NCBI RefSeq assembly: GCF_001428505.1
Contig: NZ_LMHU01000008.1
Location: 124,001-188,000, forward strand
Origin: Terrabacter sp. Root181
GTDB lineage: Bacteria > Actinomycetota > Actinomycetes > Actinomycetales > Dermatophilaceae
Direction: 5' to 3'
Length of the DNA stretch: 64,000 nt
Part shown: piece after piece, positions 1 through 64,000 of the stretch
How positions within the stretch are numbered: position 1 is the stretch's first letter
Layout of the letters: each line of letters starts with the position of its first letter
Made by a program: the position numbers and the translations under genes
Notes under the pieces: model-generated
What the model was told of the DNA's origin: nothing
Seen by the model: the letters and a program-made list of their open reading frames with translations, nothing else
The model's database searches: none

Positions 1-326
1 ATGTCGTAGAGGTGCTGCTTCGAGGCGTTGGCGTCGACGCCTCCCGCCGAGTCCCCGTCATCCAGGTGGGCTCTGGCGTCGGCGCCCCGGCGTTCGGCCT
101 GGCGGTCGCTCGGCCCCTTCTCGGCCTTCTCCTCCCAGTGGTCGCCCACCTTCTCGAAGGAGTGCTTGAGCGACGCGAACGCGGTGCGGTGCGCGCGCTC
201 CCCCTCGCCGTACTGCTCGACCGCGGCAGCGTGCGTGGCGAGCCACGTCTCCTGCGCCTTCCGGGGCGACCGCTCGAGGGTCGAGGGCAGGTCCGTTGCG
301 CCGCTCGTTCGCTTCCTGGCCGGCAT
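1..326 (-). CDS. ChaB-domain protein (3' end outside window)
   Basis: Reading leftwards from the ATG at 326, 108 full codons remain open to the window edge. The protein begins MPARKRTSGATDLPSTLERS and continues with a ChaB-type segment (residues about 12-65) in which LPSTLERSP, AAAVEQYGEGERAHRTAF and SLKHSFEKVGDHWEEK match the family pattern of small helical proteins once linked to cation transport regulation. The last visible residues, ASKQHLYD, look like the start of a Rho N-terminal-type motif (SKxxLYD) that often follows ChaB in actinobacteria. The true function is unknown. It is divergent from the MFS gene across a 232-base gap (327-558) in which I see no other gene, only one GTATGCCG-type octamer at 410. 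Confidence 0.75.
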   Translation of the reverse strand, partial: MPARKRTSGATDLPSTLERSPRKAQETWLATHAAAVEQYGEGERAHRTAFASLKHSFEKVGDHWEEKAEKGPSDRQAERRGADARAHLDDGDSAGGVDANASKQHLYD

Positions 327-558
327 GTCGTCCTCCTGCGCTGTCGAAGCAGGGCTCGCCGTGCCCCGCACCGGCCACGTACCCAGCCGGACCGCCCGCG
401 ACCACCCGACGGCATACGCACCCGGCTGCGGCAGGGGGCAAACCGTCACGAAGCACGTTCGTCGGGCACGCGCAGGGGCTACGGACTGCGGCGGTGAGGA
501 CGCGGCGCCGCGCGCCCTGACCCGACGGTTCACAGCGATTCGGATCGAAGGAGATGGG

Positions 559-2022
559 ATGAGCGAGGCTGTCGCACAACGCACGGACGGTGCCGTCAGG
601 AGTCTGGTACCGGCCCGCATGGACCGGCTTCCGTGGACGAAGTTCCACTGGTCGGTCGTCTTCGGACTCGGGGTGTCCTGGATCCTCGACGGACTCGAGA
701 TCCAGATCGTGTCCGAGTCGGGCTTCCAGAAGACGCTCGGCATGTCGGCCGCACAGGTGGGCCTGACGGGCACCGTCTACCTCGTCGGCCAGGTCGTCGG
801 GGCGCTGACGTTCGGTCGTCTGACCGACCGGCTCGGGCGCCGCCGACTGTTCATCATGACCCTGGTCATCTACCTGATCGGGTCGGGCCTCGCCGGCCTC
901 TCGCCGAACATGTGGTTCCTGTGGGTCTGCCGGTTCATCGCCGGCATGGGCATCGGTGGTGAGTACACCGCGATCAACTCGGCCATCGACGAGCTGATCC
1001 CGTCCCGGTTCCGTGGTCGCGTCGACATCGCGATCAACGGGACGTACTGGTTCGGCGCGTTCTTCGGGGCGCTCGCGAACCTCTACCTGCTCAACCCCGA
1101 CAACGTCGCCGAGAACGTCGGCTGGCGGCTCGCGTTCTTCATCGGTCCGATCCTCGGCCTGTCGATCATCTGGCTGCGCCGACACATCCCGGAGAGCCCG
1201 CGCTGGCTGCTGACGCACGGTCGTGCCGACGAGGCCGACCGCACGGTGGACGAGATCGAGGAGCGGGTGCGCCGTGAGGGCGGCGAGATCCCCGAGGTCG
1301 ACGACAGCAAGGCGATCCTCGTCAAGCCCGAGGAGTCCATGGGCCCCAAGGTGCTGTGGGACGTCTTCGTCCGGCGCTACGGTCGCCGGACGGTACTCGG
1401 CCTGACCATGATGGTGACGCAGTCCTTCCTCTACAACGCGATCTTCTTCACGTATGCGTTGGTCCTGACGAACTTCTACGGCATCAGCAAGGCCGACACC
1501 TCGCTCTACTTCCTGCCCTTCGCGGCGGGCAACCTGCTCGGCCCGCTGCTGCTGGGTCACCTCTTCGACACCATCGGGCGTCGCAAGATGATCTTCAGCA
1601 CCTACACGATCGCTGGTCTCGTCCTGCTCGTGTCGGCCTGGGCCTTCCACGCCGAGATCCTCACGGCGACGACGCACACGATCTTCTGGTGCGTCTCGTT
1701 CTTCTTCGCGTCGGCCGGGGCGTCGGCGGCCTACCTCACCGTGAGCGAGATCTTCCCGCTCGAGGTGCGCGGCCAGGCGATCAGCTACTTCTTCGTCGTC
1801 GCCCAGTGCGCCGGCGCCGTCGCACCCGTGCTCTACGGCGCGCTCATCGGCGAAGGCACGGACCGCGGCCCGCTCACCTGGGGCTACGTCGCCGGCGGGG
1901 TGATCATGATCATCGGCGGAGCCGTGGCCCTCGCGATCGGGATCGACGCGGAGCAGAAGTCGCTCGAGGACGTCGCCGACCCCCTGAGCAAGATCTCCGA
2001 GGAGTCAGGGGCGAGGGCATGA
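559..2022 (+). CDS. MFS transporter, sugar/organic-acid porter type
   Basis: This 487-residue polytopic membrane protein has the MFS signatures: GRLTDRLGRRRLFI in the loop between helices 2 and 3, RFIAGMGIGGEYTAINS, PESPRWLL before the central loop, and GHLFDTIGRRKMIF in the second half. These place it in the sugar-porter-like and aromatic-acid-like branch, but the substrate cannot be read from the sequence. The open frame extends upstream to about 28. The ATG at 559 is preferred because GAAGGAG lies five bases upstream and MDRLPWTKFHW follows in a typical MFS N-terminus. Its stop overlaps the start of the next gene (ATGA), so the two are probably co-translated and the stress protein may sense or tune the transporter. 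Confidence 0.88.
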   Translation: MSEAVAQRTDGAVRSLVPARMDRLPWTKFHWSVVFGLGVSWILDGLEIQIVSESGFQKTLGMSAAQVGLTGTVYLVGQVVGALTFGRLTDRLGRRRLFIMTLVIYLIGSGLAGLSPNMWFLWVCRFIAGMGIGGEYTAINSAIDELIPSRFRGRVDIAINGTYWFGAFFGALANLYLLNPDNVAENVGWRLAFFIGPILGLSIIWLRRHIPESPRWLLTHGRADEADRTVDEIEERVRREGGEIPEVDDSKAILVKPEESMGPKVLWDVFVRRYGRRTVLGLTMMVTQSFLYNAIFFTYALVLTNFYGISKADTSLYFLPFAAGNLLGPLLLGHLFDTIGRRKMIFSTYTIAGLVLLVSAWAFHAEILTATTHTIFWCVSFFFASAGASAAYLTVSEIFPLEVRGQAISYFFVVAQCAGAVAPVLYGALIGEGTDRGPLTWGYVAGGVIMIIGGAVALAIGIDAEQKSLEDVADPLSKISEESGARA

Positions 2023-2573
2023 ACCTCGCTGATCTTGGGCGCGAGCACACCATCGTCGTCGGGGTGAGCCCGACGAGCGGCTCCCCCGGGGCCCTTCGGT
2101 GGGCGGTCGAGCAGGCCGCGGTGCGCGGTGGCCGCGTCGTGGCGGTGCGGGCCTGGCGCCCGCACGCACCCGAGACGGCGACCGGCGGCCGGGTGCCGTC
2201 GGTCGTCTCGGACGACAGCGCCCTGGCTGCGGAGCAGTCGCGCCTGGCCGAGGACGTCGCCCACGTCCTCGGCCGCGACCACCTTGTCGAGACGCGGGTC
2301 GTCGCGGGCAAGCGGCGGGCCGTGCTCGCGGAGGAGGGCCGCCACGCCGACCTCGTCGTCATCGACGCCGGCCACTCCACCGAGGTCGGCGCCCGCTGGC
2401 TCGGAAGTCGGCTGGTGCGCGCCTCGAGGTGCCCCGTCGTCGTCGTGCCACCGGCGCTCGGCGGCCGCGGCCCCAGTGCCCTCGGCGTGACCGCCGGCCG
2501 GTTGGGTCGCTCGGTCGAACGCGCCGCCGGGACTGCCGGCCGGCCCGGCTTTCAGCGCCCGCCCTCGGGCTGA
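2019..2573 (+). CDS. Universal stress protein, single domain
   Basis: This 184-residue protein has one USP (Rossmann-like, nucleotide-binding) domain over residues about 10-150. IVVGVSPTSGSPGALRWAV replaces the usual VDGS-type opening, and DLVVIDAGHSTEVGARWLGS then SRCPVVVVPP occupy the place of the ATP-binding G-2X-G-9X-G(S/T) motif. Because that motif is only partly kept, nucleotide binding is uncertain. A 30-residue Gly/Arg-rich tail follows. The start is fixed by the 4-base overlap with the MFS stop, an arrangement seen for USP-transporter pairs. A short stem-loop at 2601-2621 follows the stop. Confidence 0.8.
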   Translation: MNLADLGREHTIVVGVSPTSGSPGALRWAVEQAAVRGGRVVAVRAWRPHAPETATGGRVPSVVSDDSALAAEQSRLAEDVAHVLGRDHLVETRVVAGKRRAVLAEEGRHADLVVIDAGHSTEVGARWLGSRLVRASRCPVVVVPPALGGRGPSALGVTAGRLGRSVERAAGTAGRPGFQRPPSG

Positions 2574-2600
2574 ACACGCCGCCTCTCGCGCTCGCCGCCT

Positions 2601-2621
2601 CACGCGGTCGTATGCCGCGTG
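2601..2621 (+). terminator. Short stem-loop after the USP gene
   Basis: CACGCGG at 2601-2607 pairs with CCGCGTG at 2615-2621 around a 7-base loop. It lies 27 bases after the stop at 2573 and has no T-tract. The octamer GTATGCCG (2610-2617) covers loop and right arm. It could equally be a regulatory hairpin. Confidence 0.4.
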
Positions 2622-2727
2622 GCCCGGTCCCGGGGACCCGAATCCTCTGCGAGTTGCACCGATTCGGACCCGGGACGGGCCGACCCGTGCCTAGAGTCTC
2701 CGGCGACAGGGGCACAGGGGGCTCGGT

Positions 2728-4053
2728 ATGGCAGCAGGCGGGTCGGCGCAGTCACGCGCCGAGAAACTCAGGGCAGAGGCCGCGCAGGCGCGTGCCCGGG
2801 CGGACGCACTGGAGGCCGAGGCCGGCGCCTGGGCTGCCGGCGCCGATGGCGAGAGGCGCGTGGCCGGCGTGCTGGGACTCCTCCCGGTCGGGTGGCACGT
2901 CCACCACGACAGACTCCTGCGCCCAGGGCGCACGCTCACGAACCTCGACCACGTCGTCATCGGTCCATCGGGCGTCTACCTCGTCGACACGAAGAACTGG
3001 GCCGGTGGCACCAGCGTCCACGACGGGAACCTCTGGCAACACACCAGCAGCAGCTCGCCCAAGGGACGAGAGCTCGACAACGTGGCGCGCTTCGCCGGTG
3101 AGATGGAGAAGACGCTCGGTCTGCCTGTCGTCCCGGTCATCGCCCTGGCGGGTGGACGCTCCGCATCCTTCCCGCGACAGCGCGTGCGTGGGGTCGAGAT
3201 CATCCCCGCCGACGACCTCGTCAGCTGGCTGCTGGATCAACCCCCGGCGCCCGACGGTCAGGGCGTGGAGCTCCTGTCCCGACGGGTCGCTCACACCTAT
3301 CCGCCGGCGTCGGCCGACACGTCTCCCGGCGCGGATCGTGACGTGCTCACGGTCGTCGACGTCCTCGGCGCCGAACGGACGCCGCCTGCCCGCACCGCGT
3401 CGCCAGTCGCGACGTCCTCGAGCCCTGGACCGCCGCGCCGACCCGCGCGCCGCCGCACTGGACGCCGTCGGGGCTCGGTGGTCTCCGGTCTCATCGCCGT
3501 GGCGGCCCTGTGGGCCTTCAGCCAGATCGGTCCACACGTCATACCCGCTCTGCTTGACGCTCGGAAAGGGGCCTCGCCCTCGGCGTCGGTCGGGACTGCA
3601 CCGCCACCAGGACCTTCCAAGCCCTGCCTGTCGCTGGCCGGCCCCACCATCCGAAAGCTGACCGGCGCCAAGGCCGCCATCGAGAAGCCCACAGCCAGTG
3701 ACGACGTCTGCACGTGGTGGTTGTCCAAACCTCGTTCTTCGTCGGACAGTGCGGACATCACGGTTGAGATGGGCCGGATGGTCGAGGTGCGCTTCGCTGC
3801 ATCCGGCACGGCGGGGCCCCGAACGGACCAGCAGCCCGGTGAGGTCTCCGCATGGCTGCCCCAGAACACCACACTGCCCGGCTGGAAGACCGGCGCCCGG
3901 GCGCCGCAGCCGTTCATCATCTGGCTTCGGTTCAGCTATCCCGACGGGGCGAGCGACGACAAGGCCCGGTCGGTCGAGGCTGAGGCCGAGAAGAGGGTGA
4001 CGCGCTTGGCCGAGGAGCTCGCCAAGGCCCTTGCCGCTCGGCGGAGCACCTGA
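2728..4053 (+). CDS. NERD-domain membrane protein with extracytoplasmic tail
   Basis: The 441-residue protein has three parts. Residues 10-40 are an Ala/Arg/Glu coiled coil. Residues about 40-170 form a NERD (nuclease-related) domain, with GADGERRV, NLDHVVIGPSGVYLVDTKNW and KGRELDNV matching the D...D/E-x-K nuclease-fold pattern. After a Pro/Arg-rich stretch, one membrane helix (about residues 252-270, VVSGLIAVAALWAFSQIGP) leads to a C-terminal domain of about 160 residues with two cysteines (KPCLSL and DVCTWW), reminiscent of DUF3558-like lipoprotein domains. The predicted topology puts the nuclease-like domain inside and the tail outside. The start is the ATG after CAGGGGGCTCGGT. An inverted repeat (CCGAATC 2638-2644, GATTCGG 2661-2667) precedes it and may be an operator. 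It is convergent with the USP genes. Function is unknown. Confidence 0.75.
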   Translation: MAAGGSAQSRAEKLRAEAAQARARADALEAEAGAWAAGADGERRVAGVLGLLPVGWHVHHDRLLRPGRTLTNLDHVVIGPSGVYLVDTKNWAGGTSVHDGNLWQHTSSSSPKGRELDNVARFAGEMEKTLGLPVVPVIALAGGRSASFPRQRVRGVEIIPADDLVSWLLDQPPAPDGQGVELLSRRVAHTYPPASADTSPGADRDVLTVVDVLGAERTPPARTASPVATSSSPGPPRRPARRRTGRRRGSVVSGLIAVAALWAFSQIGPHVIPALLDARKGASPSASVGTAPPPGPSKPCLSLAGPTIRKLTGAKAAIEKPTASDDVCTWWLSKPRSSSDSADITVEMGRMVEVRFAASGTAGPRTDQQPGEVSAWLPQNTTLPGWKTGARAPQPFIIWLRFSYPDGASDDKARSVEAEAEKRVTRLAEELAKALAARRST

Positions 4054-4079
4054 CCTGACCAGCAGAGCACTGCCGAACG

Positions 4080-4979
4080 TCAGGGCACGAGCATGACGGG
4101 GCAGGTCGCGTCGTGGATGAGCCGGTACGACGGGTCTCCGGCCAGCACGGCCGTGACGCCGCTTCTGTGTGGGGCGCCGACGACGAGCAGGCCCGAGCGG
4201 CTGGAGGTCTCCGCGAGGGTCGAAACCGGATCGCCGTCGAGCCTGTCGACAGTGACCACGAGCCCGGGGTGACGGGACGCGAGGGACGCGACGGCATACG
4301 GAAGCCTCTGCGCAGCGACGTCGCTGACGCCGCCACCCCCGACGGTGACGAGGCGCAGCGGGGCCGCGCAGGCGTCCGCGATCCGCGCTGCGGCCGACAC
4401 GATCCGTCCTGCACGAGCGGCATGCGCCTCGCCATCGCCATGGCGCAGCGCGCAGACGACCTCTCGATCCGTCCCGCGAATGCGCAGGTCGTCATGCGCG
4501 CCGCGCGCCGGACGGCCGACGTCGTGCAGGACGACCACGGGGCAGTACGCGTGCGCGACGACGGCGTAGGAGACGGAGCCGATGAGCGCGCTGCGCGCCC
4601 GCCCGCGACCGCGCGTGCCGAGGACCACCAGCTCGGCTGACATCGACGCGTCCACCAGCCCTGCTGCCGGCCCGCCGAAGGCGTGCACGGCACGCACTCG
4701 GGACCGGGCGAGTGGGCGGCCGGGCCACGTCGACGGGCCCCCGACGAGCGTCTCCGCCACCATCTCGAGCGGCGGGCTCAGGGGACGCAGGGCGTAGCCC
4801 CGTCGGCTCGGCACGAGGTCGAGCTCGACGGCGTGCACGATCTTCAGGGTGTCCTCGAGGGCGGACGAGATGGCCGCAGCCCACACGAGCGCCCGCTGGG
4901 CAGCGGGTGACCCGTTGTAGCCCACCACGATCTGGCCACCGGTCGACCCGGGACCGAAGAGGTGAGTTCCCTTGACCAC
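4080..4979 (-). CDS. Universal stress protein, tandem domains
   Basis: The 299-residue protein contains two USP domains. The first opens with IVVGYNGSPAAQRALVWA and ends with GTRGRGRARSALIGSVSY then CPVVVLHDV, a full G-2X-G-9X-G(S/T) ATP-binding motif. The second (from about residue 160) is more divergent and ends GDPSYRLIHDATCPVMLVP. Tandem USPs of this kind in mycobacteria bind ATP and accumulate in hypoxia or stationary phase; the same role here is inference. The start is a GTG at 4979 with a poor Shine-Dalgarno, 25 bases after the stop of the next USP gene, so the two probably form one operon. Confidence 0.82.
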   Translation of the reverse strand: MVKGTHLFGPGSTGGQIVVGYNGSPAAQRALVWAAAISSALEDTLKIVHAVELDLVPSRRGYALRPLSPPLEMVAETLVGGPSTWPGRPLARSRVRAVHAFGGPAAGLVDASMSAELVVLGTRGRGRARSALIGSVSYAVVAHAYCPVVVLHDVGRPARGAHDDLRIRGTDREVVCALRHGDGEAHAARAGRIVSAAARIADACAAPLRLVTVGGGGVSDVAAQRLPYAVASLASRHPGLVVTVDRLDGDPVSTLAETSSRSGLLVVGAPHRSGVTAVLAGDPSYRLIHDATCPVMLVP

Positions 4980-5004
4980 CAGTGGAGTCGAGTCAACGGT
5001 CGCG

Positions 5005-5946
5005 TCAGTGGATCACCATGACGGGACAGGGCGAGTCGTGGACGACCCGGTGGCTGACCGAGCCGAGGAGCATCCCGGTGAAGCCGCCGTGACCGCGGGA
5101 CCCCATGACGACGAGCCCGGCCCTGACGTCCACGGCGTAGGCGGCGATCGCCGCACCGGCACCGCCGCCGAGGACGCTCGTCTGGACGTCGAGCCCCGGG
5201 TGGGCGCGCCGTGCGTCCTCGGCGACGTCACGCAGCGCCTGGCCGACGTGGAGGTGCATCTGGTCGATCATCTCCTCGCGCCCGAGGATCGTGTCGGTCT
5301 CGGGCCAGGCCTCGAGGCCACCCACGTTGTCGACCGCCACGACGTGGAGCGGCGCCTCCGCGGCCGTGGCGATCTGGACGGCGGTCTCGAGCGCCTTCTG
5401 GGAGTTCTTCGAGTCGTCGAAGGCGACCACGACCGGGTGGGACGGGCCCGCGTGGATCACCGAGGTACCGCGCACGACGACCGCGGGGCAGTGCGCGTGG
5501 GCGGTGACGGCATACGACGTCGAGCCCAGCAGACCCCCTGAGACCGCGCCATGACCCCGAGACCCCGTGACGACGAGATCGGCCTGGGACGAGATGCCGA
5601 CGAGCTCGGCAGCCGCGCCGCCGATGACGCTCAGGGGGTGGACGTCCTTGCGGTCCAAGGTCTTTGCGGCGATGTCGACGGCCTCCGCGAGGACACCCCG
5701 GGACATCTCCTCGTAGGCGTGGGCCTGGACCCCGGGGTCGTACGCGCGGAAGGTCGGCGTCATCGTCAGGCCGACGCAGTGCAGCAGCGTCAGCTGGCGG
5801 TCGTCACGCTTGGCGGTCTCGATGGCCCAGTCGAGGGCCAGTCGTGAGCCCGGAGACCCGTCGTAGCCGACGACGATGCCGGGGTCCATGGTCTCGTCGG
5901 TCGACTCGTGCGTCGACTCGTTCGGCGAGCTGACTGCGGCGCTCAT
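5005..5946 (-). CDS. Universal stress protein, tandem domains
   Basis: This 313-residue protein has two well-kept USP domains. GIVVGYDGSPGSRLALDWA with TGSRGHGAVSGGLLGSTSY make up the first, and PVVVAFDDSKNSQKALETA with GSRGHGGFTGMLLGSVSHR then CPVMVIH make up the second. Both carry the ATP-binding glycine pattern. GGGGAG lies six bases before the ATG at 5946. It is the first gene of a two-USP unit reading leftwards, and its promoter should lie in 5947-6090, where no clear -10/-35 pair is evident. With the USP at 2019-2573, three stress proteins are grouped within 4 kb. Confidence 0.85.
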   Translation of the reverse strand: MSAAVSSPNESTHESTDETMDPGIVVGYDGSPGSRLALDWAIETAKRDDRQLTLLHCVGLTMTPTFRAYDPGVQAHAYEEMSRGVLAEAVDIAAKTLDRKDVHPLSVIGGAAAELVGISSQADLVVTGSRGHGAVSGGLLGSTSYAVTAHAHCPAVVVRGTSVIHAGPSHPVVVAFDDSKNSQKALETAVQIATAAEAPLHVVAVDNVGGLEAWPETDTILGREEMIDQMHLHVGQALRDVAEDARRAHPGLDVQTSVLGGGAGAAIAAYAVDVRAGLVVMGSRGHGGFTGMLLGSVSHRVVHDSPCPVMVIH

Positions 5947-6090
5947 CGCTCTCCCCTTCTACGGCGGTCGGGGCCGCATGCTCCGGCCACTCCCATCGTC
6001 CCGCTTCGGGGGCGCGTCGGCAGCGAGTTGTGACAGCGCAGACAGGTCCACCGACCGCGCAGACCGCATGGGCACCGCAGCAGTCCCGGC

Positions 6091-7473
6091 TCACGACGAC
6101 GCGGCAGCTCGGAGGATCGCGTCGGCGGAGAGGTCGATGTCGCGCTCGGTGGTCGTCGCGTTGGACACCGAGATGCGGAGGAGGCGCTGTCCGTGCCACG
6201 TCGTGCCCCCGACCCAGCACGTGCCCTCGCGCTGGACGGTGTCGACGATGGCGTCGGTGCTGCTCGGGTCGCCGATGCTCACGAGGACCTGGTTGAGGAC
6301 GACGTCGTTGTGGATCGTCGCCCCGCCTGAGGCGAGGCGCTCGGCCATGCGCCGGGCCAGGGCGCACGAGCGGTCGACGAGGTCGGCGACGCCCTGGCTG
6401 CCGAGTTCGCGGAGCGCTGCCCACACCACGAATCCCCGTGCACGCCGGGACGATTCGGGAGTCAGGTCGCCAAGCACATAGTCGGATTCCACTCCTGACC
6501 CCGTGAGGTATGCCGCGGAGTACGACATCGTGGCAGCGTGCAGTGTCGCGTCGGCGCAGAACGCGAGGCCGCAGTCATAGGGGACGTTGAGCCACTTGTG
6601 GGCGTCCGTCCCCCACGAGTCGGCGAGCTCGACACCGTCGACGAGGTGGGCGGTCCGGGGGCTCGCCGCCGCCCAGAGCCCGAAGGCACCGTCGACGTGG
6701 ACCCATGCGCGGTGCTCGTGCGCGGCGGCCGTCGCTGTCCTGAGGTCGTCGCACGCCCCGGTGTTGACGTTGCCCGCCTGGAGACAGACGATCACGGGCC
6801 GGTCCCCGAGCGCGTCGAGGGTGGTGTGAAGCCGGTCGACGTCGATGGCGCCCTCCGTGGTCGCCGCGACGGGCTCGATGCTGCGCGTGCCGAAACCGAG
6901 CAGGCGCGCCGCCCGGTCGATCGTGGCGTGGCGTTCCTCGCTCGCGACGATGGCGACGTGCGGCGCCCCGAAGAGACCGTCGCGCGCGACGTCCCAACCC
7001 AGGTCAGCCAGCACGCGCTGCCGCCCGATCGCGAGGCCGACGGTGTTCGCCGCCTGCGCGCCGGTGACGAACCCGACCGAGGCGGTCGCGGGAAGCCCCA
7101 ACAGCTGCTTGGCCCAGCCGCCGGCCGATCGTTCGGCGGCTGCGGCGGCCGGCGAGAGGACCTCGTTGTAGGCGCACTGGTCCCAGCCGGCGGCGAGCAG
7201 GTCCGCGGCAGTCGCCGCTGGTGACGCACCCCCGATGACGAAGCCGAAGAAGCGGGGACCGACGGTGCCGACGATTCCGGGGCCGGCGGCTGCGACCAGG
7301 TCGTCGACGACCTGATCCGCGTCCGTGGGGTGCACCGGGAGCGGACCGCCGAAGGCCGCCGCCAGGGCGACACGATCGGCCGTGGGCTGTACCGGCCGGT
7401 CGGCGACGGAGGAGCGGTGACGGGCGCCCTCGGCGGCTGCGCGCGCGAAGAGCTGGTCGAGGTCGACGTCCAT
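6091..7473 (-). CDS. PLP-dependent group II decarboxylase family protein
   Basis: The 460-residue protein has the fold-type I PLP enzyme layout of the pyridoxal-dependent (aromatic amino acid/glutamate type) decarboxylases. GFVTGAQAANTVGLAIGR lies in the cofactor phosphate region, VHVDGAFGLWAA holds the aspartate that contacts the pyridine nitrogen, and WGTDAHKWLNVPYDCG holds the Schiff-base lysine. The substrate amino acid cannot be told. The frame is open upstream to 7632, but the ATG at 7473 (MDVDLDQLFARAAAEG) has GGAGGAG upstream and begins the conserved helix, so it is preferred. It is divergent from the HNH gene. Confidence 0.85.
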   Translation of the reverse strand: MDVDLDQLFARAAAEGARHRSSVADRPVQPTADRVALAAAFGGPLPVHPTDADQVVDDLVAAAGPGIVGTVGPRFFGFVIGGASPAATAADLLAAGWDQCAYNEVLSPAAAAAERSAGGWAKQLLGLPATASVGFVTGAQAANTVGLAIGRQRVLADLGWDVARDGLFGAPHVAIVASEERHATIDRAARLLGFGTRSIEPVAATTEGAIDVDRLHTTLDALGDRPVIVCLQAGNVNTGACDDLRTATAAAHEHRAWVHVDGAFGLWAAASPRTAHLVDGVELADSWGTDAHKWLNVPYDCGLAFCADATLHAATMSYSAAYLTGSGVESDYVLGDLTPESSRRARGFVVWAALRELGSQGVADLVDRSCALARRMAERLASGGATIHNDVVLNQVLVSIGDPSSTDAIVDTVQREGTCWVGGTTWHGQRLLRISVSNATTTERDIDLSADAILRAAASS

Positions 7474-7625
7474 CCCCGCACGCTCCTCCGCCGGGACGCG
7501 GAAGCGCAAGGGGCGGTCCGAACCGACCGACGGGACCGTGGCGTGAGGACGTCTCGAGCCGACTCGTGCAGGTCTCGGCATGAGGCAATTACACTGTGGC
7601 ACAAAGGCAATCCGCGTTTCGGGGC

Positions 7626-7654
7626 TTGACACTTAGTCGAACACCTGTTCTACT
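7626..7654 (+). promoter_or_regulatory. LexA-controlled promoter of the HNH gene
   Basis: A perfect -35 TTGACA (7626-7631) is followed after 17 bases by a -10-like TCTACT (7649-7654). Inside this spacer lies TCGAACACCTGTTCTA (7637-7652), matching the actinobacterial SOS box TCGAAC-N4-GTTCGA at 11 of 12 positions. Transcription from this -10 would begin near 7660, the A of the start codon, so the message is probably leaderless. LexA bound here would block the polymerase. Confidence 0.75.
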
Positions 7655-7659
7655 GGAGT

Positions 7660-9297
7660 ATGGACGGGGCACTGGCAGTGAGGTCACACTCGTGGCCTGA
7701 CCGCGCCCCCGAGGCTGATGCCGTCGTCGACCTCGACCACCTGGCCGGCCTCTATCGGTCGCGAGCATCGAGTCGGATGCCGCTCCTGCAGCGAGACCTG
7801 TCGCTCCTCGAGAGGACCCTGCGCAAGCACGTCGCCGAGTCGCTGCTGGCCCATGTCGTGCCGGCGCTCGTCAGCGAGCTGCTCGAGGCCGTTGGGGACG
7901 ACCTGTCACCGGCGCAGCCCGACGAGGCGAGGTCGGACCTCGAGGCGCTGGCCGACGCGGAGCTCAGGGTGGTCGAGTCGGTCGAGCGCTGCAAGTCAGT
8001 GCTCGACGCCATCGGCCTGGAGTCGCTGGCTCGGTTGCGCTCGACCATCGAGTCGAGTGAGCTGGAGCGCTTCGCCGATCTCGGACGACCGCGACCTCCC
8101 GGCTGGGTCGACGCCGACGAGCTGACGGCGATGGAGGTCTCCACGGCGACGGGGCTCGGCACCCAGGAGGTGCGGGCTCGGCTCGACCTGGCCACCGCGG
8201 GCACGTCCGGCGCGGCCGACCTGCGCCGTCGCCTGCAGAGGGGCGCGGTCACGCTCTACCGCGCGTGCACGATCCAGAGCGAGCTCGCCGCCTTGCCGCC
8301 CGAGTGCGGGCCGGGGATCGTCGAGGCGGCGCTCCGGTCCAAGGACGATGCCCCACCGTCCCCCACGCTCTTCCGCCAGCGACTCACGCGCGCCTGCCTG
8401 GCCGCCGACCGCGAGGCCGCTGAGCGCCGGCGCGCGGCCCGGCGGCGGCGTGGTGCCCACGCCCGCATCGACCGCGACGGTCTCGGGGTGCTCACCGTCG
8501 TCAACGACGCGGACAAGATCGTCGCTGCCATGGAGCGCGCGGATGCCGTGGCCCGCGCCGCCCGGGCGCAGGGTGACCCGCGCGACCTCGACTCGCTGCG
8601 CGCCGACGTCATCACCGACACCCTGATGTTCGGCTGGCCCGAGAGCACCGACATCGGGCGCTCGGCGTCCGACGTGGCGGCGCCGGTTGATGACGTATGC
8701 CGTTCGGGCAGTGAGTGGTTCACCCGACTCGGTCGACGGCCGGCAGCGGTTGTGACCATCGTGGTGCCGTTCACGACGGCGGTCGGTCTCACCGACGCCC
8801 CGTGCGAGGTCCCGGGCCGCGGCTGGGTGACGGCCGAGCACGCCCGCCAGATCATGCTCAACGACGGCTCCGCCTGGCGACGCCTGGCTGTCGATGCCGA
8901 CACCGGCGCCGCCCTGCACCTCGAGACGCGCGCCTACCAGCCGACTCCTGCGATGCGAGCCCACGTCGAGGCCGTCGACGGGACGTGTCGTGCTCCGGGA
9001 TGCACCGTGCCGGCAGCCCGGTGCGACCTCGACCACGACACGCCGTGGCCGCACGGTCCGACCGAGGTCACCAACCTCACCAGCAAGCACCGGCCACACC
9101 ACAACCTCCACACCCACGGGCACTGGCCCGTGCGCCGTGATGGTGATCGGGTTCGCTGGCGCACCAAGGCCGGCCGCCTCTACGACACGCATCCGAAGGA
9201 CTGGCTCGATGGCGTGCGCAACGCGCCTCCGTCACGACCATCCACGAAGCCGCTCGCCGCGCGGGACTCGATCGATCCCGAACCGCCGCCCTTCTGA
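7660..9297 (+). CDS. DUF222 (13E12-type) HNH endonuclease
   Basis: This 545-residue protein of the 13E12/REP13E12 family has an N-terminal DUF222 region (about 30-400) and a C-terminal HNH nuclease (about 435-500). CRAPGCTVPAARCDLDHDTP contains the two zinc cysteines and the catalytic histidine pair, followed by NLTSKHRPHHNLHTHGHW. Related genes are multicopy in actinobacteria and several in Mycobacterium tuberculosis belong to the LexA regulon. The ATG at 7660 has no usable Shine-Dalgarno spacing but sits at the predicted transcription start of the SOS promoter. A GTG at 7678 is the alternative. Its role in DNA damage or mobile-element biology is not established. Confidence 0.88.
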   Translation: MDGALAVRSHSWPDRAPEADAVVDLDHLAGLYRSRASSRMPLLQRDLSLLERTLRKHVAESLLAHVVPALVSELLEAVGDDLSPAQPDEARSDLEALADAELRVVESVERCKSVLDAIGLESLARLRSTIESSELERFADLGRPRPPGWVDADELTAMEVSTATGLGTQEVRARLDLATAGTSGAADLRRRLQRGAVTLYRACTIQSELAALPPECGPGIVEAALRSKDDAPPSPTLFRQRLTRACLAADREAAERRRAARRRRGAHARIDRDGLGVLTVVNDADKIVAAMERADAVARAARAQGDPRDLDSLRADVITDTLMFGWPESTDIGRSASDVAAPVDDVCRSGSEWFTRLGRRPAAVVTIVVPFTTAVGLTDAPCEVPGRGWVTAEHARQIMLNDGSAWRRLAVDADTGAALHLETRAYQPTPAMRAHVEAVDGTCRAPGCTVPAARCDLDHDTPWPHGPTEVTNLTSKHRPHHNLHTHGHWPVRRDGDRVRWRTKAGRLYDTHPKDWLDGVRNAPPSRPSTKPLAARDSIDPEPPPF

Positions 9298-9345
9298 GCG
9301 TGCGGCTCAGCGCGCCGTGCTGATCGGCATTGCGCGACGGCCCGA

Positions 9346-9774
9346 TCAGGACGCGGCCGAGAGCGGCTCCGGAAGCCGGAAGACTCCGTCACCCGTCGCG
9401 AGGTAGAAGCCGAGGAGATCGACGTCATGGGTCGCACAGCGGTCGATCGCCAGCTGGTGCCAGGCCCGGTCGACGTCGTCCGGCAGGGTGCCACGCGGTC
9501 GGCCGCGACCGATGAGGACCGAGCCGTCGTTGTCGGCGACGAGCGGCAACAGCATGCTGAGCAGCTGGCCCAACCCGCTCGCGTCGGCATCCGGGGGCAC
9601 GTCGTGAAGCAGGATCGGCTGGATGCCACGATCCTCGGCGTCACAGATCACCAGGGCGACGCATCCGGTGACGCGGTCGGTGTCGCCGATGATCACGTCG
9701 ATGACGTCCGCCGCGACGCGGCGGTTGGTCAGGGGGATCTCACTGGCCCGAGGGGGCAGGTCTTCGAAGGTCAT
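9346..9774 (-). CDS. Conserved-looking protein of unknown function
   Basis: This 142-residue acidic protein has no family I can name. It has alternating hydrophobic strands and helices: DVIDVIIGDTDRVTGCVALV, then ILLHDVPPDADASGLGQLLS and a C-terminal HDVDLLGFYLATGDG. The ATG at 9774 (MTFEDLPPRASEIP) was chosen over a start at 9804 because the leader residues look antisense-like. It is convergent with the HNH gene (48 bases apart) and lies 72 bases downstream of the NERD-helicase gene, so it may be the second gene of that unit. It appears soluble, without signal peptide or membrane helix. Confidence 0.6.
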   Translation of the reverse strand: MTFEDLPPRASEIPLTNRRVAADVIDVIIGDTDRVTGCVALVICDAEDRGIQPILLHDVPPDADASGLGQLLSMLLPLVADNDGSVLIGRGRPRGTLPDDVDRAWHQLAIDRCATHDVDLLGFYLATGDGVFRLPEPLSAAS

Positions 9775-9846
9775 GCCCGCCATCGTCATCCGGACGCACG
9801 GCATCGCGTCAGAGTTGTCCCCAGCTCGCTGCCCACCTCGCAGGGG

Positions 9847-11511
9847 TCAGGTGATCCCGAGGCGGTGGGCGACCTGGTCGCCGCCGATCTCGCGGATGAA
9901 GTCGGGGTCCCCGACGACGACGAGCTCATCGGTGGCGCGCGACATGCCGACGTAGAGCATCTCGCGGGCGCGGTCGGTGTTCTTCGCGTTGACGCAGAGG
10001 ACGACCGCGCGACGCTCGAGCCCTTTGCAGCCCAGCACGTGACCGTAGAAGACGTCGTCGTTGTCCCAGAAGGACCGCCAGTAGCCGACGTGACCGTCCG
10101 CCTCCTGACGCTCGACCTGTGCCGGGTGCCGCGACCCCATCGTCAGGAGAGCGACGTGCTGCGGCTGCCATCCCTCCTCGAGAAGCAGGTCGACCTGGTC
10201 GTCGGCGCTGCCGATCGCCTCGTCCCGGCTGCAGGGTACGAAGCGGACGTCGGCGCCGGCGCCGCCACGGAGGTGCATCCGCATCGGCGCGAGCGGGCCG
10301 AAGGCGCGCGCGATCTGCTGGGTGTTGCGCAGGTTGTGGTCGAGCACGAGCGGGACGAGCGGCACCGGGGGCTGGCCGAAGCGCGCAAAGATCCGCTGGT
10401 TCTCGTCGGAGTAGACGTAGAGACCGCCCTCGTCCTCGTCGCGCAGCGCCTTCATGAGGGGGTACCACCAGTGGTCGGCGAAGTCCTGGGCCTCGTCGAC
10501 GATCACGGCGTCGAACTTCTTGCCCTCCGGTAGTGCCGCGGCGATCTCGGTCATCCGGGCGGCGAGGTCTCGCTCCCAGAAGGCGGCGTCGTTGCGGTCG
10601 TGCGAGGCCGTGTCAATGCCCCACTCGTTCGCGAGGTCCTCGAACGACCCGACAAAGGCCGGCCGGTGGTGCCGCGACACCCCGGCTAGCTGCCGCGTGA
10701 AGTACTGCGAGAGCCCGATCGAGTAGCAGACGAGCGCCACGCGCTGCGCCTTGCGATCTCCCTGACCGCGGGTCAGGTCCTTGGCCTGGGTCAGGGCGAG
10801 GATCGTCTTGCCGCTGCCGGCCCCGCCCCGGATCTCCATGCGCCTGATCAGTCTCGTCACCGACAGCAGGGTGGCCTGCTCCTGGGTGAGCCGGTCAGCG
10901 GCAGCCTCGCGCTCGTCGGCATCGCCCGTGATGTCGTGAACCGGGAAGCTGCGTCCCGTGAGGATCTCGAGGATGAGCTCGACGTCGTCCGCGTTGGGCA
11001 CGCGTTGGGAGTTCTCCTGCAGCTCGCAGACGTCGTGCAGCCGCCCGGCGAGGTCGGCGAGGTCACCACGTCCGCTGATCATCCAGCGAGGGCAGTCGGG
11101 GGTGGCGAAGTCGTCGGCGACATCCGTGAAGGGCACCACGATGGCGTGCCCCCAGCGCACCCGGCTGTGCCTGCCCTTCCATCGGGGGTCGTCCTCGACG
11201 AACGTGCGCAGGACGTACTTGCCGTCCCGGCACTGGTCGACCGGCCGTACTCGGCTGCGTCGGGTGCCACCACCAGACCACCACTGCCCCTGCTCGTCGA
11301 CCGAGACGCTGCCACCCTTGACCTCGACGACGACGATGCCGACCCGAGGCATGATGACCACGACGTCGAGCTCGTGGTCCTTCAGTGCCGAGGCGAGCCG
11401 CACGTTCGGGATCAGGACCGTGTCGTCACCCGCGGTCCGACACAGCCTCTCCCAGACCAACCGCTCAGACTCGTGCGCGAAGCGCGGCGTCTCCCCCACC
11501 ACCCTGACCAT
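9847..11511 (-). CDS. NERD nuclease-superfamily 1 helicase fusion
   Basis: The 554-residue protein joins an N-terminal NERD domain (about 5-130; HELDVVVIMPRVGIVVVEVK is the nuclease-fold D...E-x-K core) to a UvrD/Rep-type helicase. Walker A is GGAGSGKT (about residue 233), Walker B is FDAVIVDEAQDF, motif III/IV includes YSDENQRIF and DHNLRNTQQ, and motif VI is EMLYVGMSRATDELVVVGD. Such fusions are thought to process DNA and recur near defence or mobile loci; a defence role here is inference. The ATG at 11511 is used because the longer frame would run through a 19-bp palindrome. No Shine-Dalgarno is seen, so it may be leaderless. Confidence 0.82.
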   Translation of the reverse strand: MVRVVGETPRFAHESERLVWERLCRTAGDDTVLIPNVRLASALKDHELDVVVIMPRVGIVVVEVKGGSVSVDEQGQWWSGGGTRRSRVRPVDQCRDGKYVLRTFVEDDPRWKGRHSRVRWGHAIVVPFTDVADDFATPDCPRWMISGRGDLADLAGRLHDVCELQENSQRVPNADDVELILEILTGRSFPVHDITGDADEREAAADRLTQEQATLLSVTRLIRRMEIRGGAGSGKTILALTQAKDLTRGQGDRKAQRVALVCYSIGLSQYFTRQLAGVSRHHRPAFVGSFEDLANEWGIDTASHDRNDAAFWERDLAARMTEIAAALPEGKKFDAVIVDEAQDFADHWWYPLMKALRDEDEGGLYVYSDENQRIFARFGQPPVPLVPLVLDHNLRNTQQIARAFGPLAPMRMHLRGGAGADVRFVPCSRDEAIGSADDQVDLLLEEGWQPQHVALLTMGSRHPAQVERQEADGHVGYWRSFWDNDDVFYGHVLGCKGLERRAVVLCVNAKNTDRAREMLYVGMSRATDELVVVGDPDFIREIGGDQVAHRLGIT

Positions 11512-11535
11512 TCCGCGACGGTAACGGCCCGGGTG

Positions 11536-11602
11536 CCACCGAGGGCGTATGCCGCCCGGCGCGTCCCACGGAACACGGCGGGCCGGCATACGCCCTCGGT
11601 GG
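11536..11602 (-). terminator. 19-bp perfect inverted repeat downstream of the aldo/keto reductase gene
   Basis: CCACCGAGGGCGTATGCCG (11536-11554) is the exact complement of 11584-11602, with a 29-base loop. It lies 24 bases after the aldo/keto reductase stop and 25 bases before the helicase start, so it probably ends transcription of the former. Each arm carries one copy of the GTATGCCG octamer. There is no T-tract. Confidence 0.6.
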
Positions 11603-11625
11603 TCGTGCCCCCTTATGCGCGTGTG

Positions 11626-12636
11626 TCAGGCGACGCGCTGCTGCGGTGCCGTCTCCTTGGTCTTGCCCGGGTCCCTCTCGACGATGTCGCCGAGGACGTC
11701 GTCGATCTTCGTCATGAGCTCGGGCTCGAGCGTCACGCCAGCCGCCTTGACGTTCTCGGCGACCTGCTCCGGGCGCGAGGCGCCGACGAGCGCAGCGGCA
11801 ACGTTCGGGTTCTGGAGCACCCAGGCCACGGCGAGCTGCGCCATCGTCAGGCCGGCCTCGTCGGCGATCGGCTTGAGGTTCTGCACGCGGGTCAGCACGT
11901 CGTCGTTCATGAAGCGCTTGATCATGTCGGCGCCGCCCTTCTCGTCAGCGGCACGCGAGCCCTCGGGCGGCTGCTGGCCGGGCTGGTACTTGCCCGTGAG
12001 CACGCCCTGCGCGATGGGGCTCCACACGATCTGGCTCACGCCGAGCTCCTCGCACGTCGGGACGACCTCGCCCTCGATGACGCGCCACAGCATCGAGTAC
12101 TGCGGCTGGCTCGAGATGAGCTGGAAGCCGAGCTCCTTGGAGAGCGCGACGCCCTCGCGGATCTGGTCGGCGGTCCACTCGCTGACGCCGATGTAGAGCG
12201 CCTTGCCCTGACGGACGACGTCGGCGAAGGCCTGCATCGTCTCCTCGAGCGGCGTCTCGGTGTCGTAGCGATGGGCCTGGTAGAGGTCGACGTAGTCGGT
12301 CTGGAGCCGCTCGAGCGAGCCGTTGATCGACTCCAGGATGTGCTTGCGGGAGAGGCCGGTGTCGTTCTTGCCGCCGGGGCCCGTGGGCCAGTAGACCTTC
12401 GTGAAGATCTCAAGGCTCTCGCGCCGCTCTCCCTTGAGGGCGTCGCCGAGGACGCTCTCGGCCTTGGTGTTGGCGTAGACGTCGGCCGTGTCGAAGGTGC
12501 TGATGCCGGCGTCGAGTGCGGCCTGGACGCACTGGGTGGCGACGTCGTTCTCGACCTGCGACCCGTGGGTCAGCCAGTTGCCGTAGGTGATCTCGGAGAT
12601 CTTGAGTCCGCTGTTGCCGAGGTATCGGAAGTTCAT
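11626..12636 (-). CDS. Aldo/keto reductase, potassium-channel beta-subunit-like
   Basis: This 336-residue NADPH-dependent oxidoreductase forms a TIM barrel. The catalytic tetrad is visible: Asp and Tyr in FDTADVYANTKAE, Lys in IFTKVYWPTG, and His in LYQAHRYDTETP. NADP contacts lie in SQPQYSMLWR and in VGASRPEQVAEN near the C-terminus. The sequence is closest to the Kv-beta/YghZ branch that reduces aldehydes or methylglyoxal; the substrate is not determined. The ATG at 12636 (MNFRYLGNSGLKISEI) matches the usual N-terminus. It is divergent from the hexapeptide gene. Confidence 0.9.
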   Translation of the reverse strand: MNFRYLGNSGLKISEITYGNWLTHGSQVENDVATQCVQAALDAGISTFDTADVYANTKAESVLGDALKGERRESLEIFTKVYWPTGPGGKNDTGLSRKHILESINGSLERLQTDYVDLYQAHRYDTETPLEETMQAFADVVRQGKALYIGVSEWTADQIREGVALSKELGFQLISSQPQYSMLWRVIEGEVVPTCEELGVSQIVWSPIAQGVLTGKYQPGQQPPEGSRAADEKGGADMIKRFMNDDVLTRVQNLKPIADEAGLTMAQLAVAWVLQNPNVAAALVGASRPEQVAENVKAAGVTLEPELMTKIDDVLGDIVERDPGKTKETAPQQRVA

Positions 12637-12786
12637 CCGTCCACCGTATGCCGCCCCGCTGACTCCGCCAGAGGCGCCCGGTCGACTGGTGAGACGGTCC
12701 ACGACGAGTGCACGCGGAACTGTCGCGGCGGGTACGAACGTTGCTCAGTCACCGACGACCGGTCAGCCGGTTGGAGCGGAATCTTC

Positions 12787-12840
12787 ACGTTCACGTGAAC
12801 GTTGAAGCCCATGAGGAACGCGTGGACAAAGTGTCCACGC
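12787..12840. promoter_or_regulatory. Two palindromes, candidate operators
   Basis: ACGTTCACGTGAACGT (12787-12802) is a perfect 16-bp palindrome flanked by near-symmetric CTTC and TGAAG. GCGTGGACA (12820-12828) and TGTCCACGC (12832-12840) form a second perfect repeat with a 3-base centre. Both lie between the divergent aldo/keto reductase and hexapeptide genes, just before the latter's start. They look like repressor sites, although the second could also fold as an RNA hairpin near the ribosome site. No regulator gene is adjacent. Confidence 0.5.
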
Positions 12841-12861
12841 CCGACCCGGAGGGGGTGCACC

Positions 12862-13269
12862 GTGAGGCGAAGGAAGTACGAGGAGTTCGAAGAGGACAAC
12901 GGAACCGTGCTGCGCTACGCCCGTCACGACAACGGTGGCGGTTTCGTCGAGTCGCACGCCCACGTCGACCCGGCGGCCTACGTCGCCGAGAACGCCTACG
13001 TCGACCGCGGCGCGGGAGTCGGCGCTGGAGCCCGCATCGCGACGGGCGCCTGGATCGACCGCGGCGCCGTCGTCCACGCCGGCGCCAGCATCGGCACGAC
13101 CGCGCACGTCGCGGCAGGTGCCGTCATCGGACGCGACGCGCGCATCGGCGCACGTGCCAAGGTCGGCGCGAACGCCCACGTCTGGGACGGCGTCCGCGTC
13201 GACAGCGACGACGTCATCGCCGAGGGCTCCGTCGTCCGCAGCGGCTCGCAGCGCCGCCGCGCCGCCTGA
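12862..13269 (+). CDS. Hexapeptide-repeat left-handed beta-helix protein
   Basis: The 135-residue protein consists mostly of imperfect hexapeptide turns from about residue 28 to 125, for example AAYVAENAYVDRGAGVGAGA, then ARIATGAWIDRGAVVHAGAS and ARIGARAKVGANAHVWDGV. This is the fold of bacterial acyltransferases and gamma-carbonic anhydrase-like proteins. No catalytic histidine cluster or N-terminal substrate domain is evident, so enzymatic activity is doubtful; a structural or sugar-modifying role is possible. The GTG at 12862 is chosen because GGAGGGGG precedes it. An ATG at 12811 is possible but would place the start inside the palindromes. Confidence 0.7.
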   Translation: MRRRKYEEFEEDNGTVLRYARHDNGGGFVESHAHVDPAAYVAENAYVDRGAGVGAGARIATGAWIDRGAVVHAGASIGTTAHVAAGAVIGRDARIGARAKVGANAHVWDGVRVDSDDVIAEGSVVRSGSQRRRAA

Positions 13270-13348
13270 CTGCACCGGAGTCCCGACCTCGTCGTCGTGC
13301 GACAGCCCAGGCGCGACGGCGTTCACCGAAGTCTCCGAGTCCTGACCC

Positions 13349-13382
13349 GACGCGCCTCCGACGCGACTTTCGGAGGCGCGTC
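13349..13382. terminator. Bidirectional terminator between convergent genes
   Basis: GACGCGCCTCCG (13349-13360) pairs perfectly with 13371-13382 around a 10-base loop ending in TTT. It lies between the hexapeptide gene (+) and the malic enzyme gene (-), where it can serve both. Confidence 0.75.
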
Positions 13383-13403
13383 CGTCAAGGACCGAGAGGC
13401 GTT

Positions 13404-14831
13404 CTAGAACCCCGCCTTCGACTCGCCCGACGCGGAACTAGCTTCGACGCCAGCGCCGGCGGCAGCGCGTACGGCCGCAGCGACGGCTGGCGCGACGCTC
13501 GCGTCGAAGACGCTGGGGATGATGAAGCTCGCGTTGAGTTCGCCCGGCTCGACCGAGTCGGCGATGGCGCTGGCAGCGGCGACCATCATCGCGTCGGTGA
13601 TGTCGGAGACGCCCGCATCGAGGAGTCCCCGGAAGAAGCCGGGGAAGACGAGGACGTTGTTGATCTGGTTCGGGTGGTCCGAGCGGCCCGTGGCGACGAC
13701 GGCGGCGTGCTCGCTCGCGGCGATCGGGTCGACCTCGGGCACGGGGTTGGCGAGGGCGAAGACGATGGCGTCGGGAGCCATGGTCGCGATGTCGTCACCC
13801 GTCAGCAGGTCCGGAGCCGACACTCCGATGAAGACGTCCGCACCGACGAGGACCTCCTTGAGGGTGCCGCTCTGGTGACCGGTGTTCGTGTGGTCGGCGA
13901 TCCACTGGCGGAAGGGCTCCATGCCCTCGTTGCCGTTGTGGACTGCACCCGTGCGGCCGCACGCGACGATGTCACGGGCGCCCTGGGAGAGCAGTAGGCG
14001 GATGATCGCGTGGCCCGCCGCGCCCACACCGGAGACGACGATGTGCACGTCGTCGATGGACTTGTTGACGACCCTCAGGGCGTTCTTGAGCGCCGCGAGG
14101 ACGACGATCGCCGTGCCGTGCTGGTCGTCGTGGAAGACGGGGATGTCGAGCAGGCCACGAAGGCGTGCCTCGATCTCGAAACACCTTGGAGCAGAGATGT
14201 CCTCGAGGTTGATGCCGCCATAGACGGGGGCGATGGCGCGCACGATCTCGACGATCGCGTCGGGGTCCTGGGTGTCGAGGCAGACCGGCCAGGCGTCGAC
14301 TCCCCCGAACTGCTTGAAGAGCGCGGCCTTGCCCTCCATGACGGGAAGGGCTGCGAGCGGGCCGATGTTGCCCAGGCCCAGCACCGCCGACCCGTCGGTC
14401 ACGACAGCGACGGTGTTGCGCTTGATCGTCAGGCGGCGAGCGTCCTCGGGATGCTCGACGATGGCCTGGCAGATGCGGGCGACACCCGGCGTGTAGGCGC
14501 GCGAGAGGTCGTCGCGGTGCTTGAGCGGCACCTTGGGGTTCACCTCGATCTTGCCGCCGAGGTGGAGCAGGAACGTCTGGTCGCTGACCTTGCGCACGAC
14601 CGCGCCCGGGATCGCGGAGATCGCCTCGGTGATGAGGTGCCCGTGGGCCTCGTCCTTGGTGTCGCACGTGACGTCGACGACGAGCCGGTCGGTGCGGCTC
14701 TCTGCGACGTCGAGCGCCGTGAGTGCTCCCCCGGTGGACGAGACGGCGGTGGTGAGGGCCGAGGTCGCGTTGGCGGCGGCCGGCACCTCGACCCGGACGG
14801 TGATCGAGTACCCAGGACTCGGGATGGCCAT
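13404..14831 (-). CDS. NAD(P)-dependent malic enzyme with N-terminal ACT domain
   Basis: The 475-residue enzyme oxidatively decarboxylates malate to pyruvate, linking the citric acid cycle to pyruvate. An ACT-like regulatory domain (about 5-85; YSITVRVEVPAAANATSALT) precedes the catalytic part. DDLSRAYTPGVARICQA and KRNTVAVVTDGSAVLGLGN are signature motifs, FHDDQHGTAIV contains metal ligands, and VVSGVGAAGHAIIRLL is the dinucleotide-binding loop. ACT-containing short malic enzymes are usually NAD-preferring. The ATG at 14831 has GAGAGGA upstream and begins MAIPSPGYSITVRVE; a longer frame to 14885 lacks support. It is divergent from copA. Confidence 0.9.
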   Translation of the reverse strand: MAIPSPGYSITVRVEVPAAANATSALTTAVSSTGGALTALDVAESRTDRLVVDVTCDTKDEAHGHLITEAISAIPGAVVRKVSDQTFLLHLGGKIEVNPKVPLKHRDDLSRAYTPGVARICQAIVEHPEDARRLTIKRNTVAVVTDGSAVLGLGNIGPLAALPVMEGKAALFKQFGGVDAWPVCLDTQDPDAIVEIVRAIAPVYGGINLEDISAPRCFEIEARLRGLLDIPVFHDDQHGTAIVVLAALKNALRVVNKSIDDVHIVVSGVGAAGHAIIRLLLSQGARDIVACGRTGAVHNGNEGMEPFRQWIADHTNTGHQSGTLKEVLVGADVFIGVSAPDLLTGDDIATMAPDAIVFALANPVPEVDPIAASEHAAVVATGRSDHPNQINNVLVFPGFFRGLLDAGVSDITDAMMVAAASAIADSVEPGELNASFIIPSVFDASVAPAVAAAVRAAAGAGVEASSASGESKAGF

Positions 14832-15065
14832 GACAGTCCTCTCGCGCAGAGCATCGTTTGCCCGACGAGCCCATCCTCTACCCACAGCCCACCCGGGTAT
14901 GTCACTACGGAGACGCCACGCCCAGCAGGGGCGTCATGGCCTCCGGGCCCGGTAGGAGACTCGACCGTCGCAGGCTCCCCATGTCTGGCTCGTGTCGCAG
15001 CCGCGATACCCCGGCGGTCCAGGCAGGGACGCGACCCACGGGCGCGTGGCAGCTCACCGGTCCCC

Positions 15066-15093
15066 TTGCGCACATACCCCATGGGGGTATGCT
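15066..15093 (+). promoter_or_regulatory. CsoR-type operator and promoter of copA
   Basis: CATACCCC (15073-15080) and GGGGTATG (15084-15091) form a perfect inverted repeat separated by ATG, the shape of the C/G-tract operators bound by copper sensors of the CsoR family. It lies between a -35-like TTGCGC (15066-15071) and a -10-like TATGCT (15088-15093), spaced 16 bases, so the repressor would occlude the promoter. Transcription would start at or next to the ATG at 15100. No csoR gene is in the window. Confidence 0.75.
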
Positions 15094-15099
15094 GAAGGC

Positions 15100-17514
15100 A
15101 TGGACACGCACAGCGAACACTCGATCTCCCCGACGGGCTCGTTGGTGCAGGACCCCGTCTGTGGCATGGACGTCGACCCCGCCACCAGCGAGCACCACCT
15201 CGAGCGAGACGGCCACGACTACTACTTCTGCTCCGCCGGCTGCCGCGCGACGTTCGAGACGCAGCCGGACGCGTACCGGAACAGCCCGGAAGGACCTGCG
15301 GGCACCGTTCACGACCACGCAGGTCACGACCACGCAGGGAACGCGCACACTGGCGATCCACACCATGAGCACGCCTCTGGCGCAGCGGTGGCCGCAGGGG
15401 ACGTCGCGGAGTGGACGTGCCCGATGCACCCCGAGATCCGGCGGCCCGGTCCCGGCACCTGCCCCATCTGCGGCATGGCCCTCGAGCCGGTCACCGTGAC
15501 CGCGGACAGCGGCCCCAACCCCGTGCTGGCCGACATGACCCGCCGGTTCAAGGTCGCGGTCGCCCTCACCATCCCCGTGCTCGTCCTGTCCATGGGTCGC
15601 GACCTCGTCCCCGCCCTGCACGACGCCATCCCCGCCTCCGTGGCCACCTGGGGGCAGCTCGTCCTGGCGACCCCAGTCGTGCTGTGGGCCGGGTGGCCGT
15701 TCTTCGAGCGCGGATGGACCTCCGTCCGGACGATGAAGCTCAACATGTTCACCCTCATCGCGATGGGCACCGGCGTCGCCTGGTTGTTCAGTGTCGTCGC
15801 CACCGTCGTGCCGCAGGTCTTTCCCGAGGCCTTCCGGATGGACGGGACGGTCGACGTCTACTTCGAGGCCGCCGCCGTCATCACCACGCTCGTCCTGCTC
15901 GGGCAGGTCCTCGAGCTACGCGCCCGAGAGAGCACGTCCGGCGCCATCCGCGCCCTCCTCGACCTCACCCCCAAGACCGCACACCGCATCAGCCCGGACG
16001 GCAACGAAGCCGACGTCACCCTCGACCAGGTCCAGGTCGGCGACTTCCTGCGCGTCCGGCCCGGCGAGTCCGTCCCCGTCGACGGGGCCGTCCAGGACGG
16101 TCGCTCGACCCTCGACGAGTCCATGGTGACCGGCGAGTCGATGCCCGTCACCAAGCAGGCGGGCGACTCCGTCATCGGCGGCACCGTGAACCAGACCGGG
16201 TCGATCGTCATGCGCGCCGACAAGGTCGGCCGGGACACGATGCTCGCCCGCATCGTGCAGATGGTCGCCGACGCGCAACGCTCCCGCGCCCCCATCCAGC
16301 GGCTCGCCGACAAGGTCTCGGCCGTGTTCGTGCCCGTCGTGATCGTCGCCGCCCTGGTGGCGTTCACCGTCTGGGCCACCGTCGGACCCGACCCGCAACT
16401 GGCACACGCCCTCGTGGTCGCGGTCAGCGTCCTGATCATCGCCTGCCCCTGCGCTCTGGGGCTCGCCACGCCGGTCTCGATCATGGTCGGCGTCGGGCGC
16501 GGCGCCTCCCTCGGCGTCCTCATCAAGAACGCCGAAGCACTGGAGCGGATGGAGAAGGTCGACACCCTCGTCGTCGACAAGACCGGCACCCTGACCCAGG
16601 GCCGCCCCTCCGTCACCCACGTCACGGCCGCCGACGGCGTGGACGAGAACGAGGTCCTGCGGCTCGCCGCGGGCGTCGAACGCGCCAGCGAGCACCCTCT
16701 CGGGCTGGCGGTCGTCCGGGCCGCCACCGAGGCCGGACTCAACGTTCCTGACGTCGCAGACTTCGACGCGCCCGTCGGCAAGGGCGTCACCGGTACGGCC
16801 GACGGGCGACGGGTTCTCGTGGGCAGCCAGCGCTTCCTGGCCGAGCACGACGTCGACACCGCCGGCCTGGACGCCGAGGCCGACCGGTTACGAGCCGACG
16901 GAGCAAGCGTTGTCTACGTCGCGCTCGACAGTCGCGCCGCCGGTGTCCTCGCCATCGCCGACCCGGTCAAGGACACCACCGCCGCCGCTCTGCAGGCGCT
17001 GCGCGCGGACGGCATCGACGTCGTCATGCTCACCGGCGACAACCAGGTCACCGCGGACGCCGTCGCCCGCAGCCTCGGCATCGACCGCGTCGAGGCGGAG
17101 GTCCTTCCCGACCACAAGAGCGACGTCGTCAAGGCCCTGCGCGCCGAAGGGCGCGTCGTCGCCATGGCCGGTGACGGCGTCAATGACGCACCTGCCCTGA
17201 CCGCCGCCGATGTCGGCATCGCCATGAGCACCGGCACCGACGTCGCCATCGAGAGCGCCGGCGTGACCCTTCTCAAGGGCGACCTCACCGGCATCGTCCG
17301 CTCCCGGGCGCTGTCCAAGGCCACGATGTCGAACATCCGCCAGAACCTCGTGTTCGCCTTCATCTACAACGCTGCCGGCATCCCCCTCGCCGCCGGAGTG
17401 CTCTACCCGACCTTCGGGATCCTGCTCTCCCCGATGATCGCGGCAGCCGCCATGGCCCTGTCCTCCGTCAGCGTCATCAGCAACGCCCTCCGTCTCCGCA
17501 AGCAGCGGCTCTGA
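15100..17514 (+). CDS. copA: Cu(I)-exporting P1B-type ATPase
   Basis: The 804-residue pump lacks a classical HMA domain. It starts with a YHS metal domain ([14 protein letters not shown], residues about 17-60; [10 protein letters not shown]), then a His-rich linker and a second cysteine module, [20 protein letters not shown] (about 105-125). The ATPase core has [10 protein letters not shown] in the metal-transport helix, DKTGTLTQG as phosphorylation site, SEHPLG as the HP locus and [10 protein letters not shown] as hinge. NxxF...YN and MALSS in the last helices fit Cu(I) specificity (P1B-1). The ATG at 15100 follows GAAGG and the CsoR-like operator. A strong terminator follows at 17564-17604. 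It exports cytosolic copper. Confidence 0.92.
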
Positions 17515-17563
17515 CGACCCCGTCAAGGGCCGAGATCGACGTTTCCGATTCCTCCGATGCGAC

Positions 17564-17604
17564 GACGCCGGCCCGGCCTCCTGCAGAGGGGCCGGGCCGG
17601 CGTC
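17564..17604 (+). terminator. copA terminator
   Basis: GACGCCGGCCCGGCC (17564-17578) pairs over all 15 positions with 17590-17604, with an 11-base loop, 50 bases after the copA stop. A short TCTTGCC follows. Confidence 0.8.
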
Positions 17605-17639
17605 TCTTGCCGCTCAGCCAACGTCCCCTGACGTATCTG

Positions 17640-17757
17640 GTGACATTGCTGACCAACTGGATGTCACTCGCACTCAAGCCGTTCGTGACATTTCCTGACC
17701 GTTGGCGGTCAGCTGTCATCGGTCAGAGGATGTCCGATCGATGGTCACGATGACATT
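17640..17757. repeat. MITE-like half-repeat A
   Basis: Bases 17640-17715 recur almost exactly at 22306-22380 (four differences in 76). The block contains nested inverted repeats, GTGACAT...ATGTCAC and CTGACCG-TTGG-CGGTCAG. Only this copy continues to TCACGATGACATT (17745-17757), the exact complement of AATGTCATCGTGA at 22285-22297 at the outer edge of copy B. A complete element would thus be about 140 bp with 13-bp terminal inverted repeats; copy A keeps the right end and copy B the left. It resembles a transposon end or MITE; its family is not certain. Confidence 0.65.
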
Positions 17758-18038
17758 AGGAGGCGAGGAGCTCGGCCAGCCGAAGGCCGATGAGCACGCA
17801 GGCCGGCATGGTCGGGACAGAGACGATCCGAGGCATGATCGGCGACGAAGGGCTTCGTCGCTGAGGAACTGCATGCCGATGACGGGACGATCCGCGGTTG
17901 GCAGAGCGGAGCTTCACCGTTCCCCTGCTCTTCGGCGTCACGAACCCAGCCCGCATGGCCCAGGTGTTGGGCGACGCGCGGAACTGCTGACCGATGACGT
18001 CACTGGTGTGCGGGAGCTCGATCTGGACGATGCTCGCA
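17758..18038. other. Stretch without a recognisable gene
   Basis: Between half-repeat A and the IS630 relic there are only short overlapping open frames on both strands, none with a family I can identify or a credible ribosome site. Base composition is less G/C-rich at third positions than in neighbouring genes. It is probably degenerate mobile-element or flanking DNA. Confidence 0.5.
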
Positions 18039-18236
18039 TCAGGACCCGCAGTGGATGGCCTGGCGTTCGATGATCCCGAACCAGGGCTCGACAAGGTTCA
18101 GCCGTGCCGCTGCGGCGCGGGTGGAGTGGATGTGGATGCGCGGGTTCGCCGCGAGCCGGTCACGGACCTCGCCTTTGTGGGCGGCCTCGTTGTCCATCAC
18201 GAGGTGCAGCCCGGTCCGTCGGCCGTGTCGGGATGT
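18039..18236 (-). pseudogene. IS630-family transposase relic
   Basis: The leftward translation gives GLHLVMDNEAAHKGEVRDRL, then ANPRIHIHSTRAAAARLNLV and EPWFGIIERQAIHCGS before a stop at 18039. This is the C-terminal DDE half of IS630-type transposases, with the DN of the second catalytic aspartate and the VE of the final glutamate. The usual SASWLNLVE is altered, and the N-terminal two thirds and both ends are missing, so it is an inactive fragment. Homology stops just before the kup start, so the relic replaced whatever originally lay upstream of kup. Confidence 0.75.
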
Positions 18237-18283
18237 GAATGAGCTCGTCGCGCGGACGCCGGCACCCGTGCCACGATGACGTT

Positions 18284-20266
18284 GTGACTTCCGCGGGCGA
18301 AGCGACACCGCCGGCCGCGCGGCAACCAGAAACCGCCGGACCGGATGCGGTGCGCCCGGGTGGCACCCACGCCCACCATCACCGCAGCGGCAGGACGCTC
18401 CCGCTGGCGCTCGGCGCCCTGGGCATCGTCTTCGGCGACATCGGCACGAGCCCGCTCTATGCGATGCAGACGGTCTTCAGCATCGAGCACAACACGGTGC
18501 GGGCCACCCGAGGTGATGTGCTCGGCGTGATCTCGATGGTCCTGTGGTCGATCACCCTCGTCGTGTCGATGAAGTACGTGTCGCTCGCCATGCGGGCCGA
18601 CAACGACGGGGAGGGTGGCATCCTCGCTCTCGTGGCGCTCTTGCGCCGTTACCTGCAGGGCACCCGTCGGCTCGCAGTGGTGATGGCGATGGGCGTGCTC
18701 GGCGCTGCCTTGTTCTACGGGGACGCGGTGATCACGCCCGCCATCTCGGTCCTGTCGGCGATCGAGGGACTCGAGGTCGCCAACCCCACCCTTGCCGACC
18801 TCGTGCTGCCCATGGCCCTCGTCGTGCTGTCCGGGCTGTTCGTCATCCAGCGTTGGGGCACGGGCGTCGTGGGCAAGGCCTTCGGTCCGGTGATGGTGCT
18901 CTGGTTCACGGTGCTCTTCGTGCTCGGCCTCCCCCACATCGTCGCGAACCCCGAGATCCTCCAAGCCATCTCGCCGACGTTCGCGTTCATGTTCGTCGCC
19001 CAGCACCCGTTCATCGCGTTCGTCGCCATGGGTGGGGTGGTGCTGACCATCACCGGTGCCGAGGCGCTGTATGCCGACATGGGTCACTTCGGCGCCCGCT
19101 CGATCCGCCTCTCCTGGTACTTCGTCGTCTTCCCCGCGCTCGCCGTCAACTACCTCGGGCAGGGTGCGATGATCCTCGCTGACCCGTCCGCCGTGTCGAA
19201 CCCCTTCTTCCTGCTGGCCCCGTCGTGGGCGACCCTGCCCCTCGTGCTGCTCGCCACGGTGGCCACCGTCATCGCCTCGCAGGCAGTCATCTCCGGCGCC
19301 TTCTCGGTGTCGCGCCAGGCCGTGCGCCTGGGGATGCTGCCCCGGCTCGCGGTGCGGCACACGTCCCGGGAGGAGGGCGGCCAGATCTACGTGCCCGTCA
19401 TCAACTGGATCCTCTTCGTCGGGGTGCTCGTGCTGACCGCGACGTTCCGCAGCTCGAGCCGGCTCGCGGCGGCATACGGGCTGGCGGTCACGGGCACCCT
19501 GCTGCTGACGAGCGCGCTCTTCCTGCTGCTCGCGAGGTACGTGTGGCAGGTCCAGACGTGGAAGCTCGTCGTGTACATCGTGCTCGTCGTCACCCTCGAG
19601 CTGACCTTCCTCGGCGCCAACCTCACGAAGATCGTCAACGGCGGCTGGCTGCCGCTCGTCATCGCGGCCCTTGTCGTCGCGATCATGACGACGTTCAGGC
19701 GCGGTGCCGATGCGCTGCATGCCGAGGAACGAGACCTGGAGGGCCCGCTCCGGCTCTTCCTCAAGGTGCTTCACGACCACCCTGAGCTCGTCCGGCGCGT
19801 TCCCGGGGTGGCCGTTTTCCCGCACCCCAACGCGACGACGACGCCGCTCGCGCTACGCGCCAACGCCGACTTCAACCGGGTGGTCCACGAACGGGTCATC
19901 CTCGTGCAGATCGTCAACGAGAACGTGCCCCACATCCGCCATGTCGACCGCGTCGAGGTCGACGACCTGGGCGACGCCACCGACGGGTTCGTGCACGTCA
20001 AGGTGCACGTGGGCTTCACCGACAGCCAGGACATCCCCAAGGGACTGGCGCTGGCGGTCGGCACATCGCCTGAGCTCGACGTCGACCTCGATCAGGCCCA
20101 CTACTTCCTGTCGGTGCTGACCGTTCAGGCGACGGGCCACCGTGGGCTGCGCACGTGGCGCAAGCGGCTCTATGCGTGGATGTACCACAACGCCGCGAAC
20201 CGGACGGAGGTCTTCCACCTGCCACCCGAGCGCACCATCGTCATGGGCGCCCACGTCGAGCTCTAG
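18284..20266 (+). CDS. kup: KUP-family potassium uptake transporter
   Basis: This 660-residue K+/H+ symporter has the family hallmark GALGIVFGDIGTSPLYAMQT in the first helix, about twelve membrane segments up to residue about 450, and a cytosolic C-terminal domain (VRRVPGVAVFPHPNATTTP, then VILVQIVNENVPHI) typical of Kup. Other core motifs are RADNDGEGGILALVALLRR, FYGDAVITPAISVLSAIEGL and ITGAEALYADMGHFG. The start is uncertain: GTG at 18284 is chosen because the IS630 relic runs to about 18236, but ATG at 18239 would add 15 residues. Neither has a good Shine-Dalgarno. The promoter is not obvious and may have been replaced. Confidence 0.9.
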   Translation: MTSAGEATPPAARQPETAGPDAVRPGGTHAHHHRSGRTLPLALGALGIVFGDIGTSPLYAMQTVFSIEHNTVRATRGDVLGVISMVLWSITLVVSMKYVSLAMRADNDGEGGILALVALLRRYLQGTRRLAVVMAMGVLGAALFYGDAVITPAISVLSAIEGLEVANPTLADLVLPMALVVLSGLFVIQRWGTGVVGKAFGPVMVLWFTVLFVLGLPHIVANPEILQAISPTFAFMFVAQHPFIAFVAMGGVVLTITGAEALYADMGHFGARSIRLSWYFVVFPALAVNYLGQGAMILADPSAVSNPFFLLAPSWATLPLVLLATVATVIASQAVISGAFSVSRQAVRLGMLPRLAVRHTSREEGGQIYVPVINWILFVGVLVLTATFRSSSRLAAAYGLAVTGTLLLTSALFLLLARYVWQVQTWKLVVYIVLVVTLELTFLGANLTKIVNGGWLPLVIAALVVAIMTTFRRGADALHAEERDLEGPLRLFLKVLHDHPELVRRVPGVAVFPHPNATTTPLALRANADFNRVVHERVILVQIVNENVPHIRHVDRVEVDDLGDATDGFVHVKVHVGFTDSQDIPKGLALAVGTSPELDVDLDQAHYFLSVLTVQATGHRGLRTWRKRLYAWMYHNAANRTEVFHLPPERTIVMGAHVEL

Positions 20267-20388
20267 CCGGCCACTGGCCCGGGACCCGTGCGGTGCTCTC
20301 TGGAGAATCACCAAGACTGCGCGTTCGCGCGCGGCCGCAAACCAGCAGAGTGCATGGTCAGCGAGCGAGTTTGCGGCATCATTGGCCA

Positions 20389-20592
20389 ATGGACGGCACG
20401 GCAGAGATGCGGGCGCTCGCGGAAGTGCAGGAGCGCCTGCAGGCTCGCTTTCCGGAGTTGGACCCGGGGGTCGTTGAGGCGGCCGTGCGATTGGCGCATG
20501 CAGAGCTGAACGGCCCGGTCCGTGCCTTTGTCCCTGTTCTGGTCGAGCGTGCCGCGCGTGAACGTCTGGCGTTCACCGTCCGGGACAGCTGA
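20389..20592 (+). CDS. Small three-helix bundle protein
   Basis: This 67-residue protein (MDGTAEMRALAEVQERLQAR..., then FPELDPGVVEAAVRLAHAEL and PVRAFVPVLVERAARERLAF) matches a widespread actinobacterial family of short proteins described as a three-helix bundle dimerization domain. Its partner and role are not known. The ATG at 20389 has no strong ribosome site. Codon use is slightly less GC3-rich than in core genes. It lies 122 bases after kup within the mosaic segment; a perfect 7-bp inverted repeat (20639-20654, ACAGTGG and CCACTGT) follows and may be its terminator. Confidence 0.65.
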   Translation: MDGTAEMRALAEVQERLQARFPELDPGVVEAAVRLAHAELNGPVRAFVPVLVERAARERLAFTVRDS

Positions 20593-20882
20593 CTCGCGCG
20601 TCGTCGGGGCCCTGGGCGAAGCTCCTCATTGCTGGCCCACAGTGGACCCACTGTCCTCGCGCGTGTTCGCCCTGGCGGCTCGGAGAGGCTGCTTCTCGAG
20701 GCCAGTTGCTCGTCGAGGTGCTCGCCGTGCACGACATGTCGACGATGCCAACAGCAGCCAGGACGACGGCAGTGCGGCGACGCTCGGCGCGGGGGCCGCG
20801 CTCTTCGAGCGGGGGCGACGATCCGGGCCCTGACCCGCGACGCGCCGGCCTGCAGAGGCGTGTGCAGCCCCCGTCTCGGGCG
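20593..20882. other. Stretch without a supported gene
   Basis: Only the 16-bp inverted repeat at 20639-20654 stands out. Open frames on both strands have Arg-rich, low-complexity translations typical of non-coding high-GC DNA. Confidence 0.5.
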
Positions 20883-21464
20883 TCACCTCTCGCGCGTTCG
20901 ATCACCAACGACCGCGCCGCGTCCCCAGGTCATGCCTGACTGCACAACGGGGGAGGGTTCGGCAGCGCCGAGGCAGTGCACGGCGCTGCTCAGCATCCGT
21001 CGGAGGGCTGCGTCGGCGACGTCCTGTGGGCACTGCTGGACCGCGAGGACCGCGAGGTCGACACTGCGGAAGGCCGCGCCCCGCCTGTACAGCAGGTGTC
21101 GTCTGGAGTCACCGGGACGGCTACGTCGAACAGCGGCGTCATGCAGTCCGCGCAGCACGAGGGTGGGTCTGTGTGCGAGGGCGACGCGTGTGCATTCCGC
21201 GGCGATGCGGGCGTACGCCTGAGGGTCGTCCGTATCGGCCCAGACCAGAGTCGGCACGAGGCCTGCCAACGCGGCCCGCTTGAGGTCCGACGTGGCATCG
21301 TTGGCGCGGCGGGCGAGGTGAGCAAGCAACGGGTGGGTGCAGCACGGATGGTCGCTCCATCGCTCGTGGGCGGCGATCGAGACCAGCTCCATGAGGCACA
21401 CGCCGTCCTCGGATGAGAGGTGTTGGCCCGCACTCAGCGTGGCCCAGTTCTCTTGGCGCGCCAT
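20883..21464 (-). CDS. Conserved actinobacterial protein of unknown function
   Basis: This 193-residue protein has no named domain. The segment SEDGVCLMELVSIAAHERWS followed by DHPCCTHPLLAHLARRANDA resembles a family of accessory actinobacterial proteins whose core reads roughly CLMEYVSVLAGxxxSDHPxCTHPLL. The rest is helical (AALAGLVPTLVWADTDDPQA, then YARIAAECTRVALAHRPTLV). The ATG at 21464 has GGAGGAGG upstream; a longer frame to 21614 is possible. No signal peptide or membrane segment is seen. It lies in the mosaic segment, convergent with the small gene at 20389. Confidence 0.6.
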   Translation of the reverse strand: MARQENWATLSAGQHLSSEDGVCLMELVSIAAHERWSDHPCCTHPLLAHLARRANDATSDLKRAALAGLVPTLVWADTDDPQAYARIAAECTRVALAHRPTLVLRGLHDAAVRRSRPGDSRRHLLYRRGAAFRSVDLAVLAVQQCPQDVADAALRRMLSSAVHCLGAAEPSPVVQSGMTWGRGAVVGDRTRER

Positions 21465-22284
21465 GGCCTCCTCCGCGACCCTTCGCGAGTGACTGCTGCG
21501 CTTGCGGGAACCCCCAAGGACGGATAACTCGCTCCTGTAACGGTAGTCCGCCTCGGCGAACCCGGCGAGCGCCCACGACGGACATGCAGCCAGGTGATCC
21601 ATCGGGGCACGCATTCACCCTCAGGTGGCGTCGTGGTGCCATGGACCGCCCGTTCCCGGAGGAGGAGCCCGACTCGTCCAGCCCGTCACTGCATCCGCCC
21701 TCTTGGCTTTCAGGACATGTCGGCGACGGGTTCACGTGCACCGCATGCGGAGTCACCATCCCCGCCGCGAGGTGCTCACCGGACTGCACCAGAACCGGCA
21801 TCTCGAGCTCGAGCGCCGCCTGGCGCGCACGTGATCCGAGGCGGCCGCACGACCCGCCTGCGCCGATCTGCTCAGCCCAGCGCGTCAGCGGGAGCTGGCC
21901 TTGATCGTGACGGCCACGGCAGCGGCCATCCTCGTCACCCGCCAGTGTTCGTCTGCACCGTCAGGTCCGGTGTGTGGCTTCGCTGTGCCGTAGGACGCGG
22001 AGAGCCCACCGGCAGCGTGCACTGCATCGGACTGGGTGGCGGCCTCCCGGATGGCTATGACGTTGCGGACGTCGGGTTTTCGACCTGGTTGCTCATTCGC
22101 TGTCTGTCCTGGAGTCATCAGACGCGCACAGGCTCGACGTCAAGAGACTCGAGGAGTCCCAGGATGCGCTGCTTGATCTCGTCGACTGCGACGGGCACCC
22201 GCAGAGGGGTTGGTGCCACCAACCACTGCATGCACGGCAACGGCCCGGCTCCCCTTTGGGAGCCGGGCCCGTTCGGACTACCGG
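21465..22284. other. Gene-poor mosaic DNA
   Basis: Over about 800 bases I find no convincing gene. On the plus strand near 21640-21830, a frame encoding FTCTACGVTIPAAR and a second frame ending HQNRHLELERRLART could be the two halves of a frameshifted zinc-knuckle ORF. On the minus strand, 22118-22231 encodes a 37-residue fragment starting MQWLVAPTPLRVPVAVDEIK that resembles the end of a larger enzyme. Both are weak. A strong hairpin lies at 22242-22269. Confidence 0.45.
22242..22269 (-). terminator. Strong stem-loop downstream of nrdJ
   Basis: GGCCCGGCTCCC (22242-22253) pairs perfectly with 22258-22269 around the loop CTTT. The stem is extended by AACGG and CCGTT with one bulged base. It lies about 105 bases beyond the nrdJ stop, past half-repeat B, and probably ends the nrdRJ transcript. 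Confidence 0.7.
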
Positions 22285-22380
22285 AATGTCATCGTGATGA
22301 AACCAGTGACACTGCTGACCAACTGGATGTCACTCGGCTCAAGCCGTTGGTGACATTTCCTGACCGTTGGCGGTCAGCTG
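22285..22380. repeat. MITE-like half-repeat B
   Basis: Bases 22306-22380 are the second copy of the block at 17640-17715. To its left it carries AATGTCATCGTGA (22285-22297), the inverted match of the right end of copy A. Its right edge overlaps the last seven bases of nrdJ, including the stop codon (22374-22376), so the right end of the element is missing here. Confidence 0.65.
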
Positions 22381-25301
22381 CAGCCGCTGGTGCTTCCGCA
22401 GCCCTCGCAGACGTAGCAGGAGCCGGCGGGGCGCATCTTCGTGCCGCAGGTCATGCAGATCGGTGCGTCGGCCGTGATGCCGCCGAACTTCTCGAGCAGC
22501 TCGGCCGAGCTGTGGACGTCGCTGGAGATCTCGCGAGCGGAGGCAGCGCCCGCACCCGACTTGACCTCGGCGGCAGCGGCCGGGGACTCGGCATGGGCTT
22601 CCTCGGCCTTGTGCTCGGCCCTCTTCGAGACCGGAGCCGACTGCTGGAGCGACTCGAGCTCGTCCTCGAGGTCCTCGTCGGACTCGTCGGACTCGATGTC
22701 CTCGTAGGAGCCGGTCTCGACCTGGCGGGCGCGCTCCGACGCCGTGTGGATGCCCATGAAGGAGCGGGTGTCGAAGTCGAGGTAGTCGAGCGCCAGGCGG
22801 CGGAAGACGTAGTCCATGATCGACTGCGCCATGCGCACGTCCGGGTCGTCCGTGAGACCGGCCGGCTCGAAGCGGAGGTTCGTGAACTTCTCCACGAACG
22901 TCTCGAGCGGCACGCCGTACTGCAGACCGATCGACACGGCGATCGAGAAGGCGTCCATCACGCCGGCCAGCGTCGAGCCCTGCTTGCCGAACTTGAGGAA
23001 GATCTCGCCGAGCTGCTGGTCGTCGTAGGTACCGGCCGTGAGGTAGCCCTCGGCGCCACCGACGGCGAACGACGTCGTCTGGGAGGTGCGGCGCTTGGGC
23101 AGGCGGCGACGGACCGGGCGGTACTCGATGACCTTCTCGACCTTGACCTCGGCGGCAGCGGCGTCGGCAGCAGCCTTGTTGTCCTTGGCCGTCGAGCCAC
23201 CGTCGGACAGCGGCTGGCCGACCTTGCAGTTGTCGCGGTAGATCGCGAGCGCCTTGATGCCGAGCTTCCAGCCCTGCATGTAGACGTCCTGGATCTCCTC
23301 GACCGTGGCCGTCTCGGGCAGGTTGACCGTCTTGGAGATGGCACCGGAGAGGAATGGCTGCGTCGCGGCCATCATGCGCACGTGGCCCATGGCCGAGATC
23401 GAGCGGGCGCCCATCGCGGTGTCGAAGACCTCGTAGTGCTCGGGCTTGAGGCCGGGGGCGTCGATGACGTGACCCTTGTCGGCGATGTACTCGACGATCG
23501 CCTCGACGGTCTCGCCGGTGTAGCCCATCTTGCGCAGCGCCCGCGGGATCGTCAGGTTGACGATCTGCATCGAGCCGCCACCGACGAGCTTCTTGAACTT
23601 CACGAGCGAGAAGTCCGGCTCGATGCCGGTCGTGTCGCAGTCCATCATGAAGCCGATCGTGCCGGTCGGAGCCAGCACCGACGCCTGGGCGTTGCGGTAG
23701 CCGTGCTTCTCACCGAGCTTGACGACGTCGTCCCACGCCTTCGTCGCGAGCTTGTGGACGTCGGAGTCCATCGCGTCGAGCGTCTTGATGTTGTCGTTGG
23801 CGGCCTGGTGCTTGCGCATGACCCGCTTGTGGGCGTCCGCGTTGCGGGCGTAGCCGGCGTAGGCGCCGACGACCGAGGCCATCTCGGCGGAACGCTTGTA
23901 GGCGGCGCCGGTGAGCAGCGAGGTGATCGAGGCGGCGAGCGCGCGGCCACCCTCGGAGTCGTAGCCGTGGCCGGTCGCCATGAGCAGCGCGCCGAGGTTG
24001 GCGTAGCCGATGCCGAGCTGGCGGTAGTTGCGGGTCGTCTCGCCGATGGGCTCGGTCGGGAAGTCCGCGAAGCAGATCGAGATGTCCATCGCCGTGATGA
24101 CGAGCTCGACGACCTTCTGGAAGGTGACGGCGTCGAACGTGTCGTCGTCGCGCAGGAACTTCAGCAGGTTGAGCGAGGCGAGGTTGCACGATGAGTTGTC
24201 GAGCGACATGTACTCCGAGCACGGGTTGGACGCGGTGATCCGGCCGGTCTCGGGGTTGGTGTGCCAGGCGTTGATCGTGTCGTCGTACTGGATGCCCGGG
24301 TCGGCGCACTCCCACGCGGCCTTGGCGATCTTGCCGAAGAGCTCACGGGCGTCGACGGTGTCGATGACGGAGCCGTCGCCGCGCGAGCGCAGGCCGAACT
24401 CCGTGCCGTCCTCGACGGCCTTCATGAACTCGTCGTTGACGCGGACCGAGTTGTTGGCGTTCTGGTACTGGACCGAGACGATGTCCTTGCCGCCGAGGTC
24501 CATGTCGAAGCCGGCGTCGCGCAGGGCGCGGATCTTGTCCTCCTCGCGCGCCTTCGTCTCGACGAACTCCTCGATGTCGGGGTGGTCGACGTCGAGCACG
24601 ACCATCTTGGCCGCACGACGCGTCGCGCCGCCCGACTTGATGGTGCCGGCGGACGCGTCGGCGCCACGCATGAAGGAGACGGGGCCGGAGGCCGTGCCAC
24701 CGGAGGAGAGCAGCTCCTTGGAGGAGCGGATGCGGGAGAGGTTGAGGCCGGCGCCGGAGCCGCCCTGGAAGATCTTCCCCTCCTCCTTGTACCAGTTGAG
24801 GATCGAGTCCATCGAGTCGTCGACGGCGAGGATGAAGCAGGCGGACACCTGCTGCGGGCTCTTGGTGCCGACGTTGAACCACACGGGCGAGTTGAACGAG
24901 AAGACCTGGTGCAGCAGGGCGTGCGTCAGCTCGTGCTCGAAGATCTCGGCGTCGTCGGCCGCGGCGAAGTAGCCGTTGCTCTTGCCGGCGGCGACGTAGG
25001 TCAGCACGACGCGGTCGATGAGCTGCTTGAGCGAGACTTCGCGGGCGGCCGTGCCGACGGCGCCGCGGAAGTACTTGGTGGTGACGATGGTGCTGGCGTT
25101 GACCGACCAGAAGTCGGGGAACTCGACCCCGCGCTGCTCGAAGATCGTCTCGCCGGTCTTCCAGTTCTGCTGGACGACGTCGCGCTTCTCCCACGTGACC
25201 TCGTCGTACGGGTGCACGCCGGGCGTGGTGTAGATGCGCTCGATCTTGACGCCCTTGGCGCCTGCCTTCGAGCGTGAGCTGCGGTTACCGATCTCCGTCA
25301 T
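22374..25301 (-). CDS. nrdJ: Adenosylcobalamin-dependent (class II) ribonucleotide reductase
   Basis: The 975-residue enzyme makes deoxyribonucleotides independently of oxygen using adenosylcobalamin. Visible are SPQQVSACFILAVDDSMDS with one redox cysteine, GGSGAGLNLSRIRSS, the active-site loop TASNPCSEYMSLDNSSCNLA (N-x-C-x-E), the phosphate-binding ASVLAPTGTIGFMMDCDTTG, and a C-terminal CMTCGTKMRPAGSCYVCEGC zinc-ribbon/reductant motif. The length is typical of the actinobacterial long NrdJ. It follows nrdR by 93 bases on the same strand and so shares its NrdR-controlled promoter. Its 3' end touches half-repeat B. Cobalamin supply genes are not in the window. Confidence 0.95.
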   Translation of the reverse strand: MTEIGNRSSRSKAGAKGVKIERIYTTPGVHPYDEVTWEKRDVVQQNWKTGETIFEQRGVEFPDFWSVNASTIVTTKYFRGAVGTAAREVSLKQLIDRVVLTYVAAGKSNGYFAAADDAEIFEHELTHALLHQVFSFNSPVWFNVGTKSPQQVSACFILAVDDSMDSILNWYKEEGKIFQGGSGAGLNLSRIRSSKELLSSGGTASGPVSFMRGADASAGTIKSGGATRRAAKMVVLDVDHPDIEEFVETKAREEDKIRALRDAGFDMDLGGKDIVSVQYQNANNSVRVNDEFMKAVEDGTEFGLRSRGDGSVIDTVDARELFGKIAKAAWECADPGIQYDDTINAWHTNPETGRITASNPCSEYMSLDNSSCNLASLNLLKFLRDDDTFDAVTFQKVVELVITAMDISICFADFPTEPIGETTRNYRQLGIGYANLGALLMATGHGYDSEGGRALAASITSLLTGAAYKRSAEMASVVGAYAGYARNADAHKRVMRKHQAANDNIKTLDAMDSDVHKLATKAWDDVVKLGEKHGYRNAQASVLAPTGTIGFMMDCDTTGIEPDFSLVKFKKLVGGGSMQIVNLTIPRALRKMGYTGETVEAIVEYIADKGHVIDAPGLKPEHYEVFDTAMGARSISAMGHVRMMAATQPFLSGAISKTVNLPETATVEEIQDVYMQGWKLGIKALAIYRDNCKVGQPLSDGGSTAKDNKAAADAAAAEVKVEKVIEYRPVRRRLPKRRTSQTTSFAVGGAEGYLTAGTYDDQQLGEIFLKFGKQGSTLAGVMDAFSIAVSIGLQYGVPLETFVEKFTNLRFEPAGLTDDPDVRMAQSIMDYVFRRLALDYLDFDTRSFMGIHTASERARQVETGSYEDIESDESDEDLEDELESLQQSAPVSKRAEHKAEEAHAESPAAAAEVKSGAGAASAREISSDVHSSAELLEKFGGITADAPICMTCGTKMRPAGSCYVCEGCGSTSGCS

Positions 25302-25394
25302 GTCGTGCGGCCTCCCTGACCGAATCTGCTGCTGGTTTAAGTGTTGCGTGGGGCACCGACAGTGCGGGTGCTCCGGACGTGCTGTGGAGGGTGG

Positions 25395-25892
25395 TTACCG
25401 CTGGACGCCGAGCCGGGACGGAGCCGTGGGCTCCTCCCCCAGCGCGTCGTGCTCGGCCCGAAGGAGCGCGATGGCTCCCTCGAAGTCCTCGAGGCTCTCC
25501 CACGCCTGGTAGACGCTGGCGAACCTGAGGTACGCGACCTCGTCGAGCTCGCGGAGCGGTTCGAGGACGGCCATGCCGACCTCGTGCGCCTCGATCTCGG
25601 CGTTTCCCTGCGACCGGATCGCCTCCTCGACCTTCTGGGCGAGGAGGGCCAGGTCGTCCTCGCTGACGGGCCGTCCCTGGCATGCCTTGCGCACACCCGA
25701 GAGGACCTTGGCCCGGCTGAACGGCTCGGAGGCCCCCGACCGCTTGATGACGTTGAGGCTCGAGGTCTCGAGCGTCGTGAAGCGGCGGTTGCACTCGGGG
25801 CACTGGCGCCGACGCCTGATGCAGGCGCCGTCGTCGGTGGTGCGCGAGTCGATGACCCGCGAGTCGGTGTGGCGACAGAACGGACAGTGCAC
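25395..25892 (-). CDS. nrdR: Transcriptional repressor NrdR
   Basis: The 165-residue repressor of ribonucleotide reductase genes has an N-terminal zinc ribbon ([17 protein letters not shown], then [12 protein letters not shown]) and an ATP-cone (about residues 48-138; [20 protein letters not shown]), which senses ATP versus dATP. High dATP promotes binding to paired NrdR boxes; two such boxes lie upstream at 26065-26112. The family length is about 150-170 residues. It is co-directional with nrdJ and first in the operon, so it represses itself as well. Confidence 0.95.
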
Positions 25893-26064
25893 GTCTGGTC
25901 ACCTTTCCTTCCCCGAGACCCAGTCGTTCAACGTTGACGAGCCATCCCGTATGCCGTCTCGCACCCGTTCCGGGGACCCGCCCGGTGTTCGTGGGACCGG
26001 TCGGGCTGGGGATGGGTCTGGGGACGACATGGGGATGACCTGTGTGTAACCCCCGTTTGCCTGG

Positions 26065-26112
26065 GGACTACATGTGGACGTCTTACATCTGTGTAACTAC
26101 TAGATGTAGGGG
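26065..26112 (-). promoter_or_regulatory. Tandem NrdR boxes
   Basis: Two 16-base sites share the core CTA-N-ATGT-N-G: CTACATGTGG (inside 26065-26080) and CTAGATGTAG (inside 26097-26112). Each keeps the invariant C, A, AT, T and G of the NrdR consensus. Their centres are 32 bases apart, close to three helical turns, the usual spacing of paired boxes. They lie about 175 bases upstream of nrdR, leaving a long leader that contains no gene. Confidence 0.6.
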
Positions 26113-26306
26113 TAACTCTAGGCACGGTGTGACCCCGATCGCAAGCACGTGATCCCGGCCCGGCGCGTCGCGCCGCTGACCTGCACAAACGTCACTCCAG
26201 TCCCAGGAGTCCCGGCGTGTCGCGCGAGCCCCATCCCAACATCTAGGGGTGGACCGTGCCGCCCACTCCCCCATCTGCGGGTCCACGAGCGTATGCCGTC
26301 CGGCCG

Positions 26307-26325
26307 GGCCCGCGGTCACCGGGCC
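26307..26325 (-). terminator. Weak stem-loop after the cNMP-binding gene
   Basis: GGCCCG (26307-26312) pairs with CGGGCC (26320-26325) across a 7-base loop, about 57 bases beyond the stop at 26382. The octamer GTATGCCG lies just past it at 26291. Apart from this hairpin and the NrdR boxes, 25893-26381 holds nothing I can identify. Confidence 0.35.
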
Positions 26326-26381
26326 TTCCGGGGCGCTCCGGCGGCCCCACCGCGGGCGGTGCGGTGACGCGTCTGGGCCGA

Positions 26382-26810
26382 CTAGCTTGCTGCGCCCTCG
26401 CTGACCAGCTCCTCGAGCTGGCGCACGCGGGTGACGAGCCCCTTGAGGAGCAGCACGGCGGTGTGCGGGTGCTGGTCGATGAGGTCGGTGAACGCGGCCG
26501 GTGAGAGCCGGAAGGCGGTGAGGCCGTCTGGGCCGCTCGTGACGGTGGCCGTGCGCCCCGACCCGTCGATCAGCGACATCTCACCGAAGTAGTCGCCCTT
26601 CGACAGCGAACCCACGGCGCGGCCGTCGACGTCGACGTCGGCCGATCCCTTGAGCAGCATCACCATGCCGGCGCCGCGGTCGCCTTGTTTGACGACCGGC
26701 ACTCGGGGGCCCACCTCCACCGTGGAGCCGCGCGCGATCACCTCTTCGACGAGGTCGTCGGGCAGCTCACAGAAGAGCTCGACCGCGCACAGAGAGTCCT
26801 TCAGGCTCAT
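26382..26810 (-). CDS. Cyclic nucleotide-binding domain protein
   Basis: This 142-residue protein is a lone Crp-type cNMP-binding beta-barrel. FCELPDDLVEEVIARGS begins the barrel, VVKQGDRGAGMVMLLKGSAD is the mid region, and GDYFGEMSLIDGSGRTATVT is the phosphate-binding cassette with its Gly-Glu and Arg. A final helix follows, but no DNA-binding domain, so it is not a Crp regulator by itself and may act through a partner. The ATG at 26810 has GGAGGC upstream; the longer frame to 26963 would overlap the neighbour's end. The transporter gene lies upstream on the same strand (113 bases). Confidence 0.82.
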   Translation of the reverse strand: MSLKDSLCAVELFCELPDDLVEEVIARGSTVEVGPRVPVVKQGDRGAGMVMLLKGSADVDVDGRAVGSLSKGDYFGEMSLIDGSGRTATVTSGPDGLTAFRLSPAAFTDLIDQHPHTAVLLLKGLVTRVRQLEELVSEGAAS

Positions 26811-26923
26811 GCTTGCCTCCCACACCCGGGCCCGCCACAGGGGCCAGCCCTTCGACGGTAGTCCTCCGGGGCGGGCCCGGGCGCAATTCGGTGAAGACCG
26901 GCCGGCCACCGCGACCCGGACGG

Positions 26924-28204
26924 TCAGCGCAGTCGCGCGATGCCCGGACGCGTCGCGAACCACAGGCAGAGCAGCGACATCGCCGTGCCGTAGACAGCGG
27001 CGGCGGTCAGCACGGACGTGACGGCCGCGAGCGCGCCGAAGGCCGGGATGGCGAGCGGCACGAGCGCCATGTCACCCAAGCTGGAGACGGAGGAGACGCG
27101 TCCGAGATGGCTCGGCGCGATGGTGCGCTGGTAGGTGCCGGAGAGCCAGACGGAGGCCGCCCCGGCCGCGAGGCCGATGAGGAGCATCGACGCCAGCAGG
27201 ACGGCGCGCGAACCGACCCCGGTCCCCACGATGCACACCCCCTGCCCGACGAGCACGGCGAAGCCGGCCCGGGCCGGCCGGGCCACCTTCCAGCGGATGC
27301 CCACGACGCTGCCGGCGATGGCACCCAGCGCGAAGGCCGCCTCCGCGGCACCGAGCCAGGCCGAGCCCCAACCGGAGCCGCTGACGCGCAGGGCGATCCC
27401 GAGGGCGATGACCGGGGAGACGAAGACGTTGAGGGCCGCCAGCCCCAGCACGAGCAGGCGCGCCGACTCGTCACCGCGCAGGTATGCCGCCCCGTCCCTC
27501 AGGCTCGCCGTCCAGGACGCGTGGGGCATCCTGGGCATCAGGTAGCGCGGACGCACCACGAACGCGAGGACGGCGGCGACCGCCACGAAGGTGACGGCAT
27601 TCGCGAGCATGGCCCCGGCGGGGCCCACGACGGCCACCGCCACGCCACCGGCCGGAGCGCCCAGCAGGCGCGCGACGCGGGCGCCGATCTGGTTCCAGCC
27701 GCTCACGGTCGCGAGGTCCGCGGGTCGCACCAGCTGGCGGCCCAGGGTCGCCCCGGCCGGCAGGGTGAGCCCGGTGGCAGTGCCGAGCAGGACGCCCATC
27801 GTGATGAGGAACGGCGCGCCCCGGACCCCGGCCGCCCACGCAGCGGCTCCGGCGAGCAGGACCGCCCCCTGGGCGAGGCGACCGGTGACGAGGATGCGAC
27901 GCGTGTCCCACCGGTCGGCGATGACCCCGCCGAGAAGGACGAAGACCGCCTGCGGCAGCGTCTCGGCTCCCAGGACCACGCCGGCCATCGCGGGCGACAG
28001 GGTGTGCACGGCCGTCCAGGCCAGCGCCACCGTCCACACGGCGTCGCCGAACCACGACAGCGCCATTGAGGCCACCCAGGTGTGCACCATCCGGTCGCGG
28101 GCGACCGGCGGCGGCGGGGCGCCGATGAGAGTCGGCTCGGCCGGGAGCGCGGGAAGGCGCGCGCCCGTCTGCAGGCTGGTCGCGGCTCGGGTGCGGGCGC
28201 TCAC
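26924..28204 (-). CDS. MFS efflux-type transporter
   Basis: This 426-residue membrane protein has about twelve helices and the drug-exporter-like MFS pattern: VLLGGVIADRWDTRRILVTG (loop 2-3), a second half starting near LRDGAAYLRGDESARLLVLG, and GLAAGAASVWLSGTYQRTIA. It resembles the MFS_3/enterobactin-exporter-like group of predicted antibiotic or metabolite exporters; the substrate is unknown. The GTG at 28204 overlaps the stop of the upstream regulator gene by four bases (GTGA), so both are translated together and the regulator probably controls this pump. Confidence 0.82.
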   Translation of the reverse strand: MSARTRAATSLQTGARLPALPAEPTLIGAPPPPVARDRMVHTWVASMALSWFGDAVWTVALAWTAVHTLSPAMAGVVLGAETLPQAVFVLLGGVIADRWDTRRILVTGRLAQGAVLLAGAAAWAAGVRGAPFLITMGVLLGTATGLTLPAGATLGRQLVRPADLATVSGWNQIGARVARLLGAPAGGVAVAVVGPAGAMLANAVTFVAVAAVLAFVVRPRYLMPRMPHASWTASLRDGAAYLRGDESARLLVLGLAALNVFVSPVIALGIALRVSGSGWGSAWLGAAEAAFALGAIAGSVVGIRWKVARPARAGFAVLVGQGVCIVGTGVGSRAVLLASMLLIGLAAGAASVWLSGTYQRTIAPSHLGRVSSVSSLGDMALVPLAIPAFGALAAVTSVLTAAAVYGTAMSLLCLWFATRPGIARLR

Positions 28205-28848
28205 GGCTTCACCGGCCCACTGGGGAAGACGCGTGCCGACACCCGCACCGGGAGGCGGGCTGCGTCGGGGCGGGTCCGGGCGTCGGCACGGCACTCCTCG
28301 CTCCACTCGACGACGAGCTCGGTGAGCCTGCGGCTCAGCTCGCCCATCTGGTCGACGGTGGCGGCGACGAGGGTGTCGGTCGCCACCGACGCGTGGCGCA
28401 CCTCTGCGGGTGCTGACTCTCCCTCGGCGAGCCACCGCTGGACGGCCCGGACGTGGTGGCGGAAGTTCTCGGCCTCGGCGGTCGACGCGATCCGCCGCGC
28501 CACGGTCCCCTGGTCGTAGTCGGTGGCGTCCCACGAGAGCTGACGGGGACGGCTGCGCCACCAGCTCTCGCGGGTGTCCCTGGCCAGCTCCGGCGCGGGC
28601 TCGACGAAGCCGTAGCGGAGCAGCGTCCCCAGGTGGTGGCTCACCGAGCCGACCGCGAGGCCCGTTCGCCGCGCCAGCAGGCCGACGGGGGCCGGACCCT
28701 CGACGGCCAGCAGCTCGCACAGCCAGCGACGGGTCGGGTGGTGGAAGGCCGTGAGGACGTCGAGCAGGGCGTTGCCGGTCTCGCTGCCGAGCTCGTCGGA
28801 GGCGGGACTGGTGGTGGTGTGGCGTTCGGAGGCGGGGCGTCGCGGCAT
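28201..28848 (-). CDS. ArsR-type winged-helix regulator
   Basis: The 215-residue protein carries an N-terminal winged helix (about residues 30-95; AFHHPTRRWLCELLAVEGPA, then GLAVGSVSHHLGTLLRYGFV) of the ArsR/HTH_20 type, followed by a long helical effector domain ending VVEWSEECRADARTR. No metal-binding cysteine pair is visible, so a small organic ligand is more likely than a metal. The ATG at 28848 (MPRRPASERHTTTSPAS) is chosen over a start at 28920. It is the first gene of the regulator-exporter pair; a candidate operator lies just upstream. Confidence 0.8.
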   Translation of the reverse strand: MPRRPASERHTTTSPASDELGSETGNALLDVLTAFHHPTRRWLCELLAVEGPAPVGLLARRTGLAVGSVSHHLGTLLRYGFVEPAPELARDTRESWWRSRPRQLSWDATDYDQGTVARRIASTAEAENFRHHVRAVQRWLAEGESAPAEVRHASVATDTLVAATVDQMGELSRRLTELVVEWSEECRADARTRPDAARLPVRVSARVFPSGPVKP

Positions 28849-28881
28849 GTCGCCCACCCTCGCGGGTCGGCGGGAACTTCC

Positions 28882-28895
28882 ACAAGACCCCTTGT
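28882..28895 (-). promoter_or_regulatory. Candidate operator of the ArsR-type regulator
   Basis: ACAAG (28882-28886) and CTTGT (28891-28895) form an inverted repeat 34 bases before the regulator start. A leftward -10-like TATACA overlaps it at 28894-28899. The arms are short, so this is tentative. Confidence 0.35.
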
Positions 28896-28978
28896 ATAAC
28901 TCGCGGACCCACCATCGCAACGTGACATCTCGGGCCGGGTCCTTGCCCTCGGCGGGCCCATGACAGAGTCCTCCTATC

Positions 28979-30241
28979 GTGATAAACCGGACATCAGCCC
29001 CAGACGTCCTCGACCGTGCCCAGCGACGCGAGGAGGCGTTGGCCGGCTACGACGTCCTGGGCAACGCGCCCGAACGCGAGCTCCAGGCGCTGGTCGACAT
29101 CGCCGCCCAGGTCTGTGCGGTCCCCCGAGCGGCGATCAACCTCATCACCGCGACGCAGCAGCAGCAGATCGCCACCACCGGCTTCGCCGCCTCGATCTGT
29201 GCCCGCGAGGACTCGATGTGCGCGGCCGTGCTCGAGCACACCGACCGCGTCGTCGTGCCCGACGCGAGCCTCGACGCCAGGTTCCGCGAGAACCCCTTCG
29301 TGACAGGCATCCTCGGCACCGTCCGCTTCTACGCGTCGGCGCCGCTGACCACCCCTGAGGGTGTCATCATCGGCCGCCTCTGCGTCTTCGACTCTGAGCC
29401 GCGCGAGCTCGACGGGGCACAGGAGGAGGTCCTCGTCGCCATCGCCGAGCGTGTCGTCGACGTCCTCGAGCTGCGCCTGCGGACCCGCGAGCTGGAGGAC
29501 TCGCTCGCCGCTCTCACCGAGACGAGGGACGAGCTCCACCGCTCCAACGAGGCGATGTCGGTCTTCGCCGGCCAGGTGAGCCACGACCTGCGCACCCCCT
29601 TGACGGCGATCATGGCGAGCACCGAGATGCTCGGGCAGCAGCCGGCCGTCGCTGCCGACGAGCGGTCCGAACGTCTCGTCGCCACGGCCTTCCGCTCGGC
29701 GACGCGGATGGCGGGGATGATCGAGCAGATCCTCGCCCACGCCCGGGTCGGCGCCGAGCTGCACCGCACCGACACCGACCTGGGCGCCGTCCTCGCCTCG
29801 GTGCTCGAGGACCTCGCACCGACGCTCACCGTCCGGCCGGCCACCGTCACGGCGGGCCCGCTGCCGACCCTGCCCGCCGACGGTCAGCAGCTCTACTCGG
29901 TGCTGCTCAACCTCGTCTCCAACGCCGTGAAGTACGCCCGTCCCGGGGTCGCGCCCCGCATCGAGATCACGTCGGTGCCTGTCCGGGACCGTTGGCACAT
30001 CTAGGTCCGGGACCACGGGATCGGCATCTCCGTCGCCGACCGCGACCGGGTCTTCGGCCTCTTCAACCGGGTCGAGACGTCCGTCGACGGCAGCTGCATC
30101 GGCCTGGCCACCGTCAAACGCATCATCGAGGCCCACGGCGGCTCGATCGGCATCCGCTCGGCGGACGGCCCGGGGACCGACGTGTGGTTCGAGCTGCCGG
30201 CGGCCCTGCCAGGCCCTGACGGGCTCGACGGCGCTGCCTGA
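28979..30241 (+). pseudogene. GAF-histidine kinase interrupted by a stop codon
   Basis: One continuous frame of 420 codons (GTG 28979 to TGA 30239-30241) encodes a sensor kinase but has an in-frame TAG at 30002-30004. Before it lie a GAF domain (about 25-160), the phospho-acceptor FAGQVSHDLRTPLTAIMAS (about 200) and the N box LLNLVSNAVKYA (about 305). After it lie the G1 box VRDHGIGIS and the rest of the ATPase domain up to VKRIIEAHGGSIGIRS. The G2 box reads GSCIGL rather than GxGIGL, a second lesion. The truncated 341-residue product lacks an ATP-binding lid and should be inactive as a kinase. No partner response regulator is adjacent. Confidence 0.8.
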
Positions 30242-30854
30242 CGGGACGCCGCGCCAGGGTGAGCGCGACGAGCGCGACGACGACGGCGATGGGAGCCCGC
30301 GGGTCCGTCACGAGCACCTGGAGCGCGATGGCGACGTAGGCCCCGAGCGCCGATCCGTCGTCGAGCGAGTCGCCGACGGCCACCGCGCCCGAGCGAGCGG
30401 CACTGTCGAGCAGGACCGCTCCCGCGAGGACCCCGACCTCCGCCAGCGACGCGAGAGCCCCCCAGCGCAATCTCCGCAGGCCCGACCGAGCCGACGACGC
30501 GACACGCGGCGGGCGGGTCGGCAGGAGGTGGCCGGTGTCGGCGACACCCACGGCCACACCCTCCTCGACGGGCGGTTGCAGACCGGGTCGGGACAGCGCC
30601 ACCGCGAGCACGACCCCGAACCCCACGACCCCGAGCAGCGACGCGGGCGACAGGGCGGACAGTGCCCCGTCACCGGCGGCGCTCCCGCCGTCGGTGATCC
30701 AGCCGACCACGACGTAGGGCAGCGTCTGCAGCAACGTCAGCCACCCGCACGCCCAGGCCACGAGACGGTCACGCCGGGCGGCGGCCGTCCCGCGGCCGAC
30801 GTCAGGGCCGGGCGGGTCCGGGCCGGAGCCGAACCAGCCGATGTCGGCGCTCAC
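30123..30854 (-). CDS. Four-helix membrane protein, unknown
   Basis: This 243-residue protein has four probable membrane segments: LVAWACGWLTLLQTLPYVVV, LLGVVGFGVVLAVALS, ALASLAEVGVLAGAVLLDSA and IAVVVALVALTLA. I recognise no family. The GTG at 30854 overlaps the stop of the DUF1023 hydrolase gene by four bases, tying it to that operon. Its last 40 or so residues (RRPVRQRRRARQGLAGPPAA onward) are Arg/Pro-rich and lie antisense to the end of the kinase pseudogene, so the original stop may have been lost and the tail may be accidental. Confidence 0.65.
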   Translation of the reverse strand: MSADIGWFGSGPDPPGPDVGRGTAAARRDRLVAWACGWLTLLQTLPYVVVGWITDGGSAAGDGALSALSPASLLGVVGFGVVLAVALSRPGLQPPVEEGVAVGVADTGHLLPTRPPRVASSARSGLRRLRWGALASLAEVGVLAGAVLLDSAARSGAVAVGDSLDDGSALGAYVAIALQVLVTDPRAPIAVVVALVALTLARRPVRQRRRARQGLAGPPAARTTRRSPGRPPSGCRSSRRGPR

Positions 30855-32659
30855 GGGACGAGCCTCGGCCAGCGCATCGGGTCGGTCCCGAGGCTCGGCC
30901 CGGTCGTGGTGCACGCGCGTTCGTCGGCGCCCTGGAAGACCCGCAGGTCAGGACGCCCCGCCGCGATCGCGACGAGGTTGCGGGCGCTGTCGGTGCCGGC
31001 GCGGAGGTAGTCGGAGTGGCCGGCCGAGGTACGGCCGAGGTCGACGAAGTCGGAGCGCGGGTGCAGCCAGTGGTTGCACCCGGTCCCGGACTGCTTCAGG
31101 GCGAAGGTCGACAGCCTGCTCGCCCCGGTGACGTCGGCCGGGGACGTGCCGTGCACCATCCAGCCGTAGCCGAAGACGTCGTCACCCACGGCTCCCAGGA
31201 CGTTGAGGGACCCGGGCTTGAGTGTCGTGCGGGCCACGTCGGAGAACGGCAGGCCCGGCGCGCCGAAGACCGCGACGTCGTCGACGGCGCTCGTGCGCAG
31301 GGAGGCGAAGCCCGCCAGCGTCCCGCCGTAGGAGTGGGCCCAGACCGTCTGGTGGGCGGCCCGCTCGCGCGCCGCCTCCACGCCGGTGACGAAGTCGGCC
31401 AGCGCGCCGGCATTGTCACGGGCCAGCTTGGCGTTCAGGACGTTCCGGTCCACCGAGCTGACGATCTCGTGGACCTGTGGCGCGTCGTAGCCCATCCACG
31501 TCACGACCGCGACGTCCTCACCGGGCGCGAGGGCCCTCGCCTCGGACCGCATCCACACGAACGTGTCGTCGTAGCGGCGCAGGTCTGCGCCCACCATGGT
31601 CGACAGCCCACCGACGAAGGTCACGACGTGATCGGCACGGTCGACGTCTCCGACCGCCACGACCGCCTTGACGTCGAGGCCCGTCGCGTCGACCAGCAGG
31701 AGGCGTCGCGGACCTCCGTCGCCCCGCCCGAGGACGTCGCGCACCGCCTGCAGGGCCGCGAGGTGCTCGGCAGCGCGCGTCCGCTGGGCGGCGTTGCCCG
31801 GCGACGCCGAGCGCTGGGCCTCGCGCGCCCGGGCCGACGCGACCCGCTCCGCACGAGCGAGGAGGGCGAGGTTCGCCTCGTGGCGTGCGGCCGCCGGCAC
31901 CCCGTCGCGAGGTCCCACCCACTCGGGACGCTCGCGGAGGACCCGACGCCTCTCCTCGTCCGTGAGGGATCGCCACCAGGCGGCCGAGGCGAACACCTGC
32001 GCACCGACACCGCCGGCCGCCGCGGGCGGAGGTGGCGGGGGTGGCGGGGATGGCGGGGGTGGCGGGGGCGCCGACGGGGACGGCGTCTGCACCCCGGTCC
32101 CGATCGGTCCGGTCGCGCCACGGGCTGAACACAGCAGGGCCCGCCACAGCTCCTCGTCGGTCTCGGAGGCTGCGCACCGGGCCTGTCTGAGGCAGGCGTG
32201 CACCTCGGCCCGCAGCAGCTCGTCGAGCCGGGCGCGGTGGGCCTCCCCAGCCGGGTCACCGAGGGACGCCCGCACGGGAAGGAAGAGGCGACCCTCGCCG
32301 TCGAGCCACGCCCCCTCGTCGGCAGCCCGCCGGTCGGCCCGGCCGAGGAGGTCGAGCGCCGACTGCAGACGTGCGGCGGCGTGCCCGACGGCGTGTGCGG
32401 TCGCGGCGATGCTGCTCGCGAGCCGCCCCAGCCCGGCGACGACGAACCCGTAGCGGTCGGCCGCAGCCGAGGAGGCGGCCCCGGACCACCGGGGAGCGGC
32501 CGCGCGACGCCACAGCACGAGCTCGGCCAGGCCGAGGACCCGGCGGCGGCGGTCCTCGAGCCGGCGACCCACCGCGAGCAGCGACTCCGGCCGGCACGCC
32601 CGGAGGTCGGCGACCGTGAACGTGCCGGGTCCGCTCGCACCGGAGCCCGCCGGGCTCAT
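30851..32659 (-). CDS. DUF1023 alpha/beta hydrolase with helical N-terminal domain
   Basis: The 602-residue protein has a helical WXG100/PPE-like region (residues 1-175, Ala-rich; SLLAVGRRLEDRRRRVLGL and SSIAATAHAVGHAAARLQSA), a poly-proline hinge (about 195-215) and a DUF1023 alpha/beta hydrolase (about 320-580). The nucleophile elbow is AHSYGG within TVWAHSYGGTLAGFASLRTS, preceded by VAVVTWMGYDAP. There is no signal peptide, so any export would be through a type VII route. Substrates of DUF1023 hydrolases are unknown; lipids are often assumed. It starts in a 4-base overlap (ATGA) with the WXG100-like gene and ends in another with the membrane protein gene. Confidence 0.8.
   Translation of the reverse strand: MSPAGSGASGPGTFTVADLRACRPESLLAVGRRLEDRRRRVLGLAELVLWRRAAAPRWSGAASSAAADRYGFVVAGLGRLASSIAATAHAVGHAAARLQSALDLLGRADRRAADEGAWLDGEGRLFLPVRASLGDPAGEAHRARLDELLRAEVHACLRQARCAASETDEELWRALLCSARGATGPIGTGVQTPSPSAPPPPPPSPPPPPPPPAAAGGVGAQVFASAAWWRSLTDEERRRVLRERPEWVGPRDGVPAAARHEANLALLARAERVASARAREAQRSASPGNAAQRTRAAEHLAALQAVRDVLGRGDGGPRRLLLVDATGLDVKAVVAVGDVDRADHVVTFVGGLSTMVGADLRRYDDTFVWMRSEARALAPGEDVAVVTWMGYDAPQVHEIVSSVDRNVLNAKLARDNAGALADFVTGVEAARERAAHQTVWAHSYGGTLAGFASLRTSAVDDVAVFGAPGLPFSDVARTTLKPGSLNVLGAVGDDVFGYGWMVHGTSPADVTGASRLSTFALKQSGTGCNHWLHPRSDFVDLGRTSAGHSDYLRAGTDSARNLVAIAAGRPDLRVFQGADERACTTTGPSLGTDPMRWPRLVP
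32031..32070. repeat. GGTGGCGGGG-type tandem repeat coding for poly-proline
   Basis: About four copies of a GGTGGCGGG(G) unit lie in frame in the hydrolase gene and encode PPPPPPSPPPPPPPP on the minus strand. As a short G-rich tandem repeat it could change length by slippage; changes in multiples of three would alter hinge length. Confidence 0.7.
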
Positions 32660-32958
32660 CGGGGTCCACCGGCAGGCGGCGGGACGACCTGCAGCGCAGC
32701 CCGCTCGACCGCGTCGTAGGTGTCGGCCGCTGCGGCGAGGAAGCGACCCAGCTCCTGCAGCTCCCAGCGCGACCCGGCCAGACGGACGTCCCAGGCGGCT
32801 GCCACCTGCGCCAGCCCCGCGGCGACGCGGCCGCCGGGAATCGCCCCGCCCAGGGGCCGCAGCTCCTCAGCGATCCCGAGCCGCCGCACCCGCTCCAGCA
32901 CCTCAGCGATCGAGGTGGCGTCGTCGCGCAGTGCGGCGGTGTCGACGTCGTAGCGCAT
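32656..32958 (-). CDS. WXG100-like small helical protein
   Basis: This 100-residue, mostly helical protein (MRYDVDTAALRDDATSIAEV, then VAAGLAQVAAAWDVRLAGSR) has the size and helix-turn-helix layout of ESX/WXG100 proteins. The classical W-x-G is not intact (AAWDVRL), but DTYDAVERA near the C-terminus fits the YxxxD/E type VII secretion motif. GGGAAGGGAGC lies before the ATG at 32958. It is first in a three-gene unit with the DUF1023 hydrolase, whose N-terminal helical domain may pair with it. No ESX secretion machinery is in the window. Confidence 0.65.
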   Translation of the reverse strand: MRYDVDTAALRDDATSIAEVLERVRRLGIAEELRPLGGAIPGGRVAAGLAQVAAAWDVRLAGSRWELQELGRFLAAAADTYDAVERAALQVVPPPAGGPR

Positions 32959-33089
32959 CCCGTGCTCCCTTCCCGAGGGCACCACGCTAGGTCGGGCCCG
33001 TGGGACCGCGAGCGCATCATCCACAGGGGTGCGGGCACGCGGCGCGACCCGGGCGCCCTTGCCCCACAACGACGACCGGGCACAGCAGA

Positions 33090-33121
33090 ACGCCGCACCC
33101 CCTCCTCAGGGGGTGCGGCGT
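33090..33121 (-). terminator. Stem-loop enclosing the stop codon of a small ORF
   Basis: Fourteen base pairs, ACGCCGCACCCCCT (33090-33103) with 33108-33121, close on a 4-base loop. On the minus strand the stop codon of the small ORF (33106-33108) lies at the loop. It probably ends the LysM transcript, or acts as an attenuator before the gene starting at 32958. Confidence 0.7.
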
Positions 33122-33237
33122 CCGGGGCAGGAACGGCGGGGTCGAAGCGCCGCTACCGCCAGCCGCTGAAGGTGGAGCCAACGCGGCGGATCGGGTGGGG
33201 TCGGGCCGGGCGCAGCCGAGCACACGGCATACGTCAT
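33106..33237 (-). CDS. Small ORF ending in a terminator hairpin
   Basis: This 43-residue ORF starts MTYAVCSAAPG and ends HLQRLAVAALRPRRSCPGRR then TP. It uses several codons rare here (TAT, CTT, GTA, CGA, CGT). The stop TGA lies at the loop of a 14-bp terminator-like hairpin. It begins 24 bases after the LysM stop and in the same frame, without a Shine-Dalgarno, so it might be reached by coupling, readthrough or re-initiation. The Arg/Cys/Pro-rich end coupled to a terminator looks like a leader peptide. I cannot assign a family. Confidence 0.4.
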   Translation of the reverse strand: MTYAVCSAAPGPTPPDPPRWLHLQRLAVAALRPRRSCPGRRTP

Positions 33238-33261
33238 CGGCCGGCCCCGGGAGGGCTCGGG

Positions 33262-33684
33262 TCAGCGACCCGGGATGACGAGCTGTTGGCCGGAGTGGAT
33301 CGCGGTGGTGCTGAGTCCGTTGGCGATCTGCAGCTCGACGACGCCCTCGGACGTGGTCAGCTCAGGGAGCTCGCGGGCGGCGATGCCCGAAAGCGTCTGT
33401 CCCGAGCGGACCGTGATGGTGCGCGGCTCCCCCGTGGCCGACGCGAGCTGGCCGGCCAGGCCGACGCCGAGGACGGACACGACCGCCGCGACGAGGAGGG
33501 CCACGACGAGGCGACCGAACCGCGTCAACCGCATCGGCGGCTGGGTGGCGCGGGCCGTCCGGGCCGCCGATGCTGCGTCGGGGCCGGTGGGGACCAGGAC
33601 GAGGCGGGGTCGACCGGTCGCCTGCGACCGCGCGGGCTCCTCGGTGTGCGGCTGACGAACGACCTCGAGGACGATGGCGCTCAT
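33262..33684 (-). CDS. LysM-domain cell-division suppressor (ChiZ/YneA-like)
   Basis: The 140-residue protein has a cytosolic N-terminus, one membrane helix (about 58-80; LVVALLVAAVVSVLGVGLAG) and an external LysM domain (about 88-138; RTITVRSGQTLSGIAARELP, ending IHSGQQLVIPGR) that binds peptidoglycan. The divergent position next to lexA is that of the M. tuberculosis chiZ gene (Rv2719c) and of DivS/YneA-type SOS division inhibitors, so it probably delays septation during DNA damage. GGGGAGG precedes the ATG at 33684. LexA boxes lie 27 bases upstream. Confidence 0.85.
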   Translation of the reverse strand: MSAIVLEVVRQPHTEEPARSQATGRPRLVLVPTGPDAASAARTARATQPPMRLTRFGRLVVALLVAAVVSVLGVGLAGQLASATGEPRTITVRSGQTLSGIAARELPELTTSEGVVELQIANGLSTTAIHSGQQLVIPGR

Positions 33685-33710
33685 GGTGACCTCCCCTTGC
33701 TCCTGAACCG

Positions 33711-33795
33711 GCGAACACATGTTCGATAGAACGTCTGTACGAGTTGTAGCACGTATGTTCGATGAAGTCGAGACACGCATCGAACAGGTGTTTGG
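33711..33795. promoter_or_regulatory. Cluster of LexA (SOS) boxes between the LysM gene and lexA
   Basis: Compared with TCGAAC-N4-GTTCGA, four sites fit: 33711-33726 (GCGAACACATGTTCGA, 11 of 12), 33727-33742 (10 of 12), 33747-33762 (10 of 12) and 33780-33795 (10 of 12). The first two abut end to end. The last overlaps the -35 of the lexA promoter. The array can control both divergent genes. Confidence 0.8.
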
Positions 33796-33820
33796 CAACT
33801 GTGTTCGAACTGCGTAGTCT
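33792..33820 (+). promoter_or_regulatory. lexA promoter
   Basis: TTGGCA (33792-33797) and TAGTCT (33815-33820), spaced 17 bases, form a sigma-70-like pair. The fourth LexA box overlaps the -35, as expected for autorepression. The transcript would carry a leader of about 85 bases. Confidence 0.6.
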
Positions 33821-33912
33821 TTCCTCACACCACAGACCTCACCAGCCACCACTGACACTGGCCCCACACCCGGCGTCACGAAGCGGTCTGACGAGCCGAC
33901 GAAGGGGACACC

Positions 33913-34638
33913 ATGGGCGTGACCGAGCTTCCCGATCGCGAGACCGGAGACGGTCTGACCGTCCGCCAGCGGCGGGTGCTCGAGGTCATCCGCAACTCCG
34001 TCGACCGTCGCGGCTACCCGCCGAGCATGCGCGAGATCGGCGACGCCGTCGGGCTCGCCAGCCCGTCGAGCGTCTCGCACCAGCTCAACGCGCTCGTCGC
34101 CAAGGGCTACCTGCGCCGCGACCCCAACCGGCCGCGGGCCCTCGAGGTCGTCTCCCCCGACGCCAAGGCCGAGGAGCTCGGCTACCGCGGCGGCGACGCC
34201 ACCACACCGCGTCCGCGCGGCGACCACTACGACACCGAGACCGACTCGGGTGACGCCCGGCCCGAAGCGTCCTACGTCCCGGTGCTCGGCCAGATCGCCG
34301 CCGGTGTGCCGATCACCGCCGAGGAGGTCGTCGAGGACGTCTTCCCCCTGCCCAAGCAGCTCGTCGGCGAGGGCGACCTCTTCCTGCTCAAGGTGACCGG
34401 TGACTCGATGGTCGAGGCAGCCATCTGCGACGGCGACTGGGTCGTCGTGCGCCAGCAGCAGCACGCCGAGAACGGCGACGTGGTGGCCGCAATGCTCGAC
34501 AACGAGGCGACGGTCAAGACGTTCAAGCGCACCGACGGTCACGTGTGGCTCATGCCGCACAACGCCGACTTCTCCCCCATCGACGGCGACCACGCGACGA
34601 TCCTCGGCAAGGTCACGGCCGTCCTGCGCCGCATCTGA
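33913..34638 (+). CDS. lexA: SOS repressor LexA
   Basis: The 241-residue repressor has an N-terminal winged helix (about 15-80; [20 protein letters not shown], then [20 protein letters not shown]) and a C-terminal S24 self-cleavage domain. The scissile Ala-Gly lies in [11 protein letters not shown], the catalytic Ser in [20 protein letters not shown], and the Lys in [10 protein letters not shown]. RecA-stimulated cleavage releases SOS genes; in this window those are itself, the LysM gene and the HNH gene. AAGGGG precedes the ATG. An Asp/Glu-rich linker of about 50 residues is typical of actinobacterial LexA. A terminator with a GTATGCCG arm follows. Confidence 0.96.
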
Positions 34639-34665
34639 CCCCTCCCCGCAGCCAGCGACACGTAT

Positions 34666-34693
34666 GCCGTCGGCGCCCCTGTGCGCCGGCGGC
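34666..34693 (+). terminator. lexA terminator
   Basis: GCCGTCGGCGC (34666-34676) pairs with GCGCCGGCGGC (34683-34693), 11 pairs with one G-T, loop CCCTGT, 27 bases after the stop. The octamer GTATGCCG (34662-34669) overlaps the left arm. Confidence 0.65.
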
Positions 34694-34768
34694 AGCGTCG
34701 CGTCCGGGAGGCGTATCGGACCGGGCGGCGACAGACTCTGACCCGTGAGTCCTGCGAAGGAGACCGCC

Positions 34769-35680
34769 ATGGCACCCGGCCGTACCCGAGACGTCGTCTT
34801 CACCTACCGCTACCTCCGGGGGGCGATGATCGCGCTGCTCCTCATGCTGCTGCTCTCCGTCGGCTACCAGTGGTGGTGGGAGACCGACCACTCGTGCTGG
34901 CTCGGCTCGATCAGCGCCTACTACTACACGCCCGCGAGGACCGTCTTCGTCGGCTCGCTGTGCGCGCTCGGCGCGAGCCTCATCGCCTACAAGGGCCACT
35001 CACCCGAGGAGGACGTGCTGCTCAACTTCTCGGGCTTCATGGCCTTCGTCGTCGCCATGGTCCCGACGGTGCCGGACGGCCGGTGCGGTCCGAACGCGTA
35101 CACCCAGAGCCCGGCCGAGATCGCCGCGGCCGTGCGCAACAACATCTGGTCGCTCGTCGTCGTCGCAGTCGTCGCGGCGGTCGTGGCCGCCTGGCTCAAG
35201 CGGGGCGCGCTGACCCGCGACCCTTCCGAGCGGCCCACGGTCCGTTCGGTGGTCGTCTCGGTGGTCTGCGGTCTCGTGCTGCTCGCAGAGCTGACCCTCT
35301 TCCTCGCGCTGCGCGACCGATTCATCGCGCTGAGCCACGGCATCGCCGCGGGCACCATGGTGGCCGGGGTCATCGCCGTCATGGTCTTCAGCGCGCTGCG
35401 CGCCGAGGAGCGTCACGAGGGTGCGACCGGCGGCGGCGCGGCGCGGGGGATCGCCTACAAGCGCATCTACATCGCCATCGCGGTCGCGTTGGCCCTCGCT
35501 CTCGGGGTGACCGTGCTGGCGGCCCTCACGGTGAGCGGCTTCGACCACCTCATCCTCATCGCCGAGGTCATCATCATCGTGCTCTTCGGCGCCTACTGGG
35601 GCGTGCAGACCAAGGAGCTGTGGGACCTGCGCGACGCCGAAGGTGCCGAGGCACGATCGGCCCGTTCGGTGGCCGAGTAG
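34769..35680 (+). CDS. Polytopic membrane protein of unknown function
   Basis: The 303-residue protein has six to seven membrane helices: GAMIALLLMLLLSVGYQWWW, SLCALGASLIAYKG, FSGFMAFVVAMVPT, SLVVVAVVAAVVAAWL, VVVSVVCGLVLLAELTLFLA, MVAGVIAVMVFSA, and ALALALGVTVLAALTVS plus a C-terminal IAEVIIIVLFGAYWGVQT. The motif SISAYYYTPARTVFVG between the first two helices resembles DUF998-type and similar uncharacterised families. GAAGGAG lies before the ATG at 34769; an upstream ATG/GTG start at 34745 is less likely. It is convergent with the phosphotransferase gene (3-base gap). Confidence 0.7.
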   Translation: MAPGRTRDVVFTYRYLRGAMIALLLMLLLSVGYQWWWETDHSCWLGSISAYYYTPARTVFVGSLCALGASLIAYKGHSPEEDVLLNFSGFMAFVVAMVPTVPDGRCGPNAYTQSPAEIAAAVRNNIWSLVVVAVVAAVVAAWLKRGALTRDPSERPTVRSVVVSVVCGLVLLAELTLFLALRDRFIALSHGIAAGTMVAGVIAVMVFSALRAEERHEGATGGGAARGIAYKRIYIAIAVALALALGVTVLAALTVSGFDHLILIAEVIIIVLFGAYWGVQTKELWDLRDAEGAEARSARSVAE

Positions 35681-35683
35681 CCC

Positions 35684-36727
35684 TCAGGACAGGGGCGGTT
35701 CGTCGCCGAGCGCACCGAGCCACCACGTCCCGGCGTCGCCGTACTCAGCGGCCTCCGGCGGCGTCAGCGTCGCGGTGACCCGCAGCCACGACTCGGCACG
35801 CCCGAGCCGACCGAGCCGCAGCGCCGCCGGCAGGGCCGACCGGAGCGAGGTGACGGGGACGACGTCGCCCCAGACCTCGAGCGCCGCGTCGGCAACCCGT
35901 CTCAGCCGGGGGTCGTCGGGGGCTGCCTCGAACCGGTGGAGCAGCACGTTGAGCGGGACGAAGAGCGCGGACAGGGGGTGGGCGAGCACGGCGTCGCCGA
36001 AGTCGAAGAAGCGCATGCCATCCGCCGTGGCGAAGACGTTGTTGGCGTGGAGGTCGTTGTGCACGAGGGTGTCGGCGAGGCCGAGCGCGGCGACCTCCTC
36101 ACCCCAGACCGCCACGTCGGGCAGCAGGTCGCGTAGCCGCTGGGCGACGTCATCGGCCATCCGACGCGGGTCGTCCTGGGGCAGGGCCGCCAGGGACTCG
36201 ACCCGCGCCTCCACGTAGGCCGCCGACTCGTCCGGGCGCAGCGTCGTGAGGCCCGCACCGACGAGGTCGGGCTCGTGGCCGACGAGGTCGCGCTGGAGGT
36301 GCATGGCCTCGGCCGTGACCCGGCACCAGGCGTCGACGTCGTCGTCGGCGACCGTCCGGGCCAGCACCGGCCCCTGGTCGGGCACGAGGTGCAGTCCGCG
36401 CTCGAGGTCGCCCGCGACGACCGGGACGACCCGGTGCGGTGCCAGGCGGTCCAGCACGACCAGCAGCGTCGCCTCGAAGGACTGGTGGTCGCAGTTCTGC
36501 TTGGCCCAGAAGGTGGCACCGTCGGAGGTCCCGGCGCGCCAGACCGTCGACCACGGGCGCTGGTGCACGGGCTCGAGCGAGACGAGATCGACGCCGAGCC
36601 CGCCCAGGACCCCTCCGACCCAGTCGCGCAGCTCGGCCTCGAACGCCGGGGACGTCCAGCGGACGGACGGGCCGGGCCCGGACCCGGGCAGGGTGGCATA
36701 CCAAGGCTGCTCAGTGCCCGAGCGCAT
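35684..36727 (-). CDS. APH-family phosphotransferase
   Basis: This 347-residue aminoglycoside phosphotransferase/choline-kinase-like protein keeps the kinase core: LVHNDLHANNVF is the catalytic loop (HxDxxxxN) and RFFDFGDAVLAHP is the metal-binding DFG. The ATP-lysine region is GATFWAKQNC. Nothing indicates drug resistance; many such proteins phosphorylate small metabolites. The start (ATG 36727, or GTG 36730) overlaps the end of the sirtuin gene, so it is the third gene of the acyl-CoA synthetase-sirtuin unit. Confidence 0.8.
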   Translation of the reverse strand: MRSGTEQPWYATLPGSGPGPSVRWTSPAFEAELRDWVGGVLGGLGVDLVSLEPVHQRPWSTVWRAGTSDGATFWAKQNCDHQSFEATLLVVLDRLAPHRVVPVVAGDLERGLHLVPDQGPVLARTVADDDVDAWCRVTAEAMHLQRDLVGHEPDLVGAGLTTLRPDESAAYVEARVESLAALPQDDPRRMADDVAQRLRDLLPDVAVWGEEVAALGLADTLVHNDLHANNVFATADGMRFFDFGDAVLAHPLSALFVPLNVLLHRFEAAPDDPRLRRVADAALEVWGDVVPVTSLRSALPAALRLGRLGRAESWLRVTATLTPPEAAEYGDAGTWWLGALGDEPPLS

Positions 36728-37679
36728 CACGCAGCTCCGTCAGGGTCGGGCCGAGGGGCGCGTGCAGGCGCAGGGTGGCCTCTGCGTCGCCGCGGGTGGC
36801 CGAGCGCGTGACGATCGCGACGGGCACGTCACGCTGGTGCGCGCGGCGGACGAAGCGGTAGCCGCTCATGACCGACAGCGACGAGCCGAGCACGAGGACC
36901 GCACCGGCCCCGTCGACGAGCGAGAAGCACCGCTCCACCACGGACTTCGGCACCGACTCGCCGAAGAAGACGACGTCGGGCTTGACCGTGTCGTTGCCGC
37001 AGACGAGGCAGCGCGGGGCGTGGAAGGACGCGACGAGAGCGTCGGCGAGCACGATGTCACCGTCGGGGCGCACCTGCTCCCCCCACTGCGAGCCGACGGC
37101 CTTCGCAGCCTCCGCGAAGCGCTCCCGGAAGCCCGGGTTGGCCTCGGTCATCCTCTCGTGCAAGCCGATTCGAGTGGTGTACTCACCACAGGTGAGGCAG
37201 ACGGCGCGCTCGAGCGAGCCGTGCAGCTCGACGACGTCCGTCGCGCCCGACGCCTGGTGCAGCCCGTCGACGTTCTGGGTGATGATCGGCCCGACGTATC
37301 CCGCCCGCTGGAGGTCCGTGACGACGCGGTGGCCGTCGTTGGGCTCGGCGGCGTTGAACCGCTGCCAGCCGATGTAGCTGCGCGCCCAGTAGCGCCGTCG
37401 CGCCTCGCTCGACCCGGCGAACTCTCCGTACGTCATCGGCTCGACGCGACGTGTCCCGTCGGGCCCGCGGTAGTCGGGGATGCCCGACTCGGTCGACAGG
37501 CCTGCACCGGAGAGCACGACGACGCCGCCTCCGCTGACGAGGTCGACGAGGTCGTCGAAGGTGCCGAGGTCGTGCGTCTGCAGCGGCAGGGTGCGCGAGG
37601 TGGACAGCCGGGTCGTCGCCGTGACCGTGGCCGCGGATGTCGGCGTGCTCTGCGGGGGTATGCCGTTCGGCTGCTGCAC
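36711..37679 (-). CDS. NAD-dependent protein deacylase (sirtuin)
   Basis: The 322-residue Sir2-family enzyme has the NAD-binding GAGLSTESGIPDYRGPDG, catalytic ITQNVDGLHQASGA and ELHGSLERAVC, and zinc ligands CLTCGEY and CLVCGND. A 40-residue Thr-rich N-terminal extension is unusual. Bacterial sirtuins reactivate acyl-CoA synthetases by removing acetyl or propionyl groups from the active-site lysine; the acyl-CoA synthetase gene ends only four bases upstream, so that enzyme is the likely substrate (inference). The start is a GTG with a weak ribosome site. Confidence 0.9.
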   Translation of the reverse strand: MQQPNGIPPQSTPTSAATVTATTRLSTSRTLPLQTHDLGTFDDLVDLVSGGGVVVLSGAGLSTESGIPDYRGPDGTRRVEPMTYGEFAGSSEARRRYWARSYIGWQRFNAAEPNDGHRVVTDLQRAGYVGPIITQNVDGLHQASGATDVVELHGSLERAVCLTCGEYTTRIGLHERMTEANPGFRERFAEAAKAVGSQWGEQVRPDGDIVLADALVASFHAPRCLVCGNDTVKPDVVFFGESVPKSVVERCFSLVDGAGAVLVLGSSLSVMSGYRFVRRAHQRDVPVAIVTRSATRGDAEATLRLHAPLGPTLTELRDALGH

Positions 37680-37683
37680 CCGG

Positions 37684-39237
37684 TCAGCCTACGTCGGTCG
37701 ACCGGGCCTCCCGGTCCCACGTCGCAGGGGTGACCGCACGGCGCCGGAGCTCGGCCTTGCGCACCTTGGCCGTGGGCGTCCGCGGCAGCCCCTCGACGAG
37801 CTCGATGTAGCGGGGTCGGGCAAAGCGTGGCAGCACGGCGTCGAGGCGGTGCACGAGCTCTGCGCAGTCGAGGTCGGCTCCCGGCTCGGGGACGACCGCG
37901 AGCATGACCTCGTCCTCGGTGCCGGCAGGCACGGACGGCACCGCGTAGGCGGCGACCTCGGCGACGCCCTCGAGTGCGGCCACGGCCGCCTCCACCTCGA
38001 ACGAGGAGATGTTCTCGCCGCGACGACGGATGCAGTCCTTGGTGCGGTCGACGAACGTCACCCACCCGTCGCCGTCCATGACGCCTGAGTCACCGGTGTG
38101 GAACCAGAAGCTGCGCCAGGCCTCGACCGTCGCCTCCGGCAGCCCGTGGTAGCCGGTCATGAAGCCGAACGGAACCCGTGGGCGGACCATGATCTCGCCG
38201 ACCGTCCCGCGCGGCACGGGCACGTCCGTCTCCGGGTCGCGCACCTCGACCTCGAACCACCGGTCGAGCACGAGCCCGGCCGAGCCGGGCCGCGACCGCC
38301 CCACCCGCCCGTAGAGCGGGATGTTGACCTCTGTCATGCCGTATGCCGACACGACCTCGCGCACACCGAACCGGTCTCTCCACTGCGCCTCGTGCGCCGG
38401 CGGGTTCGGGACGGGGCACACGATGCGCAGACCCAGCTCGTGGTCGTCGTCGCTCCGCGGCTGGGCCATGACGAACTCGGACATCGAGCCGAGCAGGTTG
38501 GAGACCGTGCACCGGTGCTCGCGGACGTCACGCGCCCACGCACTCGCACTGAAGCGCGGGCGCAGGACCGCGCCGGCGCCGGCGAGGATCGTGGCCCCGA
38601 GCTGCATGAAGAGCCCGTTGGCGTGGAAGAGCGGCATCGTCACGTAGTAGCGGTCGTCGTCTCTCAGACCCAGCCCCTCGATGCTGCCGACGCCGAAGAG
38701 CACGCAGTGCGCGTGCGGCATGACGACCCCCTTCGACGGGCCGGTGGTGCCGGAGGTGTACATGAGGCACGCCGTGTCAGCGGCGCGGGGCAGCGGTCCG
38801 TCCCACTCCGGCTCCGACCGCCAGCCCGAGAGGTCGACGGACGTGAGCCCGGCGTCCGGGCCCAGCGCCTCACGGACGGAACGGGCGCCGTCGTCGTCGG
38901 CCACGACGAACCGGGCCCCGCAGTCGACCAGCTGGTGCGCGAGGAACGCACCCTCGAGCGCGGTGTTGATGGGCACGATGACGGCGCCGAGGCGCCCGAG
39001 CCCCAGCCACGCACGGAGGAACTCCAGCCCGCTGGGAAGCAGCACCGCGACGGCGTCTCCGCGACGCACCCCGGCGGACGCGAGTCGGGACGCCACGCGG
39101 CGTGCGTCGCGGGCCGCGGCGGCATATGTCATCGAGCCCTCGCCGATGACGCGCACGAGCTCCCGGTCCCCGAACTCGGCGGCCTTCTCCTCGAGCGCGA
39201 GGGGCAGCACCCAGCGCGTCACGTCGTCATCGACCAT
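37684..39237 (-). CDS. Acyl-CoA synthetase (AMP-forming)
   Basis: This 517-residue ANL-superfamily enzyme activates a carboxylic acid through an acyl-adenylate. Signatures are the P-loop YTSGTTGPSKGVVMPHAH, the A5-type SAYGMTEVNIPLYG, the A7/A8 region WFHTGDSGVMDGDGWVTFVD with RTKDCIRRRGENISSFEVEA, and the A10 lysine in LPRTPTAKVRKAEL. It resembles CaiC/FadD-like ligases; the substrate is unknown. The A10 lysine is the usual acylation target that sirtuins reset. It is the first gene of a three-gene unit and divergent from the thiolase gene, suggesting joint lipid or short-chain acid metabolism. Confidence 0.88.
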   Translation of the reverse strand: MVDDDVTRWVLPLALEEKAAEFGDRELVRVIGEGSMTYAAAARDARRVASRLASAGVRRGDAVAVLLPSGLEFLRAWLGLGRLGAVIVPINTALEGAFLAHQLVDCGARFVVADDDGARSVREALGPDAGLTSVDLSGWRSEPEWDGPLPRAADTACLMYTSGTTGPSKGVVMPHAHCVLFGVGSIEGLGLRDDDRYYVTMPLFHANGLFMQLGATILAGAGAVLRPRFSASAWARDVREHRCTVSNLLGSMSEFVMAQPRSDDDHELGLRIVCPVPNPPAHEAQWRDRFGVREVVSAYGMTEVNIPLYGRVGRSRPGSAGLVLDRWFEVEVRDPETDVPVPRGTVGEIMVRPRVPFGFMTGYHGLPEATVEAWRSFWFHTGDSGVMDGDGWVTFVDRTKDCIRRRGENISSFEVEAAVAALEGVAEVAAYAVPSVPAGTEDEVMLAVVPEPGADLDCAELVHRLDAVLPRFARPRYIELVEGLPRTPTAKVRKAELRRRAVTPATWDREARSTDVG

Positions 39238-39354
39238 GCCTGCCAGACAACCATTTCCGTCCCGGCGACCACGTGTGCCGCGGCGACACCACGAGCGTCC
39301 TCGTGTGGCCGCTCACCCCACGCCCCGCGTGGATGCCGTCGTTAGCGTGGCCGC

Positions 39355-40539
39355 ATGAGCCTTCGAGACACCTTCGGCACCGACGTCCTCCTCACGGGAT
39401 GGGGGCACACCCGCTTCGGCCGTCTCGACGACGAGTCCCTGGAGAGTCTCGTCGTCCGCGCCGCCAGCGAGGCCCTGGAGTGCGCCGGCATCGAGCCGGG
39501 CCAGGTCGACGAGGTCGTGCTCGGCACGTTCAACTCCGGCATGTGGCCGCTCGCCTTCGCGTCGTCGCTCGCGCTCCAGGTCAGCGACCACCTCGCCCAC
39601 GTGCCCGCGACCCGTGTCGAGAACGCGTGCGCGTCGGGATCGGCCGCCGTTCACCAGGGCGTGAAGTCGCTGCTCGCCGGCACGGCTCGGACCGTGCTCG
39701 TCATCGGAGCCGAGAAGATGACGCACGCCTCGGCCGAGGTCGTGGGCGCCGCACTCCTCGGCGCCGACTACGAGCTGGCCGGGCGGGCCTCGACGACGGG
39801 GTTCGCGGGGCTCTTCGCCGACGTCGCCCGGCACTACGAGACGCGGTACGGCCCGGTCGGCGACGCGCTCGGCTCCATCGCCGCGAAGAACCACCGGAAC
39901 GGCGTCCTCAACCCGTACGCCCAGCTGCGCAAGGACCTCGGCGAGGACTTCTGCCGGACCGTCTCGGACCGCAACCCCGTCGTGGCCGAGCCGCTGCGCC
40001 GCACCGACTGCTCGCCCGTCTCCGACGGCGCGGCGGCCCTCGTGCTCTCGACGGTCCCGACCGGCGGGCGTGTCGACCCGGTGCGCCTCGCCGGCTTCGG
40101 CCACGCCAACGACTTCCTGCCCGCGTCCAAGCGTGACCCGCTCGCGTTCGCCGGGACCGTGGCCGCCTGGCAGCGCGCCATGGAGATGTCCGGCACGTCG
40201 CTCGACGACCTCGACCTCGTCGAGCTCCACGACTGCTTCACCATCGCCGAGCTCGTCCTCTACGAGGCCATCGGCCTCGCGCCACGCGGTCAGGGCGCCC
40301 GGCTGCTCGACGACGGCACGGTGGCCCGAAACGGCCGGCTGCCCGTCAACCTCTCGGGTGGGCTCAAGTCGAAGGGGCACCCGGTCGGTGCGACCGGGGT
40401 GTCCCAGCACGTGCTCGCGGCGATGCAGCTCTCGGGGACGGCGGGGCCGATGCAGCTCGAGGGGGCGCAGCGGGCTGCCGTGCACAACATGGGCGGGCTC
40501 GCCGTGGCCAACTACGTCAGCGTCCTCGAGTCGGTCTAG
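39355..40539 (+). CDS. Thiolase (SCP2-type acetyl-CoA acyltransferase)
   Basis: The 394-residue thiolase-fold enzyme has the acyl-accepting cysteine in RVENACASGSAAVHQGVKSL, the active-site histidine in ELHDCFTIAELVLYEAIGL, and the C-terminal GGLKSKGHPVGATGVSQHV. It belongs to the SCP-x/non-specific lipid-transfer thiolases, which act in beta-oxidation or sterol side-chain cleavage, often with acyl-CoA synthetases like the one divergently encoded. The ATG at 39355 (MSLRDTFGTDVLLTGWGHTR) gives the usual N-terminus. No separate CoA-binding OB-fold (DUF35) partner gene is present. Confidence 0.88.
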   Translation: MSLRDTFGTDVLLTGWGHTRFGRLDDESLESLVVRAASEALECAGIEPGQVDEVVLGTFNSGMWPLAFASSLALQVSDHLAHVPATRVENACASGSAAVHQGVKSLLAGTARTVLVIGAEKMTHASAEVVGAALLGADYELAGRASTTGFAGLFADVARHYETRYGPVGDALGSIAAKNHRNGVLNPYAQLRKDLGEDFCRTVSDRNPVVAEPLRRTDCSPVSDGAAALVLSTVPTGGRVDPVRLAGFGHANDFLPASKRDPLAFAGTVAAWQRAMEMSGTSLDDLDLVELHDCFTIAELVLYEAIGLAPRGQGARLLDDGTVARNGRLPVNLSGGLKSKGHPVGATGVSQHVLAAMQLSGTAGPMQLEGAQRAAVHNMGGLAVANYVSVLESV

Positions 40540-40599
40540 GCGCCGACGGCCCCCCGCGCGGGCGAAGCCGCGCCTGCGCGCACAGAATCTCACGTCTTC

Positions 40600-40616
40600 C
40601 ATAATCTTCGGTTATG
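40600..40616 (+). promoter_or_regulatory. LysR-type palindrome before the regulator gene
   Basis: CATAA (40600-40604) and TTATG (40612-40616) form an A/T-rich inverted repeat of the T-N11-A type in an otherwise G/C-rich region. TATGAT (40613-40618) could be the -10. It lies nine bases before the lysR-type gene, consistent with autoregulation. Confidence 0.5.
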
Positions 40617-40624
40617 ATCAGGAC

Positions 40625-41572
40625 ATGATCGATGCTGCCGGCCTGCGGGTCATGAAGGCCATTGCCGACGAGGGAAGCTTCACGAGCGCCGCCAACGCAC
40701 TCGGCTTCACCCAGCCGGCCATCTCGCAGATGGTCCGGCGCCTCGAGCAGCGCACCGGGACCGTCCTCGTCGAGCGCTACGGCCGCCAGGTCCGCCTCAC
40801 CGAAGCCGGTCAGGTGCTGGCGCGCCACGCCGTCGGCGTCCTCGCCGCGCTCGATGCCGCCGAGGAGGAGATCACCGCGATCGCCGGCCTGCGCGCCGGG
40901 CGCGTCCGCCTACAGGCCTTCCCCAGCTCGTCGGCCACGCTCGTGCCCCGCACCCTCGCGATCCTCAAGGCCCGTCACCCCGACATCACCGTCACCTTCA
41001 CCGAGGCCGAGCCGCCGGAGTCGCTCGCGGCCCTGCGCAACGGCGACTGCGACGTGGCCGTGGCCTTCGCCTACGAGGGCGGCGACCTCGGCGAGCTCGA
41101 GGAGGACCTGTCGCTGCTCGTGACGCGCCGCCTCATGGACGACGAGGTGCGTCTCGTCGTCCCGGGCACCCACCCGCACGCCGGCGACACGGCCGCGTCA
41201 CTGGCCGACTTCTCGGACGAGGAGTGGATCGCCGGCTGCCCCCGATGCCGCGGCCACCTGCTGTCGCTCGCCGACACCGCGGGCTTCCGGCCCAACGTCG
41301 CCTTCGAGACCGAGGACTATGTCGCCCAGCTCGGCCTCGTCACCGCTGGTCTCGGCGTCGCGCTCGTGCCCGACCTGATCCTCAACGCCGCCAAGCACGA
41401 CGAGGTCGCCACCCTGCCGCTCTCCCCCGCGTCGCGCCGCCAGATCCTCGCCGTGACCACCCCCGACCTGCAGCGCGTGCCCGCCGTCGCCGCTGCCCTC
41501 GACGCGCTGTGCGAGGCCGCCGGCGCCGACCCGAAGGCCTCCACCGCCGAGCTCGTCGGCGCCAAGGCCTGA
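40625..41572 (+). CDS. LysR-family transcriptional regulator
   Basis: This 315-residue regulator has a winged-helix N-terminus (DEGSFTSAANALGFTQPAIS, then QMVRRLEQRTGTVLVER) and a periplasmic-binding-like effector domain from about residue 90 (GRVRLQAFPSSSATLVPRTL). The closest types are actinobacterial LysR proteins of the ArgP/oxidant group, but no redox cysteine pair like OxyR's is evident (only CPRC around residue 205). It lies upstream of the AhpD-like and gamma-glutamyltransferase-like genes on the same strand, separated by a hairpin, so control of those genes is possible but unproven. Confidence 0.85.
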   Translation: MIDAAGLRVMKAIADEGSFTSAANALGFTQPAISQMVRRLEQRTGTVLVERYGRQVRLTEAGQVLARHAVGVLAALDAAEEEITAIAGLRAGRVRLQAFPSSSATLVPRTLAILKARHPDITVTFTEAEPPESLAALRNGDCDVAVAFAYEGGDLGELEEDLSLLVTRRLMDDEVRLVVPGTHPHAGDTAASLADFSDEEWIAGCPRCRGHLLSLADTAGFRPNVAFETEDYVAQLGLVTAGLGVALVPDLILNAAKHDEVATLPLSPASRRQILAVTTPDLQRVPAVAAALDALCEAAGADPKASTAELVGAKA

Positions 41573-41614
41573 CGGCTGGGTCGCCGCGTGAGGGCGCGCC
41601 ACGGGCGCTCGGCC

Positions 41615-41634
41615 CCCACCCGGCATACGGTGGG
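41615..41634 (+). terminator. Hairpin with the octamer as its loop
   Basis: CCCACC (41615-41620) pairs with GGTGGG (41629-41634). The 8-base loop is exactly CGGCATAC, the complement of the recurring GTATGCCG. It sits between the lysR-type gene and the next start (41639), so it may act as a weak terminator or as a translation-control hairpin. Confidence 0.45.
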
Positions 41635-41638
41635 CCTC

Positions 41639-42220
41639 ATGGGTGACCGTGAGCGCATCTCGTACCTGGCCGTGCCCGAGCGCGACGACGTCCCGGAGGG
41701 CGTGAGCCGCCTCTGGGACAAGGCACAGGAGACCGTCGGCTTCGTGCCCAACGTCTTTCGCGCCCAGGCGGTCAACGGCGAACAGTTCCTCGCGTGGTGG
41801 GGCTACTTCAACCTCCTCGTCAACAAGGAGGGGCACCTGAGCAACGCCGACCGCGAGCTGCTGGCCGTCGTCGTCAGCAGCGTCAACCGGTGCACGTACT
41901 GCGAGGTGAGCCACGGCGCAGCCCTCCGTGAGCACACCGGAGACCCTGTGACCGCCGACCTCGTCGCCTCGAACTGGCGGCAGGCAGGGCTTCCCCACCG
42001 TGAGTACGCGATGGCCTCCTACGCCGAGAAGCTGACTCTCCATCCCGCCGAGGTCACCGAGGCCGACCTCGGCCCACTGCGAGCCGCGGGACTCGACGAC
42101 CACCAGGTGGTCGAGCTCGTCCAGGTCGTCGGGATGTTCAACCTCACCAACCGGGTGTCGACGGCGCTGGGGCTCGTGCCGAACTCGGAGTACCACTCGA
42201 GCGGCAGAGCGACCTCATGA
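41639..42220 (+). CDS. AhpD-like peroxidase-related protein
   Basis: The 193-residue helical protein belongs to the carboxymuconolactone decarboxylase/AhpD superfamily, peroxidase-related branch. The redox centre [20 protein letters not shown] carries the CxxC and nearby histidine. Such proteins reduce peroxides or act as thiol-disulfide relays. The ATG at 41639 ([20 protein letters not shown]) matches the family start but sits only five bases after a hairpin, so translation may depend on it. It overlaps the next gene by four bases (ATGA). Confidence 0.85.
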
Positions 42221-43740
42221 GCCGTGTGGCGCTCGCCGCTCCGGGTCCGGCGGCTCTGCAGGCCGGGCTCGAGGTGGCAGCCGAGGGCGGAAACGCCGTC
42301 GATGCGGCAATCGCCGCGTCCCTGGCGGCCATGAGCACCGAGCCCGGGGTCGTCAGCCTGATGGGTGGCGCCTTCGTCAACGTGTGGCTCGCCGGCGACG
42401 ACCCCGTCGTCATCGACGGCAACGTCGAGATGCCCGGCCGGGGACTGGACCGGTCGGCCTTCGGCCACGGCGTTCGGCAGGTCCCCACCGACTACGGCGG
42501 CGGGGTGACGATCGGTGCGGGACACGCTGCGGTCGCGAACTCCGGTGCCGTGCAGGCACTCTCAGCCGCCAGGGACCGCTTCGGGAAGGTGCCGTGGCGG
42601 CGGCTCGTGGAGCCGTCGGCCCGGACCTGTCGCGACGGATACCGGGTCGGCGCGGCCGCCGCTCTCTATCTCGGTATCGTCCGCGACACGCTCTTCGGCC
42701 ACGACCCCGAGGCCCACGCCCTCGTGACAGGAGCCGACGGCGGACCGCTCGAGCCCGGCGAGACCTCCCTCAACGTCGACCTCGCCGACATCTTGGACCT
42801 ACTTGCGGCACAAGGGGTGTCGCTCTTCACGACCGGCGCCGTCGGGCGCGTTCTCGTCGAGGACATGGCCGCGAACGGTGGGTTGATCACGATGGCCGAC
42901 CTCACGGCATACGAGGCCGTCGTGCGTGCACCCACGATGCGGACCGTCGGCTCCTGGCACATCGCCCTCAACCCGCCGCCCTCCGTGGGCGGCCCGATGC
43001 TCGCGGCCATGCTCGGCCAGCTGGCGCGGCACGAGGACTGGACGTGGGCCGAGGTCATCGAGATCCAGCGCCGGGTCCTCGCCTACCGCCTCTCCGTCCA
43101 CGACAGGTCCCGCGACCTCGACGCCGACGGCCACGCCCTCCTCGAGGCGGTGGAGCGACACGGGCTGGCGGGGCTTCCCACCTCGGCGTCCACCGCTCAC
43201 GTCTCCGCCGTGGACGAGCACGGGAACGCATGTGCCATCACGATGTCGTGCGGGTACGGCGCCGGCATGGTGATCCCCGGCACCGGCATCCTGCTCAACA
43301 ACGCCCTGGGCGAGCCGGAGCTCAACCGGCTCGGCATCCACGCCGTGTCCCCCGGCACGCGGCTCGCCTCGAACATGGCCCCGACCACCGGCCGCAGCTC
43401 CTCGGGCACCGCGCTCGCCGTCGGCTCACCCGGGGCGGACCGGATCACGACGGCGCTCATGCAGGTGCTCGGACGCGGACTCCTTCGCGGCGACGACCTC
43501 CAGCACTCGATCGACGCCCCGCGCTTGCACGTGCGGTTCATGGACGATGGGTCCCCACGCGTCGAGCACGAGCCGTCGGACGACATCGCGGCCGCGGTCG
43601 AGGCGGGCGGACTCCCGTCGCACCGCTTCCCAGGTCCGCACATGTACTTCGGTGGGGTGGGCGCAGCGGTGCTGGGTCCGGACGGGCTGGTGGCCGCCGG
43701 GGACGCGAGACGGGACGGGTCGGTGGGGGTCTCCTCCTGA
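42217..43740 (+). CDS. Gamma-glutamyltransferase-family protein
   Basis: This 507-residue Ntn-hydrolase-fold protein resembles gamma-glutamyltranspeptidase. [20 protein letters not shown] and [14 protein letters not shown] form the N-terminal part, and the autoprocessing nucleophile threonine is in [20 protein letters not shown] (about residue 325). Substrate-binding [19 protein letters not shown] follows. There is no signal peptide, unlike classical Ggt, so it may act in the cytosol on glutathione-like or gamma-glutamyl compounds, or on cephalosporin-like acyl groups. It is translationally coupled to the AhpD-like gene, suggesting a joint thiol or peroxide role (inference). Confidence 0.85.
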
Positions 43741-43848
43741 CCGGTGCGGTCGCCATCGCCACCAAACTCGGTGCGGACGTGGGCGTGTCGTGCGATCCTC
43801 GTCGCACCCGGACGGTCAGAGGGCCGACGGAGACTCGGGGGCACGGCC

Positions 43849-44398
43849 ATGCAGCGACGGCGACGAACCAGCTTGCTCCGCAGGCTGCTCGGCTGGGTGC
43901 TGGGCGGCTTCGTCCTCCTGTCCGTCGCGACACCTGCCTCGGCTCATGCCCGGCTGGAGGAGCGACACGGATGCCGTCTCGGGCACGTTCACCGTGTCGG
44001 TGGGAGCACCGAGCACGGTGAGCGGCGCGGCTCCGTCCGCACAGAATGACCTCGCCGCTGGCTTTCACCGTCACCGCGACTGGGCCGGACGGCACGAGCA
44101 CGGCGAAGGTGACGGTCACCAGCTCGTGGACCGTGTCGTCGTCACGCAGGCGACCTATCGCACCTCGACCCGCGAGTGGCGCGTCGTCGGGACGGCGACC
44201 GGCCCGCCGCTGGATCTCGTGACCGTGCGCCTCGGGGCAGCCGACACCCTCATCGGGTCGGCCGCCGTCGACACCACGGGCGCATGGTCCGTGCGCATCA
44301 AGGGTTCACCCGCCGGACCCGACGCGTCGGGCACGGTGACCGCGACATCGACACGAGGCGCCACGGTCAGCGCCGTCCCCGTGCAGGTCACCCCCTGA
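43849..44398 (+). pseudogene. Secreted Ig-like repeat protein broken by frameshifts
   Basis: A clear signal peptide starts at 43849 (MQRRRRTSLLRRLLGWVLGG, then FVLLSVATPASAHA). Coding then continues only by changing frame: SDTDAVSGTFTVSVGAPSTV in a second frame (about 43960-44040), PLAFTVTATGPDGTSTAKVT in a third (about 44045-44130), and TREWRVVGTATGPPLDLVTV onward in the second again to the stop at 44398. The fragments look like beta-sandwich (Ig/cadherin-like) repeats of a surface protein. At least two shifts are needed, so the gene is decayed unless the sequence has errors. Confidence 0.6.
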
Positions 44399-44573
44399 CC
44401 GTCCGCCCCGAGCTCCAGGTTCTGCCCTGCTCGTGGCCCGACGGCTCGTGGGGGCAGGCGCGGGACGCGAGGGCGCGATCCGGGTATCTCCATGACGGTG
44501 CGCCGCGCCGCCCCATCCGCCCCGCGCCCGGCACCGAATCATCTCGAGTCGACCCCAACGAGAGGCCACCCTG

Positions 44574-45899
44574 ATGACCATGACCGACGACCGCCCCGAC
44601 GCTCCCGCCCCCTCCGCGGCGTCCTCCCGTCCGAACGGCATCGCCGCCCGGCTGGCGGCCGTCGTCGAGCCCCTCTTCGGCGGGCAGCTGCCCGTGCGCC
44701 TCAAGGCGTGGGACGGCACCCTCGCCGGACCCGCCGACGCCCCGACCGTCGTCCTGCGCGACCCCGCCGCGCTGCGCCGCCTCGTGCGCCACCCCGGCGA
44801 GCTCGGTCTCGCCCAGGCGTACGTCACGGGCGAGCTCGACGTGGAGGGCGACCTGCTCGACGGCTTCCGGCGCGTCTGGTCGACGGCACGCGAGCTCTCC
44901 GGCGGCCGCCCCCCGGCCGGCACCGTCGCCGCCGTCGCGAAGAACGGCATCCGGACGGCGTTCGACCTCGGTGTCGTCGGGCTTCCGCCCGAGCCGCCCG
45001 TGTCGCAGGCCCGTCTCCGCGGCCGCCTTCACACCAAGACCCGCGACCGCAGCGCCATCGAGCACCACTACAACCTCTCCAACGACTTCTACTCGCTGAT
45101 CCTCGACCCGCACATGGCGTATTCCTGCGGCTACTGGACGAGCACCGACGCCCGCTACACCGTCGAGGACTCGCAGCGCGACAAGCTCGACCTCGTCTGC
45201 CGCAAGCTCGGCATCGAGCCCGGCGGACGCCACCTCGACATCGGCTGCGGCTGGGGCTCGCTCTCGCTCCACGCGGCCGAGACGTTCGGCGCGCACGTCG
45301 TCGGCGTGACGATCTCGAGCGAGCAGAAGGCGTTCATCGACGAGCGGATCCGCGAGCGCGGGCTGCAGGACCGGGTCGAGATCCGCCTGCAGGACTACCG
45401 CGAGGTGCCCGACGGCCCCTTCGACACGATCTCCTCGATCGAGATGGGCGAGCACGTCGGGCAGAAGAACTACCCGACCTTCACCGGCCAGATCCACCGG
45501 CTGCTGCGCCCGGGCGGGCGTGCGCTGATCCAGCAGATGTCGCGCACGACGCGACCCGGCGGCGGCCCGTTCATCGAGGCCTTCATCGCCCCGGACATGC
45601 ACATGCGGCCCGTCGGCGAGACGGTTGACCTCATCGAGCAGGCCGGTCTCGAGGTGCGCGACGTCCACGCCCTGCGCGAGCACTACGTGCGGACCGTCCA
45701 CGCCTGGTACGACACCTTCGAGGCCAACTGGGACCGCGTCGTCGCCATGGTCGGTGAGGAGGTCGGACGCGTCTGGCGCCTCTACCTCGTCGGCGGCGCG
45801 CTGGCCTTCGAGGAGGGCCGGATCGGCGTCGACCAGATCCTCGCCGTGAGGCCGACCGCCGACGGCCGTAGCGGTATGCCGCCCGTCCGGGCCTGGTGA
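44574..45899 (+). CDS. Cyclopropane-fatty-acid synthase-type SAM methyltransferase
   Basis: The 441-residue enzyme of the CFA/mycolic acid cyclopropane synthase family acts on unsaturated phospholipid acyl chains using S-adenosylmethionine. The SAM site is HLDIGCGWGSLSLHAAETFG. The lipid-site markers are AIEHHYNLSNDFYSLILDPH with AYSCGYW, and SIEMGEHVGQKNY. N-terminal residues 20-150 form the membrane-binding extension. It overlaps the DUF1295 gene by four bases; the two occur together in many actinobacteria, where methylation may yield cyclopropane or 10-methyl fatty acids. GAGAGG precedes the ATG at 44574. Confidence 0.9.
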   Translation: MTMTDDRPDAPAPSAASSRPNGIAARLAAVVEPLFGGQLPVRLKAWDGTLAGPADAPTVVLRDPAALRRLVRHPGELGLAQAYVTGELDVEGDLLDGFRRVWSTARELSGGRPPAGTVAAVAKNGIRTAFDLGVVGLPPEPPVSQARLRGRLHTKTRDRSAIEHHYNLSNDFYSLILDPHMAYSCGYWTSTDARYTVEDSQRDKLDLVCRKLGIEPGGRHLDIGCGWGSLSLHAAETFGAHVVGVTISSEQKAFIDERIRERGLQDRVEIRLQDYREVPDGPFDTISSIEMGEHVGQKNYPTFTGQIHRLLRPGGRALIQQMSRTTRPGGGPFIEAFIAPDMHMRPVGETVDLIEQAGLEVRDVHALREHYVRTVHAWYDTFEANWDRVVAMVGEEVGRVWRLYLVGGALAFEEGRIGVDQILAVRPTADGRSGMPPVRAW

Positions 45900-46780
45900 C
45901 CACCGTGACGTCGGTCTGGACGACCGTCTCCCCCGTCGTGGCTCCGGCGGCGGATGCCGCCGGCTTCGACGGCGGCGCCTTCGGGCGCACGCTGCTGCTC
46001 ACCGCGCTCGCGGTCGTCGTCGTCCTCGGCATCACCTTCGCCGTGGCCCTGCGCGTGGGCAGGCAAGCCGTCATCGACGTGACCTGGGGGCTGGGCTTCG
46101 TGGCCATCGCCCTCACGGCCTTCGCCACGAGCGGCGGCCAAGGCGACGCGCTACGCCGCTGGCTCGCGCTCGTGCTCACGGCTCTGTGGGGACTGCGTCT
46201 CGCGGCGCACATCTTCAGCCGGTCACGCGGCAAGCGTGAGGACCCGCGCTACGAGGCGATGCTGAAGCGCACCGACGGCAACCCCAACACGTACGCGCTG
46301 CTGCACATCTACCTGCCGCAGGGCCTCATCATGTGGTTCGTCTCGCTGCCGGTGCAGATCGCCATGTTCGTCGAGGGTGGCATCGGCTGGGTGCTGTGGC
46401 TGGGCGTCGTCGTCTGGGCGATCGGCTTCTTCTTCGAGTCGGTGGGCGACCTGCAGCTGACGCGCTTCCGCAACGACCCGTCCAACCGAGGCACGGTGCT
46501 CGACACCGGCCTGTGGCGCTACACGCGGCACCCGAACTACTTCGGCGACGCGAGCGTCTGGACCGGGCTCTTCCTCGTCGCGGCGAGCGCCTGGCCCGGC
46601 GTGCTGACGGTCCTGTCACCGGCCGTCATGGTGTGGAACCTCTACGGCGGCACCGGAAAGAAGCTGCTCGAGAAGGACATCGGCGACCGCCGTCCGGACT
46701 ACGCCGACTACGTGCGGCGCACGAGTGGGTTCTTCCCGTGGCCGCCGAAGCCGGCCGACCCCTCCGCCCAGCGCGGCTGA
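45896..46780 (+). CDS. DUF1295 steroid-reductase-like membrane protein
   Basis: This 294-residue membrane protein has about six helices and the DUF1295/isoprenylcysteine methyltransferase-like C-terminus GLWRYTRHPNYFGDASVWTG, whose RHPNY motif binds the cofactor in steroid 5-alpha reductase and ICMT relatives. It starts at a GTG overlapping the methyltransferase stop. The consistent pairing with CFA-type enzymes suggests a reduction step that follows methylene transfer (as in 10-methyl lipid formation), but this is inference. Confidence 0.85.
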   Translation: MTTVTSVWTTVSPVVAPAADAAGFDGGAFGRTLLLTALAVVVVLGITFAVALRVGRQAVIDVTWGLGFVAIALTAFATSGGQGDALRRWLALVLTALWGLRLAAHIFSRSRGKREDPRYEAMLKRTDGNPNTYALLHIYLPQGLIMWFVSLPVQIAMFVEGGIGWVLWLGVVVWAIGFFFESVGDLQLTRFRNDPSNRGTVLDTGLWRYTRHPNYFGDASVWTGLFLVAASAWPGVLTVLSPAVMVWNLYGGTGKKLLEKDIGDRRPDYADYVRRTSGFFPWPPKPADPSAQRG

Positions 46781-46826
46781 GCGGCCGGCGCGAGGGGCGG
46801 GCGCGAAGGGCCGGCGCGAGGAGCGG

Positions 46827-47279
46827 ATGATGGACGACATGCGCCCGCCCCTCGCCGACGTCCTCGACCTGCAGCCACACCCCGAGGGCGGATGGTTCCG
46901 CCAGACGTGGGTCTCCCCCGAGACCGTGACGCTGCCGGACGGTCGTCTGCGCGCGACCGCCACTCGCATCCACTTCCTCCTGCCCGCCGGCGAGTCCTCG
47001 GCGTGGCACCGGGTCGCGTCCGACGAGGTGTGGCTCGCCCACACCGGCTCGGTCGTGCTCGAGCTCGGCGGGACGGGGGCGCAGCCACCGTCGGACGGCG
47101 AGGTGGACTCCGTCGTGCTGGGTCCCGACCCCTCGGCCGGAGACTTGGCCCAGGCGGTCGTCCCCGCGCACGTCTGGCAGCGCACCGTGCCGGGTGGCGC
47201 CGACGCGCTCGTCAGCTGCCTCGTGTCACCCGGCTTCGACTTCGCGGACTTCGAGCTCGCCTCAGAGCGGGGCGACTGA
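46827..47279 (+). CDS. DUF985-type cupin protein
   Basis: The 150-residue protein is a single cupin barrel of the DUF985 type: LDLQPHPEGGWFRQTWVSPE at the start, TRIHFLLPAGESSAWHRVAS with metal ligands, and VVPAHVWQRTVPGGADALVS then SPGFDFADFEL at the end. Function is unknown; sugar-epimerase-like or small-molecule binding roles are possible. The ATG at 46827 follows GAGGAGCGG. It is 46 bases after the DUF1295 stop and convergent with comEC (9 bases). Confidence 0.85.
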   Translation: MMDDMRPPLADVLDLQPHPEGGWFRQTWVSPETVTLPDGRLRATATRIHFLLPAGESSAWHRVASDEVWLAHTGSVVLELGGTGAQPPSDGEVDSVVLGPDPSAGDLAQAVVPAHVWQRTVPGGADALVSCLVSPGFDFADFELASERGD

Positions 47280-47288
47280 GGGAGCGCG

Positions 47289-49829
47289 TCACCCGGAGAC
47301 CGCCCGGACCTCGTCCCCGTCGGTCACGACCGCGACGTCGCCCTCGAGGTCGGTGCGGTGCACCTCGAACCCTCGCTCCTGCAGCGCCTTCATCGTGGCC
47401 GGCGCCGGGTGGCCGTAGTCGTTGCCCTTCCCGACGCTGATGAGCGCCACGCGTCCGTCGACGTGGTCGAGGATGCGGTCGTCACGGTTGCTCGACCCGT
47501 GGTGCGCCACCTTGAGCACGTCGATGCGGCCCCAGCGCTGCGGGTCGAGCTGCGACTCGTGCAGCACCTGGGCCGCGGCCTCACGCTCGATGTCGCCCGC
47601 CAGCAGCACGGTCAGACCGTGCACGTGCATGGTCAGCACGACCGAGCCGTTGTTGGGGACCGACCCCGCGTCGATGCGCCGCGCGGGCCACCAGACGTCG
47701 GCGCTGACCGCGCCGACGGTGAAGCGCTCCCCCGCGCGTAGCTCGCCCAGCGGTATGCGTCCGGCTGCCGCGAGCCGGGCCACGCGGGCTGCCTCGGCGG
47801 GAGGGTCGAGCACGGGCGAGGCCCTGATCTCGGCGACCGGCCGCTCGAGCACGGCGGGCAGGCCGCCGACGTGGTCGGCGTGGTAGTGCGTCAGCACGAC
47901 GAGGTCGACGGCGGTCACGCCGATGCGGTCGAGGCACGCCCTCATCGGCTCCGGGTCGGGCCCGGTGTCGATGACGACGACGTGGCCGCCGCCGTTGTCG
48001 ACCACCAGTCCGTCGCCCTGCCCGACGTCGCAGGCGATGACGGCCCACCCCGGTGGGGGCCAGGCGATCGGGGTGGTCGGCGCAGCGAAGCCAACCGCGA
48101 GGACGACCACGGCGACGGCCACCGTCGGTCGGTGCCGCGTGCGGAACCACGCCCACGGCGCCGCGGCGACCACGGCGGCGGTGAGGACCGCGAGCAGGAC
48201 CGCCGCCTCGGCCGAGTCACCCCAGGCGATGCTCCCGAAGGGCAGCTCCGCGCACCAGCGGGCCACCGCTGCGATGGCCTGCGCGGGCAGGGCCGCCACC
48301 CAGGCGAGCCAGGATGCACCCTGGACCCAGACGACCGACACGAGCGCGACGCCGACTCCGACGACGGTCGTCGGCGCGACGAAGGGTGCTGCGAGGAGGT
48401 TGGCGAGCACCGCGACGACCGACACGCTCCCCTGCAGGGGCACGACGACGGGGGCACAGACGGCCTGGGCTGCGATCGAGATCGCGAGGACGGGTCCCAA
48501 CGGCTTGAGGCGGTCGGGCAGCCTCCGCGAGATGGTGCGACCCCATGGCCGGGCGAGGACCAGCAGGCCGAGGGTCGCGATGCTCGACAGTGCGAAGCCG
48601 AACGAGCGGGAGAGCCACGGGTCCCACACGAGCAGCACGACGATCGCCGCCGACAGGGCCGGGATGCCGGCTCGGCGCCGCGACGTCGACAGGGCGAGCA
48701 GCCCGACGAGGCCCATGACGGCTGCTCGCACGACGCTGGGTTCGGGGCGCGCCAGGATGACGAAGCCGAGCAGGCCCAGAGCCGCCACCGGAGGTCGCCA
48801 GCGCCGACGGACGCCGACGAGCCCGCAGAGCCAGACGACCGCGGCGAGCACGAAGGTGACGTTGCTGCCGGACACGGCGCTGAGATGACTGAGACCCGTC
48901 GCGAGCATGGCCGCGGTGAGGTCGGGCGGGGTCTGCGACGTGTCTCCGACGACGAGCGCCGGGACCAGCCCGCGCGCGTCGGGCCAGAGGGCGTCGGTGG
49001 CCGAACGGAAGCGCTGGCGCACGGCGTCGGCGGCCGCGAAGACCCCACCCGCTCCCCCGACGACGCGCACGGCTCCTTTCGGCGTCGCGACCGCGACGAC
49101 GTCGTCACCCGGCTCGGCCGGTCCGAGCCGGAGGACGACCTCGACCTCGTCGTGCCAGCGCAGCGTGGACCACTGCGGTCCCCGACCGACGACGAGCACG
49201 GGAGCGGTCACCATCGAGCTCCGGCCCCGGCCCGCGACCTGGGTCACGTCGAGGCGCACGACGCTGACGGAGGGAGCGTGCGCACGGTCCTGGCCCCCGG
49301 CGGTTCCGCCGGACCCGTTGCGAACCGCCCGGGGATCACCCGCGACCGTGGCCCGGACCGTGACCACGGCGCGGTCGGTGGCGAGGTCGCCGACCGGGCC
49401 CGCGGTCCTGACCGCCCGGTGGCCGACCGCCGCGCCGAGGAGCAGGGCCAGCACGGCACACAGCGCCGCGAGGTCGCGAAGAGCTGCGGCGCGCCCTCGG
49501 GCGCGCACGCTCGGCCGGCGCGCCCGCGTGTCCCGGGCCAGACGACCGGCCGTCCCGCCGGTCCCGGCCGTTCCGACCACGGCCGAGAGGACACCCGTCG
49601 CGAGCGCCGTGAGCGCGACCGTGGCCACGAGCCAGATGGGGCCGACGAGCCCCCAGAAGGCGACGACGGGCCAGACGACTGCCACGGGCACGAGCAGACG
49701 CAGGTCGAGGCGGCGCGACGTGCGCGGACGAACCCGACGCACCGTCTCCCGACCGGTCAGGACGACGAGTGACGGGCCGCGCGGCGCCTGCACGCGCTCC
49801 GTCGGCGGAGCAGGTGCCCGGGGCGTCAC
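47289..49829 (-). CDS. comEC: ComEC/Rec2-family DNA uptake channel
   Basis: The 846-residue protein has N-terminal helices (about 45-135), an OB-like segment, the Competence membrane domain (about 265-540; GLSHLSAVSGSNVTFVLAAV is diagnostic) and a C-terminal metallo-beta-lactamase domain (about 595-845) with VLTHYHADHVGGLPAVL and LKVAHHGSSNRDD. In competent bacteria ComEC passes single-stranded DNA across the membrane and the MBL domain may degrade the other strand. It overlaps comEA by four bases. Whether this organism is competent cannot be told; no pilus genes are in the window. Confidence 0.92.
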   Translation of the reverse strand: MTPRAPAPPTERVQAPRGPSLVVLTGRETVRRVRPRTSRRLDLRLLVPVAVVWPVVAFWGLVGPIWLVATVALTALATGVLSAVVGTAGTGGTAGRLARDTRARRPSVRARGRAAALRDLAALCAVLALLLGAAVGHRAVRTAGPVGDLATDRAVVTVRATVAGDPRAVRNGSGGTAGGQDRAHAPSVSVVRLDVTQVAGRGRSSMVTAPVLVVGRGPQWSTLRWHDEVEVVLRLGPAEPGDDVVAVATPKGAVRVVGGAGGVFAAADAVRQRFRSATDALWPDARGLVPALVVGDTSQTPPDLTAAMLATGLSHLSAVSGSNVTFVLAAVVWLCGLVGVRRRWRPPVAALGLLGFVILARPEPSVVRAAVMGLVGLLALSTSRRRAGIPALSAAIVVLLVWDPWLSRSFGFALSSIATLGLLVLARPWGRTISRRLPDRLKPLGPVLAISIAAQAVCAPVVVPLQGSVSVVAVLANLLAAPFVAPTTVVGVGVALVSVVWVQGASWLAWVAALPAQAIAAVARWCAELPFGSIAWGDSAEAAVLLAVLTAAVVAAAPWAWFRTRHRPTVAVAVVVLAVGFAAPTTPIAWPPPGWAVIACDVGQGDGLVVDNGGGHVVVIDTGPDPEPMRACLDRIGVTAVDLVVLTHYHADHVGGLPAVLERPVAEIRASPVLDPPAEAARVARLAAAGRIPLGELRAGERFTVGAVSADVWWPARRIDAGSVPNNGSVVLTMHVHGLTVLLAGDIEREAAAQVLHESQLDPQRWGRIDVLKVAHHGSSNRDDRILDHVDGRVALISVGKGNDYGHPAPATMKALQERGFEVHRTDLEGDVAVVTDGDEVRAVSG

Positions 49830-50863
49830 AGCGTCACCTTCGGGCGCAGCTGCGCCATGAGCTTGTCGCCGATGCCGCTCACCTCCCCCAGCTCGTCGAC
49901 CGAGGTGAAGCGGCCGTGCTCGGTGCGCCAGTCGATGATCCGTTGCGCGAGCACCGGGCCGACACCGGGCAGGGTGTCGAGGGCCGCGACGTCCGCCGTG
50001 TTGAGGCTGACCGGGGCACCCGAGCCACCGGACGAGCCAGAACCTCCACCGCTACTCCCTGTGCCCGGGCCGCCGGGCCCCCCTCCGCCGACCGCGGCAG
50101 GCGACTCCCCCGGCCTGGGCACCCGGATCTGCTCGCCGTCGACGACGAGCCGCGCGAGGTTGAGGGCTGCGACGTCCGCACCGTCCCGCGTGCCACCGGC
50201 TGCGCTGATCGCATCGGCGACGCGCGCCCCCGGCCGGAGCCGCACGAGGCCCGGCCGCACGACCTGCCCGACGACGTGCACGACCAGCTCGGCGCCGGCG
50301 GTCGGGGCGGGTGACCCCGGCGAACCGGAGGCCCCCGGGCCGGCCGTCGCGCCCGTGCCCGTCCCCGCGCCCAGCCCCGGGACCGTCGCCGCCGCAGCCG
50401 CCGTCCCGCCGACGAGCTGGACCGATCTCGACGGTCCGGGAGCGACGTCCGGCGCCGACGCCGACCGTTCGGCCCACAGCACGCGCAGGACGAAGACACA
50501 GCCGACGGCCACGACGAGGGCCAGCAACGACACGACCGCCGCGCTGCTCACGCCGCGCCGCCCGCTGCGCAGCTCGTCCGGGACCGTGAGCACGCCAGGC
50601 CGACGGGCCCGGCGCAGGTCGGCATCGAGGCGAGCCACCTCGTCGTCCTCGGTGGCCCGCTGCGTCAGCCTGCGCACGGCCGACCCGACCGGACCACCCG
50701 CAGAACCCGCACCGGGAGCGAGCGGCACCCAGCCACCGGCCCCCTCAGCCGGCCGAGGAGCCGGGTCCGCGTCCTCGCCGCCGACCGACCTGCTCGACCC
50801 CGACGCCAGGACCCGGGCCACACGCTCGAGGTCCGGCGGTCTCTGGGCGGGTCGGAACGGCAT
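49826..50863 (-). CDS. comEA: ComEA-type DNA-binding protein
   Basis: The 345-residue protein has a long charged cytosolic N-terminus (1-110), one membrane helix (about 108-128; AAVVSLLALVVAVGCVFVLR), an SLBB domain (about 190-250; AELVVHVVGQVVRPGLVRL) and, after a Gly/Ser linker, a helix-hairpin-helix pair (about 283-345; VSLNTADVAALDTLPGVGPV, then WRTEHGRFTSVDELGEVSGI). It is the external double-stranded DNA receptor that feeds ComEC. The start codon lies inside a GTATGCCG octamer (50858-50865 on the complement). Confidence 0.9.
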   Translation of the reverse strand: MPFRPAQRPPDLERVARVLASGSSRSVGGEDADPAPRPAEGAGGWVPLAPGAGSAGGPVGSAVRRLTQRATEDDEVARLDADLRRARRPGVLTVPDELRSGRRGVSSAAVVSLLALVVAVGCVFVLRVLWAERSASAPDVAPGPSRSVQLVGGTAAAAATVPGLGAGTGTGATAGPGASGSPGSPAPTAGAELVVHVVGQVVRPGLVRLRPGARVADAISAAGGTRDGADVAALNLARLVVDGEQIRVPRPGESPAAVGGGGPGGPGTGSSGGGSGSSGGSGAPVSLNTADVAALDTLPGVGPVLAQRIIDWRTEHGRFTSVDELGEVSGIGDKLMAQLRPKVTL

Positions 50864-51017
50864 ACCCCGACGCTAGGAGCCGGTCGTCCACCCGCCCGTG
50901 CCCGAGCACCCGCTGGGGACAACCCGCTCCCGCCGCAGGGGGGTGTGGACGGCCACGCCCCGAGACGGCCCGCGCGTCGATTCACGCCGCCGCGCCCGGC
51001 TGGTCCAGACTGCTCCA

Positions 51018-51860
51018 ATGGCTCGGCACATCATGACCCTCACCTGCGACGACCGGCCCGGCATCGTCGCCGCGGTGTCCGCGGCACTGCTCGCCGTCGA
51101 CGCGAACATCGTGGAGAACCAGCAGTACTCCGACGAGGACACCGACCTCTTCTTCATGCGCACCGTCTTCGACGCCGAGGCGCACGAGGTCGAGCAGGTC
51201 CTGGCCGCGATCCGCGAGAGCCCCGCCATCGCGCACCACCACCTCGCGGCCCGGCCCGACGCCGAGCACTGCCGCACGGTCATCCTCGTCAGCAAGTTCG
51301 ACCACTGCCTCCTCGACCTGCTCTACCGCTGGAAGTCCGGCGACCTGCCCATCGACATCGTCGGGGTCGTCAGCAACCACGAGGACTGCCGCGGGCTGGT
51401 CGAGTACTACGGCCTGCCCTTCACGGTCGTCCCCGTCACGAAGGACACCAAGGCCGACGCCGAGGCCGAGCTGCTCCGTCTCGTCGAGGCGGAGGATGTC
51501 GGCCTCGTCGTCCTCGCCCGCTACATGCAGATCCTCAGCGACGACCTGTGCCGCGCCCTCGAGGGCCGGGCCATCAACATCCACCACTCGTTCCTGCCGG
51601 GCTTCAAGGGCGCCAAGCCCTACCACCAGGCGCACGACCGCGGTGTCAAGCTCATCGGGGCCTCGGCGCACTACGTCACGGCCGACCTCGACGAGGGGCC
51701 GATCATCGAGCAGGACGTCGTCCGCGTCACCCACGCCGAGTCGCCGGAGCGGCTCGTCGCCATCGGGCGCGACGTCGAGCGACGGGTCCTCTCCCGCGCG
51801 GTCCGCGACCACGCCGAGTCCCGCGTCTTCCTCTCGGGGCGTCGCACCATCGTCTTCTGA
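51018..51860 (+). CDS. purU: Formyltetrahydrofolate deformylase
   Basis: This 280-residue enzyme hydrolyses 10-formyltetrahydrofolate to formate and tetrahydrofolate, balancing one-carbon pools. An N-terminal ACT domain (MTLTCDDRPGIVAAVSAALL) is followed by a formyltransferase fold: VLVSKFDHCLLDLLYRWKSG-like strand (VILVSKFDHCLLDLLYR), IVGVVSNHEDCR, and the catalytic INIHHSFLPGFKGAKPYHQA with GASAHYVTADLDEGPIIEQD (Asn, His and Asp). The ATG at 51018 is chosen over earlier starts because MTLTCDDRPG is the standard ACT opening. A hairpin follows the stop. Confidence 0.93.
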   Translation: MARHIMTLTCDDRPGIVAAVSAALLAVDANIVENQQYSDEDTDLFFMRTVFDAEAHEVEQVLAAIRESPAIAHHHLAARPDAEHCRTVILVSKFDHCLLDLLYRWKSGDLPIDIVGVVSNHEDCRGLVEYYGLPFTVVPVTKDTKADAEAELLRLVEAEDVGLVVLARYMQILSDDLCRALEGRAINIHHSFLPGFKGAKPYHQAHDRGVKLIGASAHYVTADLDEGPIIEQDVVRVTHAESPERLVAIGRDVERRVLSRAVRDHAESRVFLSGRRTIVF

Positions 51861-51870
51861 GCCTTCACCA

Positions 51871-51903
51871 CAGCGTGCGTATGCCGTGTGGCGGGGCACG
51901 CTG
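51871..51903 (+). terminator. purU terminator candidate
   Basis: CAGCGTGC (51871-51878) pairs perfectly with GCACGCTG (51896-51903). The 17-base loop begins with the octamer GTATGCCG (51879-51886). It lies ten bases after the stop. Confidence 0.55.
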
Positions 51904-51968
51904 ACCGCCCACCGCTGCGCGCGGCGCCGGACCGCGGACGGGGCCCGCCCGGTCGGTAGCGTGCTGCC

Positions 51969-52529
51969 ATGAGTGGGTCGAGATTCGTCGTCGGGGAGCC
52001 GCACTTCGGACGGTTCACGAGGACGCCGGAAGAGAACGATGCCGCCCTCGATGCCGCTCGCACCGAGCTTGCCTCCGCCGTCGAGGCCCCGCCCGACGAC
52101 GGTGCCGGCGGAGCGGTGCTCGACGCGGCCGTCGACGTCGCCGAGGCACTCACCGTCGCAGGACGGGAGCAGGAGGCCATCGCGCTTGCGCGTCCGGCGG
52201 TCGACGTCGCCAGGGACACCGGCCGGGGCGAGACCCTGCGCTGGGCGCTCCTCGTGCTCGCGACCGCCGAGCACTACGCGGACGAGCCCGTCGCTGCCGA
52301 GGCGCACTTCCGCGAGGCGCTCGACCACGCGCGCACGTCGGGCGACCGGGTCCTCGAGCACTACACGCTGCACCACGTGGGCCGGTTCCTCGTCGACGCA
52401 GGGCGCACCGACGAGGCTGTCGCGTGCTTCGAGGCGTGCCTCGCGATCCGCGAGGAGCTCGACGAGCCTCGGGCCGAGACGACGCGAGCGGCCCTCGCCG
52501 CCCTCACGGGCGTGGCCGAGGACTCCTGA
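51969..52529 (+). CDS. Tetratricopeptide-repeat protein
   Basis: This 186-residue soluble protein is built of TPR-like helix pairs: DVAEALTVAGREQEAIALAR, then LATAEHYADEPVAAEAHFRE and HHVGRFLVDAGRTDEAVACF. TPRs mediate protein-protein contacts; no catalytic part is present and the partner is unknown. It lies between purU and the convergent beta-propeller gene and shares a bidirectional terminator with the latter. Confidence 0.78.
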   Translation: MSGSRFVVGEPHFGRFTRTPEENDAALDAARTELASAVEAPPDDGAGGAVLDAAVDVAEALTVAGREQEAIALARPAVDVARDTGRGETLRWALLVLATAEHYADEPVAAEAHFREALDHARTSGDRVLEHYTLHHVGRFLVDAGRTDEAVACFEACLAIREELDEPRAETTRAALAALTGVAEDS

Positions 52530-52574
52530 GCCGTCTCCGAAGTCGCTGGCTGCCCCGGAAACGGTCTGCGGCGC

Positions 52575-52616
52575 GGCTCGGCCCGCCGTGGTGGGGGCAC
52601 CACAGCGGGACGAGCC
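52575..52616. terminator. Bidirectional terminator
   Basis: CCCGCCGTGGTG (52582-52593) pairs with CACCACAGCGGG (52598-52609), 11 of 12 pairs, loop GGGG. Outer arms GGCTCG (52575-52580) and CGAGCC (52611-52616) extend the stem. It separates the convergent TPR and beta-propeller genes. Confidence 0.7.
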
Positions 52617-52623
52617 TGCGCGC

Positions 52624-54168
52624 TCAGAGACCGAAGGCGTACAGCTTGTTGTTCGGCGTGCCGAAGCCGAAGTTGCTGTAGCCGGAGCCCCAGTAGACGG
52701 TGCCGTTCGAGATGGCCGCACCGGAGAGGCACGAGCCGCCGCTCGCGAAGCTCCAGAGGACCGCGCCGGTTGCCGCGTTGAGGGCGTACATGTGCCCCAG
52801 AGCGTCGAGGGAGCACCCGAACACGACGCCGTTCGCCGTCGTGGCCGGGCCGGAGGTCCCGCCACCGTACGTCGGACGGGTCTGCCAGATGATCCTGCCG
52901 GTCGTCGCGTCGAGGGCCGACCAGATGCCGTCAGTCGAGCCCAGGTAGGGCACGAGGTTGCTGTTGGCGTTGGCGGTGTAGACGCGCTTGCCGTCGACCG
53001 CCGAGCCCCACTGGAGCCCGCCCGCCGTGCCGCCGGGACCGGTCTCGGTCTTCCACACGACGCCGCCCGTGCTCGGGTCGAGCGCCCAGTAGGTGCCGCT
53101 CTTCTGGCCGGCGCCGAGGAGGTCACGCGTCTTGCCCTCGACCTTGACCGAGTAGAGCGCCGGGGCCTGCCCGAAGTCGAAGTCCGGGCCCGCGGGCGAT
53201 GGGCAGCTCGGCAGCCCGAAGATGCAGGCCACCGTCCACGTGTCGAACGGCATGGCCCTGGTGGCCCACTTCACCGCACCGGTACGCAGGTCGAGCGAGA
53301 CGATCGCATCGAAGTAGTCGTCAGCCGGGAGGCACGCCTGCTGACCGATCGGATCGCCCGGGTGGTCCGTGATGCACTGCAGGACGTCGGCAGGCGCGTC
53401 GTAGTTGTTGCCCGTCGCGACGTACAGCGACCCGCGCTTGGTGTCGACCGCAGGCGAGCTGCCCCAGACCGCGTTGCCGGGGTAGTTCGTGCCCGGGGTC
53501 ATGTAGGTCTTCCACAGGACCGCCCCGGACGCGAGGTCCAGCGCCACGACACTGCCGCGGAACGTGCAGCACGGGAGGCCGAACGCCGCTCGAGCCTCCT
53601 CCTGCGAGGACGTGCCGACGTAGACGACGCCGTCGAAGATCGTCGCCGACTGCGTGATGACGGCAGCCGGATGTGTCTCGATCTGGGTACGCCACAGAAG
53701 GTTTCCGGTGGCCTTGTCGACCGCGACGACCCAGCCGCCACCACCGAAGAACGGTCCCTGGTCACCGATCACGAGCGCGGTGTCGCTGAAGGCGGGCGTC
53801 GCGCGCGCCAGGTCTCCCGGGACCCCGGTCAGGTCGGAGACCTTCTTCTGCCACACGATGGCGCCCGTCGTCCGGTTGACGGCGTAGAGGTTGCCCATCC
53901 AGTCAGGGACGTACACCTGCTGGCCGTCGACAGCCGGCGTGGCCGAGACGTCGCCGCCCGTCGTGACCTCCCACTTCTTGGTGAGCCCGGCCACCGTCGC
54001 CGGTGAGATCTTCGTCTCGCTCGCGGCGTACCGCGTGTTCTGCCGGTCCCCGCCGGCCGAGTTCCATCCGTTTCCCCCTGGAGCGGCTGCTGCCTGTCCC
54101 CCGACCAACAGGGTCCCTGCGATCCCTGCTGCCACCCACAGCCGTGCATGACGCATCATCCTGGTCAT
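52624..54168 (-). CDS. Secreted PQQ-type beta-propeller dehydrogenase-like protein
   Basis: The 514-residue protein has a signal peptide (MRHARLWVAAGIAGTLLVGG, ending AAA) and eight-bladed propeller repeats, for example NLYAVNRTTGAIVWQKKVSD, WVVAVDKATGNLLWRTQIET and HMYALNAATGAVLWSFASGG. Adjacent cysteines in FGLPCCTFRG recall the vicinal disulfide of quinoprotein alcohol dehydrogenases, and the layout resembles polyvinyl-alcohol/quinoprotein dehydrogenases. No PQQ biosynthesis or cytochrome genes are nearby, so activity and cofactor are unproven. AGGAGCTGAG precedes the ATG at 54168. It is convergent with the TPR gene. Confidence 0.82.
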   Translation of the reverse strand: MTRMMRHARLWVAAGIAGTLLVGGQAAAAPGGNGWNSAGGDRQNTRYAASETKISPATVAGLTKKWEVTTGGDVSATPAVDGQQVYVPDWMGNLYAVNRTTGAIVWQKKVSDLTGVPGDLARATPAFSDTALVIGDQGPFFGGGGWVVAVDKATGNLLWRTQIETHPAAVITQSATIFDGVVYVGTSSQEEARAAFGLPCCTFRGSVVALDLASGAVLWKTYMTPGTNYPGNAVWGSSPAVDTKRGSLYVATGNNYDAPADVLQCITDHPGDPIGQQACLPADDYFDAIVSLDLRTGAVKWATRAMPFDTWTVACIFGLPSCPSPAGPDFDFGQAPALYSVKVEGKTRDLLGAGQKSGTYWALDPSTGGVVWKTETGPGGTAGGLQWGSAVDGKRVYTANANSNLVPYLGSTDGIWSALDATTGRIIWQTRPTYGGGTSGPATTANGVVFGCSLDALGHMYALNAATGAVLWSFASGGSCLSGAAISNGTVYWGSGYSNFGFGTPNNKLYAFGL

Positions 54169-54322
54169 CTCAGCTCCTAGCCCGACGACCCTTCGGGGGT
54201 CGCCATGGTGACCCCCGAGTGGACGTCTTCGAACGTAGACCCGTCGAGTGGGCGCGGTACGCCGTTCAGGCCAGACTCGCGACAGACTCGTGGGACGCAG
54301 CGGTCGAAGTGGGACAAGCCGC

Positions 54323-54925
54323 TCAGGGCAGGTGCCGCTGGCGCCACCAGCCGACGACGTTGTTCTTGTGACGGGCGAGGACGAGCAGCCCGATCGCCAT
54401 GAGCCACAGGCCAGTCCACGCATCACCGGGCGCGTGACCGGTCCAGATGAGGACCGCGATGACGAGCATCGCGAGCGCGCCGAAAATCGAGCCGGCCGCG
54501 ACCCACCGGGTGAGGGCGACGGCGACGCCGAAGACCACGACGACGACCAGGGCCACCCACGGGTGCACCCCGAGGATGGCGCCGAGCGTCGTCGCCACCC
54601 CCTTGCCGCCGCGCCCCTTGAGGAAGGGCGACCAGATGTGACCGAGCACCGCGGCGATGCCGACGGCGTATGCCGCGTGCGCCCCGAAGAGGTGACCCGC
54701 GACGACCGTGGGGACGAGTCCCTTGAGGACGTCGAGGACGCCGACGACGACGCCCCACTTGCGTCCGAGCACGCGGCCGGCGTTCGTCGCGCCGGGGTTG
54801 CCCGATCCGGAGGAGGCGAGGTCCTTGCCGAGGAGGCGGGCGATCATGGTGGCCGGGTTGAGCGAGCCGACGAGGAAGGCGGCGACCACCCCTCCTGCCC
54901 AGGCGAGCAGCGTGCCGGCGCTCAC
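54323..54925 (-). CDS. plsY: Glycerol-3-phosphate acyltransferase PlsY
   Basis: This 200-residue membrane enzyme transfers acyl from acyl-phosphate to glycerol-3-phosphate, the first step of phospholipid synthesis. Its three signature regions are visible: FLVGSLNPATMIARLLGKDL, then ASSGSGNPGATNAGRVLG (phosphate-binding), and WSPFLKGRGGKGVATTLGAI. It has about five helices. The GTG start at 54925 overlaps the DegV stop by four bases, coupling a lipid acyltransferase to a fatty-acid-binding protein. No plsX gene is in the window. Confidence 0.93.
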   Translation of the reverse strand: MSAGTLLAWAGGVVAAFLVGSLNPATMIARLLGKDLASSGSGNPGATNAGRVLGRKWGVVVGVLDVLKGLVPTVVAGHLFGAHAAYAVGIAAVLGHIWSPFLKGRGGKGVATTLGAILGVHPWVALVVVVVFGVAVALTRWVAAGSIFGALAMLVIAVLIWTGHAPGDAWTGLWLMAIGLLVLARHKNNVVGWWRQRHLP

Positions 54926-55818
54926 GACCCGGAGACCTCGCCGGGCGCCGTGGTCTCGGGCAACGGCTCGCAGGGGTGCGGTGACACCGCGATGGCGACG
55001 GTGCCGGGCCCGACGTGGGCACCGACGACGGCCCCGAGCTCGACGACGAAGACCCTCGGGGAGCCAGGGACGAGGGACCGCAGCTCGGCCGCGATCTGCT
55101 CCGCCCGCGCCGGCGCGTCGAGGTGGTGCACGGCGATGTCGACGACGTGACCGCCCTTCTCGACCTGCTCGACGACCATCGCCTCGATGCGGGCCACGGC
55201 GCGCGCCGACGTGCGCACCTTCTCGACCGGCACGATGCGACCGCCTCGGACGGCGAGGATGGGCTTGATGGCGAGCGCCGACCCGAGCAGCGCCGAGGCC
55301 GCCCCGATGCGGCCGCCCCGCCGCAGGTGCTCGAGGGTGTCGACGTAGAAGAGGACGCCGGAGGGGCCGAGCCGCGAGTGCACGGCGTCGAGCACCGCCT
55401 GCACGTCGGCGCCGCCGGCGGCCGACTCGGCGGCGGTGACGACGGCGAACCCCATGGCCATCCCGATGGTCTCGCTGTCGACGACCTCCACCGGGACCGG
55501 GGCCTCGGCCGCCGCCAGGCGGGCCGCCTCGACGGTGCCGGACATCTGCGCCGACAGGTGGATCGACACGATCGCCGTGGCGCCCTCGTCGGCCAGGCGC
55601 TGGTAGGTCTCGGCGAAGACCTGAGGGGTGGGGCGCGAGGTGGTCACGATCGTGTACTCGCGCAGGGCGGCCGCGACCTGCTCGGCCGAGATGTCCTGGC
55701 CCTCGACGTGGTCCCGGCCCCCGACGACGACGTGGAGCGGGACGACCTCGATCCCGTGCCGCTCGACGACCTCTCCCGGGAGGTAGGCCGTCGAGTCGGT
55801 GACGATCCTCGTGGTCAC
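54922..55818 (-). CDS. DegV-family fatty acid-binding protein
   Basis: The 298-residue protein shows the DegV/FakB fold: RIVTDSTAYLPGEVVERHGI at the start, TIVTTSRPTPQVFAETYQRL, the conserved SIHLSAQMSGTVEAARLAA, and the second domain with FYVDTLEHLRRGGRIGAASA. FakB relatives hold a fatty acid for phosphorylation by FakA; a DAK-domain partner is not in the window. The coupling to plsY, which uses acyl-phosphate, supports that pathway. The ATG at 55818 follows GGAGAGGGACGT. leuS ends upstream on the same strand 33 bases away. Confidence 0.92.
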   Translation of the reverse strand: MTTRIVTDSTAYLPGEVVERHGIEVVPLHVVVGGRDHVEGQDISAEQVAAALREYTIVTTSRPTPQVFAETYQRLADEGATAIVSIHLSAQMSGTVEAARLAAAEAPVPVEVVDSETIGMAMGFAVVTAAESAAGGADVQAVLDAVHSRLGPSGVLFYVDTLEHLRRGGRIGAASALLGSALAIKPILAVRGGRIVPVEKVRTSARAVARIEAMVVEQVEKGGHVVDIAVHHLDAPARAEQIAAELRSLVPGSPRVFVVELGAVVGAHVGPGTVAIAVSPHPCEPLPETTAPGEVSGS

Positions 55819-55851
55819 GTCCCTCTCCTTCCGTCGTCGGTCAGCAGCCGG

Positions 55852-58791
55852 TCACATCGGGACGACGTTGACGAGCTTCGGCGCCCTCACGATGACGGTG
55901 CGGATGCCGCCCTCGGTCGCCGCCCTCACCTTGTCACGACCGAGCACCAGCTCGCGGAGGTCGTCCTCGGAGATGTCAGGGCTGACGTCGACGCGGTCGC
56001 GCACCTTGCCCTTGATCTGGATGACGCAGGTGACCTGCTCCTCCACGATCTTCGCGGGGTCGCTGAGGGGGAAGGCGGCGTAGGCCACCCCTCCCTCGTG
56101 ACCGAGCCGCTGCCACATCTCCTCCGCGATGTGCGGCGCGACGGGGGCGAGCATGAGCACCATCGCCTCGACGACCTCGCGCGGGGGTGCGTCGAGCTTC
56201 GTCACGGCGTTGTTGAGCTCGATGAGCTTGGCGATCGCCGTGTTGAAGCGCAGGGCCTCGAAGTCGTCCCGGACGCCGGCGATCGTCTGGTGCAGCTGCG
56301 TCGTCAGCGCCTGCTCGAGGGGGGCGTCGACGACCCGCACCTGACCGGTCGACTCGTCGATCACGTTGCGCCACAGCCGCTGCAGGAAGCGCTGGCTGCC
56401 GACGACCGCACGGATCTCCCACGGCTTGGAGAGCTCGAGCGGGCCCATCGACATCTCGTAGACGCGGAAGGTGTCGGCGCCGTACGCGTCGTACATCTCG
56501 TCGGGACTCACGGAGTTCTTCAGCGACTTGCCGATCTTGCCGTACTCCCGGTTGACGGGCTGCCCCTGCCACGTGAAGGTCGGCTCGGCGCCGTGGCTGC
56601 CCGGGTGCTCCTCGACCTCCGACGCCGTGACGTACTGACCGCGGCTGTCGGTGAAGGCGTAGGCCTGGATGTAGCCCTGCGAGAAGTACTTCCGGAACGG
56701 CTCCTCGCTGCGCACGTGGCCGAGGTCGAAGAGTGCCTTGTGCCAGAAGCGGGCGTAGAGCAGGTGCAGCACCGCGTGCTCGACGCCGCCGACGTAGAGG
56801 TCGACGCCGCCCGGGTCGCGCGTGCCCGCCGGGGCGCCCGCGACCGGCGTGTCGTGGCGGCCCAGCCAGTACGCCTCGTTGGCCGGGTCGACGAACGCGT
56901 CGTGGTTGGCCGGGTCGAGGTAGCGCAGGTAGTACCAGCACGAGCCCGCCCAGTTGGGCATGGTGTTCGTCTCGCGGCGGAACTTCCGCAGGCCGCGGCC
57001 GTCGCCGAGGTCCTGCTCCACCTCGACCCACTCGGGCACGCGGGACAGCGGCGGCTCGGGGCTGCTCTGGGAGTCGTCCGGGTCGAACGTCTTGGGGCTG
57101 TAGTCCGGCACGTCCGGGAGGGTCAGGGGCAGCTCGTCGTCCGGGACGGCATACGCCACCCCGTCCTCGTCGAACATGATGGGGAACGGCTCGCCCCAGT
57201 AGCGCTGGCGGCTGAAGAGCCAGTCGCGGATGCGGTAGCTGATGGTGCCCTCGCCGAGCCCCTCGGCCTCGAGGAGCTCGATGATGCGCGCCTTGGCCTC
57301 GGCGACGTGCAGGCCGTCGAGCGAGACGCGGTCGTTGGCGGAGTTGATGGCGACCCCGTCGCCGAGGAACGGCTCGTCGTCCGGGTGGCCCTCCGTGGGC
57401 TGGACCGTGCGGATGATCGGGATGTCGAACCTCTCGGCGAACTCCCAGTCGCGGGTGTCCTGGCCGGGCACGGCCATGATGGCACCCGTGCCGTAGCCCA
57501 TCAGGACGTAGTCGGCGACGAAGACCGGGATGCGCTCTCCCGTCAACGGATTCGTGGCCCACGAGCCGGTGAACACACCGGTCTTGTCCTTGCCCTCCGT
57601 CTGTCGCTCGACGTCACCCTTGCGCGACGCCGCGAGCTGGTATGCCGTCACGGCCTCCTTGGGGGTCGCGGTCGCGTCGGCGTCCGCCCCCTTCCAGACG
57701 TCCTTGGTGCCCTCGGGCCACGCACCGGCCGGGACGAGCGCGTCGACGAGCGGGTGCTCGGGCGCGATGACCATGAAGGTCGCGCCGAAGATCGTGTCGG
57801 GGCGCGTCGTGAAGACGTCGAGGCCGTCGTCCTCACCGGTGCCGGTGACGACGGGGAAGGTGACGCGGGCGCCCTTGGACCGACCGATCCAGTTGCGCTG
57901 CATGAGCTTGACCTTCTCGGGCCAGTCGACACCGTCGAGGTCGTCGGCCAGGCGGTCCGCGTAGGCCGTGATCCGCATCTTCCACTGGCTGAGGTTGCGA
58001 CGGAAGACGGGGTAGTTGCCCCGCTCGGAGCGACCCTCGTTGGTGACCTCCTCGTTGGAGAGCACCGTGCCGAGTCCGGGGCACCAGTTGACGGGCGCCT
58101 CGGAGGTGTAGGCGAGGCGGTGGCCCTCGAGGACCCTCGCGCGCTCGGTCGCGGACAGGTCGCCCCAGCCGCGGCCCTCGGCGTCGACGACGGCGCGACG
58201 GCCGGACTCGAACTCCTCGACGAGCTCGCTGATGGGGCGGGCCTTCCCGCGGCCGCCGTCCTCGCGCACGGCGTCGACGTCGTACCACGCGTCCCAGATC
58301 TGCAGGAAGATCCACTGCGTCCAGCGGTAGTACTCGTCGTCGATCGTCGCGAAGGTGCGGCGGTTGTCGAAGCCCAGCCCGAGGCGGCGCAGCTGGCGCT
58401 TCATGTTCGTCATGTTCTCCTCGGTGGTCTTCCGAGGGTGCTGCCCGGTCTGGACGGCGTACTGCTCCGCGGGCAGGCCGAACGCGTCGTAGCCGAGGGC
58501 GTGCAGGACGTTCTTGCCGAGCATCCGGTGGAAGCGGCTGTAGACGTCGGTCGCGATGTAGCCGAGGGGGTGCCCGACGTGCAGGCCCACGCCCGAGGGG
58601 TAGGGGAACATGTCGAGGACGATGAGCTTCTCGCCGCGCGCCGCGACCTTCTCGGGCTCGGCCCAGGGCCCGGCGGGGTTGGGCGCATTGAACGTGCCCT
58701 CCTCCTCCCAGCGGTCCTGCCAGGAGGTCTCGATCTGCTGCGCCATCGCCGCGGTGTAGCGGAACGGGGTGTCGTTGCTCTGCTCGCTCAT
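55852..58791 (-). CDS. leuS: Leucyl-tRNA synthetase
   Basis: The 979-residue class Ia synthetase charges tRNA-Leu. The HIGH motif is [12 protein letters not shown] after [14 protein letters not shown] is [15 protein letters not shown], and the editing domain (about 260-490) contains [20 protein letters not shown]. Residues near VIEYI are replaced by an actinobacterial-length insertion, and the length fits the 950-980 range of the phylum. The C-terminus includes [11 protein letters not shown]-like [20 protein letters not shown]. The ATG at 58791 has AGAGA upstream. An intrinsic terminator with a U-tract and a leucine-rich leader peptide precede it, so expression is probably attenuated by leucine supply. 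Confidence 0.96.
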
Positions 58792-58823
58792 GTCTTCTCT
58801 TTCGTCGCTGCTCGGGTCTGGGC

Positions 58824-58861
58824 AAAAGAAAACCCCTCGCACAGGAGGGGAGCCGCGTTGA
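58824..58861 (-). terminator. Attenuator terminator in the leuS leader
   Basis: On the minus strand CCCCTC-CTGTGC-GAGGGG (58850 to 58833) is followed by TTTTCTTTT (58832 to 58824). It is the only hairpin in the window with a true U-tract. It lies 33 bases before leuS, downstream of the leader peptide, so it ends transcription before leuS unless prevented. Confidence 0.85.
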
Positions 58862-58882
58862 TGTCGGGAGTCCCGACCTTCG

Positions 58883-58918
58883 TCAACGCGGCTGCGGAAG
58901 GAGCAGCAGGCCAGCCAT
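58883..58918 (-). CDS. Leucine-rich leader peptide of leuS
   Basis: Eleven codons, ATG at 58918 to TGA at 58883-58885, encode [11 protein letters not shown] with four consecutive leucine codons (CTG CTG CTC CTT). A -10-like TAACCT (58931-58926) lies seven bases before the ATG, so translation probably starts at or near the 5' end of the message. Its last codons belong to the left arm of an 11-bp stem (58883-58893 with 58851-58861) that sits directly before the terminator. Ribosome stalling on scarce Leu-tRNA would alter folding, as in classical leader-peptide attenuation. Confidence 0.75.
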
Positions 58919-59068
58919 GCGCCCAAGGTTAGCGCAGAGCCCACAGCGCTCGCGGCCGCCCGAAAACGGGACAGGCCCGGCGGCGACCATTCGCAAAGCC
59001 ACCCGAAGCGCCTCGGGGAGGGACAGGATGGACGGTGACTCTCGGGGACCTGCACGCGGGAGGTGCGC

Positions 59069-60448
59069 ATGTTCAAGCGAGCTCGATCATGGTGGGTGAG
59101 GGTCGTCGCGGTGTGCGGCGCCGTCGCCGTCGGTCTCCTCGTTGCCGGGGCCCCGGCAAGCGGCGCTCCGGCAACAGGTGCTCCGGTTGAGCGTGAACAG
59201 ACCGTTCGCCAGCCCTACGACTTCGTGAACTGGGGCTGCGGCTACCCCCTCGAGGTGAGCGGGGTGCTGACCCACGTGTTCACGCTCCGTCAGGACCCGC
59301 GGCTCGAGGGCGAGCTCCTGTTCATGGACCAGTACGTCTTCTCGGAGACGTACACGAACGAGGCCGGCGCGTCCGTCACCGCCACCGGCAGCGGCGTCTC
59401 CAAGAACGTGCCGGCGCGGCGCGTGGGCGCGTCGACGTGGACGTTCACCTTCCTGCAGGCCGGCCAGCCGTTCACCATCCGTGACTCGTCGGGAAAGGTC
59501 GTCAGCCGTGACAGCGGGGTGCTGCGGTTCGAGGCCACCGTCGACGTCGCGACCGGCGAGGAGGTCGGCTTCGAGCTCACCGTGTCGGGGCCGCACCCAC
59601 TCTTCGACCAGGACACGTGCAAGGTCGTGGCGCCGCTGCTCGGCACCGCCTCCGCGGACCACCAGACGGCACGCCCCCTCGGCTCGACCGACGCCGCAAT
59701 GGGCTACTTCGAGTACCTCCCGCCGTCGTACTCCCCCGACGGTGACGGCAGCCCGCTGCTCGTCGTCACCAACGGCTATGGCGAGAACGGCGACGGCTCC
59801 GCCGAACAGCTGAGCAACCTGCTCTTCACCGGCGTCCCGAGGTTCATCGACGTCGGCGGATGGCCCACCGACCGACCCCTCGTGGTGCTCTCGACCCAGC
59901 ACGTGGAGGACCCGCCCGGGTTCGACTTCTCCCCCTGCGACGGTGTCGATCCGTGGGGTGGGTCGTGTGCGATGCAGCTGCAGCACGACCGCGGCCACGC
60001 CTCTCCCGCCGCCTGCACCACCCCGGCCGAGATCCACGACTTCATCGCGTATGCCGTGGCGCACTACAACGTGGACCCCAGCCGGGTCTACCTCACCGGA
60101 CTCTCCTGCGGCGGCTTCGGTGCGTGGGAGTACCTCGCCGCATACGGCGACAGCCAGGTCGCAGCGGCCGTGCCGATCGCGGCGGACGGCAGGTACGCGT
60201 GGGCCTCCGTCGGGTGCGCCCTCGGCGACGTCCCGCTCTGGGCCTTCCACGGGGGCCTGGACGATCTCGTCAACCCGCTCGGCAGCACCGTGACGATGGA
60301 GAACGTGCAGGCGTGCCCGGGAGTCGACCCGCAAGCAGCTCGGCTCACCGTCTACCCCGACCTGTACCACGACGGTTGGGACCAGGCGTACAGCGGGAGC
60401 CGGGGTGACGACATCTACACGTGGATGCTGGGGTACGCGAACCCCTGA
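59069..60448 (+). CDS. Secreted alpha/beta hydrolase (esterase-like)
   Basis: This 459-residue protein has a signal peptide ([20 protein letters not shown], cleaved near ASGAPA), an N-terminal beta-rich domain (about 45-205) and a C-terminal alpha/beta hydrolase (about 215-455). The nucleophile elbow is [15 protein letters not shown], the acid lies near [11 protein letters not shown], and the histidine is in [13 protein letters not shown]. It resembles secreted phospholipase/carboxylesterase or poly-ester depolymerase-like enzymes. ATG 59069 has GGGAGG five bases upstream and is preferred to GTG 59063. It is divergent from leuS. Confidence 0.8.
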
Positions 60449-60469
60449 GGACCGGGTCCCCACCGCGGC

Positions 60470-61117
60470 TCAGCGGAAGAGGGCGACGACGATGAGGGTC
60501 TGGGCCACGTGGTAGGTCACGATGACCGTGAGCGGAGCCCAGCGGCGCTCGTGGACGAAGCGGTCGTGCCCCAGCACGGTGTCGGAGGCCACGAAGACCG
60601 CGCACCCGAGCAGCAGCAGCCAGTCGCCCTTCCAGGCGGCGGTGAGCACGAGGGCGAACAGCACCAGCTGGTAGACGAACACCGGCCCCTTCTGCGGCCC
60701 CGAGTGACGCACGATGTCCCGCCCGACCCTCGCGTACAGCAGCACCAGGGCGGGGACGGCGACGAGCAGCGGCCACGGGAAGCCGTCGACCCCCGCGGTC
60801 TCGAGGATCGCCCAGACGTAGGCGACGTGGCCGACGAGGAAGGCGCCGAGCCCGACGAGGAAGCGCGTCTCGGTGGCGTGCAGCAGCGCGACGTCGCCGA
60901 CGAGGCAGAAGGCGAGCGCCACGAGGACGGGCAGCAGGGATGGTGAGCCCGGCACCCGGCCCTCCCAGTACAGCGACCAGGCGAGCCCCATGAGGAGCAG
61001 CACGACGAGGGGCTTGGTGATCCGTTCGACGACGCGGTCGCCGCGCAGGACGGAGCCCCAGTTGATGAGCGCCGTCACCCCGAGCGCCACGCTGATAACC
61101 CACAGATGGGTGGTCAC
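60470..61117 (-). CDS. YhhN/TMEM86-family lysoplasmalogenase-like protein
   Basis: The 215-residue membrane protein has about eight short helices and family motifs: FCLVGDVALLHATETRFLVG (the GD...L region), FLVGHVAYVW, LLYARVG and a late FVASDTVLGHDRFV holding the second conserved Asp. YhhN/TMEM86 proteins hydrolyse lysoplasmalogens in eukaryotes; the bacterial role is less clear. The GTG at 61117 is chosen because the helix start VTTHLWVISVALGVTALINW fits the family. Confidence 0.85.
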   Translation of the reverse strand: MTTHLWVISVALGVTALINWGSVLRGDRVVERITKPLVVLLLMGLAWSLYWEGRVPGSPSLLPVLVALAFCLVGDVALLHATETRFLVGLGAFLVGHVAYVWAILETAGVDGFPWPLLVAVPALVLLYARVGRDIVRHSGPQKGPVFVYQLVLFALVLTAAWKGDWLLLLGCAVFVASDTVLGHDRFVHERRWAPLTVIVTYHVAQTLIVVALFR

Positions 61118-61228
61118 GAGCCCAGATTCCCAGCCGCGGCTCAGGTTGGCCGTGCAGACACGCGGCAGGCGCCCACCCACCTGTCGAGACGAATCGGCGT
61201 ACGCCCAGTTCTCTGCCAGACTCGTCCA

Positions 61229-61603
61229 ATGCCCATGCGCAAGTTCAAGCACACCGTCACCGCCGATGACACGGCCGCGCAGGTCGGCAGCGGTGACCTC
61301 GAGGTCCTCGCGACACCGCGTCTGATCACGTGGTGCGAGAGCGCCGCCTTCCAGGTCTGCAAGCCGAACATCGACACCGACCACACGACGGTCGGCACGA
61401 TGGTCAAGCTCGAGCACGTCAAGGGCAGCGCGGTCGGCTCCGAGATCACGGTCCTGTGCGCCGAGCCGATCAACGACGGACGTCGCCTCGTGTGCCACGT
61501 GACCGTCAAGGACTCCGACGGCGAGGAGATCGCCAAGGGTGAGTTCCACCGGGCGGTCGTCGACCCGGACCGCTTCATGAGCAAGTGCCAGCGGGTGCTC
61601 TGA
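61229..61603 (+). CDS. Hotdog-fold thioesterase
   Basis: This 124-residue protein matches the fluoroacetyl-CoA-thioesterase-like (FlK-like) hotdog branch: VGSGDLEVLATPRLITWCES, then HTTVGTMVKLEHVKGSAVGS and EEIAKGEFHRAVVDPDRF. Conserved Thr (HTTVG) and His (EFHRAVV) correspond to catalytic positions of that family. It probably hydrolyses small acyl-CoA thioesters; the substrate is unknown. The ATG at 61229 is followed by another ATG two codons on, and the ribosome site is weak. Confidence 0.85.
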   Translation: MPMRKFKHTVTADDTAAQVGSGDLEVLATPRLITWCESAAFQVCKPNIDTDHTTVGTMVKLEHVKGSAVGSEITVLCAEPINDGRRLVCHVTVKDSDGEEIAKGEFHRAVVDPDRFMSKCQRVL

Positions 61604-61643
61604 CCCGCAGCCACCTCCCAGCCGCGGTTGCGACCATGGCCGC

Positions 61644-62558
61644 GTGACGCTCGGACTTCTCGGTGCGCTGCTCGCGGCGCTCGCCTACGGCGCAGCGACC
61701 GTGCTCCAGGCCGTGGGCGTACGCCGTGTCGCGGCACTGCCGCCCGGCACCGCGCTGCGCGACCGGGCGCGGACGGGATGGCCGTATGCCGTGGGGCTCG
61801 CCCTCGACGCGCTCGGTTTCCTCGCGTCCGTGGCTGCGTTGCGCACGCTGCCGCTCTTCCTCGTCGAGTCAGCGGTGGCCTCGTCGGTCGCTGTCACCGC
61901 GGTCCTGTCGGTCGTCCTGCTCGGGGTCCGGCTCGGGACGGCCGAGGTCGTCGCCCTCATGGTCGTCGTCGCCGGACTGACCGGCATCGCCCTGACCGCA
62001 GCGGCCGGACCGGCGGTGCGGCCAGGGCCGGGAGCGACCTGGTGGCTGCTCGCCGCAGCGGCGGCCGTCGCGCTGCTGCTGGTGGTCGGGACGATCGACC
62101 ATGACCGTCGCCGCGGCGCCGTCGTGCTCAGTGTCGCCGCCGGCCTGGGCTTCGGAGGGGTCGGGGTGGCCGCCCGACTGCTCGAGATCCCGTCACCGTT
62201 CTGGCAGCTCGCGACGGACGGCGTCGCGTGGGCCCTCGTCGCGCACGCCGTCCTGGCCACCGTCGCCTACGGCCTGGCCCTGGCCCGAGGCCGGGTGACG
62301 ACGGTCGCGGCCCTGACCTTCGCCACCGAGACGGTCGTCCCCGCCCTGGTGGGGGCGCTCCTGCTCGGCGACCAGGTCGTGCCCGGGCGTGGTCCGCTGG
62401 CGGCAGCGGCCTTCGTCGCCACGCTCGGCGGCTGCATCACGCTGGCGGGTTGTGCCGAACCCACGCACGCCGACCTCGCTCCCCGGGCCGGCGGGCAGGC
62501 CCCGAGCGATGGCGCGCCGACCGCACCGGCGCCGCAGCCCGTGTCACCGCGTCCCTGA
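61644..62558 (+). CDS. DMT-superfamily (EamA-like) transporter
   Basis: The 304-residue membrane protein has nine to ten helices in two EamA-like halves, for example LGLLGALLAALAYGAATVLQ, FLVESAVASSVAVTAVLSVV, AVLATVAYGLALARGRVTTV and ETVVPALVGALLLGDQVVPG. The Pro-rich C-terminus is cytosolic. Substrate unknown; metabolite export is usual for the superfamily. GTG start at 61644, 40 bases after the thioesterase stop, with which it may be co-transcribed. Confidence 0.82.
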   Translation: MTLGLLGALLAALAYGAATVLQAVGVRRVAALPPGTALRDRARTGWPYAVGLALDALGFLASVAALRTLPLFLVESAVASSVAVTAVLSVVLLGVRLGTAEVVALMVVVAGLTGIALTAAAGPAVRPGPGATWWLLAAAAAVALLLVVGTIDHDRRRGAVVLSVAAGLGFGGVGVAARLLEIPSPFWQLATDGVAWALVAHAVLATVAYGLALARGRVTTVAALTFATETVVPALVGALLLGDQVVPGRGPLAAAAFVATLGGCITLAGCAEPTHADLAPRAGGQAPSDGAPTAPAPQPVSPRP

Positions 62559-62583
62559 CCCGGGGCCCTGCCGCGGCCGGCCG

Positions 62584-62913
62584 TCACCGTCGCCTCAGGC
62601 GCTCCATCTCGTCCTCGATCTGATCCTCGGTCGGCTCATCGACCGCGTAGGCATCCACGGCGTTGGCCACGACGCCGATGCCCCAGCCGGCGATGGGGAA
62701 GACGGGCCAGAAGAAGCCCGCTCCCGTCATGGCCCAGATCAGGACGAGCATCCCGTTGACGAGCACGTAGATGAGCAGGTGGACGCGGAAGTCGGCCTTC
62801 TTCTTGAGACTGCCGAGTGCTCTGCCGCGCAGATCCACCTCGATGACGGCGCGGTCGACCGTCGGGTCGGGCACGTCGTGGTGGGGTTCGACCGGAAGCT
62901 GGTTCGCGGTCAT
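62584..62913 (-). CDS. 2TM-domain protein
   Basis: This 109-residue protein has the 2TM-domain layout: a charged segment ALGSLKKKADFRVHLLIYVL leads into the first helix, NGMLVLIWAMTG, and PVFPIAGWGIGVVANAVDAY forms the second, followed by an acidic coiled tail DQIEDEMERLRRR. Function unknown; the domain is sometimes fused to regulators or kinases. The ATG at 62913 has GGAG 11 bases upstream; the GTG at 62922 is too near the ribosome site. Confidence 0.8.
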   Translation of the reverse strand: MTANQLPVEPHHDVPDPTVDRAVIEVDLRGRALGSLKKKADFRVHLLIYVLVNGMLVLIWAMTGAGFFWPVFPIAGWGIGVVANAVDAYAVDEPTEDQIEDEMERLRRR

Positions 62914-63054
62914 GGTGGTCACCGCTCCTTCGCGGGCCGCCGCGCAGGAGCTCTGCGCGGCTCCTGACTCCAGCCTAGGCCGACCGCAGGCGGCCGACCG
63001 GGAAGCGTGCCGGACGTCACGACAGCACCCGTGGCAGCCGCGGTCCGCGGGCGG

Positions 63055-63666
63055 TCACAGCACGTAGGCGTCGCCGTCGCGGTGGAAGCCGAGGCTCTCG
63101 TAGTAGGGCTCCACCATGCCGGGCGGCGTCAGCACCCGTCGGAACCCACGCCGGCGGAACGGCCCCTCCGGACCGAAGACGAACTCGCCCGGCATCACGT
63201 CGCGGTGGCGCGGGGTCACCCAGTCGAGCAGCAGCTGGGCGGTGTCCTTGCCCGCGTCGCGCATGAGGACGACGCCGACGGCCTCGTCGCCCCGGAGCAC
63301 GAGGTAGGACGGGTCGCCGGCGAACGGGTCGTGGACGAACTGCGGGTTGTAGCGGCGGATGTCGCCCTCGTGGACGCGCAGCACGTGCCGGAGGTACGTG
63401 TCGTCGCCGGCGACCTCGAGCACCTCGTAGACGCGCGCGTCGTGCTTCTCACGGGACATCTGCGCGAGGTAGTAGACGTTGATGCCGGCGAGCACGACGT
63501 TGAGCCCGACCATCGGCCAGACGTGGTTGAGCGAGTTGTAGACGATGAGGACGACGCAGCCGACGAGGTTGATGATCCGGAGCCGCCGCAGCTGCGTCTG
63601 CAGCAGCGACCACACGAGGATCGCCGATCCGATCCAGCCGACGGCCTCGAGCCACCAGGTACCCAT
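63055..63666 (-). CDS. YgjV-like membrane protein fused to an acyltransferase-like domain
   Basis: The N-terminal 75 residues form three helices of the YgjV type (EAVGWIGSAILVWSLLQTQL, then INLVGCVVLIVYNSLNHVWP and VGLNVVLAGINVYYLAQM). The C-terminal 120 residues (HDPFAGDPSYLVLRGDEAVG, RGFRRVLTPPGMVEPYYESL, then GFHRDGDAYVL) resemble a GNAT acetyltransferase tail, including the PYYESLGF-like motif. A membrane-anchored acetyltransferase is therefore possible, but the acetyl-CoA loop is not clearly visible. The ATG at 63666 begins MGTWWLEAVGWIG. Confidence 0.7.
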   Translation of the reverse strand: MGTWWLEAVGWIGSAILVWSLLQTQLRRLRIINLVGCVVLIVYNSLNHVWPMVGLNVVLAGINVYYLAQMSREKHDARVYEVLEVAGDDTYLRHVLRVHEGDIRRYNPQFVHDPFAGDPSYLVLRGDEAVGVVLMRDAGKDTAQLLLDWVTPRHRDVMPGEFVFGPEGPFRRRGFRRVLTPPGMVEPYYESLGFHRDGDAYVL

Positions 63667-63783
63667 GGCCGCGACCCTAGCGCCCACGGCCTTCCGGCTC
63701 GCGGCGATGCCGCCTCGAACCGGGAGTGGGGGCGACATCGACTCCCGAAACGCCCCATGTCCGGGCGAGCCGTGCGTCGCGTC

Positions 63784-64000
63784 TCAGCCCGCGGGAGGGT
63801 CGTCCGCGACGGAGGTCCTCGCCGGCTCGTGCCCGACGACCTTGAGGCCCACGACGGCAGCGACGATCCCCGTGAGCAGGACGACCTTGACGACGGACAA
63901 CGCCTCGCCGCCGGTCGTCATGGCCCACGTCACGGTCAGCGCGGCCCCGAGACCGGTCCACACGGCATACGCCGTCCCGATGGGGATGGTGCGCACGGCG
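63784..64000 (-). CDS. Small multidrug resistance (SMR) transporter, 5' end outside window
   Basis: The visible C-terminal 72 or so residues contain VRTIPIGTAYAVWTGLGAAL, the third-helix signature of SMR proteins (SugE/QacE type), and a fourth helix VVKVVLLTGIVAAVVGLKVV. Helices one and two, including the key Glu, lie beyond 64000. SMR dimers export quaternary amines or guanidinium. GEALSVVKV replaces the usual GEPLS segment. A short polar tail ends the protein. Confidence 0.85.
   Translation of the reverse strand, partial: AVRTIPIGTAYAVWTGLGAALTVTWAMTTGGEALSVVKVVLLTGIVAAVVGLKVVGHEPARTSVADDPPAG

Follow-up and report, generated by a model that had tools for sequence, protein, structure and literature searches.

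A conserved leucine leader and two adjacent hairpins as a probable transcription attenuator of leuS in Terrabacter sp. Root181 and related actinomycetes

The leuS gene of Terrabacter sp. Root181 is preceded by a leaderless-looking leader ORF rich in leucine codons, a hairpin (hairpin 1) and an intrinsic terminator, which together are very likely to constitute a ribosome-mediated transcription attenuator reading the supply of charged leucine tRNA. The switch is very probably used to make more leucyl-tRNA synthetase (LeuRS) when charged leucine tRNA runs low. How hairpin 1 would act on the terminator is a separate question, for which antitermination by contact is tentatively proposed below.

Results

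Layout of the leuS leader

The window (i.e., the whole stretch of 64,000 nucleotides analysed here) carries the element on its minus strand, upstream of leuS (55852..58791, with the ATG at 58791), the product of which is a leucine--tRNA ligase of 979 aa that matches TIGR00396 with 855 bits (cut-off 548). Proceeding towards leuS, a –10 box (5′-TAACCT-3′, 58926..58931, minus strand) is followed 7 nt further on by an ATG at 58918, which opens an ORF of 11 codons plus TGA (58883..58918, minus strand), read directly as ATG GCT GGC CTG CTG CTC CTT CCG CAG CCG CGT TGA. A generic sigma-70 scan found no promoter at this leader, and the promoter assignment is based on the –10 box and on the constancy of its distance to the start codon. 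The four adjacent Leu codons lie at 58909-58898, and the last of them, CTT (58898..58900, minus strand), is the putative sensing codon according to the comparison of leuS leaders, located 8 nt before hairpin 1.

Hairpin 1 (58852..58892, minus strand; identified from sequence, fold and covariation) overlaps the leader stop codon at 58885-58883 and pairs arm A (GCCGCGTTGA, 58892-58883) with arm B (TCAACGCGGC, 58861-58852) over 10 bp, or 11 bp in the centroid fold, which adds the pair A58893-U58851; a further, inner hairpin lies at 58877-58863. Only 1 nt downstream, the terminator hairpin (58833..58850, minus strand; sequence and terminator search) joins CCCCTC (58850-58845) to GAGGGG (58838-58833), and its stem runs directly into the U-tract TTTTCTTTT (58832-58824), which with the following G (58823..58832, minus strand) places a TG 8 nt after the terminator stem. 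No other terminator-like site was present within 58500-59300 (mean of 0.3 in shuffles). The layout given in the earlier note, i.e., –10 box, 11-codon leader with four Leu codons, stem, terminator and leuS, thus proved right at every coordinate.

An Rfam search of 58500-59200 returned three matches up to an E-value of 5, with no T-box among them, and the element itself was unmatched by Rfam in both the window and five relatives. As a side observation, the string GCGCTAACCTTGGGCGC-ATG recurs in the same genome (C7:443694-443725) upstream of a gene that by eye resembles dapA; with GCGCTAACCTTGGGCGC directly before its ATG, this gene has another leaderless-looking start.

The fold of the leader region is moderately better than that of shuffled sequences (z-score of –2.45; 3 of 200 shuffles at least as good). 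The minimum free energy structure computed for the window pairs the Leu codons with the 3′ arm of the terminator. The two-hairpin fold is the centroid and prevails in the ensemble of a transcript that ends with the U-tract (terminator at 0.84). A chance origin of the leader is excluded by the comparison with relatives and not by this fold score.

Conservation in the family and the class

The leuS gene was sought in two overlapping sets of genomes, 9 from the genus and 119 from the family, and its upstream regions were taken from 60 of the 123 relatives (7 from the same genus and 53 others). Leader, hairpin 1 and terminator occur together before leuS in 47 of these 60, which supports leader-peptide attenuation of leuS as the earlier note had proposed it. 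That note had also named relatives devoid of the element as evidence to the contrary, and part of the family does fit this description: the combination was absent, by eye and with the covariance model described below at an E-value up to 0.001, from the other 13 of the 60 (L018, L022, L023, L031, L036, L038, L043, L044, L047, L053, L058, L059 and L060), although a few of these carry a hairpin possibly terminating the preceding gene.

The window and the 47 relatives formed a first set of 48 family leaders (A1), members of which were chosen partly for their Leu runs, so that CTT counts in this set are biased. Choices made by eye concerned L028, L032, L042 and L050, which were found in this way, L040 and L051, of which the start codons were reset, and L059, for which an automatic pick was dropped. 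Hardly any variation occurs within this set in pairs one to six of hairpin 1, so that the family data alone say little about pairing.

A covariance model (R1) built from these 48 leaders and scanned against the class at an E-value up to 0.01, with stricter filters that lose weak matches, matched 152 of 296 genomes (66 of 106 genera). At all 39 class places examined, including the window (30 best loci and 10 further ones, with one duplicate), leuS was located downstream. Leaders matching the model at an E-value up to 0.001 were then assembled into a second set of 74 (A2), drawn from 87 sources of which the other 13 are the relatives lacking the element; seven same-genus loci (L003-L009), five same-family duplicates and two repeats were omitted. 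In this set, the alignment of which was fitted to the model and so leans towards it, 96.9% of cells are paired, as opposed to 54.7% or less upon sliding the partner. Changes on both sides were seen in 9 of 16 pairs (vs. 2.6 in shuffles, which overstate the significance since many rows are close kin), including 6 of the 10 pairs of hairpin 1. Moreover, the linker between hairpin 1 and the terminator measures 1–3 nt in all 74 leaders. The conserved feature is a geometry, i.e., sensing codon, 8 nt, hairpin 1, 1–3 nt and terminator.

Codon usage and start of the leader ORF

To count CTT without bias, named genomes were scanned with a pattern composed of hairpin 1 and the 5′ arm of the terminator, free of Leu codons. 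This yielded at least 118 matches, and 109 of those listed precede leuS (via tblastn). Among these 109, the codon 8 nt before the stem is CTT in 106 and CTC in 3. The nine listed matches without leuS comprise six scattered ones that lack CTT (e.g., in Sphingosinicella) and three that have CTT but break off too early for leuS to be looked for. Likewise, CTT is the sensing codon in 73 of the 74 leaders of the second set.

Pooling both collections gave 156 distinct leaders, every one of which has Leu at the sensing position (codon 0; CTT in 152). Leu also occupies codon –1 in 148 of them (CTC in 71, CTT in 52 and CTG in 25), codon –2 in 137 (CTG in 81, CTC in 30, CTT in 21, TTG in 4, plus one further codon) and codon –3 in 33. 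Since codons –1 and –2 change synonymously, the leader is a translated sequence. CTT itself is rare in this genome, accounting for 1 of 205 Leu codons in five coding sequences (one of them partial).

With the start codon taken as the in-frame ATG or GTG nearest to the model position, the 74 leaders begin with ATG (46) or GTG (28), and in 71 of them 6–7 nt separate the –10 box from the start codon, a spacing as for leaderless mRNA. The stop codon begins 6 nt (12 of 74) or 15 nt (59 of 74) after the start of the sensing codon, or later (three leaders), and thus falls just before or inside hairpin 1. The suspicion that the leader may be translated as a leaderless mRNA agrees with this spacing, and with a Streptomyces lividans counterpart, leuL2, that is reported to be leaderless according to RNA-seq (PMC8079986).

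Two LeuS types behind one leader

The leuS genes behind these leaders are of two kinds. Among the 109 leuS-linked matches listed, 71 precede a LeuS like that of the window and 38 precede a second type, ca. 37–43% identical at the N terminus. The one second-type protein that was profiled, that of L079, is a leucine--tRNA ligase (TIGR00396, 628 bits on 490 aa). The leader thus appears to follow function rather than one gene lineage, which suggests that gene and leader may be uncoupled in evolution. Loci with the second LeuS type behind the attenuator include L071, L077, L079, L109, L110, L112, L113 and L115.

Other features near the terminator

A TG is found 8 nt after the terminator stem in all 48 family leaders, with G at –10 in 47 of them. 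RNA polymerase pauses follow the consensus G–10 Y–1 G+1, which the TG after the U-tract resembles in sequence. A YG follows the U-tract in 70 of the 74 leaders of the second set and in 56 of 101 leaders of the pattern set, and 37 control terminator-like sites, a small group of doubtful quality, showed YG in 11 cases and TG in 2. Being less constant outside the family, the pause-like TG was not retained as part of the mechanism.

Pairing of the hairpin 1 loop with sequence beyond the terminator (TCGGAC with GTCCGA, or ACCGGAC with GTCCGGT in some species), although conspicuous on inspection, was likewise rejected, as it was not better than in re-paired controls (duplex energies: p-values of 0.90 over 48 leaders and 0.85 over 41; single helices: p-values of 0.04–0.13 over 40 of the 48, with 8 near-duplicates omitted). 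The complementarity of CGGAC in the loop to GTCCG after the terminator can be seen in L012, L013, L019, L041, L056 and others, with matching differences in a few species.

Finally, a ribosome at a stop codon close to a terminator can repress the latter (PMC4824070). Such repression was set aside for the leuS leader, given the 32 nt between stop codon and terminator in the window.

The same design before ilvB and citramalate-synthase-like genes

The covariance model found a second match in the Terrabacter genome, in the leader of ilvB (C1:1687684-1687803; 31 bits, E-value of 0.001), which encodes the peptide VARLLVLP, ends on GTA CTT CCC TAG and has its hairpins 0 nt apart. Ten second matches examined elsewhere comprise two ilvB leaders (L101 and L105) and eight leaders with Ile codons, ATT being the last (L096-L100 and L102-L104), that stand before citramalate-synthase-like genes. 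The L096 gene matches TIGR00977 (E-value of 5e-109) as a 300-residue fragment under the whole-protein cut-off; L098, L099, L103 and L104 share its protein start by eye, and L097, L100 and L102 are assigned from the likeness of leader and position only. All 11 leaders (three of ilvB and eight of citramalate-synthase-like genes) fold into two hairpins 0–3 nt apart, and in 10 of the 11 the start of the last sensing codon precedes the first stem G by 8–9 nt. The exception is L103, in which the last ATT lies 6 nt and the preceding ATT 9 nt from the stem. In the same five coding sequences of the Terrabacter genome, ATT accounts for 0 of 90 Ile codons and GTA for 1 of 262 Val codons. As CTT and ATT both end in TT, there might be an RNA-level need for UU at the sensing codon. 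In a literature search judged from its listings, no report of a citramalate synthase attenuator in actinobacteria was found.

Discussion

Proposed mechanism

With enough Leu-tRNA, the ribosome would reach the stop codon and cover the 5′ arm of hairpin 1; with hairpin 1 thus blocked, the terminator would act alone and most transcripts would end at ca. 58824. Under a shortage of Leu-tRNA, the ribosome would instead stall on the CTT codon, its mRNA entry just reaching the base of hairpin 1. Hairpin 1 could then form and prevent closure of the terminator hairpin inside the RNA exit channel, thereby allowing read-through into leuS. The contact step, in which hairpin 1 itself would antiterminate by touching the terminator stem and not by competing for base pairs, is put forward tentatively, as one possibility that may well prove wrong. 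It was proposed because hairpin 1 abuts the terminator stem, and it is suggested by the short linker (1–3 nt, or 0–3 nt in the 11 ilvB and citramalate-synthase-like leaders) together with the fixed 8 nt; we know of no proven example of antitermination by such hairpin contact.

The contact step depends on how far the ribosome reaches. In the window, with 6–8 nt covered beyond the A site, a stall at CTT leaves 9 to 7 of the 10 pairs of hairpin 1, and a ribosome at the stop codon removes all of them. With 11 nt covered, the stall at CTT removes hairpin 1 as well, so that the contact model would fail if a stalled ribosome shielded 11 nt or more beyond the A-site codon. Further points against the proposed mechanism are the 13 family relatives that lack the element, the unchanged behaviour of S. 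coelicolor ilvB after its candidate regulatory codons were altered (PMC1262725), and the minimum free energy fold of the window without ribosome, which is the opposite of what starvation control needs. A precedent for the logic of the attenuator exists in M. tuberculosis ilvB1, reporter expression of which was left low and drug-independent by changes to the regulatory codons (PMC13236596).

Alternative explanations

In classical trp-type attenuation, a stalled ribosome would let an upstream segment pair with the 5′ arm of the terminator (a 2:3 antiterminator), and the leuS elements of Streptomyces were described as classical attenuators equipped with antiterminator hairpins by Seliverstov et al. 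(2005; PMC1262725). We represented the ribosome as a masked stretch and determined whether the 5′ arm of the terminator is already engaged upstream at a stage when its 3′ arm has yet to be transcribed. Folding was at equilibrium and without pseudoknots, a simplification that leaves trp-type control some room. The single positive control, the E. coli trp leader, behaved as a 2:3 antiterminator should, with an engagement of 0.71 when stalled at Trp, 0.04–0.15 at the stop codon and 0.29 without ribosome. The means over the 74 leuS leaders, in contrast, were 0.01–0.13 when stalled, 0.14–0.21 at the stop codon and 0.29 without ribosome; stalling raised engagement by more than 0.3 in only 0, 0 and 5 leaders (footprints of 6, 8 and 11 nt, respectively) and lowered it by as much in 14, 13 and 9. 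A test that detects the trp antiterminator thus revealed no shared base-pairing antiterminator in the 74 leaders, although the window may have a private one. The window is one of the five gaining leaders, with stalled vs. stop values of 0.00 vs. 0.07 (6 nt), 0.03 vs. 0.58 (8 nt) and 0.41 vs. 0.01 (11 nt), i.e., trp-like at 11 nt only and the reverse at 8 nt. The earlier note's remark that no clean competing antiterminator was to be seen consequently holds for the set and less cleanly for the window, and trp-type attenuation seems rather unlikely. Full-transcript equilibrium was abandoned as a test of antitermination, since it scored the E. coli trp terminator at 0.96–0.98 in every state; for transcripts still lacking the 3′ arm, a slightly different counting gave 0.20–0.33 throughout.

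Two further explanations were weighed. The Leu codons (CTYCTT) could themselves be an antiterminator strand that pairs with the terminator 3′ arm GAGGGG, a pairing that translation of the leader, fast or slow, would remove. In its favour, the window's minimum free energy structure contains this pairing, CTT is nearly invariant, and with no ribosome present the 3′ arm has another partner in 0.15 of the window's ensemble. However, this strand lies inside the stalled ribosome, so that starvation would lower leuS expression; moreover, the terminator pairs at a mean of 0.91 over 48 leaders without ribosome, and the CTG found at codon –1 in 25 of the 156 leaders disturbs the pairing, all of which makes this explanation very improbable. 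Hardly better are the prospects of a translated leader followed by a terminator that does no more than dampen leuS constantly, irrespective of leucine. This would agree with changes to the candidate regulatory codons of S. coelicolor ilvB having had no effect (PMC1262725) and with the fact that the attenuator reading derives from sequence comparison. Against it speak the codon-level conservation of Leu, the presence of CTT always equally far from hairpin 1, and the replacement of Leu by Ile codons before citramalate-synthase-like genes and by Val/Leu codons before ilvB.

A ribosome-mediated attenuator with contact between its hairpins, as preferred here, could be extended to a more general proposal, held somewhat more loosely even than the contact step itself: a single attenuator design might serve actinomycetes for more than one amino acid, in which a leaderless mini-ORF places the rarest synonym (CTT for leuS, ATT for citramalate synthase and GTA-CTT for ilvB) 8–9 nt before a GC-rich hairpin abutting an intrinsic terminator. 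The position of the ribosome would set only whether the flush hairpin exists, and contact, not strand exchange, would stop termination.

Comparison with known systems

The E. coli trp leader is alike in that leader codons sense one charged tRNA and a terminator stands before the first gene. It differs by its 2:3 antiterminator, seen in our test and absent over the leuS set, and it is not leaderless. In the window, the classical trp-type behaviour, i.e., antiterminator pairing on stalling, is mixed by footprint.

Among actinobacterial systems, the M. tuberculosis ilvB1NC leader, likened here by description, shares a short ORF with branched-chain codons, a stop-codon ribosome that masks an antiterminator hairpin, and an intrinsic terminator; it controls another gene, and mutually exclusive hairpins are proposed there (PMC13236596). 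The LEU element of leuA similarly has a Leu-run ORF before a leucine gene (PMC1262725) but works through a pseudoknot in which the Leu run pairs with the leuA ribosome site, with no typical terminator according to PMC8079986, whereas the window has one. The portion of PMC9413887 that was available holds nothing on leuS control.

The closest counterpart is leuL2-leuS of S. lividans TK24, where the leader encoding MRAVRLLLSEPR is followed by a hairpin and a U-stretch (PMC8079986). Both it and the window have a leaderless-looking Leu leader, a hairpin, a U-tract terminator and leuS, although peptide and order differ. In the window, a Leu-codon ORF lies directly upstream of leuS with a hairpin and U-tract terminator in between, and homology connects the two: the locus L106, the peptide of which is the leuL2 peptide MRAVRLLLSEPR, matches the covariance model with 70.5 bits and is a row of the 74-leader set alongside the window. 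Among 80 rows of the match listing, 23 of them titled Streptomyces, MRAVRLLLSEPR occurs in 9 of the 21 Streptomyces matches before leuS and MRAVRLLLTEPR in 9 others. By these likenesses, the leuS leader is to be placed with a kind known from Streptomyces. The novelty that the earlier note implied for attenuation of a synthetase gene does not stand, as Seliverstov et al. had predicted such attenuators for leuS of S. avermitilis and S. coelicolor in 2005 (PMC1262725). By the present comparison, the leuS attenuator known from Streptomyces occurs in roughly half of the class as sampled and stands before two diverged LeuS types. Moreover, whereas the Streptomyces elements were called classical on account of an antiterminator, none was found over the 74-leader set, which turns that label into a testable question, i.e., how a ribosome may control a terminator without a shared competing antiterminator; the answer would bear on ilvB too, and probably on citramalate synthase as well.
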